NCBI RefSeq assembly: GCF_964204645.1
Contig: NC_134032.1
Location: 14,378,275-14,442,274 of the forward strand
Reading direction: 5' to 3'
DNA from: Tubulanus polymorphus
Lineage: Eukaryota > Nemertea > Palaeonemertea > Tubulaniformes > Tubulanidae
DNA length: 64,000 nt
The position numbers and the translations under genes were made by a program. Below are positions 1 to 64,000 of this stretch, piece by piece. The stretch's first letter is position 1, and each line of letters starts with the position of its first letter. Below the pieces are notes generated by a model. The model had not been told where the DNA came from. It worked only from the letters and a program-made list of their open reading frames with translations, and made no database searches.

Positions 1-1
1 T

Positions 2-580
2 CCGATATTCATTCCGGACCGAGCTCTTGTTCCGACAAGATGTTCGCTCAACTACTCTCCGACTTTTGAACGAGGCAGGGCATTTGGTCTCATAGGGCCA
101 ATTCTCTCTCATTGGAAGGGTCTCGCAGACGGCTGGGAGAGCACTGTATTAAGTGTCGTCGCTCCTATGATCGCGCTGTTTGTCGTGAACGTCATTTTGA
201 TTTTGGCGTTGATTGTGATCAAATTTTCACGAATTGGTAAAAGTCGTTCAGCAATAAAGAATCAAACTTCCAACACGTTAGAGTTACGCGCATTGAGAAT
301 GTCGTTTGCTCTTGTTGCTGTTTTCATCGGGTGTGAATCATTGATATTCATAGAAAGGATGCAGCGAGCTGGATTTCCTATTCCAGTCACTCTTATAGGT
401 AATTTAAACCATTATGAGACGCGGATGGTTCAGCGAAAGATCGCTATCGGTTTAACTGTAGTTGATTCGTGTATGAACTTTTTAGTCTATTGTTTGTCAA
501 ACAGTAAATTCAGACTCGCTGTTGTTCAAGTGAGCACACAGAAATGCAAACCCTGCCAGAAACGAACATTCGGCGAATAA
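2..580 (+). CDS. Rhodopsin-class peptide GPCR (FMRFamide-receptor-like), 3' part only
   Basis: The frame is open from the first bases of the window to a TAA at 578-580, so the start of the gene lies to the left. About 55 residues precede the Met at 167. The protein reads as the second extracellular loop (with a Cys near residue 14), a hydrophobic TM5 beginning near that Met (ALFVVNVILILALIVIKF), a basic third intracellular loop, TM6 (RMSFALVAVFIGCESLIFI) and TM7 ending in DSCMNFLVYCLSNSKFR. The last motif is a divergent N-x3-Y followed by a short helix-8 region, a pattern common in FMRFamide-type and related invertebrate neuropeptide receptors. It would act at the plasma membrane, coupling a peptide ligand to G proteins. 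The ligand class is inferred from TM7 only. An AATAAA at 896-901 could be its polyadenylation signal. Confidence 0.75.
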   Translation, partial: PIFIPDRALVPTRCSLNYSPTFERGRAFGLIGPILSHWKGLADGWESTVLSVVAPMIALFVVNVILILALIVIKFSRIGKSRSAIKNQTSNTLELRALRMSFALVAVFIGCESLIFIERMQRAGFPIPVTLIGNLNHYETRMVQRKIAIGLTVVDSCMNFLVYCLSNSKFRLAVVQVSTQKCKPCQKRTFGE

Positions 581-2057
581 TAATAGGAAAGCACATCTTT
601 ACGATTCATCGTATGATCGTATGGTCGTTATCTATAATCGCATGATATTTTCGTATCATCGTAAAGTTGTGCTGTGGCATCCGGCACCGATTTCATCGCA
701 ACATCGCAACATCGCAACATCGCAACAAATCAAACAAGTTTGATATATTCATGCGAAAATTAAACGTGCGCGGACTATACGCTGCGGATATTCTGAACGA
801 AAATTTTCAGTGGCTAGGATGAAACAGCCATTTCAGACATGAACTATCTGAAGATGCAACCGAACTTTTGATGGTGATATAAGGTGGCGTCGCTGAATAA
901 ACCGCCATTTTCATCCATATCCCGTCCTTGCTCGTTCTGAAAACTATAATTGTTTGATTCGGATTTACAGTTGTTGATGTGATGTCACACATGCACAGAC
1001 TAGCGGCACCTAGATGGATACTCACTTGCCACGAGTCGGAATCCTCATCTGATACTACTGAAAATGGGAATGTACCCCACTTACCCACTGGTCATGCCAC
1101 TGGTTCAAATACACACTAACTGTTATGACCGGCGACCCACGTAACGTGGTCAAATATCAAATTTATGAATATTTACTTTTTCATTTCAAATATTTCTTTC
1201 ATTCAGTGTCATTGCCGAAGCAAGTGACAGTTCCTTGGCGGATATTCAATTACTGGCCGATTTATCAGGTAAACCTGAAGTGGTCAATTTGGCCGCTGGG
1301 CACCAAAGACAAACTCATAAAAAGCTAAAAACCCACTATCTACAGATTAAATGAATTTAAAAACACAAGGATTTATTTATTCAATCTAAAATGTATAGAA
1401 TACTCGACGTTTCAATCTATCATCGCAGTGTCACGGGCGCGGGATATATTTTACATTTCGCATATTTTATTTGCAAATATTCTCTATTCCTATGTTATCC
1501 ATTATAAAAGCGATTTTAAATGTATGTCCACTCTTTTACTGTTTTCCTTGTCTTTTGATGTTAATATTTTATTGCATGTCATTTCCTATTGAACTTGTGT
1601 ATTATATGGAGCAATAAAATTAAAGTTCAAGTTCAAGGTTGCCTCGATGTGGATATTATCGGAGCTACCCATTTCTCGTATATTAGCGTCCCTGGCAATC
1701 GAAGACAAATCTCGTTGGTCAAACTGTATAGAAATTTATCCAAAAAAAATTGTAAAAACTCCTTGAATAAATCTTTAAAAAAATTAAAGTGATCTTTAAA
1801 TTAAATGTTATTTTAAGATATTTCATGTGTTTAGTTTTCAAATGAAATAGTAGAGACAGTTTCTAATAATACGATATAAAAATATTTAATATAGTGAGAT
1901 ATATTGCTATATTGAGACCAATTATTCCAATATGGAGTCAGTTTGACATATTTTTTGACATAGACATGTACTTTCTTGTTGTGAATTAATCTCTAGTTCT
2001 CAGCCACGAATCGTCCACAATCGATCAGAAAACTTTAAAACAGCAAAAAGGGATAAA
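581..2057. other. Intergenic, GPCR 3' flank and TTC39C 5' flank
   Basis: AT-rich spacer. It holds a short GCAACATC run (about 698-725), a repeat copy at about 1330-1425 that resembles 26.60-26.72 kb, and presumed TTC39C 5' sequence before the ATG at 2058. A pyrimidine stretch ending in an AG near 2002 could be the acceptor of a 5' UTR intron. No other gene is seen; the short open frames here have no recognisable content. Confidence 0.5.
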
Positions 2058-5000
2058 ATGTCATCAGCTGCAACCGCTTCGAAATCGGCATCTTTTACAT
2101 CTTCATCGTGTGAAGAGGATGAAGAGATGACGATGATAGCGGGTGAAGATGCCAGTCAGTTGGCGTTCACTGCGATTAGTATGATGCTCAATAATAACAT
2201 GAATGAAGCAGAAAAACTGTTCGAAAAATACAAGTAAGTTTAGAAATGGATTAGCCATATTTTTGATGTCACAATTAGATAGTGCGTTTGAGAGTAGTTA
2301 GTTACCTAATCGTTGGTGGTAAGCTTTTTATTTAGTTAGTTACCTAATCGTTGGTGGTGGTAAGCTTTTTATAATCGGATGGGCTTATACCAACGTGGTT
2401 TGTGAAAATATCCGATCGTGAAACTAAACCACAGACAGGTTACTGACTAGTTTGAGAGGGGCCCGAAATGGAGGTATCGTCGGGCGGTTGGGCCGGGGCG
2501 GGGTCCATCGATCAGCGGGCTGCTTTCTTGAGAAATAAATTTGGGTAAAAGTGCAGATCCGCACCTCTCGTGATTGAAGCAATCTGCTACTACAATCTTT
2601 CTACTCTCTCTAGTGAAGATAGCTTAAAATTAGCCAATGGCAATGTACTGAATTGCTGATGAAATTTTGAATCTGAAACAATGATATTTAATGTAATTGA
2701 TTGAACCGTTTACGCGGAGAAGTGCGGATCTGCACTTTTACCTAAATTTGAACTTCAACTCGAACCTCCTCCTCGAACCTCCTCTACTAGCCAGGGCTAT
2801 TATGGGTCCAGAGAGCATAACCCTTTCAATGCTGACAAACTAATACCCAAAAGTTCTGGAGTTACTGAATTTTAGGCATTACCCCAGCATGGTGTATCAT
2901 TAGTAACTAATGATTTTAACCGTGTTTGGTTGGTGCTGCCATCTTTCATTAGAGATGAAAACAAATTGTTTGTTTCGCTTTCAGAGATAAAAGTCCTCTG
3001 ATGAGCGCTGGTAGCAGTTTCGTCGCTTTCATGGTAAGAAATGGCGCCATCTCTCCTCCTACTCTTTATTTCCCTTCCTCTCTACTTCCCTTGTACCATC
3101 ATAGTTCTAATTGTGGGCTGCGTTGCCGCTTATGAGGACCAAGAAAGTAGAGAACACGTCTTTACTCATCATTCAGCATCACCTAACTTCATTTTCTCAT
3201 GAACTACACTTAATGGGAGTCAAAACATGATAATTACACAGATCCATCGTCTTGACAGCTACAATTAAGAAAAATACTTCTGGGCCCAGTTTCACGAAAA
3301 AGTTTAAGCCTAAAACGGTTAAGTTTGAATTGCTGTCCTCATTGAAAACATGAAGTTACCAATGGCATTTTTATTCTGGGCCCAGCTGTTGCCGACACGA
3401 ATGCATATTTTCAGAAAAAAATTCATTTTGATTTTTCTAGCAAGCGGTGATGTCGTTCGAGGACGAGAAACTCGCCGAGGCGATGCTGCGCTTACAAGAG
3501 ACTGAAAACCGTTGCAGCAGCAAGGGAGGATGGTTTAAATCATTTAAAACTAAATTCAAACGCAAAGAGGTTTGTATTAAACTAGTGACACCTGGTGGAT
3601 CCTCACTCGCCACATATGGAATCCTATATTGCCGCAGTAGTTGATATCCTACTGCACACTAGTGACACCTGGTGGATCCTCACTTGACACAAGTGGAATC
3701 CTCTATTGCCGCAGTAGCTGATGTCCTACTGCACACTAGCAACACTGTTGGATCCTCTCTTGCCACTAGTGGGATGCTCTTTTGCCACAGTAGTTGATGT
3801 CCTACTGCACACTAGCGACACCTGGTGGATCCTCACTCGCCACAAGTGGAATCCTCTGTTGTTGCAGTTGATGTCCTACTTCATACTAGGGACACCAGGT
3901 GAATCCTCACTTGCCAGTGGACTCCTCTATTGACGCAGTATTTATAATCCTATGCACAAGCGACACCTGGTGGATGCTCACTTGCCACATAAGCATCGGT
4001 GTATCCACATATTGTAAAATCCCTGGACCCAGTTCCACAGTCATGAGTTAGAGTTAACTCTGAGTTAAAGTTGGTTCATTTTCAATGAGGCTCAGAGATA
4101 AATCTTAACTCAGAACTGTGGAACTGGGTCCTTAGTTCTAGATAACTCTTGGGTTAGAGTTAGTTCATTTTCAATGAGTTAACTCCGAGTCAAATCTTAA
4201 CTCACAACTGTGGAACTGGACCCTGATTTTTAATTTCAGAATTGTGATGAGAATTTAGAACAGAGACTTCAATGTCAGATAATTGTAGCCGACAGTCAGT
4301 TGTATCAGGCGGTTCTAACGTTTATCAATCAGGATGTCGCTAGTTATATTAAAGGCGGTTGGATTCTACGCAAGGCGTGGAAAATCTACGATAAAACGTA
4401 CCACGAAATCAAACAGCTTTACGACAACATCGTCCATGACAACCAGTCGACTAATGGTCGACGTAAGTCGTCGACCGGTTTGAAACCGGTCGACGCGACC
4501 GTTAACTCGAACCGCGGTTCGCAATCTTTGAACGATATTAAGAATTTCGATGGTAATTCCGTCTGTTCGGACTACGGCGCGGACGCGATGACCGGCAGAC
4601 GAGATTCGGACTACGGCAGACGCGATTCGAACGTGAGTTTAAATTCGCAATCGTCGACCGATTCTCAACCGAGGCGATTACCGAGGATAAACTCGTTGCC
4701 GCACGGCGACGACCTGCCGGTGATTGTTGATGAACTCGGTAACGCTCTGACGGAAGATACGGTCGCTAGGTTGATGGGAGCGGTTAGTTTCGGTTACGGT
4801 ACGTTTCAGCTGTGTTTGTCGCTGATTCCGCCGAAGATTCTACGCATTATTGAATTTCTCGGGTTCGAAGGCGATCGAGATATCGGACTGCGAGCGATGG
4901 AATTCTCCAGTCACAGCAAGGATATGAAAGCTCCTTTATCCACGTAAGAGATTTATTATAGATTTATTTTCTCACCTTTTACAGGGTCCCTACGACTTCT

Positions 5001-8000
5001 TGATTCTTTAAAAACTCCTAAACAAGAAACATTTTGAAGGTCCTTTGAAACTCCTTTAAAAACTCCTTCAGTTTATAAGAAATTGAGAATTTGAATTACC
5101 TGTAGTTGTACATTAAGCTATGCCTAAATCGATTAGAAACTAAGTTTAGTAAAGACTGAGATAAACAGTACCGATTTAGGAGAAGTCTACAGCTATTGCG
5201 GTATGAAAGTTCACGCTTTAAAGAAATTTTGAATTTTCTCCTTGAAAACTCCTTATATCCAAGGATGACCGATCTGTTTTAGTGTTATAGAGGTTTTTGA
5301 AAAAAAATCTCTATCAATATTTTCTTTATTTTTCTATCGATAGTTTGGGATTGTTATGGTATCATACAGTGATACGACCATTTTTCTCAATAGATGGCGA
5401 CGCTGTAGATGCGGGTAAGATTCGAACCGCGACATCGATGATATTCGGGGTTTGAACCCTCTCTCATCTCTCGCTCTATTTTATAGGTGTTTCTGCTGCC
5501 GACGCTATTATCAAACGATGTGAAAGGGAATACCCAGACAGCGCCCTCTTTCTTTTCTTTAAAGGACGATCGCAGAGACTACAGGTAAAAATATTGTTAG
5601 ATTCGAATCCTGGATAATTAGGGAGGTCAGAGGATGGGACTACTACGAACGGGGCACAGGGACTCATTTTTTTGTGAAAAGTGCCAAGAAGAGAGATACC
5701 AGTTATTCTGATCCATGGCGCCACTAACCAGGAAGACCTGGAAAACTCAGGGAAAACTGCGGGAATTCTGAAAAAAATAACTAGGAAACTCTTTATCAAT
5801 ACGTGATTCTATGAAAAATGAATGAAATGTATCGAGAAATTTCTCTGATTCACTCGGGGAATGTTGTGCAATCACATCGAAAAATCTGCCAGGGAAGTAG
5901 TAAATTGGCTGAAAGTGGCGACACTGTGTGTTTAACCCTTTCACTGCTGACTAATTAATACCCTATAGTGCTGAAGATAATTTGAAAATTCTGAAAAGTT
6001 CCACCCTAGTGTGTTGAATAACGGGAATACCACTACAGTGCGTCTACACCGCGGTGCAGTCTACCGTTAGTTACTGATATTTCACTATGTTTGACAGGTG
6101 CTGCCATCTTTCAATAGAGATAATTGCTAATTACACCAATACACCGTGGTGCGGTGTACTAGTAAAATCCATCACTGATTTTTACCCCGAAATGCGGTGT
6201 AGACGCTCTGAATGGGTTAAAGAAGTTGTTTCGTAATATTTTTGTTCTCAGACTCACATCGAGGAATCATTAGTAATGTACGAATGCGCCGCGGTGCGGT
6301 GTACTAGCAAAATCCATCACTGATTTTTACCCCGAAATGCGGTGTAGACGCACTGAAAGGGTTAAAGAAGTTGTTTTGTAATATTTTCATTCTCAGACTC
6401 ACATCGAGGAATCATTAGTAACGTACGAATGCGCCGCGGTGCGGTGTACTAGCAAAATCCATCACTGATTTTTACCCCGAAATGCGGTGTAGAGGCACTG
6501 AAAGGGTTAAAGAAGTTGTTTTGTAATATTTTCATTCTCAGACTCACATCGAGGAATCATTAGTAACGTACGAATGCGCTCTGGAAGCGTCGCACGAACA
6601 ACGAGAGATTCAACTGATTTGTTTATACGAGATCGGCTGGAGTAACATGATTAAACTTAACTGGAAATCATCGGCGGAATGTTTCCTCAGATTGAAGGAA
6701 GAGTCTCGCTGGTCGAAGGCTTACTACGCTTATCTTACTGCACGTTAGTGTTCATAGATTGATCACTTCTAGTTTATGATTGATACAGCCTGCAATCACC
6801 CCTCGCCAGCCTGGAACCTGCTGCACCCATTTAGACAATCTGCATCCTGTAACCTGCAGCCCTTCAGACAATCTACAGCCTGTAACCTGCACCCCTTCAG
6901 ATAATCTGCAGCCTGTAACCTGCAGCCCTTCAGATAATCTGCAGCCTGTAACCAGCAGCCCTTCAGATAATCTGCAGCCTGTAACCTGCAGCCCTTCAGA
7001 TAATCTGCAGCCTGTAACCAGCAGCCCTTCAGATAATCTGCAGCCTGTAACCAGCAGCCCTTCAGATAATCTGCAGCCTGTATCCTGCAGCCCTTCAGAT
7101 AATCTGAAGCCTGTAACCTGCAGCCCTTCAGACAATCTGCAGCCTGTAACCAGCAGCCCTTCAGATAATCTGCAGCCTGTAATCTGCACCCCTTCAGATT
7201 ATCTGCAGCCTGTAACCAGCAGCCCTTCAGGTAATCTGCAGCCTGTAACCTGCAGCCCTTCAGATTGTCTGCAGCCCGTAACCTGCACCCCTTCAGTCAA
7301 TCTATAGGGGGTGATGTTACTACTGCATCTAACATGTATATTGTACTGTGTTATAGTGTGTTTCGGAGCGAATGGAGACCTGAATGAATCGTACAATTTA
7401 ATGAAACAAGTTCCCGGTTTAGTGAAACGCAAAAACAATCAAATTGAAGCTTTCGTCGCGCGTCGGGTGAGTAGAACCTTGACCTTTCAAACAGTTTAAC
7501 GAGTCTCAGTTGAAGTAAGACCGATAAATGGTCTCTCATTGTTACTAGGGTGATTGTCACCTGAATTGACTTCTAGGGATACAATGGTCTATGAAACCAG
7601 GCCCAGGTTACGGATTTACCCCTAAGGGTAACTTAAATACCCGGTCTATAAAACCAGGCCCAGGTTACGGATTTACCCCTAAGGGTAACTTAAATACGTG
7701 GTACCCGGTCTATAAAACCAAACCCAGGTTTAGGATTTATCCCTAGGGGTAACTTTGACACTAAGTTTATGGAACCGGGCCTAGATTGAGCATTACCCCC
7801 CCCCCGGTAGTTAAATCTTCTAAATCACTGCGTGTTTTCTTCTTTAAAAGGCGGAAAAGTTTCGAAAAGTTGAACCGACTCAGGATCAGTTGGTGATACA
7901 CGTGTTGGAAGTTTTATATTTGTGGAACACACTACCGTCGTGTAAAACAGAACACATCACAGCCATGCAGAAAGGTATCATCCTCCCCCGGCAGGGATTC

Positions 8001-11000
8001 GAACCTGATGGCATCGAGATTGCCACGGCACGAAACCCTGCCATAATCGACTGTGTGCGCAGATACATGCGCAGTTCAGATGATGTGATTTTTAGCCAAT
8101 CAGAAATCCCGTTTTATTTTATCCCGGGTTTTCCCATTTATAGTTCTTCCTTGAAATTTGCCTCAACGATTATACAACGAGCAATCTGATTGGTGCCGCC
8201 AGTTTTCGTTCGGAAAGCTGCGCATGTACCTGCGCACCCGGTCTACTGATGCAGGGGTTCGTGCCGTGGCTGAGTGTTGCGATGCCATCAGGTTCGAGTC
8301 CCTGCAGAGGGAGGATGAAAGGTATATTCAATTGTAAACTGGGATCTTTGTTAAAACCGTTGGAGACAAATACTTATGTCATTTTAATGGGATACCGGCA
8401 ACACCAGATGGCGCAGCAACAAAACACCCGGGTTATTCGTAGTGAAAATCAGTTCAATTTTTCGATGAAATTTGAACTTGATTTTGCTTTTAGAAGTACA
8501 GTGGACTTAAGTCATAGGTCAATGTCGGGTGGAATTTTTCACGTGTGATTTTCCAAAAGGGTACTTGGTCAGAAAAGGGGGGAGGGGTTCCGCAACTGGA
8601 TCCGCAACTGGGTGGGTATATTGGTTGCCGGTAACACCAGATGGCACAACAAAACACTGGGTTATTCGTAGTGAAAATCAGTTAAATGAAATTTGAACTT
8701 GATTTTTATGCGTCCAAATCCAAAAATTAGCAGTTAAGCCAAATTTAAGGACACGTTTATTTTCATGTATCTCGTATTTCAAAGATTTCATTCCGTTTTG
8801 CAGAATGTGAATCGTTGAACGATCGAAGTTTGTTTCATCTGCGTAGTCTAATCGAAGGCGCCCTCTGGCGTGAAGCGGGTGAAGTAGATTTAGCGATCCA
8901 GTGTTTCGAGGAAGCTATTGCTCGTCACAGTGGATGCAAAGATGATCAACACGTTCCGGCTTATGCTTCATTCGAACTCGGTACCATATATGCTAAACAT
9001 CCTGAGGTGAGTTCATGTTCTAGCCACTTGGGGGCGTTGGATGAGTTTTATGTTTAGGGACGTGGGGTTAGTGTGTGTACTAGCCACTGATAATCACCTT
9101 AATTTCCAGTAAGGCCTCTTACACGCATTGTAAAAGACTAATTCCTAAACACACATTCCATGCACACGCGCAACCGAGCTCGGTATCCCTTCCCTGTACC
9201 ATCAATTTTTTCTAACCCCAAAAAGTCCAAGTCCACATATCTAACAGCCATTTGGGGGCGTCGGATGAGTTTTATGTTTATACGTTAAGGGACGTGGGGT
9301 TAGTGTGTGTACTAGCCACTTGGGGGCGTCGGATGAGTTTTAAGTTTATACGTTAAGGGACGTGGGATTAGTGTGTGTACTAGCCACTTGGGGGCGTTGG
9401 ATGAGTTTTATGTTTATAGGGTAAAGGGACGTGGGGTTAGTGTGTGTACTAGCCACTTGGGGGCGTCGGATGAGTTTTAAGTTTATACGTTAAGGGACGT
9501 GGGATTAGTGTTTGTACTAGCCACTAGGGGGTGTTAGGTTAGTTTTGATATTCTATCAACGTGGGGACATTGACTCCATATGGTTTTATGTGCTCGGTGA
9601 CCTGCTGACCTGCTTACATTGTGCGGGTAACACTTGAAACGCTGCGGTCCTATCGTGTGGTTAAATGAACAATCAAATAAAGATCTGAACAACTTAAAGC
9701 AAGATAAACTAGAAGACTTTCTACCGGCTAGTTGTATGTTTCATTTCATTTTTTAGACGAGAACGAAAGGTAAAGAATTGTTGAACAAGGCTAAGGTAAG
9801 AATGATTAGATACCTCTTTAACTCTCTCTCTCTCGCTCTCAACTCAAATTAACATGTTTCCACTCTTAATAACTGTAACCCACACGTGCTATTAGCATTA
9901 GAGCCGGCTGTGGCAGGTGAGTCTAACTGACGAATGCTTTTTCTCCGCTACAGGATCTTTACGAAGGTTACGATTTCGAAAATCGTCTGCACGCGCGGAT
10001 AATGTCACGGCAACGGCTTTACTTCAAACACCCGACTGCAGCTAACAATACCAATAACAAATGTACGTTAATAATTAAACTATCTGTCGTCTATAACTCG
10101 ATCCAGTTTTGTAGATTTGTGACGTGCAGGGGCAACATATTTACAGTTAAATATTCAAAAAATTTGTCAGAAATAACCATAGTGTCTCTTACCAGGTAGT
10201 TCTGGACTTAGTTCCAGACTTTTGGACTCAGTTCCACAGTTCAGGATCCAGTCCCACAGTTTTGGACTCAGTTCCATAGTGCTGGACTCAGTTCCACAGT
10301 TCTGGACTCAGTTCCACACTTCTGAATCCAGTTCCACAGTTCAGGATCCAGTCCCACAGTTCTGGACTCAGTTCCATAGTGCTGGACTCAGTTCCACAGT
10401 TCTGGACTCAGTTCCACACTTCTGAATCCAGTTCCACAGTTCAGGATCCAGTCCCACAGTTCTAGACTCAGTTCCATAGTGCTGGACTCAGTTCCACAGT
10501 TCTGGACTCAGTTCCACACTTCTGAATCCAGTTCCACAGTTCAGGATCCAGTCCCACAGTTCTAGACTCAGTTCCATAGTGCTGGACTCAGTTCCACAGT
10601 TCTGGACTCAGTTCCACACTTCTGAATCCAGTCCCATGGTTCTGGACTCAGTTACACAGTTCTGGACTCAGTTCCGCAGTTCTGGACTCAGTTCCACTGG
10701 ACTCTTTGAGCGGCAACTATGAAACCAGATCCTGCAGGGTAGGGTCTACACTGCTGGTAACTTTGATCTGCTGTCTATACAACTGCCCCAGTTACCCCAG
10801 TGTTTATATCTTTTCTATAGAACCAGATCCCGCAGTTTTCTGTCTCATGATTTTTTCCTTTTTCCTTATAGACTAGAAAATGATACTGATGTTTTTTGTA
10901 TGGAATCATTCATTTATTAGATACACTTGAATTTTTCAACTCCCTCCCCTGTACACAAAATCAGCCATTGTTTCATATACATTACTTGCACTTAACCCTC

Positions 11001-11479
11001 CCCCCTCCTCTAATGCGTACGTAATAAATGAATGACCCCTATCCTTAATATTCATATAGATCTATTTTCTGTATGGGGTCGTTAGTTTCTTACATCACGG
11101 GAAGTGAAGGGGTTAGTGCAATTGCGTGGTATCGAGTCCAGGAAAAAAATACCCGATTTTGCGTACAAGAGGGGCACGGGAAATTGAAAGAATTCAAATT
11201 TTGTGTACGATATCCGAACGGGATTTAGAGTGAATCAAATTTGGTTTTTTCGCTTGTCGCGACACGAGTTTGAAAATGGTTTACGATTTTACTTTCCAGG
11301 ATCGCTACAAAGATTGTAATTTCGACAATCGGTTGAACATACGTATACGTACGTACAAGCAATATCTAACGATGCTAGATGGCGCCACCGGTAGGAATAA
11401 TGCGACGACGACGACGACGACTTATCGTTATGTTCCCCCGGATTACATCGAAGCAAACGGATCTTCAATTCAAATCTGA
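2058..11479 (+). CDS. TTC39C: Tetratricopeptide repeat protein 39C-like, full gene, 12 exons
   Basis: Exons with GT-AG borders and matching phases: 2058-2233, 2985-3033, 3441-3569, 4240-4943, 5344-5414, 5487-5584, 6542-6743, 7357-7466, 7851-7974, 8804-9006, 9757-9795, then 9954-10199 or 11300-11479. They join into 716 or 694 codons, longer than the roughly 580-residue vertebrate TTC39C. The extra length is mostly a Ser/Arg-rich, probably disordered insert at about residues 185-290 with repeated RRDS motifs. Family marks are YIKGGWILRKAWKIY, GAVSFGYGTFQLC, DMKAP, LLWYHTVIRPFF, LFLFFKGRSQRL, REIQLICLYEIGW, SRWSKAYYAYLTA, KRKNNQIE and GYDFENRLHARI. Together they place it in the TTC39 family, closest to TTC39C. 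These proteins are TPR scaffolds; TTC39C is linked to cilium assembly in vertebrates, so a role here is only inferred. The ATG at 2058 gives an acidic Ser-rich start. Confidence 0.9.
2537..2749. mobile_element. MITE with ~28-bp terminal inverted repeats (TTC39C intron 1)
   Basis: The ends are inverted copies of AAATTTGGGTAAAAGTGCAG followed by ATCCGCAC, with one mismatch in the first 28 bp. The interior is 150 bp of non-coding AT-rich DNA. No transposase is present and target-site duplications are unclear, so the superfamily is not assigned. Confidence 0.65.
2818..2990. repeat. Fragment of TTAACCCTTTCA-type MITE
   Basis: The stretch starting CCCTTTCAATGCTGAC and including GGTGCTGCCATCTTTCAT matches the left part of the element at 5936-6216. 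The right end is missing, so this is a decayed or truncated copy. It abuts TTC39C exon 2. Confidence 0.5.
3275..3400 (+). repeat. GGGCCCAGTTTCACGAAAA interspersed repeat
   Basis: Two further diverged copies lie in the opposite orientation near 34263-34345 and 62855-62945; all share GAGG(A/T)(C/T)AACAATTCAAAC or its complement. This copy begins and ends with GGGCCCAG in the same orientation. It looks like a short non-autonomous element. Confidence 0.6.
3581..3985 (+). repeat. 77-bp minisatellite, intron 3
   Basis: About five copies of a unit with CTAGTGACACCTGGTGGATC and CTCACTCGCCACAAGTGGAA. The array starts only 11 bases after the exon 3 donor. Units differ by substitutions and small deletions. 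Confidence 0.85.
4025..4226. repeat. Fold-back repeat with GGAACTGGGTCC ends, intron 3
   Basis: Two adjacent near-palindromes. Each starts with CAGTTCCACAG or a relative, runs through GAGTTAACTC-type arms around TTCATTTTCAATGAG, and ends in ACTGTGGAACTGGRYCC. The same terminal motif forms minisatellites at 10.2, 35.8, 43.2 and 45.8 kb. Confidence 0.7.
5344..5414 (+). CDS. TTC39C: TTC39C exon 5 (71 bp, easily missed)
   Basis: This small exon lies between the acceptor ATCGATAG and the donor GGTAAG. It enters in phase 2 (completing a Thr codon after exon 4) and leaves in phase 1 (GCG G), and encodes LGLLWYHTVIRPFF and then SIDGDAVDA. Without it exon 4 cannot be joined in frame to exon 6. The WYHT..RPFF block is a conserved hydrophobic segment of the TTC39 family, which makes the call firm. 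Confidence 0.9.
5936..6216. mobile_element. TTAA-flanked MITE (piggyBac-like), intron 6
   Basis: The element reads CCCTTTCACTGCTGAC at its left end and CTCTGAATGGG at its right end and is flanked on both sides by TTAA (5932-5935 and 6217-6220). TTAA target duplications with CCC/GGG ends are typical of piggyBac-type elements. The inside holds ACACCGCGGTGC palindromes and no coding capacity. The TIRs are short and imperfect, so the family call is tentative. Confidence 0.55.
6146..6578 (+). repeat. 145-bp tandem repeat spanning the intron 6/exon 7 border
   Basis: Three copies. Each joins the right end of the TTAA MITE, the pyrimidine tract TTCATTCTCAG and the first 37 bases of exon 7. The exon-like starts fall at 6252, 6397 and 6542, exactly 145 apart. 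Only the third continues into the real exon 7. The first two would read about 12 codons of genuine exon, then MITE sequence, and stop at a TGA about 70 bases in. Confidence 0.9.
6800..7305 (+). repeat. 33-bp minisatellite, intron 7
   Basis: About 15 copies of a unit containing CTGCAGCCCTTCAGATAATC and TGCAGCCTGTAAC. Because 33 is a multiple of 3 and the unit has no stops, long open frames appear on both strands. These are artefacts of the repeat. Confidence 0.9.
7578..7790 (+). repeat. ~55-bp minisatellite, intron 8
   Basis: Four diverging copies of a unit with GGTCTATAAAACCAGGCCCA, GGTTACGGATTTACCCCTAA and GGGTAACTT. A poly(C) run closes it near 7797-7805. Confidence 0.75.
7979..8317. mobile_element. 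339-bp hAT-like MITE inserted at the exon 9 donor of TTC39C
   Basis: The element begins CATCCTCCC and ends GGGAGGATG. Its arms (7979-8085 and 8210-8317) are inverted copies over about 105 bp with few mismatches. It is flanked by perfect 8-bp direct repeats AAAGGTAT (7971-7978 and 8318-8325), the target length of hAT transposons. Each arm carries a perfect tRNA-type B box (GGTTCGANTCC), in opposite orientations, and the right arm also has an A-box-like TGGCTGAGTG. No transposase is encoded. The duplicated target includes the last exon bases and GT of the splice donor, so the donor survived insertion. Confidence 0.8.
8390..8712 (+). repeat. Two-copy direct repeat, intron 9
   Basis: About 90 bp starting GCAACACCAGATGGCGCAGC (near 8399) recurs near 8635, including GGGTTATTCGTAGTGAAAAT and GAAATTTGAACTTGATTTT. 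The start of the unit also resembles 22671-22705 in the zinc-finger gene intron, which suggests a transposable element fragment. Confidence 0.65.
9016..9535 (+). repeat. ~69-bp minisatellite, intron 10
   Basis: Five to six copies of a unit with TAGCCACTTGGGGGCGTCGG, ATGAGTTTTATGTTTATACG and TTAAGGGACGTGGGG. The first copy begins about 10 bases after the exon 10 donor. Copies one and two are separated by about 180 bp of unrelated sequence. Confidence 0.85.
9585..9690 (+). mobile_element. SINE 3' body, headless copy
   Basis: CTGCTTACATTGTGCGGGTA, ACACTTGAAACGCTGCGG and GGTTAAATGAACAATCAAAT match SINE material at 28170-28240 and 28380-28440. The tRNA-like head is absent here, as in a 5'-truncated insertion. 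Confidence 0.55.
9954..10199 (+). CDS. TTC39C: TTC39C alternative last exon a (canonical-looking)
   Basis: It follows a CTACAG acceptor, phase 0, and starts DLYEGYDFENRLHARIMSRQ, matching the usual TTC39C C-terminus. It then runs through a low-complexity Asn/Thr patch to a TAG at 10197-10199. A possible poly(A) signal AATAAA lies at 11023-11028, before the second last exon. The exon is homologous to 11300-11479, so the two are best read as alternative terminal exons. The last 40 or so residues may be intron read-through if an unseen donor is used. Confidence 0.7.
   Translation, partial: DLYEGYDFENRLHARIMSRQRLYFKHPTAANNTNNKCTLIIKLSVVYNSIQFCRFVTCRGNIFTVKYSKNLSEITIVSLTR
10203..10715 (+). repeat. 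~20-bp minisatellite, intron 11
   Basis: About 25 copies of variants of TTCTGGACTCAGTTCCACAG, arranged in higher-order blocks of about 120 bp that include CAGGATCCAGTCCCACAG. It belongs to the CAGTTCCACAG motif family. Confidence 0.85.
11300..11479 (+). CDS. TTC39C: TTC39C alternative last exon b (diverged duplicate)
   Basis: It follows a TTTCCAG acceptor, phase 0, and starts DRYKDCNFDNRLNIRIRTYK. Eight of the first 19 residues match exon a at aligned positions (D, Y, F, N, R, L, R, I), and both start with GAT at the same codon. The tail has a poly-Thr tract from an ACG/ACT microsatellite and stops at 11477-11479. It can follow exon 11 directly but not exon a, since the only plausible donor in exon a would create TGA at the joint. 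Candidate AATAAA signals lie at 12897-12902 and near 13578. Confidence 0.7.
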   Translation, partial: DRYKDCNFDNRLNIRIRTYKQYLTMLDGATGRNNATTTTTTYRYVPPDYIEANGSSIQI

Positions 11480-12400
11480 AAAATTGTTATACGATAATAT
11501 TTACATAGCTCAAGGTCACTCTTTGCAAGGTCACCTCCAGGTTATCGAAGCGAGCTTCTTAAGAGGTCACTTAAAGGTCACGTTAGAGTTAACTCGAGCT
11601 CCGCAGTTGTGAGTTAAGAGTAAACTCTTGATTTAAATCGGTTTAATACGTGAAGTCATAATTCTTTTGAGTCGATCTTAACTCATGATTGTGGAACCAG
11701 CTCCTTAGTGATAATCACTTATATAGGTCACCTTATGAAGGTCGTTTAATATGGTGACCTCGTAGACGTCATTAAGGCAAAGGGCTTTTTTGACGTGGGA
11801 GGGAATTTTCGGGGCTCATTTCTTTAATGTTCTCTTCATCTCTGGGTTCATTAGATCCTCCCCGGCAGGTTCATTATATTGATGCTGATTTAAGTGCCTA
11901 CAATACAACCAAAGAACCATATATAATGCTGTAAACAATATGTATATTTATTATATTATTTATTATATTATATGTTATTTATTTTTTGTTGAATTTATTC
12001 TAACCAGGGACCCCCCGCATGCAGTTCCACAGTTGTGAGATACAGTTGAAATCGCTTCACTTTCGAGTCAAATCTCAACTCGCGCAACTGCGGAATGTGG
12101 TTCGTGGGTACCGGGTATATGTTGTCTGTTGACCGGAGATTAGCGCCCCCTAGTGACATTATACGTTGTACTTATCATGACGATTTATAATCGAGTTTTT
12201 TACAAATTCACGTGCTGTCGTAAATTGTTCGTAGAATAATTAGAATGCCTATCTAACATATACTCGCACCTACCGTACATATCAGCTACATCCGGGAAAC
12301 CGACCGTCCGGTAGTGGTCGGATAACATATTGTATTACGTTGGAACCACGTTACAACGAAGCTCAGTCCCGAGTTATATGGATTAACCGAGGTTGACTGT
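11480..12400. other. TTC39C 3' flank
   Basis: Contains fragments of the GTGAGTTAAGAG/CAGTTCCACAG repeat family (about 11604-11705 and 12018-12105), an AT-rich tract around 11940-12000 and clustered AGGTCAC words at 11515-11580. Nothing coding is seen. The 3' UTR of the longer TTC39C transcript probably ends somewhere here or in the next stretch. Confidence 0.5.
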
Positions 12401-12404
12401 AGTT

Positions 12405-12838
12405 CTATATATAGCGGAACCTCGTTACGACGAACTTCAGGGCATCGGAAAATCTGTTAGTTATAACTGATAGTTCTATATACAGCGGAACCTCTTTACA
12501 ACGAACTTCAGAAAACCAAAAAATCTGTTAGTTATAACTGATAGTTCTATATACAGCGGAACCTCGTTACAACGAACTTCAGAAAACCAAAAAATCTGTT
12601 AGTTATAACTGATAGTTCTATATACAGCGGAAGCTCGTTACAACGAACTTCAGGACACTAAAAAATCTGTTCGTTATAACCGATAGTTCTATATACAGTG
12701 GAACCTTGTTACAACGAACTTCAGGGGATCAGAAAATCTGTTAGTTATAACCGATAGTTCTATATACAGCGGAACCTCGTTACAAGGAACTTCAGGGCAT
12801 CGGAAAATCTGTTAATACCGATAGTTTGTTATATCCAG
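12405..12838 (+). repeat. 71-bp minisatellite with CAG(T/C)GGAACCTCG motif
   Basis: Six to seven copies of a unit with TATATACAGCGGAACCTCGT, TACAACGAACTTCAGG and GTTAGTTATAACTGATAG. The core CAGTGGAACCTCGTT resembles terminal repeats of pogo/Tigger-like elements. Its reverse complement occurs once at about 13288-13327. Confidence 0.8.
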
Positions 12839-13099
12839 TATAAAATCATCGAAATTGTCTTATTTGTAACGAAATTCTTGATTCGTAATAACCAATAATA
12901 AATCGTCACGAGGTTTTATTGTAAAACATTGGAAATGATGTGATTTTAACTTTAGGTTGAGGTCTAACTTTACTGAGAACTGCTAGAACTAGATCCAGCA
13001 AACTCGAACATAATGTTATCAAGTCTTCGTAATTCTGAAACGTGATCAAGTAAACATTTGGAGATCATGCGAACAGCGATTTGTGTAAAATGATATTTC

Positions 13100-14189
13100 T
13101 AAAGCGGGGTCTAAAAGATGCAGGCATCCATTGGGTAAAGCAGTCATGTCAAAGCCCACTAGTGAGGTAGTGGAACCTTGTTATAGCGTCCTCAGATATA
13201 ACCATTTGTCAGTTATTTCAAACCTAGAATTTTGTCCCACTTTCATACTGGGATATAAAGAACGATGGGTTACAACGAACATATTTTCTGGTCCGTGAAG
13301 TTTGTTGTAACGAGGTTCCACTGTATATAACTATACCATCTATGTAGGTTTAGATATAAGGTACAATCCGAGAGGATGAATGTCAAATTTATAGGTTTTG
13401 ATCTTGGTCTTGACATAAAGGGCAACCTTGATAGGAATGCAGGGGTAAGCATCTGCGAATCCACCCAATTGTATGATCTTGCCCTATTGATCAAAATCGC
13501 GATCATTTTGAATCATAATGACCTCGAAACTTTCTCCACAATTCATGGATTGTGATTTTATTTACTATTTATTGACGAATAAAAAATAAATTTTATATGA
13601 AAGTTATAAATAAAATCATTTATTTTTTTTCTCTTTATTGTCTTCGGTTTCACCAGACACCACAGTCGTGTAAGGTTTGAAATCCTCCTCTAAATGACAG
13701 TAGGGCATCATACCGATCCTCAAATCCATGAGCCCATGAGGGTAGGGGAGTGCCTACGTACAGATAGTGATACAGACCCAATGTGCAGGGATGGATCCAG
13801 ACGCGTGTCATTTTCCCAAAATGAAGCGAGGCTCTAGAGGTCAACGTTTCGATTTTTCCACCATTTTGAAAATCCACAATTTTTCCTCTAACATCCGGTC
13901 ATTTTCCATTGCGAAAACAATCCACGCGAAGATCTGAACATTCCAATAATTTCATGATAGTTTATTGTTTAGTATAATGCATAATACCATCAATTCACAT
14001 TTCAAGTTTTTTTTACAGAAATTCCTATGATACAAAGATATCATCATAGTCTCAGTTCTTAGATAAATATAGTTAACAAAATCATGCATGACTCCGATGA
14101 AAGTGACTCTAAGAGTCATTATCAGTCCTTATGTAGCTGTTTAGCCTTATACTATGGAGCATAAATAGTGAGAATAAAATAATTCTGGC
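13100..14189. other. Intergenic between the convergent TTC39C and zinc-finger genes
   Basis: 13155-13327 holds two inverted transposon-end-like segments (GTGGAACCTTGTTATAGCG and TTGTTGTAACGAGGTTCCAC). 13553-13640 is a near-palindrome rich in AATAAA on both strands. 13640-14189 has no recognised feature apart from scattered GACTCTAAGAGTC-like words. The open frames on the minus strand at 13270-13877 have no recognisable content. Confidence 0.5.
13553..13640. promoter_or_regulatory. AT-rich near-palindrome with poly(A) signals on both strands
   Basis: GATTTTATTTACTATTTATT is partly mirrored by ATAAATAAAATCATTTATTT, giving AATAAA words on both strands. The site lies between two convergent genes and could serve as a shared 3'-end region. 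Position and motif are seen; the function is inferred. Confidence 0.3.
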
Positions 14190-14337
14190 TTAAATCCTAA
14201 CAACTATGGCAGTGACTCTGGAATCTTGAGAAGTCATATAATGATACAGTGGAGTCATAAATTGTGACTAAGTGACCAACCATTTAATACGTACGCACAA
14301 TAGGGGGGAGGGGAGGCCTGAAAATGCTTATATTATA

Positions 14338-14760
14338 AGCGTACGTGGCTCTGTGGCGTAGAGGGGATGGAGGGAGGGAGGGGGTGGGTACATGGCTCTG
14401 TGGCGTAGAGGGGATGGAGGGAGGGAGGGGGTGGGTACGTGGCTCTGTGGCGTAGAGGGGATGGAGGGAGGGAGGGGGTGGGTACGTGGCTCTGTGGCGT
14501 AGAGGGGATGGAGGGAGGGAGGGGGTGGGTATGTGGCTCTATGGCGTACAGGGGATGGAGGGAGGGGGGAGGTACGTGGCTCTGTGGCGTACAGGGGATG
14601 GATGGAGGAAGGGGGTGGGTACGTGGCTCTGTGGCGTACAGGGGATGGAGGGAGGGGGGAGGTACGTGGCTCTGTGGCGTACAGGGGATGGAGGGAGGGA
14701 GGGGGTGGGTACGTGGCTCTGAGGCGTACAGGGGATTGAGGGGGATTGAGGGAAGGGTAA
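14338..14760 (+). repeat. 47-bp G-rich minisatellite (copy A)
   Basis: Nine units of GTACGTGGCTCTGTGGCGTA + GAGGGGATGGAGGGAGGGAG + GGGGTGG. Each unit has at least four G-tracts of three or more, so each could form a G-quadruplex on the plus strand. Both strands show spurious long frames (Gly/Trp-rich or Pro/His-rich). The same arrays recur at 16254-16676 and 18170-18592. Confidence 0.9.
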
Positions 14761-14862
14761 CACACCTAATAATCATTTTGCACTCTATTATTGACCATTC
14801 ATTTTATTGAGTTTTGCGTACAGACTAAATGGAGGTCCCTAAAGAGTCTCGAGGAACCAGGT

Positions 14863-16101
14863 CTAATATTGATAGTTGTGTTGTTTACTGAGCGGTGGAG
14901 TAGGTGACCGAACGACCATCATCTGCTGCTGCTGCTGCTGTTGATTTTGCTCGTCGAGATTCCGTCTCAAACGTCCCGTTAAATTCAACAGATCGATTGT
15001 CGCCGAGTGACTCTCCACGATTTCCATCGTCAACAAATCATCGACGGTCGTCGTCGTGGTTACCGTTTCCATGCCGATATCGGTGTCGTTGTAAGCGATG
15101 TTGTTGTACCCGTCGTTTGGTTGTTTTCCGACGTCTAAACGATAGTTGCTATTGACGAGATATTGACTGTGTTGTTCGCGGCAGTGTTTGCGCACGAGAC
15201 CCTCGGTGTCGAACGAGACGAGACGCCCGGTGAGCTGGTAACACACGCAGCACGAGAACAGCTGCGTCGCGTGGTGCGTCGAGATGTGTCGAACCATCGC
15301 CGTCTGCGAGTTACACGAGAACGGCATCTCCAGATTCTCGTTAATACACAACGTGCATAGCAACGGTTCCTCCTGGTTGCTAACCGCGTACAATCTAATT
15401 TCGGCGGGCGTCGTATCGGGGACGTGTATCTCCGTGGCGACATCCTCGACGGCGGCCACCTCCGACGGCGTAGTGGCCGTCTCGGGATGAACGGCGACCG
15501 CCGGCGTCGTGATCACGTGAGCGGCTGCCGATTCGATGATTCGTTTGCGATTCTTACTGCGATCGCGACACGAACGTATACGCGTGCGTAATTGTTGCTT
15601 CGTCATGGCGATACCGGTGTAATTGTTACGTTTCATCAGATGCGCGTATTTCTTATAAATCTGTTTCGACGAAGCGGCCTGCGACACGACCAGCCGGTCG
15701 AGGTCGTCTTTAAACGACTGCGACAGACGTTTAGTCGGCTGCACCGCCTCCTCCTGGTGGTAGTTCGCGTTATTAACGCCCTCGTACATCTTCCATTTTT
15801 TCATGTCGCTGAAATCGATAATGAGAAACATCGACCAGGCACATTCGAAATGCTCGTGGTAGAAATTCACTTTCATTTTTTTCGTTTTCTCCATATACGC
15901 CGGACGTTGGCGCTTGTATTTACAGTAGTAGTTATGACACGAATTGCAGACTTTGTGCCCGAATAATTTATACCAGTGTCGCGTGTTCGTCGCGCGGCAG
16001 TTCGTACACGCTACGTCACCGCGTTGAAGATCGAGCCCGCAGCCCGAACAGTTCTGCACGTCTAAACTACGATCGATATCTTTGATCAGATTGAGACATT
16101 T
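14863..16101 (-). pseudogene. 5'-truncated zinc-finger gene copy A
   Basis: The last 411 codons of the 986-residue protein (from Cys576 on) are preserved without change, including the GATA-like finger, two C2H2-like fingers, the poly-Gln tract and the downstream AATAAA. Exons 1 and 2 and the first 383 codons of exon 3 are missing. Upstream of the break the frame reads only a few repeat-derived codons before a stop, with no ATG. The first in-frame Met is after the GATA-like finger. It is probably not translated unless transcribed through from the intact copy. Its perfect frame means a very young duplication or an assembly artefact. Confidence 0.8.
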
Positions 16102-16253
16102 AAAATTAAATCCTAACAACTATGGCAGTGACTCTGGAATCTTGAGAAGTCATATAATGATACAGTGGAGTCATAAATTGTGACTAAGTGACCAACCATT
16201 TAATACGTACGCACAATAGGGGGGAGGGGAGGCCTGAAAATGCTTATATTATA

Positions 16254-16676
16254 AGCGTACGTGGCTCTGTGGCGTAGAGGGGATGGAGGGAGGGAGGGGG
16301 TGGGTACATGGCTCTGTGGCGTAGAGGGGATGGAGGGAGGGAGGGGGTGGGTACGTGGCTCTGTGGCGTAGAGGGGATGGAGGGAGGGAGGGGGTGGGTA
16401 CGTGGCTCTGTGGCGTAGAGGGGATGGAGGGAGGGAGGGGGTGGGTATGTGGCTCTATGGCGTACAGGGGATGGAGGGAGGGGGGAGGTACGTGGCTCTG
16501 TGGCGTACAGGGGATGGATGGAGGAAGGGGGTGGGTACGTGGCTCTGTGGCGTACAGGGGATGGAGGGAGGGGGGAGGTACGTGGCTCTGTGGCGTACAG
16601 GGGATGGAGGGAGGGAGGGGGTGGGTACGTGGCTCTGAGGCGTACAGGGGATTGAGGGGGATTGAGGGAAGGGTAA
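16254..16676 (+). repeat. 47-bp G-rich minisatellite (copy B)
   Basis: Same nine-unit array as at 14338-14760, including the variant units, carried within the second 1,916-bp repeat. Confidence 0.9.
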
Positions 16677-16778
16677 CACACCTAATAATCATTTTGCACT
16701 CTATTATTGACCATTCATTTTATTGAGTTTTGCGTACAGACTAAATGGAGGTCCCTAAAGAGTCTCGAGGAACCAGGT

Positions 16779-18017
16779 CTAATATTGATAGTTGTGTTGT
16801 TTACTGAGCGGTGGAGTAGGTGACCGAACGACCATCATCTGCTGCTGCTGCTGCTGTTGATTTTGCTCGTCGAGATTCCGTCTCAAACGTCCCGTTAAAT
16901 TCAACAGATCGATTGTCGCCGAGTGACTCTCCACGATTTCCATCGTCAACAAATCATCGACGGTCGTCGTCGTGGTTACCGTTTCCATGCCGATATCGGT
17001 GTCGTTGTAAGCGATGTTGTTGTACCCGTCGTTTGGTTGTTTTCCGACGTCTAAACGATAGTTGCTATTGACGAGATATTGACTGTGTTGTTCGCGGCAG
17101 TGTTTGCGCACGAGACCCTCGGTGTCGAACGAGACGAGACGCCCGGTGAGCTGGTAACACACGCAGCACGAGAACAGCTGCGTCGCGTGGTGCGTCGAGA
17201 TGTGTCGAACCATCGCCGTCTGCGAGTTACACGAGAACGGCATCTCCAGATTCTCGTTAATACACAACGTGCATAGCAACGGTTCCTCCTGGTTGCTAAC
17301 CGCGTACAATCTAATTTCGGCGGGCGTCGTATCGGGGACGTGTATCTCCGTGGCGACATCCTCGACGGCGGCCACCTCCGACGGCGTAGTGGCCGTCTCG
17401 GGATGAACGGCGACCGCCGGCGTCGTGATCACGTGAGCGGCTGCCGATTCGATGATTCGTTTGCGATTCTTACTGCGATCGCGACACGAACGTATACGCG
17501 TGCGTAATTGTTGCTTCGTCATGGCGATACCGGTGTAATTGTTACGTTTCATCAGATGCGCGTATTTCTTATAAATCTGTTTCGACGAAGCGGCCTGCGA
17601 CACGACCAGCCGGTCGAGGTCGTCTTTAAACGACTGCGACAGACGTTTAGTCGGCTGCACCGCCTCCTCCTGGTGGTAGTTCGCGTTATTAACGCCCTCG
17701 TACATCTTCCATTTTTTCATGTCGCTGAAATCGATAATGAGAAACATCGACCAGGCACATTCGAAATGCTCGTGGTAGAAATTCACTTTCATTTTTTTCG
17801 TTTTCTCCATATACGCCGGACGTTGGCGCTTGTATTTACAGTAGTAGTTATGACACGAATTGCAGACTTTGTGCCCGAATAATTTATACCAGTGTCGCGT
17901 GTTCGTCGCGCGGCAGTTCGTACACGCTACGTCACCGCGTTGAAGATCGAGCCCGCAGCCCGAACAGTTCTGCACGTCTAAACTACGATCGATATCTTTG
18001 ATCAGATTGAGACATTT
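16779..18017 (-). pseudogene. 5'-truncated zinc-finger gene copy B
   Basis: Identical in translation to copy A and to the C-terminal 411 residues of the intact gene, with the same breakpoint after Cys576. It lies between copy A and the intact copy and has no promoter-proximal exons of its own. A read-through transcript of the intact gene could in principle splice into or include it, but no acceptor is evident at its 5' edge. Confidence 0.8.
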
Positions 18018-18169
18018 AAAATTAAATCCTAACAACTATGGCAGTGACTCTGGAATCTTGAGAAGTCATATAATGATACAGTGGAGTCATAAATTGTGAC
18101 TAAGTGACCAACCATTTAATACGTACGCACAATAGGGGGGAGGGGAGGCCTGAAAATGCTTATATTATA

Positions 18170-18592
18170 AGCGTACGTGGCTCTGTGGCGTAGAGGGGAT
18201 GGAGGGAGGGAGGGGGTGGGTACATGGCTCTGTGGCGTAGAGGGGATGGAGGGAGGGAGGGGGTGGGTACGTGGCTCTGTGGCGTAGAGGGGATGGAGGG
18301 AGGGAGGGGGTGGGTACGTGGCTCTGTGGCGTAGAGGGGATGGAGGGAGGGAGGGGGTGGGTATGTGGCTCTATGGCGTACAGGGGATGGAGGGAGGGGG
18401 GAGGTACGTGGCTCTGTGGCGTACAGGGGATGGATGGAGGAAGGGGGTGGGTACGTGGCTCTGTGGCGTACAGGGGATGGAGGGAGGGGGGAGGTACGTG
18501 GCTCTGTGGCGTACAGGGGATGGAGGGAGGGAGGGGGTGGGTACGTGGCTCTGAGGCGTACAGGGGATTGAGGGGGATTGAGGGAAGGGTAA
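18170..18592 (+). repeat. 47-bp G-rich minisatellite (copy C)
   Basis: Same nine-unit array, lying about 100 bp beyond the stop codon of the intact zinc-finger gene and so just past its likely poly(A) site. Confidence 0.9.
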
Positions 18593-18634
18593 CACACCTA
18601 ATAATCATTTTGCACTCTATTATTGACCATTCAT

Positions 18635-18640
18635 TTTATT
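18635..18640 (-). terminator. Poly(A) signal AATAAA of the zinc-finger gene
   Basis: AATAAA on the minus strand about 55 bases after the stop codon, just before the G-rich array. The same signal is present in the two truncated copies, 1,916 and 3,832 bases further on. Confidence 0.6.
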
Positions 18641-18694
18641 GAGTTTTGCGTACAGACTAAATGGAGGTCCCTAAAGAGTCTCGAGGAACCAGGT

Positions 18695-21600
18695 CTAATA
18701 TTGATAGTTGTGTTGTTTACTGAGCGGTGGAGTAGGTGACCGAACGACCATCATCTGCTGCTGCTGCTGCTGTTGATTTTGCTCGTCGAGATTCCGTCTC
18801 AAACGTCCCGTTAAATTCAACAGATCGATTGTCGCCGAGTGACTCTCCACGATTTCCATCGTCAACAAATCATCGACGGTCGTCGTCGTGGTTACCGTTT
18901 CCATGCCGATATCGGTGTCGTTGTAAGCGATGTTGTTGTACCCGTCGTTTGGTTGTTTTCCGACGTCTAAACGATAGTTGCTATTGACGAGATATTGACT
19001 GTGTTGTTCGCGGCAGTGTTTGCGCACGAGACCCTCGGTGTCGAACGAGACGAGACGCCCGGTGAGCTGGTAACACACGCAGCACGAGAACAGCTGCGTC
19101 GCGTGGTGCGTCGAGATGTGTCGAACCATCGCCGTCTGCGAGTTACACGAGAACGGCATCTCCAGATTCTCGTTAATACACAACGTGCATAGCAACGGTT
19201 CCTCCTGGTTGCTAACCGCGTACAATCTAATTTCGGCGGGCGTCGTATCGGGGACGTGTATCTCCGTGGCGACATCCTCGACGGCGGCCACCTCCGACGG
19301 CGTAGTGGCCGTCTCGGGATGAACGGCGACCGCCGGCGTCGTGATCACGTGAGCGGCTGCCGATTCGATGATTCGTTTGCGATTCTTACTGCGATCGCGA
19401 CACGAACGTATACGCGTGCGTAATTGTTGCTTCGTCATGGCGATACCGGTGTAATTGTTACGTTTCATCAGATGCGCGTATTTCTTATAAATCTGTTTCG
19501 ACGAAGCGGCCTGCGACACGACCAGCCGGTCGAGGTCGTCTTTAAACGACTGCGACAGACGTTTAGTCGGCTGCACCGCCTCCTCCTGGTGGTAGTTCGC
19601 GTTATTAACGCCCTCGTACATCTTCCATTTTTTCATGTCGCTGAAATCGATAATGAGAAACATCGACCAGGCACATTCGAAATGCTCGTGGTAGAAATTC
19701 ACTTTCATTTTTTTCGTTTTCTCCATATACGCCGGACGTTGGCGCTTGTATTTACAGTAGTAGTTATGACACGAATTGCAGACTTTGTGCCCGAATAATT
19801 TATACCAGTGTCGCGTGTTCGTCGCGCGGCAGTTCGTACACGCTACGTCACCGCGTTGAAGATCGAGCCCGCAGCCCGAACAGTTCTGCACGTCTAAACT
19901 ACGATCGATATCTTTGATCAGATTGAGACATTTCGCGCGACATTGATCGGACTTTCCGGCGCAGGTTATCTGTAACGTGACGGCGCGTCCTTTACGCGTT
20001 GTAGTGTCACCCGCGTCGTCCTGTAACGCGTAGACGTCGTCGAATCGATGGCTGCGACCCCAGTTTTTATTGTAATACGTCGATATTCCGGCCTGCAGAT
20101 TATCGGGGCTGATCGCGACGATGCCTTTTTCGAAATTATAACGCTTTTTAAAATCGAAACGAAACCCGTCGAAATACCACTTAGTCGGAGCGCCGACCTC
20201 CAGTTCGCCGATGTAGCGCCATCTTTTATTAAATCTATCGATTTTCGACTCGGTCTCAGTCGTCGTCGCCGACTTGGACTTTGTTTTCGCGACGTTATCT
20301 TTCGTCGCTGGTATTTTGTAACAATCGCGGAGCCACTGAACGGCTTCGTCCGAAGCGATGAATTGATTAATATCGTCCATGGCGACCGGATCGTCTGAAC
20401 CGTTCGCCGACGCAAACTTCTTATGAACGACTCGTTTATTGTGCAACATGAATTCGACGCTTAAATGATCCGATTTCGCGCGAACCGCCGGTTTCCGTAG
20501 CAACAACGAATCAACGGTCATGCACTTGTCGACGTCGATATCCAGTCCGGGAAGGTCGTTTTTAGCTTTAACCGCCTGCAGGCAGTCGTCGCTGCCGAGA
20601 TACGCGTTGATTTTCGCCATGGCGTTTTTGTCGTCGCGACCTGCTCGACTACACGGAAACCACCGAACCAACGTCTCGTAATTATTCTTCATATGCAGCG
20701 TCAGTCCGAGCGTACTCCGACGCGACGTCGTCCTCATCCGTACCAACGGCAGTCGTCGTAGCAACGCGCGTAACTCCGGCGGTACGATCAATTCCGACTG
20801 ATAACTCTTCAACACGCCGCTAGATGGCGCCGGTTTATTGACGACCGTAGCGGACGGACTGGGCGCTTTACGACACTCGACCGTCAGGACTTTTTCTCCG
20901 TTTTTTAGCGGTACGACCTCGATGCACAAGTGATCGGTGCCGGGTTCTATTTCGATGCGTTGTTCTCCGATTACGAGGTGGTCGTTGTCGAACGAGATCC
21001 CGCCCGACGATTTCAACAACTCCTGCAACTCTTCCGGATCGCTGTGCGTTTTTACCGTCATCGTTTTATCATCGATCACCTGTCATAATTAGAATAACAT
21101 CAGCGTTCAATAATCAAACCACGGAACAATATATACTATACACTAATGTACAAGAATGTACTGGATTGGTAACAGAAGCTGGGTAATGATTGAGTGACAG
21201 CGCTTTGAGCATTCATTGGAAAGGCGCTATATAAGCACTAATTATCATTATTATTACACTACGTTTATGAGGGTCAACCCACGATATACCGTCCACATCT
21301 CGGTGCAGAATTATTTTGGCGGTATAGAGAGTATGGTGGTATATCGGGGGTGTTTTACTATGTATTTGAATAGAGATGTACATTGAGAAAACTTGGCTGT
21401 AGGCGGGGGTGGCGGTAAATGGGAGGGCGGTATATCGAGGGTGTTTTACTATGTATTTGAATAGAGATGTACATTGAGAAAACTTGGCTGTAGGCGGGGG
21501 TGGCGGTAAATGGGAGGGCGGTATATCGAGGGTGTTTTACTATGTATTTGAATAGAGATGTACATTGAGAAAACCTGGCGGTAGGCGGGGGTGGTGGTAT

Positions 21601-22968
21601 ATGGGAGGGTGGTATATCGGGGGTGTTTTACTATGTATTTGTGTAGAGATGTACATTGAGAAAACCTGGTGGTAGGCGGGAGTGGCGGTAAATGGGAGGG
21701 TGGTATATTGGGGGTGTTTTACTGTGTATTTGAATAGAGATGTACATGACGATGATGTACAGAAAACTTGGCAGTAGGCGGGGGTGTCGGTATATCGGGG
21801 GTTGACTGTAGAATGTTGCTGCTGAATACAACTGATGCATCAGGCGGAATGCCCGAGCGTACGTCGACCCGTTAATGAAGGCAGAGAATGATTGAATAGT
21901 CATTATCTTAAACTATAGCGGTGTATAAAAAACATGTTAATCAATCTCTTGAAATTTTCAAATTATCTCCAGCACTTTGCAGGTATTATCAAAAATACGT
22001 ACTTTTGGTATTATGGGAATGAAAGTCAGCATTGAAAGGGTATTCAAGGCAAAATTTATTAAACAACGATATCAATTAATCATTACCTCTTCGGTTTCCT
22101 CCTCTCTCTCTATTACATATTTCACCTCCTGTTGCTCCGGTGCAGCTGCCAATTGTTTGCTCGCGCTCATTTCAATCGACGGCCATTTATACTTGCTTTT
22201 ACCAGCTCCGCCACCAGTGGCGCCCTCGTCGTCGTCTTGTGGCGCGAAATCGCTATCGATATTCTGTTTAATCTCGTCCGCTAACTGGTGAAATTTTCGT
22301 TTCTTGGAAACGACGATTTTGTTTTTCGACGACGTGGTTTTGCCACCGCCGCGTTTGGAAGAAGATTTTGAAACGACCGAACAGTCGGGAGTCTTCGAGC
22401 TGAGCATCGGAATTGATGAGGACGGCTCCTGCGTCGGAGCATTCCCGGATATACGCGCTACGGCCCGTTGTATCGAGTTTTCTATCGCCGCAGTCGCTTG
22501 CTGCTGCTGTGCGGGCACTGTCGTAGGAAAAAAATTAAATACATTATTCAGGGCTTCATGTAAGCACTCAAAGGGGGGGGGTACATGATCACCCAGAATC
22601 TAGGCCGAGCGCTTGGTTTACAGTAAGGCTAATTATTAAGACTCAGCTAAACGAGAAACTTATGACACACACCAGATGGCGCAACAATACACAGTTAATT
22701 TTGTACAGGTTCCCTGATCGACGCGATTTGAGGTGTTTTAAAGATTAGCCTAAGCGAAATATCCCCAAAAATTTCATGTCACATGAAATCGATAAATAGA
22801 CTGATTAGTCATGTTTTGCTTACCGGGGGTAATTTTCAACGTGCCCTTTTTAATCATCTCTTCGAACTGTTTGACGGTCAGCGAGGTTTTCAAAACCTTA
22901 ACGCCGGTGATCGGCAGATTAGCAGTCGTCGGGTTGACGACAGTCGATGGCGGTTTAGTCTCGGCCAT
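18695..22968 (-). CDS. Unidentified nuclear zinc-finger protein (GATA-like + two C2H2-like fingers), 986 aa
   Basis: Minus-strand exons: 22968-22824 (starts ATG GCC), 22517-22087 and 21079-18695, joined in phases 1 and 0. The residues run as follows: 1-48 includes VKQFEEMIKKGTLKITP; a Gln-rich stretch sits at 52-55; a basic nuclear-localisation-like KKRK sits at 120-123. Two mutually similar blocks with a DD...AM..IN.(F/Y)..SD pattern occupy about 317-370 and 396-451. A WYFDGFRFDFKKRYNFEKGI block begins near 493. The GATA-like finger is C606-x2-C609-x16-C626-x2-C629 (TNTRHWYKLFGHK inside), one residue shorter than the usual loop, with an extra CxxC at 592/595. C2H2-like fingers are at C823/C826...H846/H850 and C858/C861...H880/H885. 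A poly-Gln run lies near 960. This fits a DNA-binding regulator; I do not recognise the family. An AATAAA lies about 55 bases past the stop. Confidence 0.85.
21300..21800 (+). repeat. 91-bp minisatellite, zinc-finger gene intron 2
   Basis: About 5.5 copies of a unit with GTGTTTTACTATGTATTTGA, ATAGAGATGTACATTGAGAA and AACTTGGCTGTAGGCGGGGG. It lies wholly within the intron 21080-22086, next to a GGCGCTATATAAGCACTAAT / ATT-rich motif at 21222-21255 that resembles a retroelement tail. Confidence 0.85.
22518..22823 (-). other. Zinc-finger gene intron 1
   Basis: GT-AG intron from GGTAAGC (donor, minus strand) to CCTACGACAG (acceptor), phase 1. It includes a G/C run (22565-22574) and a 22671-22705 fragment similar to the CACCAGATGGCGCA repeats in TTC39C intron 9. 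Confidence 0.7.
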
Positions 22969-23078
22969 CGTTGTATTTACCCTGAAAAAACATGGATTAA
23001 ATTCAGCAAATTTTTTATCAGAAAATATTTTTGAAAAAATTCAATGTCGATTGCGAATAGAGGGTTAAAACATAGTCG

Positions 23079-23480
23079 GCGCATGCGCACTGAACAAAAC
23101 GAAGTTAGTTGCATGAATGCGAAGTGAAAAATGGCGAATGTAAAAATTTTTGCGAAATTGAACGCGCGTTTGACTGATTGCAACGGGCGGCATTCCTCAC
23201 CTTTATCCTAAATCGATAACCGTTAATTCAAATACCGATAATCTCTTCATAAATCGTCGCTAAACAGACTAAAAAGTCGATTAATTGCGTTAAAATCGCC
23301 GAGATACAGTTCCACAAGTGCGTCGCCTCGGAAATCACCGACTACTTCCGAGTACCACTTCGGAAAACTCCGGAAGCTTCCGAGCTTGGATTCGGGGATT
23401 TCCGGTTGCCTGACTCCCGAGCGTCGATTCGGAAATCACGAACATTGCCGAACATCGCGATGATGACGTTCGATCGCGCA
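23079..23480 (-). promoter_or_regulatory. Likely promoter region of the zinc-finger gene
   Basis: A perfect palindrome GCGCATGCGC (NRF1-type) lies at 23079-23088, a YY1-like AAATGGCG at 23128-23136 and several ETS-like CTTCCG words at about 23343-23378. A CRE-like TGACGT sits near 23464 and CpG is locally frequent. The first coding exon (ATG at 22968) has a TTTTTTCAG acceptor-like sequence just upstream (22982-22990), so the 5' UTR may be split. The motifs are read from sequence; promoter function and direction are inferred. Confidence 0.45.
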
Positions 23481-24450
23481 CGCTTTTGTTTCGTTCAACT
23501 GTCACGTATTGTCGTATGTTTTCAAATATTGCACGCGGTTAGAATCGTAATCGAAACGTCGAATTACCACTTATAAACTCAACAGATATTGATGATGAAT
23601 ACAACTGACACTTCCCTAGAGCCTGTCAAGTAAAGTCGGCCAAAGAAAATTGCGAACCAAACCCACACCATCTCAGACATCACCGACGAACCACACCACG
23701 TCCACGGCATCAAAAAACCTCTGCCTCTGGCTTCATAAATTTGTACCCGGTAATCTCTTTATCAGAATGGAGAATCCGTCTACCTTCAATCATACTTTGG
23801 AGAGTCTGAAACCTACGGGCACGGCGCTCAGGGGCGGATTGAGACCGGACACGGTCGGACTTTTAAAGTGCCTTTTTATTTTTTCCCTTGTAACCACCTG
23901 AGATACACAATAGATATTTTTCCTAAATATATAACTTTTGTTTCTTGACTAAATGCCTCTCAGGAGAGCTCTAAAATTTTGATGATATGCCTTTCCACCC
24001 TAAATTAAGAATATATGTCCTTTTTATGGGTCGACGTGGTCACAACATGCCCCTGGACCCGCCATTGCAAACTAGGCCTACTGGGTCTGGGCGGGCGCGG
24101 CGGGGCTTAGACTTTCAGCTCTGGTGGTTCCTACCACGTCTTTAATCTAGATTTATTTTCAGCACAGCTCCGGTCCAAAGCTGCCAATTATTCCTGAAGA
24201 AGGTCCCTGAAGATGCCTCACTGCCCTACCCCCTTCTGTCTGGTGTATTTTTTATGCTATTGAAAATATATTGGTCCCCGCAACAATTTTCTATTGTCCT
24301 CCTAAAAATTGTTTAAATTCTTCGTTATTCTGTATTGTATCCTTGAGAATGTATTCCTGGTATTATTTTTAGTCAGGTGACAGCGGTAGCGTGGGTTGTT
24401 GGATGCGACAATAGTAACTAGAGAGGATGGTAGACCATTTATTAGGATAC
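23481..24450. other. Non-coding stretch upstream of the zinc-finger gene
   Basis: No gene is supported. GGGGCGGATTGAGACCGGAC at 23850-23869 and GGGGCGGATCCAGCTGG at 24715-24731 look like transposon remnants. The plus-strand frame at 23650-23901 runs into that remnant and lacks recognisable domains. Confidence 0.45.
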
Positions 24451-24454
24451 TGGG

Positions 24455-24668
24455 TTGGACCAACACTGTGAGATGCAGGACCATCACCAGAAATTGCTTG
24501 ACTATCACTGGAAAATGCTGGGCCATCACCAGAAATTGCTGTATCATCACCAGAAATTGCTGGGCCATCACCAGAAATTGCTGGGCCATCACCAGAAATT
24601 GCTGGACCATCACCAGAAAATGTTGGATCATCACTGGAAAATGCTGGACCATCACTGGAAACCAGTGT
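24455..24668 (+). repeat. 24-bp minisatellite
   Basis: About nine copies of GCTGGGCCATCACCAGAAAT + TGCT with variants (GGACCATCACTGGAAAA). A multiple of three without stops, so open frames on both strands are by-products. Confidence 0.85.
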
Positions 24669-25194
24669 TAGAAGTAAGAGTGCACTGACCAGTCATGATT
24701 CATATAGGTGCCCCAGGGGCGGATCCAGCTGGTAAATATGACCATATTTCTAAAAATTACTGCTCAATTATCTACCGGCGACAAAAGGGATAAAAGGGGA
24801 TTTGATATCCTCCCGCAAGAAAAATATGAAAAATCACTCGTATTCCTTGTATCTAAAGGCATTCCGGACCTGATCAGACCTGATCAGATTAGGTTCTTCT
24901 AGAGAGTATGTTATTCACACTTTTCTGACTATATTCTGGAATACAGTGGAATATAGCTTGGATCCAACCCTGTGCCCTATCGTCGATAACAGGCCTAAAT
25001 TAATTGACTTCTATTTCAGGGGTCTTCAAATGATAGTTCAACGTTCTACTGATAGATGGCGTACATCGGATTCGTCGTAGTTAGATATTTTACAGATAGG
25101 CGGCGTAAAGGTAGAGTAAAACCTTTAGTAGATGAATCTTACAGATCATCGTCGTAGATATGAGCAAATTTTTAAATGACTACCAGTAAGTCCA

Positions 25195-25330
25195 AGCCTG
25201 TTGCCTTGTCAAAGCCCCCCATACCCGGGCCCACTCTCGAATCTAACCCCTTCCCTAGTCAGGATTTGAATTTGGCACCTCCTGCACTCTAGATGAGCAT
25301 ATTCTAAACACCAGAGTCGTCTGGAAGTTT
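25195..25330 (-). mobile_element. Degenerate tRNA-derived SINE
   Basis: On the minus strand, CATCTAGAGTGCAGGAGG, a B-box-like AAATTCAAATCCTGACTAGG and CTTTGACAAGG follow each other as in the element at 50.04-50.22 kb. The A box is poor. Confidence 0.4.
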
Positions 25331-25511
25331 GTTTTAAATGAGATCGGTGTCCAGTCAGGCGTGGGGATTGGATGTCAATTGCTCTAACTTTAACCAACTC
25401 TTGAGTTTCGATCAATGCCACAAACATAACAGCTCTATTCTACCCACAGAAACATGGCTCTAGAGATAGATACAAACTCCTCCATTATCAGTATCTCGCC
25501 CTTGTCAAAGT

Positions 25512-26536
25512 TTGGTGCTATCCTAGTTTGATACTATCCCAGTTTGGTACTATCCCAGTCTGGTGCTATCCCAGTTTGATACTATCCCAGTTTGATACTA
25601 TCCTAATCTGGTGCTATCCCAGTTTGATGCTATCCCAGTTTGATACTATCCCAGTTTGGTGCTATCCCAGTCTGGTGCTATCCCAGTTTGGTTCTATCCC
25701 AGTTAGATGCTATCCCAGTTTGGTACTATCCCAGTCTGGTGCTATCCCAGTTTGGTGCTATCCCAGTTTGGTGCTATCCCAGTATGATGCTATCCCAGTT
25801 TGGTACTATCCCAGTCTGGTGCTATCCCAGTTTGATGCTATCCCAGTCTTGTGCTATCCTAATCTGGTGCTATCCCAGTTTGGTGCTATCCCAGTTTGAT
25901 ACTATCCCAGTCTGGTGCTATCCCAGTTTGATACTATCCCAGTCTGGTGCTATCCCAGTTTGATACTATCCCAGTCTGGTGCTATCCTAATCCGGTGCTA
26001 TCCCAGTTTGGTGCTATCCCAGTTTGATACTATCCCAGTTTGGTGCTATCCCAGTTTGATACTATCCCAGTCTGGTGCTATCCCAGTTTGATACTATCCC
26101 AGTCTGGTGCTATCCTAATCCGGTGCTATCCCAGTTTGGTGCTATCCCAGTTTGATGCTATCCCAGTCTTGTGCTATCCTAATCTGGTGCTATCCCAGTT
26201 TGATACTATCCCAGTCTGGTGCTATCCTAATCCGGTGCTATCCCAGTTTGGTGCTATCCCAGTTTGATACTATCCCAGTCTGGTGCTATCCCAGTTTGAT
26301 ACTATCCCAGTCTGGTGCTATCCCAGTTTGATACTATCCCAGTCTGGTGCTATCCTAATCCGGTGCTATCCCAGTTTGGTGCTATCCCAGTTTGATGCTA
26401 TCCCAGTCTTGTGCTATCCTAATCTGGTGCTATCCCAGTTTGGTGCTATCCCAGTTTGATACTATCCCAGTCTGGTGCTATCCCAGTTTGATACTATCCC
26501 AGTCTGGTGCTATCCTAATCCGGTGCTATCCCAGTT
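25512..26536 (+). repeat. 16-bp satellite-like array with higher-order structure
   Basis: About 64 units of AGTTTGATACTATCCC and variants (TCTGGTGC, TTTGGTGC, CCTAATCCGG). The rare CCTAATCCGG unit recurs near 25986, 26114, 26226, 26354 and 26514, at spacings of 128, 112, 128 and 160 bp. All are multiples of 16, so blocks of 7-10 units were amplified together. Confidence 0.95.
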
Positions 26537-26559
26537 TTCCCTCAAGTTTCTAATCAATA

Positions 26560-28085
26560 AAACATAAAAATAAGACCGTATTAGACCTAAATCAAGACAA
26601 CCTGAATAAGGACTTAAGATAAAAACCCACTATTTAAAAATTAAATGAAAACTAAAATCGAGAATTATTTATTGAAACAATCTAAAATATAAGAAGAACA
26701 CAACGTTTCTTCTGAATAAGGACTTGTTTTGGGCACAAAAAGCTTGAGTTTCAATTCCATAAACCGTCGTTTCCGAGGGTCTAGTGTACTAATCAGCCAT
26801 ATCCTCATAGATATTAAAATTCTTGGAATCTCGCAGTGGTAATTGACGTAGGCGTTTTCATCAAACGGCATCCTGGAAAATGAATTAATCCTACTTCGGA
26901 CGTCGGTTTGTGAATTAATTAAGTGTTAAAAGCTACGATTTTATTCCTGTTTCCAGTTAGTAGTCGATTATGAATGACTCATGTGATAAGGGATTTGTTT
27001 AAGATCGGTATACGCTTTCCTTATAAGGGCATCGTTTTAATGGAATACTGTCAAGTCAGCCGTAGACTTTTGAAACTAATGAGTTTTGGAGTCAATGTTT
27101 TCAATAGAGTTTGGAATTAACTTAATTAATAGTATTTGGATTCACCTCATAGAGTTTGGAGTCAACTTGATAGAGTTTTGTGTGAATTTACCGAGTTGAT
27201 TCAATTTTCAAGGATTTCAGGATAAATTTTTGTTTTCATGATTTACTTTAAAAAAGAGAAGGTAACAAATGAAGATCCATCCAGAAATAAGTCCGGTTTG
27301 AGATGATTAAAGTCCGATACTGATTTTCCTCTTATCTCGTGTAACGCGCGGCTATCCGACGGAAATTGACCGGTATTAAGAACCTAATATTTTAATTCCG
27401 ATTAAACCCTGTTGTTGCCGCCGGCGACGATATTGGCAGACGCGATATTTTCTTTAAACGAGGAAATTGACGATGATCGTCGTCATTGACAACTGTGATT
27501 TTAATGCATAAACTCTAAACTCTGGACTTATTGCAGTTCCATATTTTTGAAGTAATTTGGTCCAATGGCCCAGTTTCACGAACATTAACTGGGGTTAACT
27601 TCGAATTAGGTGATATTTCAAATTAAAAATGCTTTATTCGTATTTTTTTGTTAATTTGATGATTTAATTACAAACGCAAATTAGCGAAAAAGAATTTATT
27701 CGAATTATCTCCGAACTTTATTCGGAATCAGTTTCCTGACAAATAAAATTTTACAATTTTCAATGAACTTACTTCTGAAAGTGAAACTCGAACTGTTTTG
27801 AGTTTGAACGATGCTGATAAACCTGTGAGTGTCATTAGAGAGAGAGAGATATATATATATATACTGGTACTGAGCCTTTTAACAGGAAGAGTTTTAAGAA
27901 GATTAAAGGATTTGTGTAGTTCGATCCCTCCCCTCTCTCCTATCTCCTACTCTTGTGTTTATCCTACGTGCATTTGAAACCGTTGCCGTTTCACGAATAA
28001 AAGCAAAGTTCATTGAAATCGAATGTGAACCTTTGACAGATAATATGCATTGTATTGGCCCGAAGCATTGATAAAAATTCTATTG
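26560..28085. other. AT-rich non-coding DNA
   Basis: Contains a repeat copy at 26600-26720 (AAAAACCCACTAT...GTTTC) matching 1330-1425, short GAGTTTGGAGTCAAC-type repeats at 27075-27180, a lone GGCCCAGTTTCACGAAC element end at 27570 and a (GA)n(TA)n microsatellite at 27838-27861. No supported gene. Confidence 0.45.
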
Positions 28086-28090
28086 TTTTT

Positions 28091-28445
28091 AGCCTCAGTA
28101 GCTCAGCGGGATGAGGCGTCACTATCAGTGCTGAGCGCCAAGTGGGTTTGAGTCTTTTCTACTGGCTATTTATAATGTGCGGGCAATATTCGAAAGACTG
28201 TGGTTCTGTTGAGAGGTTAAATGAACAATCCTCCACTAGGGTTCAGTTCGGGGGGGGGGGGGACAAGAACAGAGTGACAAGCAGGTTCGAGTCCTGCTGG
28301 CTGCTTACAGTGTTGGGTGACAAGCAGGTTTGAGTCCTGCTGGCTGCTTATAGTGTTGGGTGACAAGCAGGTTTGAGTCCTGCTGGCTGTTTACATTGGC
28401 AACGCTTCAAACATTTCAAAGTTAAACGAACAATCAAATAGGGCT
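28091..28445 (+). mobile_element. tRNA-derived SINE with amplified B-box segment
   Basis: The head has an A-box-like TAGCTCAGCGGGATGAG and a B-box-like GGGTTTGAGTC, followed by the body GTGCGGGCAATATTCG...GGTTAAATGAACAATC. After a 13-base poly(G) run a 43-44-bp segment with GACAAGCAGGTT(C/T)GAGTCCTG and CTGGCTGCTTA is repeated three times, and the body appears again (TTAAACGAACAATCAAATAG). This looks like nested or tandemly rearranged SINE copies. Confidence 0.65.
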
Positions 28446-29728
28446 AACCTTGGAAAAGCCTAGATTTGTATGACAAACAAAAAATTGCAGTGTCTCGGCC
28501 TAAGAGGCTCATTTAAACGCATAGTTACGTCGATCTAGCCTTATTGCGTTAGTAGATGAATATTTTCACTTGAGGCTAAAATAGCTGAATTGACAGATGA
28601 TAATTGGAGGTATGGATAGTTTCTCAGGGCGTGGTCGGTCACTGATATATTTCTGTATCGCTGCTGATATTTTCAACGATTTTCACGCCGTAGTTTTATG
28701 ATGTCACAAGGGCGTATTGTGAAAATCCTGCTCACCCCTGGCTGTGAGTAATTCTTGTCAATATGTGATATCAAAGTTATGGTTTTCCACATGGTTGTTT
28801 TACTGCTGTTATATAATTTGATATTATCTCACAAAAAAGATTTTCATATGATTTATTTCGACGGTTTTGTAAATTATGAATTTCTAGAAAGGATGATTTA
28901 CTTTTGTTATGAGAATAAAGCACGGCCGTCGAGGAATTAGAAAAATCCTAGGGGATTTGTCTGGTCGAATCCTCATAGATCTTATTCTCAATCCCCTATC
29001 CCCCTGGTTTTGCTGTCCCTAAATCTTAAAATAAATGCTGTCATGAATTTATGGTTCGTCCTTGACTGTGATTATAGATTCCCGGATAAATAAGTATTTT
29101 CTATTTTTACTAATTGAATATGAGATAATGATTTCTCTTGGTCTCACCAAATATTAAATATTTAGTTTTTTTCTTTTTAAAAGACTACTTGACCGCTGGT
29201 TCTTCTGCATACACGCTTGGCTACTTAAGTACATCGTTCACCGCTTTCAGCTTGTGCTGCCACCTTGTAACGTAATGACTAACTATATCAGACTAAGTAA
29301 TGATCGAAAAAATAGTAAAAGGGAATAATGTTAAAAATCCTGAACTCTTTCTCTTGTGCTAATGATATATTCAACTATATCCAAATATTCATCTTCAGGA
29401 ATACTATTACTAGTGTTACAATGAAAAAATCTATGAGATATCTATACAATCCAGAACAAAAAGACTAATCCATAAAAACATGTGATACAAACTGTAAAGA
29501 TATAACACATAACTCGGTATTCCTGAAGATGACTATTAGAATTCGCTCATGATTACGTTCTCATGTTTGAGATAAATTCAACAATTGAAATTGATTGCAA
29601 TGGGCTCCGTAGTCGGCAAAATTATATATATTTATTTCTATATTTATTTCCGTTACGTTGAACCTCACGGTAACAAACTTCAACCTATTGTTGCATTTGA
29701 ACGAGCCCCGATCGAAAAATTTTTATTA
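28446..29728. other. Non-coding DNA, no supported feature
   Basis: No exon-like segment with splice signals was found. GAATACTATTACTAG at 29399 and TCGGTATTCCTGAAGATGAC at 29515 form weak inverted similarity (ATCTTCAGGAATAC versus GTATTCCTGAAGAT), possibly the arms of a small MITE of about 140 bp. Confidence 0.35.
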
Positions 29729-29948
29729 GGCTAAACAAAAATGATACCCTGTTTCTCCGCAGCGGCCGGGTCATTTTTGTAAAATATGATAAAATTCATA
29801 AACAGTTCATTTCTATAGCGGCCGGGTCTGTTTTGGTGAAATTGATCACGATTTTAAAAAAAGTAATGTATAGGGTAGATAGGCGACCGGCCGGGTCAAC
29901 ATTTAAGCTCAGCAGCGCGGAGAAACAAGGTATCAATTTTTTTTAGCC
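29729..29948 (+). mobile_element. 220-bp TIR element, copy 1
   Basis: The ends are imperfect inverted repeats of about 35 bp (GGCTAAACAAAAATGATACC and GGTATCAATTTTTTTTAGCC). TTA flanks on both sides could be a 3-bp target duplication of the PIF/Harbinger kind. The inside has three GCGGCCGGGT or GGCCGGGTC motifs. A second copy is at 34866-35079. Non-coding. Confidence 0.75.
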
Positions 29949-30668
29949 TTATAGGCGAAAATAGAAAATTTTATTCGCGGACAATATGGCCGCCTCGGGG
30001 CTTCGGAGACGGAGGATGAGATATCGGGAATAAAAGAACCCGATGACACCATAAAACGAAAGCAAGCGGATGAGAAAGATTTCATAGTCAAATAAAACTG
30101 AAGCCACCTGTCCCTTCTCTTTAAACATATAGTTCATCTTCAATTTGAAAATACTTCCACACAAAGGATCCCAGGCTTCTATCACAGATGGATGATCGGG
30201 CTATTGTATTGTGTGGCTATATTTAGGTGTATTGCGTAATGATTTGAGTAGTTTTACTACTCAATAATGGCAGGCGGGGCACCCGGGGACTCACTGAGTC
30301 TTTATGATAACATTTGTTCAGAAAGCATATATCACCACTGACTGTGTCACTACTGAGATTATCATTCAAGTAAATTTATCTAAATTATTTGTTTTTCTGG
30401 TCACAGATTTGATCGTGTAAACGGATCCTGGTTTGTCTTCCTGTCCTTCGAGAAGATTTCAAGAAGTTCATGTTCGTCGATATCGTGTTGACAATTTAAC
30501 GTAATACTCCATTTTATTCTGATGAATTTTTCGGAATCTCTTTGTTAATTACTTTGCAAACCCCATGCCTCGACCCCCTCAGCCCCCCTCCCTCTCCGCC
30601 TCGCTACCGATATGCGCGGTGCTCTTGGAAGAGACTCCAAATAGTTGATAGATTACTCTTTGTCACGT

Positions 30669-30768
30669 GGACCCAGTTTCACAAAAAATTTTAACTTTTA
30701 AATCGATTTCATTTCTTCATTAATTCAGTTTATCGTTAGGCCTTAATCCTTTTCGTGAAACTGGGCCC
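30669..30768. repeat. 100-bp fold-back element with GGRCCCAGTTTCAC ends
   Basis: Starts GGACCCAGTTTCACAAAAA and ends TTTTCGTGAAACTGGGCCC, an inverted repeat of about 19 bp. Its ends resemble the repeat at 3275-3400 and the single end at 27570. Confidence 0.7.
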
Positions 30769-30779
30769 TGTACACAAAC

Positions 30780-31780
30780 TCGGGTTAAATCGTCATTTGG
30801 ATTAAGTCGTCACATTACTGAAGTCATCTAGTCTATTTTTGAGTTCTGAAGTAGTTTTCATCTTTGAGGAGTCCTAATTTCTATTTCCAATTCAATTTAC
30901 TAAGTCATCATTTGGATAAGTCGTCACATTACTGAAGTCATCTTGATTTTTTAGTCTCAATTTGTATTTCTAATCAAGTTACTTAGTATAAGTCGTCAAT
31001 TTAATAATATACAAGACGACGATGGTCTCAACTACAACTTTGTAAAGTCATATTGAATATATGCTTGAAGTCAATTTTAAAACGCTGATCTTTTTCCATT
31101 TTGAAGATTTTCTAAGTTAAATACATTTTAGAACAGTCATGCAAGGAGATATTTATCTAATTGTAGACTGTTATCAATATGTTGATGCGGGCTCCACATT
31201 CGGCGCTTGGAAATACATCCGGAATCATTTCTAACATTTTTCTCCCGGAGAAAAATTACCCGCGCGATATTCTGAACGTGGAATGACCTCCGGCGTCGAG
31301 TCCGGTAAAAGCTAAATCTGTTCCGGATAATAATCCATTATCCGACGATTAGTGAAAACATTTCCACTATTTTCTTCGACTAATTTCTTTCTTTAGAGAC
31401 GCGGTAATTCTCGAGTCGTAGCTGACCACCGGTCAACAAACAACCGCTGACCGCTCAAACAATGGTCAGATTGTCGTAATTCTTTCATCAATTATTGCGA
31501 ATATTTGTTTGATGTCGACTGATTTGACCGGTAGTCGACTGATTCGACCGGTAGTCGACTGACTCGACGGGATCAGCCGGTAATGTTTTATCCAGGCGAT
31601 GAGTTTTATGCGTCGTCACGGAAATAATCGCATGAAATACGAGATATCATTTATTAAGAAAATCATTCTTTACCGCCTGGGTTCGAACCCGGGTCATCTT
31701 TACTTTATTGATGATATGAGGGCTATTTATCTAAATACTTTGATTTTTTAAAAGATAAGCTGTTTCTCAGAATGATGAAA
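30780..31780. other. Non-coding DNA with small direct repeats
   Basis: Three degenerate copies of AAGTCGTCACATTACTGAAG occur between 30797 and 30990. Three 22-bp units with GTCGACTGATTTGACCGGTA lie at 31513-31575. GGGTTCGAACCCGGGTC at 31679-31695 is a B-box-like remnant. No gene is seen. Confidence 0.45.
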
Positions 31781-31784
31781 GAAC

Positions 31785-32275
31785 TCACTATTGGTCATTT
31801 TACCAATGGGATAGTACCACTGGTCATTTTACAGGTGGAAGAGTTGACCACTAATCATTTACTGGTGGAATAGTTGACCACTGGTCATTTTATCAGTGAA
31901 AGAGGTGACCAGTGGTCATTTTGTCGGTGGAAGAGCTGACCACTGGTCATTTAACCAGTCGAGTTGACCAATGGTCATTTTATCAGTGGAAGAGGTGACC
32001 AGTGGTCATTTTATCGGTGGAAGAGCTGACCACTGGTCATTTAACCAGTGGAGTTGACCACTGGTCATTTTATCAGTGGAAGAGGTGACCACTGATCATT
32101 TTATCAGTGGAAGAGTTGACCACTGGTCATTTTATCGGTGGAAGAAGTGTCCAATTGTAGTTTTACTGGCAGAAGACCTGACCAGTGGTCATTTTATCAG
32201 TGGGAGAGCTGACCAGTTGTCATTTTACTGGCGGGATAGCTGACCAGTGGCCATTTTATCAGTGAGAGAGCATGT
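31785..32275 (+). repeat. ~31-bp minisatellite with GACCACTGGTC core
   Basis: About 16 copies of TTGACCACTGGTCATTTTAT + CAGTGGAAGAG with variation. The GACCACTGGTC core is self-complementary, so single strands can fold into serial hairpins. Confidence 0.85.
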
Positions 32276-32279
32276 TAAT

Positions 32280-34600
32280 TTACTGGTTATGTTGTTGTTG
32301 TTCGATGTAATTTTGCCGGCTCTGAGTAATTATTGATAAAGTGACAAAGTCAGATATAGTTCACGCACACGCACGCAGCGCAGTTACCCGTTTCAGTTGA
32401 GACCGTCGTCGTCGGTCGATCCGTCGTCCGCCTCCATCATCGTTAATTAAATTTCTCTCTAATGTTCTTATTCTCTGGTTGTCGTTGGCGATCGATAGCT
32501 GTGTTGAGCCGCGAGAGAGGATGTAAAATAGACGCAGGAAATTATGTTTGATCACGAGATTTTATATAACGAACGGATGATGGCGGTGGCGGCCATTTTA
32601 TTGATTTAAACACAGAGTCTATCAGTATAAATATACTCGACACTGCCCAACTATAAATCAATGACGGTTTTCTTATTTGATTCCGACTTATTTTATCTTC
32701 GAAAGTCTGAAAACTTGCGGTCATATTTTTGAAAAGACGATGTGGGTTGATTTTTTTTCGGAATATAGGTGTTTAATGAGTTAGAATTTTAAAAATTCTT
32801 GAAAAAATATCTGGGAAGAATTTTTCCAGTAGGTTTCTCGATGAATAGCCTTTTCAGTTGTCTACGTTATTTAAATTTTTAAAGTTAAATCTAGTTCCTT
32901 TTGCTGAAAAGAATTTTGATAAAATCTTCAGAGGATATTTGCTGATGATAAACAACATGGGCTAGATTGATATGAAAAAAAAGTTTAAAAAAATGAAGAA
33001 TATGCGAAAAATATGAAAATTCAGGTAAAAGCCAAAAATAAGGATTTGGAAAATGGAGAAAAATCCATAGTTTATCAATCTGAACCTGAAACAATGAAAA
33101 ATAGTTCTTGCCCCATTTACCCAACACCGCCCCCCCCCCCAAATAGTCCTCGCCCCCTTTACCCAACCCCCCCTGTACTCTACACAGCTTTCCCCTATTC
33201 TATTGATTCTTTATACAAGTCATCAAGTTTCTGTAGGAGTCGATTTTCAAATATCATCTCAACAATCAAAACTGTTACGTATAAATATCGACTGACCGTT
33301 GATTTGAATCGGTTCTATTCGTTGGTTCAATTCATTTCATTTTCTTTCCATTCGTTTCCACGACGACAATGACAACAATGACTTATTATCGGATGTATCG
33401 ATGATAATTATAATGGTTATCTTCCTCTTCCTCGTCGTTGTGTGTCATCATCGACGTATTTTATGGAAAGTGAATTTTGAATCTCGAGAATTAACGGTTA
33501 TTTCTGTTGTAATCGATCGAACTGCCTAGCGACAGTTGCTAAGAACTTTAACTACGCACTATCGCCGTCGACGACGACGACGATGACCGCTGATTATTGT
33601 AGATGTAACAAATCGTCGTCGATATATATTCGTTACGGTCGGGTGGGTTAATTTAGCGGCTACGGACTGATCGTTTGGTTGTCGGATATCGTTGATGGTA
33701 TCGAGCGGATGAACAGACGGCCTCCGCACGGGTTCGGCCCTGAATCAGCGACATCATCATCTTTACTGCGTTAATGAGATTAGAGAAAATTTGCATGACT
33801 CACTCGCAATCACTCACTCGCCAGCCACTCACTCCCCGGCCACTGCTTTAGGCATTAATGACTATTTTATGACTCAATATTCTCCGTACCTCATCAAAAT
33901 ATTATTATCAATTTTAACCCTTTGTTCTCTGCAGCGTGTGTACGTGAATGATTAATGCGTTCTTGTGTTTGTAGGGAAAAATAGTAATGGCTGCCACCCT
34001 GCCCCGTTTACAGAATCCAGTTGTGTATAGTTCAACGACGTTTCGCCAATCAATAAACAAAGAGAATATCGACATAAAATGTTTTATAAAAATTGATCTT
34101 ATTTTTACTCTTGGAATTCAACTTCTTCGCGTGGAACTGGATCCTAATGACATTGCATAATTTCAAAAATGCATATGAATTTTTGATAATTTTCATGACT
34201 ATTCCGTATGTGATTCCCCGATTAGTAGTTTAAATGTATAGCCTTCACAAAAATGTATGACTTAAATTCTTGGTTGAATTGCGTTCATTGGTTACTTCAT
34301 ATTTTCAATGAGGATAACAATTCAAACGGAACCGTTTTAAGCTTATTATTGTTTCAATAAACCTGCACTTTGCTTAATCATTTGAAAGCTATACATATTA
34401 TATTTAGTTATGATAAAAGTAGATTCGAGATTTTTTGTGGCTTGTTAGTAATTTTTCAAATTTCACGATGTATTGTTTGATAGATTGGTTACATGTATTA
34501 TTTGTAATAGGAGATCGCTTGCTATATGCTCAGAGTAATAATTAAACCAACAACTCGCCGACTGATGACAAACTGGTTTCTGATTAAATATTCTTATTCT
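32280..34600. other. Non-coding DNA
   Basis: AT-rich with a poly(C) run at 33130-33140, CGACGACGACG triplets at 33560-33580 and a copy of the 3.3-kb interspersed repeat at 34263-34345. The open frames here are short and have no recognised domain. Confidence 0.4.
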
Positions 34601-34620
34601 AATTAAAAGGAAGCCTTTTC

Positions 34621-34792
34621 TCATGTTTGCTGCTGCTGCTGGGCGGGATGCTGTGCGTGCTTGGTATCGCATGTAATTTTCATCCATTTTGTGTCCAGGG
34701 AAATAACGGCGCTCCACAGCAGGCAGTCATCGTTATATCTATCAGACTTATCGTGATGATATACATCGCCAGAGAATACCACACCGATTAAA
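34621..34792 (-). CDS. Candidate terminal exon, weak C-type-lectin-like pattern
   Basis: After the acceptor TTTATCTTTCTAG the minus strand reads 56 codons to a TGA: LIGVVFSGDVYHHDKSDRYN, then DDCLLWSAVISLDTKWMKIT, then a Cys and a short Gln-rich tail. The order N-x-D-C...W-x4-C is like the C-terminal part of a C-type lectin domain, but the final Cys is missing. It enters in phase 2. The plus strand is also open over the same span, so coding is not proven. Confidence 0.25.
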
Positions 34793-34865
34793 CTAGAAAG
34801 ATAAACCGCAAAAAGTTTCCTTCAAGCTTATGATTTATTGAGTCAACATTTTGACTATGTCCTTA

Positions 34866-35079
34866 AGCTAAACAAAAATGATACCTTGTTTCTCGGCAGC
34901 GGCCGGGTAATTTTTGTTAAATATAATAATATTTATAAACAGTTCATTTCTATAGCGGCCGGGTCTGTTATGATCACAATTTTAGGAAAGAGGTAATGTA
35001 CAGGGTAGATAGGCGGCCGGTCGGGTCTAAGTTTTAAGCTCAGCCGAGCGAAGAAACAAGGTATCGATTTTTTTTGCCC
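34866..35079 (+). mobile_element. 214-bp TIR element, copy 2
   Basis: Same orientation and order of motifs as copy 1, including AACAGTTCATTTCTATAGCG and TACAGGGTAGATAGGCGGCC. Estimated identity is about 80-85 percent by eye. The flanks here are TTA and TAA, so the target duplication is not certain. Confidence 0.75.
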
Positions 35080-35159
35080 TAACTCAAACGTCTGTATAAC
35101 TGTTGCTATATTTGTACTATGAAGCAAATTTTCATGAAAAAAATCCTTGAATAGAATAA

Positions 35160-35720
35160 AAATCTTTCGATTTTTTTTTACATTTCATGGAAAACTTTCG
35201 CGAGAGTAAAAAAAGAATTTGAAGGGAAATATGAAAAATTTGGCGCGACAAAAAAAGATTCGTTCTTTTTTTTCAACTGCATAAATTCGAGGCTGGATAA
35301 AGAAATTAATTTCATGAAAAAAAATACTAAGATATACATTTATTTCGAAAATACTAAAAGTACATCTTGATATATTTTTGAAATACTACTCAATTTGCTC
35401 AGTATGTTTAGGTCGACTATGTATTACACATATGATATGAGAATGACCCGCGAATGTATGTAATCTTATACACACGCGCGTAGGGGATATGTTTTTATTG
35501 ATTTTTGACCAGTGGTTGAATATAATTCTGAGAAATGGCCAACTTATTACCGGTTGAGGTCATGCGTACTTTCAGCTCGCTCGGGAGCAAATAAATTATC
35601 CATATAAGGAGATGTTGTTGATAGTTACACAATTTCATTTAATGATGTTTTATATCGAAATTCATTCAACCTTCAATCAATATATATCTGTGATCAATAT
35701 ACCATAGAAGGACTTAATTT
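35160..35720. other. AT-rich non-coding DNA
   Basis: Poly(A)/poly(T) rich, with no repeats or genes recognised. Confidence 0.4.
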
Positions 35721-35729
35721 CATTCTGCA

Positions 35730-36245
35730 TAGAGTTCCACAGTTGTGCAGGTTTGATTTGATTTTGAACCCAGTTCCACAGTTCTGTGGATTTGATTCAG
35801 GACCCAGTTCCACAGTTGTGTGGGTTTAATTTGACTCTGGACCCAGTTCCACAGTTGTGTGGGTTTAATTTGACTCTGGACCCAGTTCCACAGTTGTGTG
35901 GGTTTAATTTGACTCTGGACCCAGTTCCACAGTTGTGTGCGTTTAATTTGACTCTGGACCCAGTTTCACAGTTGTGTGGATTTAATTTGATTCTGGACCC
36001 AGTTCCACAGTTGTGTGGATTTAATTTGACTCTGTACTCAGTTCCACAGTTGTGTAGGTTTAATTTGACCCTGAATCCAGTTCCACAGTTGTGTGGATTT
36101 AATTTGATTCTGGATCCAGTTCCATAGTTGTATGGGTTTAATTTGACTCTGGGCCCAGTTCCACAGTTGTGTGGATTTGATTTGACTCAGGATCCAGTTC
36201 CACAGTTGTGTGGATTTGATTCAGGACCCAGTTCCACAGTTGAGT
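35730..36245 (+). repeat. 39-bp minisatellite built on CCCAGTTCCACAGTTGTG
   Basis: About 12 copies of CCCAGTTCCACAGTTGTGTG + GGTTTAATTTGACTCTGGA. A multiple of three without stops, which explains the open frame with LDPVPQLCGFNLT repeats. Confidence 0.9.
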
Positions 36246-36869
36246 CTTCAGTCCTAAAATGAACGTAATCTGATTCAATTTTCACTAAAAACTGTGGAAC
36301 TACATTTTCTTATTAATATTGATTTTTTTTTTTGGAAAAAATTTTGAAAAAAAAAACTATTATTTTCTGTGATGGTTATGAGCGTCTGCGATGTCGGTAT
36401 AGAACATCTTGAACCCAGTGGAATAAATTATGTCACTGATTGTCAGACTCTGAGATTCTCTCAATTCCTCGACGCCTCGGGGTGCGTCGTTCTTCTCCTT
36501 GGTTATCGTCGTGGAAGTATATTGTCTGTTGAACCGTGTAGAATTTATCGACCCGGCGCCCGAGATCGCCCGCGGATCACCCGCAGTTCGGGTTATATTG
36601 AAATTCATTCGTCGGTCTTGTTTTCCTCTTATAAGAAATTGATTTCGCTCGGAGTTAGATAGAGAGTGCGAAGGTCACGCGGAGCTTATTAATAAAATGT
36701 CCCAGTTATTCATTGACGTCTCGCTGGATTATAATCTCATTCTGAATCTTCTGCTCCCGCTATTCTGGGGAGCGCGCGGGGGGGGGGGGGGGATGCAGCT
36801 TATAGATAAAATTACACAGTTCCTTCAGATTATGGAGAATTCTGGCTGTTTTCTTGAAAACTCCGGGAA

Positions 36870-37410
36870 TTTGAATTTTTATGTCTTGTTGTTCTTGCTG
36901 GTGACGAGTGACACAAGGAACCTCTTGATAAAAAACAGCCCTCACTGAGGATATCTTATAATTTAATCAGGGAAATTTGAATTTTTTTGTGTCTTGTTGT
37001 TCTTGTTGGTGACGAGTGACACAAGGAACCTCTTGATAAAAAACAGCCCTCACTGAGGATATCTTATAAGTTAATCAGGGAATTTGAATTTTTGATGTCT
37101 TGTTGTTCTTGTTGGTGACGAGTGACATGAGGAACCTCTTGATAAAGAAACAGCCCTCACTGAGTGTATCTTATAAGTTAATCAGGGAATTTGAATTTTT
37201 TGTTGTCTTGTTGTTCTTGCTGGTGACGAGTTACACAAGGAACCTCTTGATAAAAAACAGCCCTCACTGAGGATATCTTATAAGTTAATCAGGGAATTTG
37301 AATTTTTGATGTCTTGTTGTTCTTGTTGGTGACGAGTGACATGAGGAACCTCTTGATAAGAAACAGCCCTCACTGAGGATATCTTATAATTTAATCAGGG
37401 AATTTTTGGC
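36870..37410 (+). repeat. ~108-110-bp tandem repeat
   Basis: Five copies of a unit with TTGTTGTTCTTGTTGGTGAC, GAGTGACACAAGGAACCTCT and CAGCCCTCACTGAGGATATC. Lies just right of a 15-base poly(G) run (36778-36792). Confidence 0.9.
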
Positions 37411-37820
37411 CAAAGGTCAGGGAAATATGAAGCATTTATGGATTCCGTGATCTGTAAGAATCCTGAAATGAACATCACCACATCGAATGATATGATTTAC
37501 GACATAGTTTGTGCTGTCATGGCGGCGGAATTTTGAAAATAGATTTGCGCCAATGATAAAACAGAGACGGTCAAAAGCATTTGCATAAAATAGATTTATT
37601 CAAAATCAAATTATTCAAATCAGGAATGATACATACACGTGGTGAATTAATAATCATGCTTCGTGTTTGATAAGTTTTATGTTGAAAATGACGAATATTC
37701 AAATCGGGCGAATTACGCTTTAAATTTTTCGGATTATGTTAAAACTGAGAAATTATACCAGCCATATTTGAATAATGATAATGATGATAATAATAATATG
37801 TCTAATAGCGCTAAATCCAG

Positions 37821-38007
37821 TTAAGCCGCTTTATATTTTTGGTATTTGGTACCCGAGCCATACGATTGTCTAAAGTGTATCGGTCGTCCGTTTATACTAG
37901 GTAGATGTCCGTGATTGATCTCATCCCTGATGACGCTTTCCATAGAATTAGAATAACAAGTGTTTATGATTCGGTTTAGAATACCGGTTTGTGGAGGTGC
38001 GACCAAA
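37821..38007 (-). CDS. Candidate terminal exon, unknown protein
   Basis: After the acceptor ATATTTTATTCAG the minus strand reads 61 codons to a TAA: LVAPPQTGILNRIINTCYSN, SMESVIRDEINHGHLPSING, RPIHFRQSYGSGTKYQKYKA and a final Ala. It enters in phase 2, like the candidate at 34621-34792. An AATAAA lies downstream near 37586. The composition looks protein-like but matches no family I know. Confidence 0.3.
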
Positions 38008-38009
38008 CT

Positions 38010-39140
38010 GAATAAAATATACACGTGTCCTTCAAAACATCGAAAGCAATATTGAAAATCTGTTACTACAAATTGATATTAAACCCGTATTGAAAAATCC
38101 TATTGAGTATGCAAGGTACTCTGGTTGGTTACTGATCTGCAAAACGGCCCGGAAGCAGAAAAATCTAGAAAATATCTCGGGGGGGGGGGGGGGGAAATTC
38201 GGGGGAATTCGACAAATTTTGTAAACAAAAAAAAGACCTGGCCGAATCTGGATATCTTTTTAACCGAGCGTTTTTTTTTTAATCAGTAGTGATTCGTAAA
38301 AATTATTGAATTCTAAGCCTAGAAATTTCTCTTAAGTTCATTGAAGGAATTTCGTGTTTTAACATCGAAATATCAGGGAAGACTCAGGGAATTTGTAGAG
38401 GTAGTTCTCGGCACCTTTCTCTAACAATCGCTAAAACCCCCCCCCCCCCCAAAAAAAAAAATCTAACTTCCGACCCTAGTTTTCTCATAACTCATGAATT
38501 CACAAGATTATTCATAGATCTCGTGAAATAATGAGTTATTGAAATATGGCGCGTGGCGTGGCGTGGCATGGCGCGGTGCGGCGCGGTAGAGTTTTAATAT
38601 CGCGTAGTCATTATGCAGAAATAATTATTCAATGCAGATTTTTACCACTGACAGATGAATCGAGCGCGGCGCATCATGTAATATTGTTACGACCATTGAT
38701 TTGTTTCCCCGTCCGCTGTCCAACGATCCATCAATAGTTCATTATATAAAGAATTATTCATCCGCTATCTGCCGCTGGATTTGTCCTTTGTATTTATTGA
38801 ATGAGTTCTTCTTCCTGATTCTTGTCTCGAGAGGGAAAAATAATAGCATATGGACTCATGGTCAGCGGCGTCGATGGTGCACACGCAGGCCGCCGATAAT
38901 AGATTTTCTATGTAGAACATATAATATTGATTGTTTATCAGCGGAGAGAGAGATGACGTCCAGAGCCAATAGAAAATATTATATCTGCTGATAGCTGTTC
39001 TAGTATTGCCCGGAACAAAAAATTCGTAAAGACTTTGCCGGAACTCGTTAAAAAATACCTCCCTCCCTCTTTCCACTCCTTCCATTCTCTCCCCTCTCCT
39101 TCTAGTCATTGTCACCCAGATCCATTTTGCCTTTCTCTGT
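38010..39140. other. Non-coding DNA with homopolymer runs
   Basis: Poly(G) at 38179-38194, poly(T) near 38270, poly(C) at 38437-38450 followed by 11 A, and a GGCGTGGCGTGGC run at 38550-38585. No supported gene. Confidence 0.4.
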
Positions 39141-39298
39141 CTTTCGTCCCCCTTTTCAGTCGTTTAACTCTTTCCCCATCCCTCTCTCTCTACTCTCTCC
39201 CCATCTCTCTCTCTCTCCCTCTCCCCATCCCTCTCTTTCTCCTCTCCCCATCCCCCTCTCTCCCTCTCTCTCCCCATCCCTCTCCCTCTCTCTCCCCT
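39140..39298 (+). repeat. CT-rich low-complexity tract
   Basis: CCATCCCTCTCTCTCTCCC-like units of irregular length, a polypyrimidine tract on the plus strand. Confidence 0.85.
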
Positions 39299-40610
39299 TT
39301 GAATTGTCAATGAAAGACAACTCTGGTCGTAATCGTCAAAACTCTCTTATTCGATGTCAAAATGTTATTGCGCGATGCGTGTATCGAATTCTTACCTATT
39401 TACACCCTGTCTGTGAGTAGCAAAATATTAATCATTAAAACATCCGGCGCTCTCTAATTAGGCACCGGCCAAATTTGGCCCGAACCTGATCGGTGCCAAT
39501 TTGGCGCGGGCCAAATCGTCTGCGTGTGATCGCGGCTTAATATTGATTGCGGTTGTAAATTTTTCTTTAAAAGTAAGTTTTCAAATCTTTCGTAAAACAT
39601 CGAGCTGATGATGGATATTGTCCGATATCGCGATGAAATAATTTGTTGCCTTTTCGCACTGATTAGAAATATATTATTTGAGATATTTGCGAATTCCATT
39701 TCATTACGAATCATCGCGTGTGTACCCGGTTAATGAAGGACTGGTGCTCGTATCCCGTAGCAACCGAGTGGTCATCGGGAAATAACGGAATAAAAATGCT
39801 AATGACGTTGGTTTTATGTAGATAGTGTGTGTGTGAAAGGAGCCTGCGGCGAGTGAGTAGTGATGTTTATTGCGCGGTAGCCGCGGTGATAAACCGAGCG
39901 GAATGGTCTCGTCGCAGACGATAAATCCCGCAAAATCCATCGTCGTAATTAACTAGTTTGATTCGCTATCACGCTCTGCAGCAGCTCCAGGGGAACGGGG
40001 AGGGGGGATGAACGGTGACCAGTGTCATTAACTCTCTCTCCAAATCGATTTTAACAGTTTTTATTTCCGTGTCGTTGAGATTTTTATTTTCGCGAATTTA
40101 ATTTTTCGTCGACGTAGAAAAAAAAAATTTTCGATAATTCCATCGTTTTTTGAAACCGTCTCGTAACATTAAAATTGTTCGCATTGTTGTAATTTAAATA
40201 TGCGTTTCCGCGGCGATAAGGTTACGGCGGTGAAAATAAGATTTCGCCGAATCATTAAATGTCATTTGGTTTTGCTCGGCGCGCTCGCTGGTGCGGCAGG
40301 GAAAAGTCTCTCAGCGGAATATTATAGTACATTGTGTGTGTGTGTTACTCATGTTTAACATAAAACAATCATCATAAAAGCCTGTTCTGTTTGTCCCCCT
40401 CCCCCCTCCCCCTCATCATTAAATATTTACGTTCGACTGAAAATTGATGGTGAGGAAATTAATTTCTCGTTTTCATTGTCAGTCGACGAACAAACGTCCG
40501 TTAGTGCGAATATTACAAGGTTAGAATGAATTAGAATAGACTCTAAAACGTACAAAGAGTACATGAATAAATTCAGCAGCTGAAAATAATATTCAGCATC
40601 AGAGCAGAAA

Positions 40611-40785
40611 ATATCAGGGCTTCGGCCCGGATCAGGCCTGAGCCAATTCAGCCCGTGCTTAATTAGTCGAGTCGATACTAAACAATGCTTGATTAAAATA
40701 AAGTGAAACGAGTCAATTTTAGCCGTGCTGAAATCGGCTCGGACCTGGACGGGCTGAAAAACGCTTTGTGTGATCGTGGTGAGGA
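40611..40785. repeat. Possible MITE with imperfect inverted arms
   Basis: CAGGCCTGAGCCAATTCAGC (40644 region) is partly inverted at 40728-40756 (GCTGAAATCGGCTCGGACCTG). The right side ends with GTGTGATCGTGG, similar to GTGTGATCGCGGC at 39525, which follows another GGCCAAATTTGGCC palindrome. These are probably decayed non-autonomous DNA transposons. Confidence 0.4.
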
Positions 40786-40919
40786 TTTACTAGTGTCGTT
40801 ATTCCACTGTACTGAATATCGTCTTAGAATAATTTGGAAATTATCTTTCTTTTTTTTTAATGATTTTTTTTTCAATTCACTCCTTACACTGCTCGACATG
40901 AACCGCGCACGTTAAAACC

Positions 40920-43220
40920 TCTGTTCAATGTAGTAGTTTAGTATAGTAATAAAGGCAGTTATAGTAAAGAATCCATCGAGTACATATTATCGTCACTTCG
41001 TCGGCTCTTCCCAAGCTTCATTCCTGGGTCATCAATTCAACTGATATTCGTATTATTTTCAACGTACTACGCTTCAAATTGGAAATACAAATTCAGACTA
41101 GAAAATAGAAGTGATCTCGGCGAGTGATGTGAAAATTGTCCGATGATGAATTAACCGAGAACGTTATTCTAGGAACAACAATTTGATTTAACGATTATTG
41201 CTTCGTCTAATATTATTGTCAGAAATATGAATTCAATTTCGTAATCTTTACGGGGAAAACAATAGAATTATGATTTTACAATCCGAGGCATGACATCTGT
41301 GAATGTACTCCGGGTTAAATAGATGTCTTTGATGTTTGAGACTATAGCTCTATCAATCCTTTGTTTACCGATCAGATGTTGGTTCCTGGTGCACGGCGCG
41401 CGCGCGAGTTCAAGCTTCGGCGCTTCTATTGAAAACGCAGTAAAATCACAAGAGAACACAGAATAGTTATATCAGTTATATCATCGTTCATTGTCATACC
41501 TTTGATTTTAAAGGGAGAACCTGAAAAGAGAAATTGATATTCAAACGATCATTTATTCAGCGTTTACCTACCCCTCTCCGCTGCTGGGGAATATTTCCAG
41601 AATAAAGAATTCCACAATTCCGTATTTAAAAGCATCCTGCAATTCGCTTATTCCACAATTGCTTAAAACAATAGAGATATGACTTATCGCAATTTTCGCC
41701 ACAAAAAGATATAAAAATTATCCACCGTCTAAATCCGAAGATATATCCTCGAAAAAAAAAAATTTCCCGCGGAAGAATTCCACATTTTGATATTTAATTT
41801 CCACAATTGGTTGGAAAAAAAACACAACATTTCGATATTTCAAAACGTATTCGACAAATCTCGATAGCGTTATACAGCTGATGCTGAAGCTCTCGCTCGC
41901 TTGTCGCAGCTTCTCAATTCGGTCCATCCGAGATCTCTGAATCTCTTTGTTCCGATCGAGTCTTTTATATCGATATCCGCATCATTTTTATTCATGACCA
42001 TCGTGATATCCGCATCATTTTTATTCATGACCATCGTCGTCGTCGTATAGAAGAAGTGGGCGGAGCCGACATAAAAAATGAGCCGGATTGATTGACAGGT
42101 CATTATCGTATACGCATGAAAAAACTACTCATCATTCAAAAGTGGGCGGAGTCGGCGTAAAAAGCGTCGGATCAAGTGAATTATTTTATCGCGAACGATC
42201 TCGATATTTTTGTAGGCGGAGTCTGTTTAGAATAAGCGTGATTGACGGCTGTAAAAAATTGTATTTCCTGTTGATAAAAGGCGTTAAGATGAAAAAGAAA
42301 ATATCGGGCTTAAGGTGTATTTATTTTCATTGTAAACGGGCTTTAAAAACTTTTTGAACCATTTTGAATGCAAAAAAGATTAGATGTGTTTCGTGGTGAA
42401 TTTTTCGTAACAAAAAATCATTTAGTAATTTTTCGGAAATTTATGGAAATCTTTTAACTATTTGAAGAAAAAAAAAAGTTTTGTTTTTTTTTCAAACTTT
42501 TTTCGATGATTGCAAAATATCGTTATTTGCAAATCTGTAGTCAGAGAAATGTGGAATGATAAGAATCGATCCCCCCAGCTCCCGGTGTTCCACCCTGCTT
42601 CCCGCTCCCCGCAGCACTCTGATGTCATGTTTTGTCAATACAGTAATAGTAGATTATTGTGTATCGATCCCCCTCACTTGCTGCAGCCTGCAGCTATCGG
42701 TATCTCCTACATTACGTAACTTAGAGAATAAGAATTCATGCAATTTCTATCTTTGATGACGAACCTCTTCTCATCATCTCTTTCCTCGTCATCTCTCCTC
42801 GTCGTCGTCCTCTCAGTGGAAAGGTTAACAGAGAAATGTACTCTGTCGGTTGCCTTGACGATCGATATTGTAGAGACTAATTTAACCAGCTTCTGCAGCA
42901 GCAGCGAGAGATGATGACTCCAGTCGCCGACGACAACAGTGACAACGGGAATTTGTGATGGAATTTTAAACCGCGGCCGTCAATATTTCATAATTAATTC
43001 TTGGTCTATATTTATGTATTTATTAATATATATATAGATTTTTCTCGTTTTACATGCGAGGGGGGCAATGACCTGGAAGTCCTTAAAAAAAAAGACTTGC
43101 AAAAGAATCTTGAAACAAATCATGGAAAACTCGGGAAGTTTATTGACAAATTTTGCCAAAAAGTTGGAAAATTCTGGGAATTCGGATATTGTTTATAAAT
43201 GAGCAGAAAGTGGCACCACC
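40920..43220. other. Non-coding DNA
   Basis: Two copies of ATCCGCATCATTTTTATTCA plus TGACCATCGT are adjacent at 41974-42036. Three copies of a GTGGGCGGAG or GTAGGCGGAG motif lie at 42056, 42141 and 42213. No gene is supported. Confidence 0.4.
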
Positions 43221-43229
43221 CAGTTTTTA

Positions 43230-43505
43230 GGGGAACAGGACCGAGTTCTACAGTTGTGAACAGTCTTACAACTGTAGAATTAGATCCTGAGTTCAGAGTT
43301 AACTCTAACTCACAACCTGTGGAACTGGATCCTGAGTTCACGGTCAACTCTTAACCATAACTGTGGACCTGAGTCCAGGGTTTACTCTTAAAACTTACAA
43401 CCGTAGAACTGGGTCCTGAGTTCAAAGTTATCTCTTAACTCACAAACTGTGGAACTGGATCCTGAGTTCACAGTTAACTCTTAACTCACAACTGTGATAC
43501 TATAC
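43230..43505 (+). repeat. ~55-bp array of the GGAACTGGATCCTGAGTTCA family
   Basis: Five diverged copies of a unit with AACTGTGGAACTGGATCCTG, AGTTCACAGTTAACTCTTAA and CTCACA. Same motif family as 4025-4226, here with unit-length spacing. Confidence 0.8.
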
Positions 43506-43854
43506 TCAGTTTTTGAAATACAATACCACAAAAATTGATTTTTTTAAGTTCTCAAAAAAACATTTCCAATCTTTCTTTTTTTTAGTTTTTTTTATTCAAC
43601 TTCGTATTCAAAATTCCTGTTTTCGTAAAAGAAATGATGACAAATTTTCTGCGCCTAATCTCGTCGTCATCGTCAACAGACCATTGATTAACAATCGTTG
43701 TTGTGGTCAGTATCTCGGCGGTGCGTTAATGACCAGTTGAACTCCACGTGACCTTCTGTCCTGTCAACAAGGTCACCAGTTTCTCAGTCGATGCTGTTAA
43801 TGTATTCGATAAAACGCAATCGGAAAAATGAAATTCGAGAATTAAGATTTTCAG

Positions 43855-44060
43855 TGAAAATAAGAATTTAATAATAATAGTAATAATAATAATAATGATA
43901 ATAATAATAATAATAATAATCTTTATTTACATTGAAATAATAACATGATATAACACTCAGTTTTATAGATACATAATTAAATAGATTTTTGATTTTTGAT
44001 ATACTCGATATCGATTGTAGGATATGTTTTGACGTGCGGGGGTCAAGTTTTTGAATTGTG
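43855..44060 (-). mobile_element. Probable retroelement 3' end with ATT-rich tail
   Basis: On the minus strand, CAATGTAAATAAAGATTATT leads into an (ATT)n tract (plus 43865-43920), the usual tail of some LINE/SINE insertions. The rest of the element is not recognisable. Confidence 0.4.
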
Positions 44061-44229
44061 TACTTTAAGAACGTTCTTAAGGCGGAAAAAGACGTGTTTG
44101 GCCTTGAAAACATGTCGTATTGCCGTCCGTTTTGTAAATCTATTGAAAAACCATTTACTTATAGAACGCCTCCTCGATAAGGCCGGAGATGGGAATTTTT
44201 CATTTTACACCAACTGTTGATGCTTCGAG

Positions 44230-45740
44230 ATTCAAAACTTAAATGTGTTAACTTTTTCTAGCTTTAACTGTTTTAATTGTTTTTGCCTTTTGCACTTGAT
44301 TCGGCCTTATCTAAAGCTGTATAAACTTCACATGAAAATCTTTAGCCCTCTCTTGCGAATGCGTATATGTGAAACTATGATTGAATTCATTTGGCCTGAA
44401 TGTTTGACCTGTGTCCAGTTTAATGGTTTCTATTGTTGTAGTTTATTTCGCATTCAGAAAAACAGTGAATTAATTTCCCTCTGGATTGACACACTGACCC
44501 GCTCCCCTACCCCCCTCTATTGTTTGTATTCAGCTGTTTTGTGCACGAATGAATTTTAAAGGATTAAGACTTGTTTTGATTTTATTAATTTCTCCAATAG
44601 GTCCATACCATTAAAGCTGTAAATAGTGATTCCGGGAAGAGAATTGTCGTAAAATCTTAAACGCTGAACTTTAGAATATTCTAGTGGAGGATATTTTTAT
44701 CTATCGAAATGTTTCGTTAACGTCAAAACTCAAAAAGCGGTTTGCATATTATTTTCATAGAGAGACGAATTTTTGATTTGTATTTGCCATCCATTTATTA
44801 AACTCAGTACCTGCCGGTGCCTGTCGTTCTTTGCTGTTGCAGACTGGCTCGGGTTCTGTTGCTCGAAGGCAGCTTCTGGTCAGGTACTCGTACCGCATCT
44901 GTCTGGACCGGTACTGGAGACCTGTAGCTGACTGAGCATTAAACGCTGCATTTGACTAGACGGCTACTGGTTACTGGAAGACCACGGGATTAATGTTAAA
45001 TAAAGAGGTTATTAGAGTTGTTTAAGGCGTGGTCACTTTTACCTCAAACCGTGTTTGATATTTGAAACTGATATAAGAGAAGTATCAATTAGCCACATTT
45101 TCATTGCTTTGTCTAATCCCACATATGAGACGAGAATAAAATCTGAGTTTCTCAGGATAATGATATTGATGATGATAATGATATGTCATATCAATGACTG
45201 ATCTATAACAATCCGTTATAAATAAATAGCTGTTATGAAAGTTTCCGATGTGAGATACAGCGCCCAGTTACGCAGTCGTAACTTCACCCCAAAAGTGGCC
45301 TTAAATATTTCAAAGATCTGTTTTAAGTCGTTATCTTAGTCAGTCTTAGACTGGTCTTAAAAAACCAAGCAATGACTGCGCAACTGGCATCATCGAGACT
45401 TTCTATTGGTCAATGATTCTCGTAAAAAGTTCCGACTCTATTGGTTTCAACTGTCTACAATTCATTTGATAAAGAAAAACTCCCGAATTACATAGAAAAC
45501 CTAAGGGGCTCAATTAATAAACTTTGAAAATGTTCTTGCGCTCTGATATTTGATAGTATTTTAGTTATCTTATTCCTTTCGTTTCAGACAGCCGTTAGTG
45601 GACAGCAATGGATGCTGGAGAAAATGATGAAAATGAGGATGAAGATGATAATACGATGATGATTGACGATGATGATGGGAATGATACAAACTAGTAAAGA
45701 GTTGTTTTGTATGATGTAAGTACCACCAGTAGCAGTCACC
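44230..45740. other. Non-coding DNA
   Basis: A GATGATGA/GAAAATGAGG-rich segment at 45605-45690 gives a tiny acidic frame, and an inverted copy-like pair CTGACTAAGATAACGAC / GTCTTAGACTGGTC lies near 45325. No gene is supported. Confidence 0.4.
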
Positions 45741-45754
45741 ATTGGGAGAAAGAT

Positions 45755-46095
45755 GCAATACCCAGTTCCACAGTTCCACAGTTCCACAGTATTGGACCCA
45801 GTTCCACGGTTCATGGGTTTATTTTGAAATGTTTTAATCGTGGAAACATTTTGAGAACTGTGGAACTGGATCCACAGAACTGTGGAACTGGATCCACAGA
45901 ACTGTGGAACTGGATCCACAGAACTGTGGAACTGGATACACAGAACTGTGGAACTGGATACACAGAACTGTGGAACTGGATTCTGAACTAAGTATCTGGA
46001 TCCTGAACTGCGGAACTGAGTCCTGAACTGCGGAACTCAGTCCTGAACTGTGGAACTGGATCTGAAACTGTGGAACTGGATACACAGAACTGTGA
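45755..46095 (+). repeat. 22-bp minisatellite AACTGTGGAACTGGATCCACAG
   Basis: About ten copies of the unit AACTGTGGAACTGGATCCAC + AG, some with GGATACACAG. Same CAGTTCCACAGTT family, reverse orientation. Confidence 0.9.
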
Positions 46096-46099
46096 AATG

Positions 46100-47100
46100 T
46101 AGACAAATTTTGTAAGATATACAAATTTACTTATAAAAATGATCATTGATCAATTTGTTTGTTCTGGTGAATGATTAACTAATGGTTTTCATCAGCAGGG
46201 AGCCTAGAAAATAAATAAACTACCCCATTGACCCTTCCATCACTCCCCTTCCCTTTGACTACCAGGTATTTCATTTATGGGGGGGGGGTATTTTTTTAAG
46301 TTAATCCCCTTGCTTCGCGTGATGTAATGTTTTTGGGGATTAAAAGAGATTAACAGAGGGATTAACTCATTAGATAATCCCTTCACAGCTGAGTTCATGT
46401 AAACCCTTGAAACGCTATAAAGATGTGTACAGGTATTATAGTGTTTTCCCGAACAGTTTGTTAAGGGAGAAAGTTCATTCTGGGGTCAGAACATTAAGTC
46501 TTACGTAAACGCGTATTTTTGATAGAATGGGGCCCTGGTAAGCGATGATAAAGGTCAAGCTTGTGTTCTTGATTGTTGTTAGGTGATAAAATAATTCCCG
46601 TTGGCCGCGCGTTTTTGGGGGGAGAGGGTCCAGGGGGGTCAGGTGCTTTAGATATCGAGTTGCTTGTGTTGTTGATGAAGTTAACCGTTGAGAAAGTAAA
46701 CTGTTGTATTGGTCATCGGCCAATAAATACCTAACCCTGATCTCTACGAACCATGCTCGCAAACAATGTGAAAAATTCACTGATAATGATATATAACACT
46801 ATAAACGCTTAGAGTTCATCGTATGAGCAAATGATTAGAAAACAAAAACAACGCCAGGTAAAAAGTTGATCTTAATTTGATAAAAGTCATTCATTGTTCT
46901 TTAGACAATCGTTCGTTGAAGCTTATAGTGATTTAAGATACTGAAACGTGATATAAGTTTTCCGAGTACCTACTTTATACCTGGTCACTCACGTGAGGGT
47001 GAAAATTTAGTTATAGACCTTTTTTGTATTGGGAAAGAATAGTTATTCTCAAACATGTATTTGTAAATTATGTTTAATTAGTGGTTTTAAATGTTAAATA
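46100..47100. other. Non-coding DNA
   Basis: No supported genes. A poly(G) run lies at 46281-46289. Confidence 0.4.
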
Positions 47101-47174
47101 AAAGTTCTTCCAAGAATTGTCTCAACATCTAGCAGTGATGGAGGTTTGAAAGGTTAAAGACGTTCAGAGTTGTG

Positions 47175-47325
47175 AGGATGAGTGGATGAGGGACCGACAT
47201 GTTGTGAGGTACTGAGAGGCTGTGAGGATGGAATGTTTTGCGATCTGAGAGGCCGATGAGACTGAGGATGGAAATATTGTGAGGTTCTGAGAGGCTGTGA
47301 GGATGAAATGTTGTGAGGCTGTGAT
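47175..47325 (+). repeat. Short degenerate array GTTGTGAGGNNCTGAGAGGC
   Basis: About five diverged units with TGTGAGGATG and CTGAGAGGC words; the period is irregular. Confidence 0.6.
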
Positions 47326-48232
47326 GAGAATAAAGAATAGTAAATGTACTTGAGAAGTTGATCAATCGAAGCCCATCCCATATTTCTGAGTGAGAGATAG
47401 TTCTAAAATACATACCTCACAGAAATGTGAGCTGATAATATATCATCACTAGTAGGGCACTAGGATTTACAACTACATACACTATACACGCGGGTTCACG
47501 TGTACTTTTATAAATAACACCCGGAGAAAACTATGTATCAAAGAGGATATATGAGTTCCCTCTCAACTCTCTCTCTCCTATCGATATCTCGATGATAAAA
47601 TATCGATGGGTTCTACGGTCAGGTTCGAACTGCTTGTTCAAGGTATGTGCACGTTTATTTCAATTGTCTATCTACAAAGTTAAGAAAATGATTTTTTAAG
47701 CTAAAAATAGGGGTCTTTTCGGAATCGACCAACGACGCCTCGTAATCTTAGACAATTTCAGTCTTATTTTCTGACGAAGTTTTTAATGCAAGAATGCAGT
47801 CGTATGAGTTCATATCCGATTAGATTTTTGAACATGCGTATGAGTAATTCTATGTGAAGAAAGTTGATTTTTGGACCTACCGGTAGCTTAAATTATCAAA
47901 TGCTAAAATTGATAAGCTAGAAAAGCTGGATGGATTTTGGGAAATGCTGGTCAAATATATATTATATATTATAATACAAGCCTACAGTGATTGATAAAAA
48001 CCAACGTCTATCAAATCAGACTGTATTAGTGAACAATCGATCAATTCGTTATCTGTTAATGTGTATTTTGGTCAGTAAGATTATAACCCCCCTCCCCCCC
48101 CCCCTGAAGGGAGGACTCCCTCATCAGCTGGTCAACTCTCAAAACGTTATCTTATCAAAAGCATGAAAATATATCAGATAAAACAAATAAAATTTGCTAA
48201 TCTTTTATAAACAGAGTTTGAGTTGAGATAAA

Positions 48233-48236
<4 letters not shown>

Positions 48237-48293
<57 letters not shown>

Positions 48294-48298
48294 CTCTC
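48237..48298. repeat. (TA)n microsatellite with TC tail
   Basis: About 26 TA units followed by TCTCTCTC. Two copies of TTTCTGATATATCGCGATC follow at 48313-48352. Confidence 0.95.
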
Positions 48299-48884
48299 AG
48301 AGAAACAATGGTGTTTTCTGATATATCGCGATCATTTTCTGATATATCGCGATCGACGCATAGATATATCAAATTAATATCGGTCATTTTTGTGACCGTT
48401 CTCTCCAGCGCGGACCTGCGGTAGGTGATGTTACGAGCGTGATTTTAAAAATCTTTCAATTTTATAAATTTTTCTCTAATGGAGAAGTGAATCTGCCCGC
48501 GGGCGACGACGGTAGCCCGCGGGCGACGATGATGATGGGTTATTATTTTCTATTTGAGATTCATGAACACGCCCGGACAGTCTCTCCGATAATTGTCAAA
48601 TATCGTTTTACTCGCCGAGTGTATGGGACGCGTCAAGCCGGGGTTTTATTCAATTTGAAAAAATACGAACACGCATTTTCAACCGCGTGAAATCAAGATT
48701 TACAAATCGACTCCTTGATAGATGTAGAATAAATCGAAAAAGAAAATTAAAAATACCTAATCAATTAAGAGTTAAATTTCTTTTGCGAAACTGGCGCCCG
48801 AACTTATTCAATAAATACGTGTATGAAGTGTCAAAACCGGCAATGAAAAAATTGAAACTTAAATAAATTTCTCATCTATATACA

Positions 48885-49250
48885 TGTGTATTATATACAT
48901 GTATAGGTACATGTATATATGTATAGGTACATGTATATATGTATAGGTACATGTATATATGTATAGGTACATGTGTATATGTATAGGTACATGTATATAT
49001 GTATATGTACATGTATATATGTATATGTACATGTAAATATGTATAGGTACATGTATATATGTATAGGTATATGTATATATGTATAGGTATATGTATAGGT
49101 ACATGTATATATGTATATATGTATATGTACATGTATATATGTATAGGTACATGTATATATGTAAATGTACATGTATATATGTATAGGTACATGTATATAT
49201 GTATATGTACATGTATATATGTACATGTATATATGTAAATGTACATGTAT
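48885..49250. repeat. 20-bp minisatellite GTATAGGTACATGTATATAT
   Basis: About 18 copies with point variants; it is nearly self-complementary (TACATGTA), which explains Tyr/Ile/His-rich open frames on the minus strand. Confidence 0.95.
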
Positions 49251-49518
49251 TTTTGTATAGGTATGTGCAGTGATGTCGCAACAATAATGAAAAACATAGA
49301 GATTTCAAAAATTGTATGTATTTCCGGAATCTCTTGTTTAGCGTTTGTTCAGTTTAACGAGTATGGACTGCAAGAAACGGTCCAAACAACTAATTTAGTA
49401 CCAATTCCGTTTTTAGAATTCACACAAAAATGGATACCTCTTTATTTCATAGAGGAGGGCTTAGAAGAAACGCCATGTATATATATGCCTTTAATTTTCA
49501 TAAATGAAAGATACTTAC

Positions 49519-49572
49519 CCCGCGTAAAGAATTGGGATCGGTTTTAATGCCGTTTGTATTTATCTCATAAAC
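49519..49572 (-). CDS. Candidate 54-bp internal exon
   Basis: On the minus strand a TCACAG acceptor precedes 18 open codons (VYEINTNGIKTDPNSLRG) and a strong GTAAGT donor. It is phase 0 at both ends. The pyrimidine tract is weak and no partner exon is proven. Confidence 0.25.
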
Positions 49573-50039
49573 CTGTGATTTAAACTGGGATTAGTAACAA
49601 ATATATTCAATTGAGCGTGCCCAACCTCCGCTTGCCGGCCCACACCTGTCGTCATGGCCCTCGTAAATTGTTGCATGGATTAAACTATAAACGCAAGCTG
49701 CTGTATTTGACTTAGTGACCCTGGACTCTGCTGCTGTTTTAAAATGTTTTAGATTTCAACGTTTGTTAACATCTACTTAAATTGTATTTCATGCGATAGA
49801 TCTGTTTTGTGTAAGTTTGAATACTGATTGTAAAAATGAATATCGAGTGGTCACTCGTCTGGCGGTGCGGGTGTGGGTTTTTCTCGGACCTGCTGGTAGG
49901 TGTGGGTTAATGTTGGTAACATATTGTCCGTGGTCCCTATTAACACGCAGGCCTCGGATTTTTAAGGAAAAAAAGGTATTTTTCCAATGGATATGAACGT
50001 ATTTTCGGTAAAACTTGTATATTAAAAAAAAAATTGAAA

Positions 50040-50215
50040 GTACTGCTCTCAGTAAATAAAGCCCTAGCTCAAAGCCATTCCCCTTGTCAAACCCTGTAGC
50101 ATCGCGATATATCTTTGCCATAACCCTTATGGTATATCTCCCGCCTCACCGGGATTTGAACCTGGGCCCTCCCGACTCAAACCCAAAGTCCTACCACTAG
50201 ACCATAGAACTGTAG
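50040..50215 (-). mobile_element. tRNA-derived SINE
   Basis: On the minus strand, an A-box-like TGGTCTAGTGGTAGGA and a B box GGTTCAAATCC are followed by the body GGTTTGACAAGGGGAATGGC and TTTGAGCTAGGGCTTTATTT. The head resembles tRNA-Glu/Gln but the stems do not pair well, so it is not called as a tRNA gene. A diverged relative is at 25195-25330. Confidence 0.55.
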
Positions 50216-50227
50216 TGTACGGAAGTT

Positions 50228-50375
50228 TGCGTGGTCAGTGAGGTGACCATTTAGTTGTGGTGACTGATGACCAGTCAGGTGTGGTGACTGATGACCAGTC
50301 AGACGTGGTGACTGATGACCAGTCAGACGTGGTGACTGATGACCAGTCAGGCGTGGTGATTGGTGATCAGGACAA
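50228..50375 (+). repeat. 24-bp minisatellite GTGGTGACTGATGACCAGTC
   Basis: About six copies of GTGGTGACTGATGACCAGTC + AGRC, with related GACTTGACCACTGGTCAGTT words to about 50480. The theme is shared with the 31.8-kb array (GACCACTGGTC). Confidence 0.85.
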
Positions 50376-50489
50376 GTTGTGTGGGAGGTAGCAAAAATAA
50401 TTCACCATGACCTGGTCAGTTGTTTCTAGTGACTTCACCACTGGTCAGTTGTTTCTAGTGACTTGACCACTGATCATTTGTTTCTAGTT

Positions 50490-52860
50490 AGTGATGTGCT
50501 ATTCATTTAATTCGGTGCTAATTCAGTTACAATGAAAAGCGTTTTCTCTGTATTTTACTGAATCTTATTTCCTGAGACTGAATTTCTATGAAATTATTTT
50601 ACGCGGCTGTTAATGATATTTTGTATCCACCCTAGAAACATGAGTTTCGTGATTTGTAAATGATTGAAGCTCTCCGATGTCTTTGACGTATTCTGTTTGT
50701 CTCGGTTGTTCGTGACTTCTGAAAATTTGATATATTATTTGATGTATCTACCGATTAGAAAATTAAGAACATTTTCACTTCTCGTGAAATATTGACAAAT
50801 GAGATAATAAGAGTGGTATAAAAAGTCTTACATTTCTATCAGCTGGACTTAAGTAATCTACCCCTTCAACCCTTCACCCTCTCGATCAAGGTTTGAGTTT
50901 AAATTGAACCGTTAGAATATTCTTTCCACTTTGTTTATAACTAATACATTTAGGTAAACATTAATATTGGGAATGAAAATATTGTTAAAACTCAAATATG
51001 TGTTTTCTATAGATGAGATCCATATAGTCTAATAATAGACAAGTCATCTGTATCTATAGTGTGCGAATATAGGCTTTCTTTTACGGGCGAGATTTCAAAC
51101 TATTTTTAGGGTTTAGAGAGAATTTACTATAGAGCCCATTTTTCAATGGTCTGAATTTTACACTCAATTTAAATGTCGAATTAAATAAACTATTCAAATA
51201 AACTATCAGTGGCGATTCACAATATCCTGTGTTTTATTGTCAGAAGCACATCCTCCCTCCCCTCTCTCTCTCTCTCTCTACCTCCCTGGGTCTCGACTCA
51301 ACAACAAGAATATAATGTTTGGCATGTGTTACATAACACAAAGCAGAGCTCGGGTTTTAATTCTATATGAAATGTTATTTTTAGCCTCACGCAGGGAACC
51401 AGCTGACCAATGGCTATTCGATTTGTATATTTTCTTTAAACATGGTTAGTTTTATTAGAAGAACAGCATCACCTGGTTAACCAGGTACCCCCAACCTTCT
51501 CTCTCTGTCTCTATCAGTCGCAAGAGTTGAAACAGTTCTGACCTGTATTTTATTTCGAAATCTCTAGGATTTAAACAAACGGTTGAAGAAAACAAGCGTC
51601 AGTCAGAAATATCGGTGGTGAGTGCATTTTCATTTCAATCCATATTCACTTGTATTTTACAACGTGCTGCAACTTTTCAAAGAGATTTTTTGCCGATAAA
51701 AAAGAATCAAATTTCTTATGATAACTGAATGAATTTTAGGGGCAGACGTACTTACAAGTAATCTGTGCGAATTCCTGGTTTATTGGCAACATTTTCTTAG
51801 TTGAATATTTTGTTTTTTTGGTTATAGATTTTTAAGGTAATTTGCAAGATGATGACTATGGGCAAATTCAACAAAGGTCCCTCTGAGTTGCTGGTCCCCT
51901 CCCCTCCTGAGTTGCTGGACTAGTCCCGAGTTGCCGGACTAGTCCCAAGTTCCAAGGAGAAAGTTAATGTCTGAAGAAATTGAATGAATGAATTCATTTT
52001 CTCAAATATGTGAACATGGGTATAAAAATTTTGTTTAAAAATAAAAATAAAAATCACTACATATTAATTGAAAATTTACATATATGAGGGGGACATCCCC
52101 GAGCCGTTAGATGAGGGGGACATCCCCGAGCCGTTAGAGCTTTATGTCTGGTATTTACTTATTGCATCTGGCTAAATTTCTGACAATTTTTAGATTCAAG
52201 AAAAGGCTGTCGTTCATATTGATAGTAACCTTCCTACTCCTACCCTCTACCCTCTACCCCCCTCAAGAGCAGGGATAATTAGAAAAATATTTCGTATAGG
52301 TTACGCAGACTTGGGTAAAATTCAACTTACCGGAATGAACGGTCGTAAAAGTGTCGAATTAACATCGAAATACTCGATCACACTTTGAAAATAGATAGAT
52401 ACCGGCGAGGGTTTGAGGATAAGAGCTTTCGATAAGAGGGTTAGAAGAAAATGAGCGTTATATAATTTGATAAGTAATGATGAACTAGCAGTGGTCAGTA
52501 CCGGTCAGTCAGATAGAGATTCAAATCAACCGCAGCTGTTTTTGAGAAAGATCAGAGAGTTATTGGAGATATTTAAAAATAGTAACTCATTGCTCAAACT
52601 AACTGTCAATACTTTCTCTCTCTTTCGCTGTATCCTCCCTTCGGCATTTTAGTTACATAATAAGACTCACTTGCCACAGCTTCGGGGAGTGATTGACTGC
52701 ATATTTTGGAGATGGTTTTGGAAAAACCTTTCAGGAACAACGAGAATATCTTATGTATTTGCGTTTGAAATGGGCTTTACCGAAACAAATAGAGAATTGT
52801 TGGGCCTTTTATAGAAGACGACTCAATATTTTCAGTAGAAATACATTTTTTTCAAAAGTT
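50490..52860. other. Non-coding DNA
   Basis: Small direct repeats only: GAGTTGCTGGACTAGTCCC-like units at 51886-51955 and two copies of ATGAGGGGGACATCCCCGAG at 52084-52140. No supported gene. Confidence 0.4.
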
Positions 52861-52864
52861 GCTT

Positions 52865-54517
52865 CTACATAATTGAAAGGACATTCCTTAGCCTAAAGGC
52901 TGTACCAAAAAATGGGGGATTCCCTGGAGATGAAAAAAAAACAAAATCCACCGCCACCAATCACGGAAACGACGAAACAATAATGTTTTTATAAGAACCA
53001 GGAATAGAATATTCAGCAAATCTTTTTGATGAATTAAACATTTCAAACTTGTTTACGGGTTCGTTATTCTGACATGTCTAAAAATAAGACTCTCCTCGAG
53101 AGATTGAGCTGCCAATAGACTGAGCTGCTGCCGGCTGGTAAGATTATCTAATCAAACTCCCATCTCATCAAATCTATTTTCATAAAAACCTCCACTCGCT
53201 CCGTACAGACTCACATGCAGCTGTCTGTTTTCACAACTCGCTGACCACTCATTAGAAATTCTTTTACTTATATAAGGACTTTATTCTATGAGCCAATTTC
53301 AATACTGTCTCATTGAATTACAGGATATCGATATAAAAATCAGACCGAAGGAGTGAGTGATTAAAATGTTAAAAGGAGAATACAGATTTTAAGTCGAAAG
53401 TTTGAGACGAAAAACTGGGTAACAATAGACCTTTGGTTATTCTGTGAAATCTATTTGAAAATGAGCTGAATTTGACGGGAGACCGCGGAGCATCCACGGG
53501 AGCATCGGAGTTAAATCTGTTTTCATGTTTATAGACTACATGCTCGACTGTCTCCTGAATATAAATTGAATTTGCGTGTATTGAGTGAGTGAGATGAGCA
53601 TCTATTTTGGCAGATATCCACTTCATTAGTCATCAATTTCGCTGTCATCTTCACCGGCGGCGGCCGTCTACGTCGTCATTCTTCTTCTCCTCCTCGTCGT
53701 GTTCATTCGTTCAAATTGTAAAAGGAATTAGGGAATTAGACGATCAATATTCAGACTCTCTCTCTCTCTTCACTCCACTCTTTATCTCTCCATCACAAAG
53801 TGACACAATGTAATTATTTGAAAGATTACGACTAACAAAGTATTACTTGAAACGACGAAGTAGAAACATTTTTGAAAAAAAGTAACAAATGTTTAAAAAG
53901 ATTTTAAAAAAAATTCAAAAAAAACATTCTAACATTTTTAAGACATTTTAAGATTTTAAAAAAGGCATTGTAACATTTAACAAGATAGTGTAACATTTTT
54001 TAAAGACAGTTGATTTTTAAAGAAGATTGTAAATATCATTTTAAAAGGTAATGTTGAATTGAAAAAAAAAATTGTAAAATTTGTCGATACATTGTTACAT
54101 TTGTTAAGACGTTGTTGGACTTTCTTAAAACAGAAACATTCTTGCATTTCAAATACATCTTATTAAAGAAATGCAGGGTTCAGTCACTGAAGTTCTTTAG
54201 AGTTAACCAGTAGATAGTTGACTGGACATAGTGATAGTAAAAAAGGCTCATTGTGTATATGGCATTTATCCGTCGGTTATCACTTATTATCTGTCGGTTA
54301 TCACAAATTAACTTTTTAGTAACTGCAGCTACTGTATTTTAACTATTAAAGAAGCAATTATTTTATTGCTGTAAATACCATAGATCGGGATGGGAAAGTG
54401 ATCGTTATTTGGTTACCTTGATAGGTGGTGATGGATTTTGTTTTTTGTTTTCATTTCTAGGGCATTCCCCTTTTTGGTACAGCCTCTAGGCTTAGGGATG
54501 TGCTTTAAATTATGTAG
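52865..54517. mobile_element. 1.65-kb segment bounded by ~95-bp inverted repeats
   Basis: The left arm (52865-52960) reads CTACATAATTGAAAGGACAT...GCCTAAAGGCTGTACCAAAA...AACAAAATCCACCGCCACCA. The right arm (54421-54517) is its inverse at roughly 80 percent identity by eye. The interior has no transposase frame. It is either a non-autonomous DNA element or two opposed copies of a shorter repeat; no target duplication is evident. Confidence 0.55.
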
Positions 54518-55681
54518 GACCAGTGTACATTAAAGCAACATTTATTAAAAATCTTGTACATATATTGATAAACAAAGTATTATTATAGTTGATGCAGAGG
54601 TGTTTGAGTAGATCTGCGAGACCGATCACACTCTTAACCTCCATAGAACACGATATGATATTTTGAATTACCGGTGATCAGCGATCAACGAGTCGTCGTC
54701 GTATATTAAATTTCTGTAAGTATTAATTTCGGTTGATTGCCGAGGGGTCGAGCGGGCTCCGACGGACGCCGCGGTTTTAAAAGTCTTCGTAATTCAATAA
54801 CGTCGGCGAGATAGAAACTATTTCGATTGAGACGAGGCTTTCTCCGTTACCTCGAGGGAACGAAACGCAATAAATTTTCAAATATCATTCTCTCTCTCTC
54901 GTGAACATCTGAAATATCATTACGATTATTGGACTGGAATATTAGCCTGAATGTATGATTACCTTTACCGTCGTCGGCGGCGACGGATAAAAGCACTTCA
55001 CCGTACGGCGCTGCGGCTACTGTGTCCTCCGGGGGCGAAATTCCTTTCTAAAACGGATAGAAATTCCGTCGGTAATTTACATATCTCTTAAGTAGCGGAG
55101 ATTATTATTATAATTGAATGACCGCGTCGTCTCGGGATACGAACGAACGCGCATTGTTGCGTAACACACTGACCGACGACGACGACGGTCACTTTCTATT
55201 AGTAACGTTATCAATTTTCATAAACCATCGCAGCATCATCATCATCATCCGGTCGCTATCGGTTACCGCTTCAATCGCATCTTTATTCGGTTCTTTTTGA
55301 TCGGAAAAATGATCTGAATTTAAAAAATTGTTTTTTTTTTGTGATAATAAATGATTTCTTCTCCGGAGAAATCAGAATGAAATCAAGTTCGCCAGAATTT
55401 TTTTTCACTTTCATAATTTTCCAAAAATTTGTTTAGAAATTTTCTCTTCGATTTTTAGATGATATCTCTCTCAAGTATTTTTCACTCAGTTCAATGTGAA
55501 TGATGAATACTTGCCACTGGTATTGAATTACCTCTCTTGAGTCCGGTATAGATTTCCTACTGTTCACAAATATGAATATTGTGTCATATACATGTGACAG
55601 TCATTGGTTTAGTTGGTTAGTAAATGCACGCAAGATGGGGGCTCATAGGGAGGGATAGGGAGGTGGGTGATAGAATCTTAC

Positions 55682-55743
55682 TGTTTAAATACATTACATC
55701 ATCAGTTGTGTCATAAACTGCAGATGATTGAGAATGAATTCTC
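55682..55743 (-). CDS. Candidate 62-bp internal exon
   Basis: On the minus strand an acceptor CATCACTCGCTGCAG is followed by an open frame (RIHSQSSAVYDTTDDVMYLN) and a GTAAGA donor. Phases are 2 in and 1 out. The segment is short and could be chance. Confidence 0.15.
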
Positions 55744-55919
55744 CTGCAGCGAGTGATGAGCGATGAGAGATGAGGCTCACTGATTGTCCCTTCTCTCTGT
55801 CTCCCTTTTTCCACTGATCACCAACTCAGTGCACGTGACTTCCACAGTCACCTGCATTACAGTGTAGTCTCCCACTGATTCTATGATGGAGTGACTCATG
55901 AGTTATAGTATTACCGTCT

Positions 55920-56490
55920 TAAGTGACTCCAGATATTAGTTCTCAATGACTCCAATACCTAGTGACTCCAATACTTAGTGACTCCCAGCTATGAGCAACT
56001 ATGTTGAGATAATTGCTCGTAGCTCCCAGTTACTCCAGTACCTAGTGGCTCCAGTAACTAAAATGGCTTCAATACGTAGTCATTCCAGTACCCGTGACTC
56101 CAGTAACCAATGATTCCAGTAACTATTGACTCCAGTAACTAATGACTCCTGTAACTAATGACTCCAGTACCTAGTGGCTCCAGTAACTAAAATGGCTTCA
56201 ATACGTAGTCATTCCAGTACCCGTGACTCCAGTAACCAATGATTCCAGTAACTATTAACTCCAGTAACTAATGACTCCTGTAACTAATGACTCCAGTACC
56301 TAGTGACTCCAGTAACTAATCACTCCAGTAACTAGTTATTCCAGTAACTAATCACTCCAATAACCAATGACTCCAGTACCTAGTGACTCCAGTAACTAAT
56401 GACTCCAGTTACTAGTGACTCCGGTGACTAATGACTCCAGTAACCAATGACTCCAGTACCTAGTGACTCCAGTATCTGGTAGGAGTGACT
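55920..56490 (+). repeat. 16-bp minisatellite CCAGTAACTAATGACT
   Basis: About 35 degenerate copies of the unit, with a higher-order block (GGCTTCAATACGTAGTCATT) present twice, near 56064 and 56189. Confidence 0.9.
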
Positions 56491-57174
56491 GATGTAGTGT
56501 GAGTTCACTGCAATAACGACTCACTCACTGGTAAACGCGCGCGCTGCACACAAACTGTTATTGCGATTTTTCTTGTCAGGAAAATGTAGTTTTTATGGCC
56601 GTAGCCTTGAGTCAGATGAATCTTTTCTCCGGGAAATTGGTGCATAAAAATGCATATTGCTTTTCTTTAGGTCCCATAACTCTCATTACCATGGTTACGG
56701 GATGATAAATTTAGCGGTTTACCGTCGTTTAGACCTAAAAAGAGCGACGATCGATTTTTCTGAATTTTAGAAACCTTTTCAAAAATACGAGACCGATTAA
56801 ACTGCGTAACTGTTGTCGTCCCGGGTTCGAGCCCGCTTTATATCGAGCTATGAATTGTCGGCGTGAGAATGTTTTCGAGGTCGTTTAGTGCGTTGTGTCA
56901 TCAGTAATAACAGTTTCATCATGTCGTTCATCACTGAAGCTCGGTTTTTATCCGAGTGCAGCTGATTTTATGAGCTGTTTTTTTTAATGTCGTACTAAGA
57001 TCTGATGTTGTTGGTTTTTGCTCTGTCTGTGATGAAGGAATCAATCTCTCTATGGTGTCTGTCCGTCTGTCCGTCTGTCTGTGTTTACTGCTCACTTCAG
57101 GTAAATTAAACAAACTTTTTGTTCCAAATTTTGAAAGTGTTTTTTTAAACTTTTAAAAGTTCAAATCATATGTG

Positions 57175-57350
57175 AATTTGGGATTTATTGATTTTAGGTG
57201 TACATTTATATATTTGGGGTGTACATTTATTGATTTTTGGTGTACAATTATTGATTTTTGGTGTACATTTATTGATTTTTGGTGTACATTTATTGATTTT
57301 TGGTATACATTTATTGATTTCTGATCTACATTTATTGATTTGCTCATGAA
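57175..57350 (+). repeat. 23-bp minisatellite TTATTGATTTTTGGTGTACA
   Basis: About seven copies of TTATTGATTTTTGGTGTACA + TTT. Confidence 0.9.
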
Positions 57351-57359
57351 TTTATGATT

Positions 57360-58730
57360 TTTATATACCCTTATAAATTGGCCATCTACATTTCTTGATG
57401 ATTTCCATCAGCTAGATTCTTATGGCTGTTAACCGCTTAAACAACCCGTTACTGCACTGCCCCGCCACCTATGTTCACATCTAGAACTAAAGGCCTATAG
57501 GGTGTACGCCGCGGGGCAATAGTACTCGATTGACCTTCAAAAGACGTGAGGTGTGTGTTGTTTGACTAATTGTTGGCAGGAAAAAGTTTATCTTCGTATT
57601 GTCGTCAGTGGTATAATAGAACAGACAATCGGTCTCTCAACGGAATGTACTCTAACTGAATAATACTCGCACATTCGTGATAGATGGATAAAAAATAACG
57701 ACTACAGAAAGATGACTATGACTATCCTCGTTCTCTTTATCAGACTCGTTAAAGTACATTACTATGGATCCTCTCGCTCCGCCCCAACGTTCCTCTATCC
57801 TGTTCCCAATCCACCTTTAAATCTCATCAAATTTATTCTCATAAAAACTTCCCCGCTGTACAGAGTCTCACAGACAGTTGTCTATTTTCATAACTGATGT
57901 TTTGTCCTTGTAATTTTGTGTTTTTTTGTGTGTGAATTCTCTAGTTCATAATATTTCAGATTAATTGTGAGAAAACCTCAGAGTAGGGGCAGATTTTGGT
58001 CCATGACCCTCGAATATTTTGTTATGCGCTTTTCTGAATATACTCGCACAGAGTCTGATAAACTTCTCTGCAATTATTCAATTCAAATGTCCTTTATTGC
58101 CGCGTAACGTTGCTATACATTATAAGATTATGTTCGAAAGACAAAAATTGAGATAAAATGAAGCTTTCTAAAGAAAATAGTCGTATATATGATAATTGGG
58201 AAATGCTGCAAAAAGCTATCCACAGATTTTCAAAGGCAGGACTTCTTGATTGTTGATTCATCTCAAAATATTACTTACAGTGATTGAAAATATTGTGTCA
58301 CGAGACCTTGTGTCCATCCCTAGAGAGTGTCAATAGTATCAAATCTGTTTTCACAGTGGTTGTAAGTATGTGAAAGTTGGGCGGCGCGTTGTATTCTTAT
58401 TAAAGTACAAATTTAATATTTTTCGCGGATGTGTTTCTGGTAGAATGGAGATTAATGTTAGCCGCGGATGCGTTACATCTATTCACCGCGCATAAACGGT
58501 TGTAAAATGATGTTTCGAAGCGGCTGCGGTTTTTCACGTCAGAACGGAGACTTTCATCGCGTTTAATTGAGTCGAAAATTTGTCTCTAAAACATAAAATT
58601 CCGCTGTATTCAGAGAACATTAAGCGACTTAACATAAACGGGCTGACCAATGAATTCTATCGCTACTATAGGTGTCATGCTTCCTCTCTCCTCACCCCTC
58701 CCCTTATAAAAAACTCAAACCTGTTAATGA
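57360..58730. other. Non-coding DNA
   Basis: 57811-57893 resembles 53151-53240 (ATCTCATCAAATYTATTYTC, ATAAAAACYTCC, ACAGAGTCTCACA), so both are copies of an old repeat. No gene is supported. Confidence 0.45.
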
Positions 58731-58734
58731 TGCC

Positions 58735-59205
58735 CTGAATGGTTGAGGGGAACCTGTTTGTGCAGCCCTGAGTGGAGCTCAGCAGGTTCAGGGGAACCTG
58801 CTAATAAAACCCCAGCAGGTTTAGGGGAACCTGCTAATAAAACCATGAGTGGAGCTTAGCAGGTTGAGGGGAACCTGCTTATAAAATCCCGGAGAGGCGC
58901 TCAGCAGGTTGAGGGGAACCTAAAATCCTGAGTGGAGCTCAGCAGGTTGAGGGGAACCTAAAACCCTGAGTGGAGCTCAGCAGGTTGAGGGGAACCTAAA
59001 ACCCTGAGTGGAGCTCAGCAGGTTGAGGGGAACCTGCTTATAAAATCCCGGAGAGGCGCTCAGCAGGTTGAGGGGAACCTAAAATCCTGAGTGGAGCTCA
59101 GCAGGTTGAGGGGAACCTAAAACCCTGAGTGGAGCTCAGCAGGTTGAGGGGAACCTGCTTATAAAATCCCGGAGAGGAGCTCAGCAGGTTGAGGGGAACC
59201 TAATT
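58735..59205 (+). repeat. Minisatellite built on CAGCAGGTTGAGGGGAACCT
   Basis: About ten copies of GAGCTCAGCAGGTTGAGGGG + AACCT, with two spacer types (AAAATCCTGAGTG and GCTTATAAAATCCCGGAGAGG) that alternate in blocks. Confidence 0.9.
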
Positions 59206-60289
59206 GAAAATCAGGCTGACCCCCCTTAATCATAGCCCCTAAATAGTAGGCTTATCTTAACTCTGAATTTTTGGGGGAATGTTGTGACCGCGCATAGATC
59301 GTGTGTGTAAAATATTTGCTTATATCAATCTATCTTTTGTGAACTCCTTATTGACCGCAACCATTAGTCAAAAACAATATAGTATCGTAACATGGACCGA
59401 GTTATTTAGAAAAATGTTGTCCCCGGGGTAAACAAACTCCGTTTGAACTATAGACATATTTTTGTATGCGATATAAAAGCAAATATCGTCAATAGCCGCG
59501 TCCGTCCGACAAACAATGTATATATATATATATATATATATAGTCGTTGTTTTCGTATTGTCCAGTCGGCTGTTGCCGTCGACGACGTAAGTAAAACGAG
59601 TCGTGACGGAAAAAAATTCGTTAAACGATAAACAATAATGACAGTCGTCGTCGTCGTTGATCGGTTGCCGTTAGCGATGATTTCTACGACGACGACGACG
59701 AGACTGATAAATAATCGGTCCACTTTTGACCCGTCGGTCGATCGCTGGTCGACGGGTGGTCGATTATTAGAAATATGGTCAACAAAAAAATATAAACCAG
59801 TTTGAACGCGTTATCGGGGCTTTTTACTATCTGTAAGATGTCGACCATTTTTAAAATGACCCCGGAATGAAATATCGTTTTCTCGTCGTAAAACGTCGTC
59901 TGGCGTTCGATATTTCGACAAAACATGTTTTTCGCTATTTTATTGCTCGCTATTTTCGACCTTGTCTCAAAACCAGTTTAGACTCGTCGTCGCAGCCGGG
60001 CACGCAGCGGGTGTGGGATTTGAGACAAAGCGATGAAATGTTTTTATGTAAGACTTGTTTTTAGTGTCTCGTCTCCACGGAGGTCGGTATAGTCAGGTGT
60101 TTGAGAGGAGTGGGTGGGAGTATTGAGTTCAACGTCAGTTCAAATCTCACATCGAATCTCGGCCGTTCTCGGAATCGCTACAGAATGCAATTTACTTGTA
60201 GGAGTAGAAATGACTGTTGTTCTTCCTGAAAATGAGAAATCTATAGGTAAAACACCTCTGCACTAACTGGTGGGCGACTGGGATAGGAT

Positions 60290-60830
60290 AGAGGGTAAGG
60301 GGAGGAGAGGAGAGGGAGAGAGAGGGGAGCGCAATGCAAAGGGAAAGAGAAAGAAGAGGGGCAGATATAGGGAAAGAAGAGGTGAGAGGAGAGATAGAAA
60401 GAGAGAGGGGAGAGCAATGCAGAGGGAGAGGGAGAAAGAGAGGGAAGGGGTTGAGAGGACAGAGCTCACGAAGAAAAGCAAGAGAAGAGGGGCAGATATA
60501 GGGAAAAGAAGAGGTGAGAGGAGAGATAGAAAGAGAGAGGGGAGAACAATGCAGAGGGAGAGGGAGAAAGAGAGGGAAGGGTTGAGAAGACAGAGCTCAC
60601 GAAGAAAAGCAAGAGAAGAGGGGCAGATATAGGGAAAGAAGAGGTGAGAGGAGAGATAGAAAGAGAGAGGGGAGAACAATGCAGAGGGAGAGGGAGAAAG
60701 AGAGGGAAGGGTTGAGAAGACAGAGCTCACGAAGAAAAGCAAGAGAAGAGGGGCAGATATAGGGAAAAGAAGAGGTGAGAGGAGAGGTAAAAAGAGAGGG
60801 GAGAGAAGTAAGAAAAGGATCGATACAGTG
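60290..60830 (+). repeat. ~130-bp purine-rich tandem repeat
   Basis: Four copies of a unit with AAGAGAAGAGGGGCAGATAT and GACAGAGCTCACGAAGAAAA, almost all purine on the plus strand. Apparent frames on both strands (Arg/Glu-rich and Ser/Leu-rich) are by-products. Confidence 0.9.
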
Positions 60831-61639
60831 AAACAGGTCGAAGGAGTGCGTGGGTGTCAAATTCCTCATATGGTAACCACTTTTCCACACCTGCTTCTGC
60901 CTGACTCTCACTCATTCTCACTCCCTCTCACTCCCTCTCACTCAGCCAGATAAAGAATAAATGTTGTTGATAACATGTTTTCTGCGTTGTATATCACACA
61001 GTACAAAATCATCAATCAATACTTTAACCAACAGATAAAACTAGATAGAAGTAATATCGACTAATAGTACGAGTGAACTGTGAACTTTTCAAACGCGAAA
61101 CATTTTGTAAAAACACCCGAAAATGAAAAGCTGAAAGATTATTTCAAAAGCAGCAGCAACAGCAACAACAGTGACCGACAGACAGATGTGTCCGATATCT
61201 CAAACATTAAAATGCAAAAGTTCATGAGTCACGTAACCAGATGGCAATCTATAGAAATTAAGACCGGATGATTTTTGTGATTGGACAGATTGCTGCTGGA
61301 TAGATCATATAGGGGTTGACATTGAACTGTTTAATGGACGCATTTATATAGAGTACTCATTACCCCCATCGTACTAGACTGACCACAGAGCACGAGCTAT
61401 CCCCCCTCTCCCCCACCCTCAAAACAGTTTACTTAACTAAAGAACTTATCAATCAGAATTGATAAACTATTGATAAGTCTGTTTAAAAGCTTATCCTTAT
61501 GTTACTGGCTGGTGGGTTGGGGGTCGGCCGGATTGAGTGGCTAAGTGTTAGTTGCAATGTTTTTTCCATCTCAAGGGTCACTGCAGTCTTAATCTTTAGT
61601 TCTTACATCAGTCATTTGCTTCTAACTCACAAATTACAC

Positions 61640-62465
61640 AGTCTGACCAGTCTAAGCTCATTTTGGTTCTATAACCAATCTAACAACTTAAGACCAGTCT
61701 AAGCTCATTTTGGTTCTATAACCAAACTAACAACTTAAGACCAGTCTAAACTAATTTTGGTTCTATAACCGATCTAACAACTTAAGACCAGTCTAAACTC
61801 ATTTTGGTTCTATAACCGATCTAGCAACTTAAGACCAGTCTAAAGTCATTTTGGTTCTATAACCGATCTAACAACTTAAGACCAGTCTAAGCTCATTTTG
61901 GTTCTATAACCAAACTAACAACTTAAGACCAGTCTAAGCTCATTTTGGTTCTATAACCGATCTAACAACTTAAGACCAGTCTAAAGTCATTTTGGTTCTA
62001 TAACCAAACTAACAACTTAAGACCAGTCTAAGCTCATTTTGGTTCTATAACCAAACTAACAACTTAAGACCAGTCTAAACTAATTTTGGTTCTATAACCG
62101 ATCTAACAACTTAAGACCAGTCTAAACTCATTTTGGTTCTATAACCGATCTAACAACTTAAGACCAGTCTAAACTCATTTTGGTTCTATAACCGATCTCA
62201 CAACTTAAGACCAGTCTAAAGTCATTTTGGTTCTATAACCGATCTAGCAACTTAAGACCAGTCTAAAGTCATTTTGGTTCTATAACCGATCTAACAACTT
62301 AAGACCAGTCTAAAGTCATTTTGGTTCTATAACCGATCTAACAACTTAAGACCAGTCTAAAGTCATTTTGGTTCTATAACCGATCTAACAACTTAAGACC
62401 AGTCTAAAGTCATTTTGGTTCTATAACCAATCTAACAACTTAAGACCAGTCTAAACTCATTTTGT
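61640..62465 (+). repeat. 47-bp minisatellite
   Basis: About 17 copies of AAGACCAGTCTAAAGTCATT + TTGGTTCTATAACCGATCTA + ACAACTT. Unit variants (AAACTAACA versus CGATCTAACA, AGCTC versus AAGTC) are shuffled along the array. Confidence 0.95.
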
Positions 62466-62479
62466 TAACTGGCTTACAT

Positions 62480-63595
62480 TACTTATATCCAGATAAAGAT
62501 TCAGCACCTGAAGTAAGGGTTTTTATCGGGAACGTCGATAGAGGTCAAACGTACTATAGACAGTGCGGGTTTTCCTTTTTTCTAGTTTATTTGTGAGATG
62601 TCATGATCTATCAGAAAACATGTATTGTGTCGAAGGCTAGTTGCTAGGCGAGAGGGATGAGTCCGTTTTTAAAAGTACAATCTTTTTTAGTTTGAGTAAA
62701 AAATTCATAAAAAAATATTGGCTGAGTTTCTTTGTGTTGGGACTGGTTGAAACCCATAGCGGTGACTGAATTCCAAAAATGTCCAAAATTGTGATTTCAT
62801 AATCATATCATAAGATGTCAGATCCGTGAAAAGTTTTAACACAAATTTTTGGTATAGTCGCTAATGGTTACTTCATGTTTTCAATGAGGACAACAATTCA
62901 AACTTAACCGTTTTAAGCCTAAATATCCCATGAACTGGACCACACGTCTTAAGACCAAGATCAGATTTCATGGAACGTTTAATTAAGTTCGTTTAATTGA
63001 TTAAAATTGATTGACTTTGAGAATTAGTTGAGGATCACAATATTCGAGATGTAAAACGATAAGTAAAATCCCGCAATAAATGAATGTAGATAGTTTATTT
63101 AGAAAATAAGAAATATTTCGGGTGGTTGCTACTACCCTTCTTCAGATACTACCCTATACTTTAGGTACTACACTTCTACAGTCTAAAATCTCTTGCCTTA
63201 ATTAACTTTATTTATTTAATTAACTTTACTCATTAGTTAGGTAGGCTATAGACTTTACCGAAGGGTTTTCAATGGCGGATTGATAAAACTATGGAGCCGG
63301 TTTGTGTTCGTATATCGTTGAAAGATGTCACACCGATGCCACGTTCGTTCGTGTTCTGTTCGGCGAATATTGAAAAATCCAGTCAGCGTAATTAAACCTT
63401 TTGTACGCGCGATGAGAAAAGTGAATAATTTTTCCAGCTGTTGCGGGACTGAGATGGACAATGTGAGATATTGAGAGTGTGGTCATTTTTATTGAACCAA
63501 TTTTATCGGGTCGATTATGAGACAAATAGTGTTTTGGTAACAGCTGAATTTGAGAGGTTTTATTGTGGCCCGTGTAACCAGTGGTCGCCATACAG
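62480..63595. other. Non-coding DNA
   Basis: Holds the third copy of the 3.3-kb interspersed repeat (62855-62945, opposite strand) and a retroelement-end-like stem TTTCGGGTGGTTGCTACTAC near 63117. The minus-strand frames at 63255-63633 have no recognised domain. Confidence 0.4.
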
Positions 63596-63604
63596 TCGCT
63601 ATCA

Positions 63605-63770
63605 GAGATGACCCAGGCACCCCAGTCGCCCACCAGTCACCCGATAGCCCTTTTGTTAGGACCTGGGTATACTCACTCAGTTGCCCTATAGCCCTCTGGT
63701 AAGGACCCGGGTACCCCCCTCCCCGTTGCCCAATATCCCTGATTAAATAACCCGGGCACCCAATGATCGC
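63605..63770 (+). repeat. ~55-bp degenerate triplicate
   Basis: Three diverged units with AGTCGCCCACCAGTCACCC / AGTTGCCCTATAGCCC / CGTTGCCCAATATCCC and AGGACC(T/C)GGGTA. Confidence 0.65.
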
Positions 63771-63884
63771 CCCTAGTGGTTGTGGATCCTTTCACTCTGT
63801 TATCTTATTCTCCGTTATCTCCAAACCTATTTAACCTTCATATATTCTTAGAAATATTATTTCTTTTTAAGAGTTTTTTCTCAA

Positions 63885-64000
63885 ACTATCAAAATATCAG
63901 AAATATATTTTTAACTTTATTCTCAATGATATTCGCGATATCTTCTCAAAATATATCAGAAATATATTTTTAACTTTATTCCCAATGATATTCGCGATAT
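63885..64000 (+). repeat. ~62-bp tandem duplication at the window end
   Basis: ATATCAGAAATATATTTTTA through CAATGATATTCGCGATAT occurs twice and runs off the window edge, so a longer array may follow. Confidence 0.75.

Follow-up and report, generated by a model that had tools for sequence, protein, structure and literature searches.

The window, a 64,000-nucleotide stretch of the Tubulanus polymorphus genome, contains a gene of the TTC39 family, as indicated by matches of several of its exons to the Pfam profile PF10300 (E 5.2e-34 at C8:14382511-14383260, and two more matches above the cut-off). From this profile and a resemblance to the human protein, we presume the gene to be TTC39C and call it TTC39C-like. 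Twelve exons, lying between 2058 and 10001, join into an open frame of 1,953 nt that contains no stop, the actual end of the final exon being left unplaced. The 3' end of exon 9 reads ...CATGCAGAAAG/GT (here and below, the slash marks the exon border), and its join to exon 10 encodes MQK/ECESLND. When the single frame at 7848-8189 was scanned by profile, the sole result was a weak PF10300 match, which came from exon 9.

The border between exon 9 and intron 9 is occupied by a 339-bp inverted-repeat element with the same 8-mer, AAAGGTAT, on each side, as a preliminary description of this DNA had proposed (Table 1). The arms are 92% complementary over 39 nt and 83% over the next 53 nt; the 27-nt left end matches the window at two places, namely the two arms, whereas no match is expected in shuffled window sequence. 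That the 8-mer coincides with the exon border, AAAG/GTAT on both sides, was borne out as well when the reading frame was checked. Other copies have the same termini, CATCC...GGATG, but differ in the bases beyond them, which places the flanks outside the repeat, and the suspicion that the flanks might belong to it in all genomic copies proved unfounded in the 98 other copies that we read. These comprised the 39 best-scored copies and 59 more, chosen by the left end among 100 listed left-end places up to C3:24331338; about six of the 98 have no recognisable right end within 340 bp. The flanks of the window element, accordingly, are a target-site duplication, and the element, being short, bounded by terminal inverted repeats, present in many copies with a duplication that varies between them, and, at 339 bp, too short for an internal transposase gene, has the properties of a MITE. 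A tRNA origin of the ends was considered, a B-box-like word being present in both arms, but was rejected, as neither Rfam (7900-8400, E up to 10) nor ARAGORN (across the window) reported a tRNA. A search for the empty site used the joined flanks as the query, and scores were given to 40 of its 472 candidates, so that a weaker match may have escaped; among the 40, the window locus alone matched in full, its two halves at 100%, and the remaining matches (81-90%) were to intron 9 repeats.

Table 1. Features of the exon 9/intron 9 border of the TTC39C-like gene (window positions)
Feature	Position	Strand	Remarks
Exon 9, TTC39C-like gene	7851..7974	+	AEKFRKVEP...ITAMQK, ends AAAG; PF10300 weak on exon 9, strong on other exons
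Left (near) target-site duplication copy AAAGGTAT	7971..7978	+	near donor AAG/GTATCA, GT at 7975
MITE copy, 339 bp	7979..8317	+	terminal inverted repeats ~96 nt; 3 substitutions vs family consensus
Best acceptor-like AG in element	8142..8143	+	13/18 pyrimidines; predicted from sequence
In-frame TGA	8187..8189	+	met when exon 9 runs on through the element toward the far donor
Right (far) target-site duplication copy AAAGGTAT	8318..8325	+	ancestral donor AAG/GTATAT, GT at 8322
Exon 10, TTC39C-like gene	8804..9006	+	ECESLND...KHPE; donor GAG/GTGAGT, GT at 9007

The family to which the element belongs is young, as the window copy departs from the consensus at 3 of 339 positions, and its copies number between several hundred and about a thousand: 1,079 left-end matches were found in the genome at no more than 2 mismatches, and 794 exact 18-nt ends in four spellings. 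The age estimate comes from 82 near-full-length copies with good ends, a sample that favours young copies and includes two with repeated flanks. Of the 96 unique copies, 63 carry an exact duplication (9 bp in 48, 8 bp in 14 and 10 bp in 1); a further 13 have one mismatch and 20 have no duplication. Duplications of 8-11 bp, for the most part of 9 bp, characterise the Mutator superfamily, and the family, in which 9 bp predominates within this range, is probably of the Mutator type, an assignment drawn solely from duplication length. Members of the hAT superfamily, in contrast, carry an 8-bp duplication in nearly all copies and have CA...TG ends; the 8-bp duplication of the window copy and the CA...TG ends of the family are reminiscent of hAT MITEs, but the prevalence of 9-bp duplications (48 of the 63 exact ones) does not fit this affiliation. 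The 8-9-bp duplications of the Merlin/IS1595 superfamily are compatible with the observed lengths. Ends of the MITE were sought beside 22 transposase-domain loci, mostly within ~1.5 kb on either side, and were found neither near the MULE domain matches (14 loci cut out of 56, about 1.5 kb each side) nor near the IS1595 domain matches (8 loci cut out of 43). In six 8-kb stretches beside copies lacking a near right end, a distant one was sought; L103, itself a further short copy, and L099, where the match is partial, were all that turned up. The family has long terminal inverted repeats, duplications that are mostly 9 bp long and a weak symmetric target consensus around the duplication in common with Mutator-like (MULE) MITEs and with maize Mu, for which a preference for genes is also described (PMC2774946); the additional 8-bp duplications, and ends that read CATCCTCC, set the family apart from them.

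The family shows a target preference outside the duplication itself. A C lies three bases outside on 72 of 126 sides (38/63 left and 34/63 right; background 18.7%, p ~1e-21) and CA on 25 of 126 (background 6.7%, p ~8e-7), the window copy being counted throughout. For the full word CAG the count is 4 of the 126 sides against a background of 1.3% (p 0.08), which is not significant, and two of these four sides belong to the window copy and to a copy in a PPIL1-like gene. The window target, CAG followed by AAAGGTAT, agrees with the C/CA preference, although the overlap of this preference with splice donors may give no help, CAG not being significantly enriched. AGGT as a target was rejected, since 7 cases at 794 ends compare with 7.2 expected; among 62 duplications, AGGT occurs in two, one of which is the window copy.

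Taken together, these observations suggest, with a probability that we put at about 0.7, a tolerated insertion, in which a probable Mutator-type MITE doubled the donor of the TTC39C-like gene, rather than the creation of a regulated protein switch. Insertion of the non-autonomous element would have involved a staggered cut of 8 bp spanning the border between exon 9 and intron 9, and gap repair would have copied AAAGGTAT, keeping the AAAG/GTAT donor near the exon and the ancestral donor on the far side; a donor stands on both sides, in this scenario, because gap repair duplicated the 8-mer. Splicing from the near donor would then take the element out with the remainder of intron 9 and give the normal mRNA, whereas some transcripts made via the far donor, or via an acceptor within the element together with the far donor, would gain a stop and be degraded. 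The insertion would thus be tolerated, with a near-neutral or mildly lowering effect, and the gene probably still works despite an insertion at the very edge of an exon.

The two donors lie 347 nt apart and have identical letters from -4 to +4, the element having changed the intron bases +5,+6 at the near donor from AT to CA. Their U1 pairing energies are equal (-5.7 each), but a donor matrix scores the near donor at 0.6 bits and the far one at 2.5, so that the far donor may outcompete the near one and the insertion may do harm. If the far donor did dominate, most transcripts would contain the stop, and this young copy would mark a partial loss-of-function allele, perhaps rare or heterozygous. 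We consider such an outcome unlikely, although it accords with the matrix scores, with the youth of the copy and with the lack, at both donors, of the G at +5 that all but one of the gene's 10 other introns possess. Those ten introns range from -0.2 to 7.2 bits, and 4 of the 10 pair less well with U1; in particular, the donor of intron 7, CAC/GTTAGT, is weaker still than the near donor (-0.2 bits, U1 -1.3). Furthermore, the near donor preserves the original 124-nt length of exon 9, as against 471 nt via the far donor.

Reading through exon 9 into the element adds 71 residues after MQK before the stop, at the place where the preliminary description had located it. From this, a switch had been proposed whereby regulated use of both donors yields either the full-length protein or a truncated one ending in the 71 element-coded residues. 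The presence of both donors with equal U1 pairing and the frame that stays open to the stop are what such a switch requires; the copy, however, is young, and in the far-donor mRNA the stop lies 132 nt upstream of the exon 10 junction. A stop that far ahead of an exon junction is a standard signal for exon-junction-dependent decay, and for this reason destruction of most far-donor mRNA, wherever such decay operates, appears likelier than a truncated protein. With the near donor only slightly below the far one, the proposed switch finds no support, and we regard it as improbable. The best acceptor-like AG in the element would, with the far donor, bound a 178-nt cassette (8144-8321) in which a stop follows three new codons.

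The duplication also provides a GT on the left and an AG/GT on the right, and it is conceivable, if only barely, that the element is removed as an intron together with one duplication (GTAT...AAAG), the far AG/GT being reused as a donor in the manner of introners or recursive splicing. Introners that owe their two splice sites to the place of insertion have been published, and introners have inverted repeats in many families and a duplication with splice-site letters (PMC9860276), features that the window MITE shares. Here, however, the AG at 8321 is preceded by 4 pyrimidines of 18, compared with 11 to 15 of 18 at the 11 acceptors of the TTC39C-like gene, and the family lacks the AGGT preference that would suit this route. 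Unlike an introner, moreover, the window MITE lengthens an existing intron, and no intron was gained.

Two other copies of the family lie at donors, in a PPIL1-like and an ABCC-like gene, and in both the duplication begins at intron base +1. The PPIL1-like gene (Pfam Pro_isomerase, 1.3e-51 over three joined exons) reads ACACAG/GTATAAACA after ...DLKHTG, its next exon is identified by a 19-residue peptide, and its element of 346 bp differs from the consensus by 5 substitutions and 7 gap positions. The ABCC-like gene (ABC_membrane, 1.2e-7 and 3.3e-16 for two exons) reads AACAG/GTGAAATAC after ...YPNIVSN(R), continues with WLGICLESVGN in the next exon, and harbours a 339-bp element in the reversed orientation with 3 substitutions. 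The search for copies with similar targets, which the preliminary description had suggested, thus added two donor copies while failing to reveal a preference for AGGT.

Strict searches for AGGTR with two of the four end spellings gave 3 + 3 places, three of which (L129, L131 and L132) adjoin no recognisable exon. A looser search gave 21. Besides the strict six, these are five places within L142, where a different unit is tandemly repeated, and ten in nine loci, where reading by eye, which can miss exons, showed none that stops at the element. L140, which is among these ten, carries a complete end in a different spelling and brings the total to 7 at 794 ends; its duplication starts 18 nt inside an apparent intron. 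GTAAG and GTGAG occur at 9 and 2 places, respectively, and all 11 were read in the same fallible way. Among the loci inspected, L145 lies behind what is probably a coding exon, but the copy there is decayed and a duplication was sought and not found, and L143 (= L080) has a donor-like ATG/GTAAGA after an open frame. Four peptides from L143, L145 and L140 received no name from Pfam, and the three loci were left out of the donor count. The three real donors compare with 0.8-1.7 expected for an assumed 80,000-160,000 AG/GTR donors (P for three or more, 0.05-0.23) and, excluding the window copy, the P for two or more is 0.20-0.49; the three cases do not clearly exceed chance.

It seems doubtful that the family doubles donors recurrently and so seeds paired near and far donors in many genes. 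Under this reading, the symmetric target C-N2-(8-9 bp)-N2-G, with CA favoured, would overlap the exon side of donors, and the ATG end would lend a G at -1 to duplications that start with GT. For the tolerated insertion that we prefer, the donor matches would need only that insertions be many, with perhaps slight help from the C/CA preference, and that those copying the donor be tolerated.

Mutant alleles with transposable elements at splice sites are similar in that the edge of an exon is hit and splicing may go wrong; in the present case, by contrast, a donor survives on both sides of the element. Among the titles and opening lines of abstracts, a weak test, we found no description of a transposable element insertion that leaves a donor on each side. 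The locus offers a clean natural experiment in the choice of 5' splice sites, with one intron and two donors. Counting the PPIL1-like and ABCC-like genes, a single young family accounts for three such cases in this genome, and both orientations of the element are represented. A duplicated target site, it would appear, can shield genes against insertions at exon edges. If recurrent doubling turned out to be true, the family would supply standing variation in tandem donors, along with decay-coupled isoforms that selection could tune.

The gene in question was identified by Pfam PF10300, which is above cut-off on three of its stretches, and its refinement to TTC39C is presumptive on our part; one other TTC39-type locus was seen in the genome, on contig C2. 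The joined exons amount to 1,953 nt without a stop, with the terminus of the last exon unplaced. Exon 9 ends in ...ATGCAGAAAG at 7974, followed by GT, and the element directly abuts AAAGGTAT on both its left and its right, so that there is a near donor in the left copy (GT at 7975) and a far, ancestral donor in the right copy (GT at 8322). The arms of the element pair with 92% complementarity over 39 nt and with 83% over the next 53 nt.

Features of the window in and around the TTC39C-like gene
Feature	Position	Description
TTC39C-like gene	2058 to 10001	+ strand; 12 exons
145-bp tandem array	6144-6579	3.0 copies, 96% matches
33-bp tandem repeat	6807-7303	in intron 7; 15 copies; one frame open (DNLQPVTCSPS...)
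339-bp element	7979 to 8317	inverted-repeat arms
B-box-like words	7995-8005, 8291-8301	one in each element arm
Tandem triplication	14328-21082	minus-strand frames recurring at an exact 1,916-bp step; ends at 14863, 16779, 18695; lengths 418, 418, 795 aa

The 145-bp array repeats the exon 7 acceptor (TTCTCAG/ACTCACATCGAGG) along with the first codons of that exon; the acceptors end at 6251, 6396 and 6541, stops are reached from the upstream two, and a single gene therefore carries a tripled acceptor as well as a doubled donor. The words in the element arms match the tRNA B box (GGTTCGANTCC); no tRNA was detected, either by Rfam (E up to 10) in 7900-8400 or by ARAGORN across the window.

The element belongs to a large family. 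In the genome (267.8 Mb), its left end has 1,079 matches with at most two mismatches, and an 18-nt pattern covering four spellings of the two ends has 794 exact matches. We read 98 further copies (the 39 best-scoring, and 59 in order of position on contigs C1 to C3), which, with three copies with repeated flanks left out and the window counted in, gave 96 unique copies. Exact duplications flank 63 of these (9 bp in 48, 8 bp in 14, 10 bp in 1), 13 have duplications that differ at a single base, and 20 show no duplication. The sequence beyond the ends differs from copy to copy, and the boundary drawn in the preliminary description is therefore correct; the flanks are a target-site duplication, not part of the repeat. 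The description's anatomy held in every detail tested, and its account of the origin, namely, that a MITE insertion duplicated the donor, is right; the working left donor that it describes is putative. When the genome was searched with the two flanks joined, the window locus gave the only full match among the 40 of 472 candidates that were scored. At some loci (L046/L047, C1:4922782-4923429, and L101), the ends of family members are rearranged or in tandem, with paired left ends 69 bp apart or multiple tandem ends, and an array at C1:30445000-30445900 (L142) consists of units of ~60 bp, one of them altered, that each place GGAGGATG beside AAATACCT and look like a MITE end adjoining one fixed sequence.

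The mix of 9-bp and 8-bp duplications favours a Mutator-type over a hAT affiliation, and maize Mu makes 9-bp duplications (PMC2774946); no transposase gene bearing the element's ends was found in the portion examined, so that we only infer the Mutator-type filing. Among 82 near-full-length copies, which were selected on good ends and hence biased to young copies, the distance to the consensus has a median of 0.9% and a maximum of 15%, with a median of 1.5% in the 42 that were picked by genome position. The window copy has 3 substitutions over its 339 positions, and its insertion is recent despite the bias of the sample.

The family has a target preference. C lies three bases outside the exact duplication in 38/63 copies on the left and, reading the opposite strand, in 34/63 on the right, compared with a flank background of 18.7% (both sides, p about 1e-21), and CA is found at the same position on 25/126 sides versus 6.7% (p about 8e-7); the complete CAG is not significantly enriched outside the duplication (4/126 sides versus 1.3%, p 0.08). 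The window target, CAG/AAAGGTAT, agrees with this preference. AGGT, considered as a preferred target, was rejected: AGGT or ACCT occurs in 2/62 duplications, one of them that of the window, and AGGTR was seen 7 times just before the 794 ends, with 7.2 expected.

Three of these seven AGGTR sites, including the window, are real splice donors. At C3:10193510, the insertion follows an exon ending in ...GGASIYGKTFKDEIHPDLKHTG, with the continuation exon read further on; Pro_isomerase matches the joined exons (Pfam, 1.3e-51), and we assume the gene to be PPIL1-like. At C4:25371496, where the element is reversed, the preceding exon ends in ...DENQMAWYPNIVSN(R) and the next one starts with WLGICLESVGN; two exons match Pfam ABC_membrane, and the gene is presumably ABCC-like. 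The first base of the duplication, GTATAAACA and GTGAAATAC, respectively, is intron position +1 in both. At the other sites read, no exon edge was established by eye, and four peptides checked in Pfam had no match. With an assumed 80,000-160,000 AG/GTR donors, 0.8-1.7 donor hits are expected at the 794 ends, and the chance of at least three is 0.05-0.23 (of at least two, excluding the window as the starting case, 0.20-0.49); therefore, recurrence of insertion at donors is shown, and an excess above chance is not demonstrated at these ends under the assumed donor numbers. For the whole family, 2.8-7.1 donor-covering duplications are expected, assuming 100,000-250,000 donors with all donor types and both strands counted. 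Two further copies bear on exon edges: the 9-bp duplication of L131 (C5:6603340) starts CAG/GTGAAAAAT, no coding exon being seen upstream, and may mark a non-coding exon edge or be due to chance, and the copy at C2:30365735-30366077 (L143/L080) lies at a donor-like ATG/GTAAGA after an open frame of ~36 codons, possibly an exon edge, the frame having no Pfam match.

The ancestral donor survives complete as the near donor of the PPIL1-like and ABCC-like genes, where it outscores the far one on the donor matrix used for all bit scores here (1.2 versus -1.2 bits and 3.3 versus 1.0 bits, respectively). In the TTC39C-like gene, the cut lies inside the donor; the near AAG/GTATCA scores 0.6 and the far AAG/GTATAT 2.5 bits, while the two do not differ in U1 pairing energy (-5.7 each). 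The donors of the other ten introns range from -0.2 to 7.2 bits, nine having G at +5 and four showing weaker U1 pairing. Judged by sequence, the two intron 9 donors are both weak and could compete. Splicing from the near donor would restore the normal mRNA. Modelled use of the far donor adds 347 nt and 71 new residues up to a stop at 8187-8189, 132 nt upstream of the exon junction, and a candidate acceptor within the element (8143; 13/18 pyrimidines) together with the far donor gives a modelled 178-nt cassette in which only three new codons precede a stop. Both modelled products seem prone to decay, a point against the switch between full-length and truncated protein that had been proposed; that proposal is probably wrong. 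It is also conceivable that the element and one duplication are removed together as an intron, regenerating the ancestral donor, given that the duplication provides a GT on the left and an AG/GT on the right. Introners whose two splice sites both come from the place of insertion have been published (PMC9860276). Such removal is unlikely here, however, because the sequence before the AG at 8321 is rich in purines: it has 4/18 pyrimidines, whereas the 11 acceptors of the gene itself have 11-15.

The exact situation was not described in the open-access literature surveyed, mostly titles and the beginnings of abstracts, which is weak evidence of novelty. The doubled donor of the TTC39C-like gene is a neat further instance of a type of event already known, to which the PPIL1-like and ABCC-like cases from its family add somewhat.
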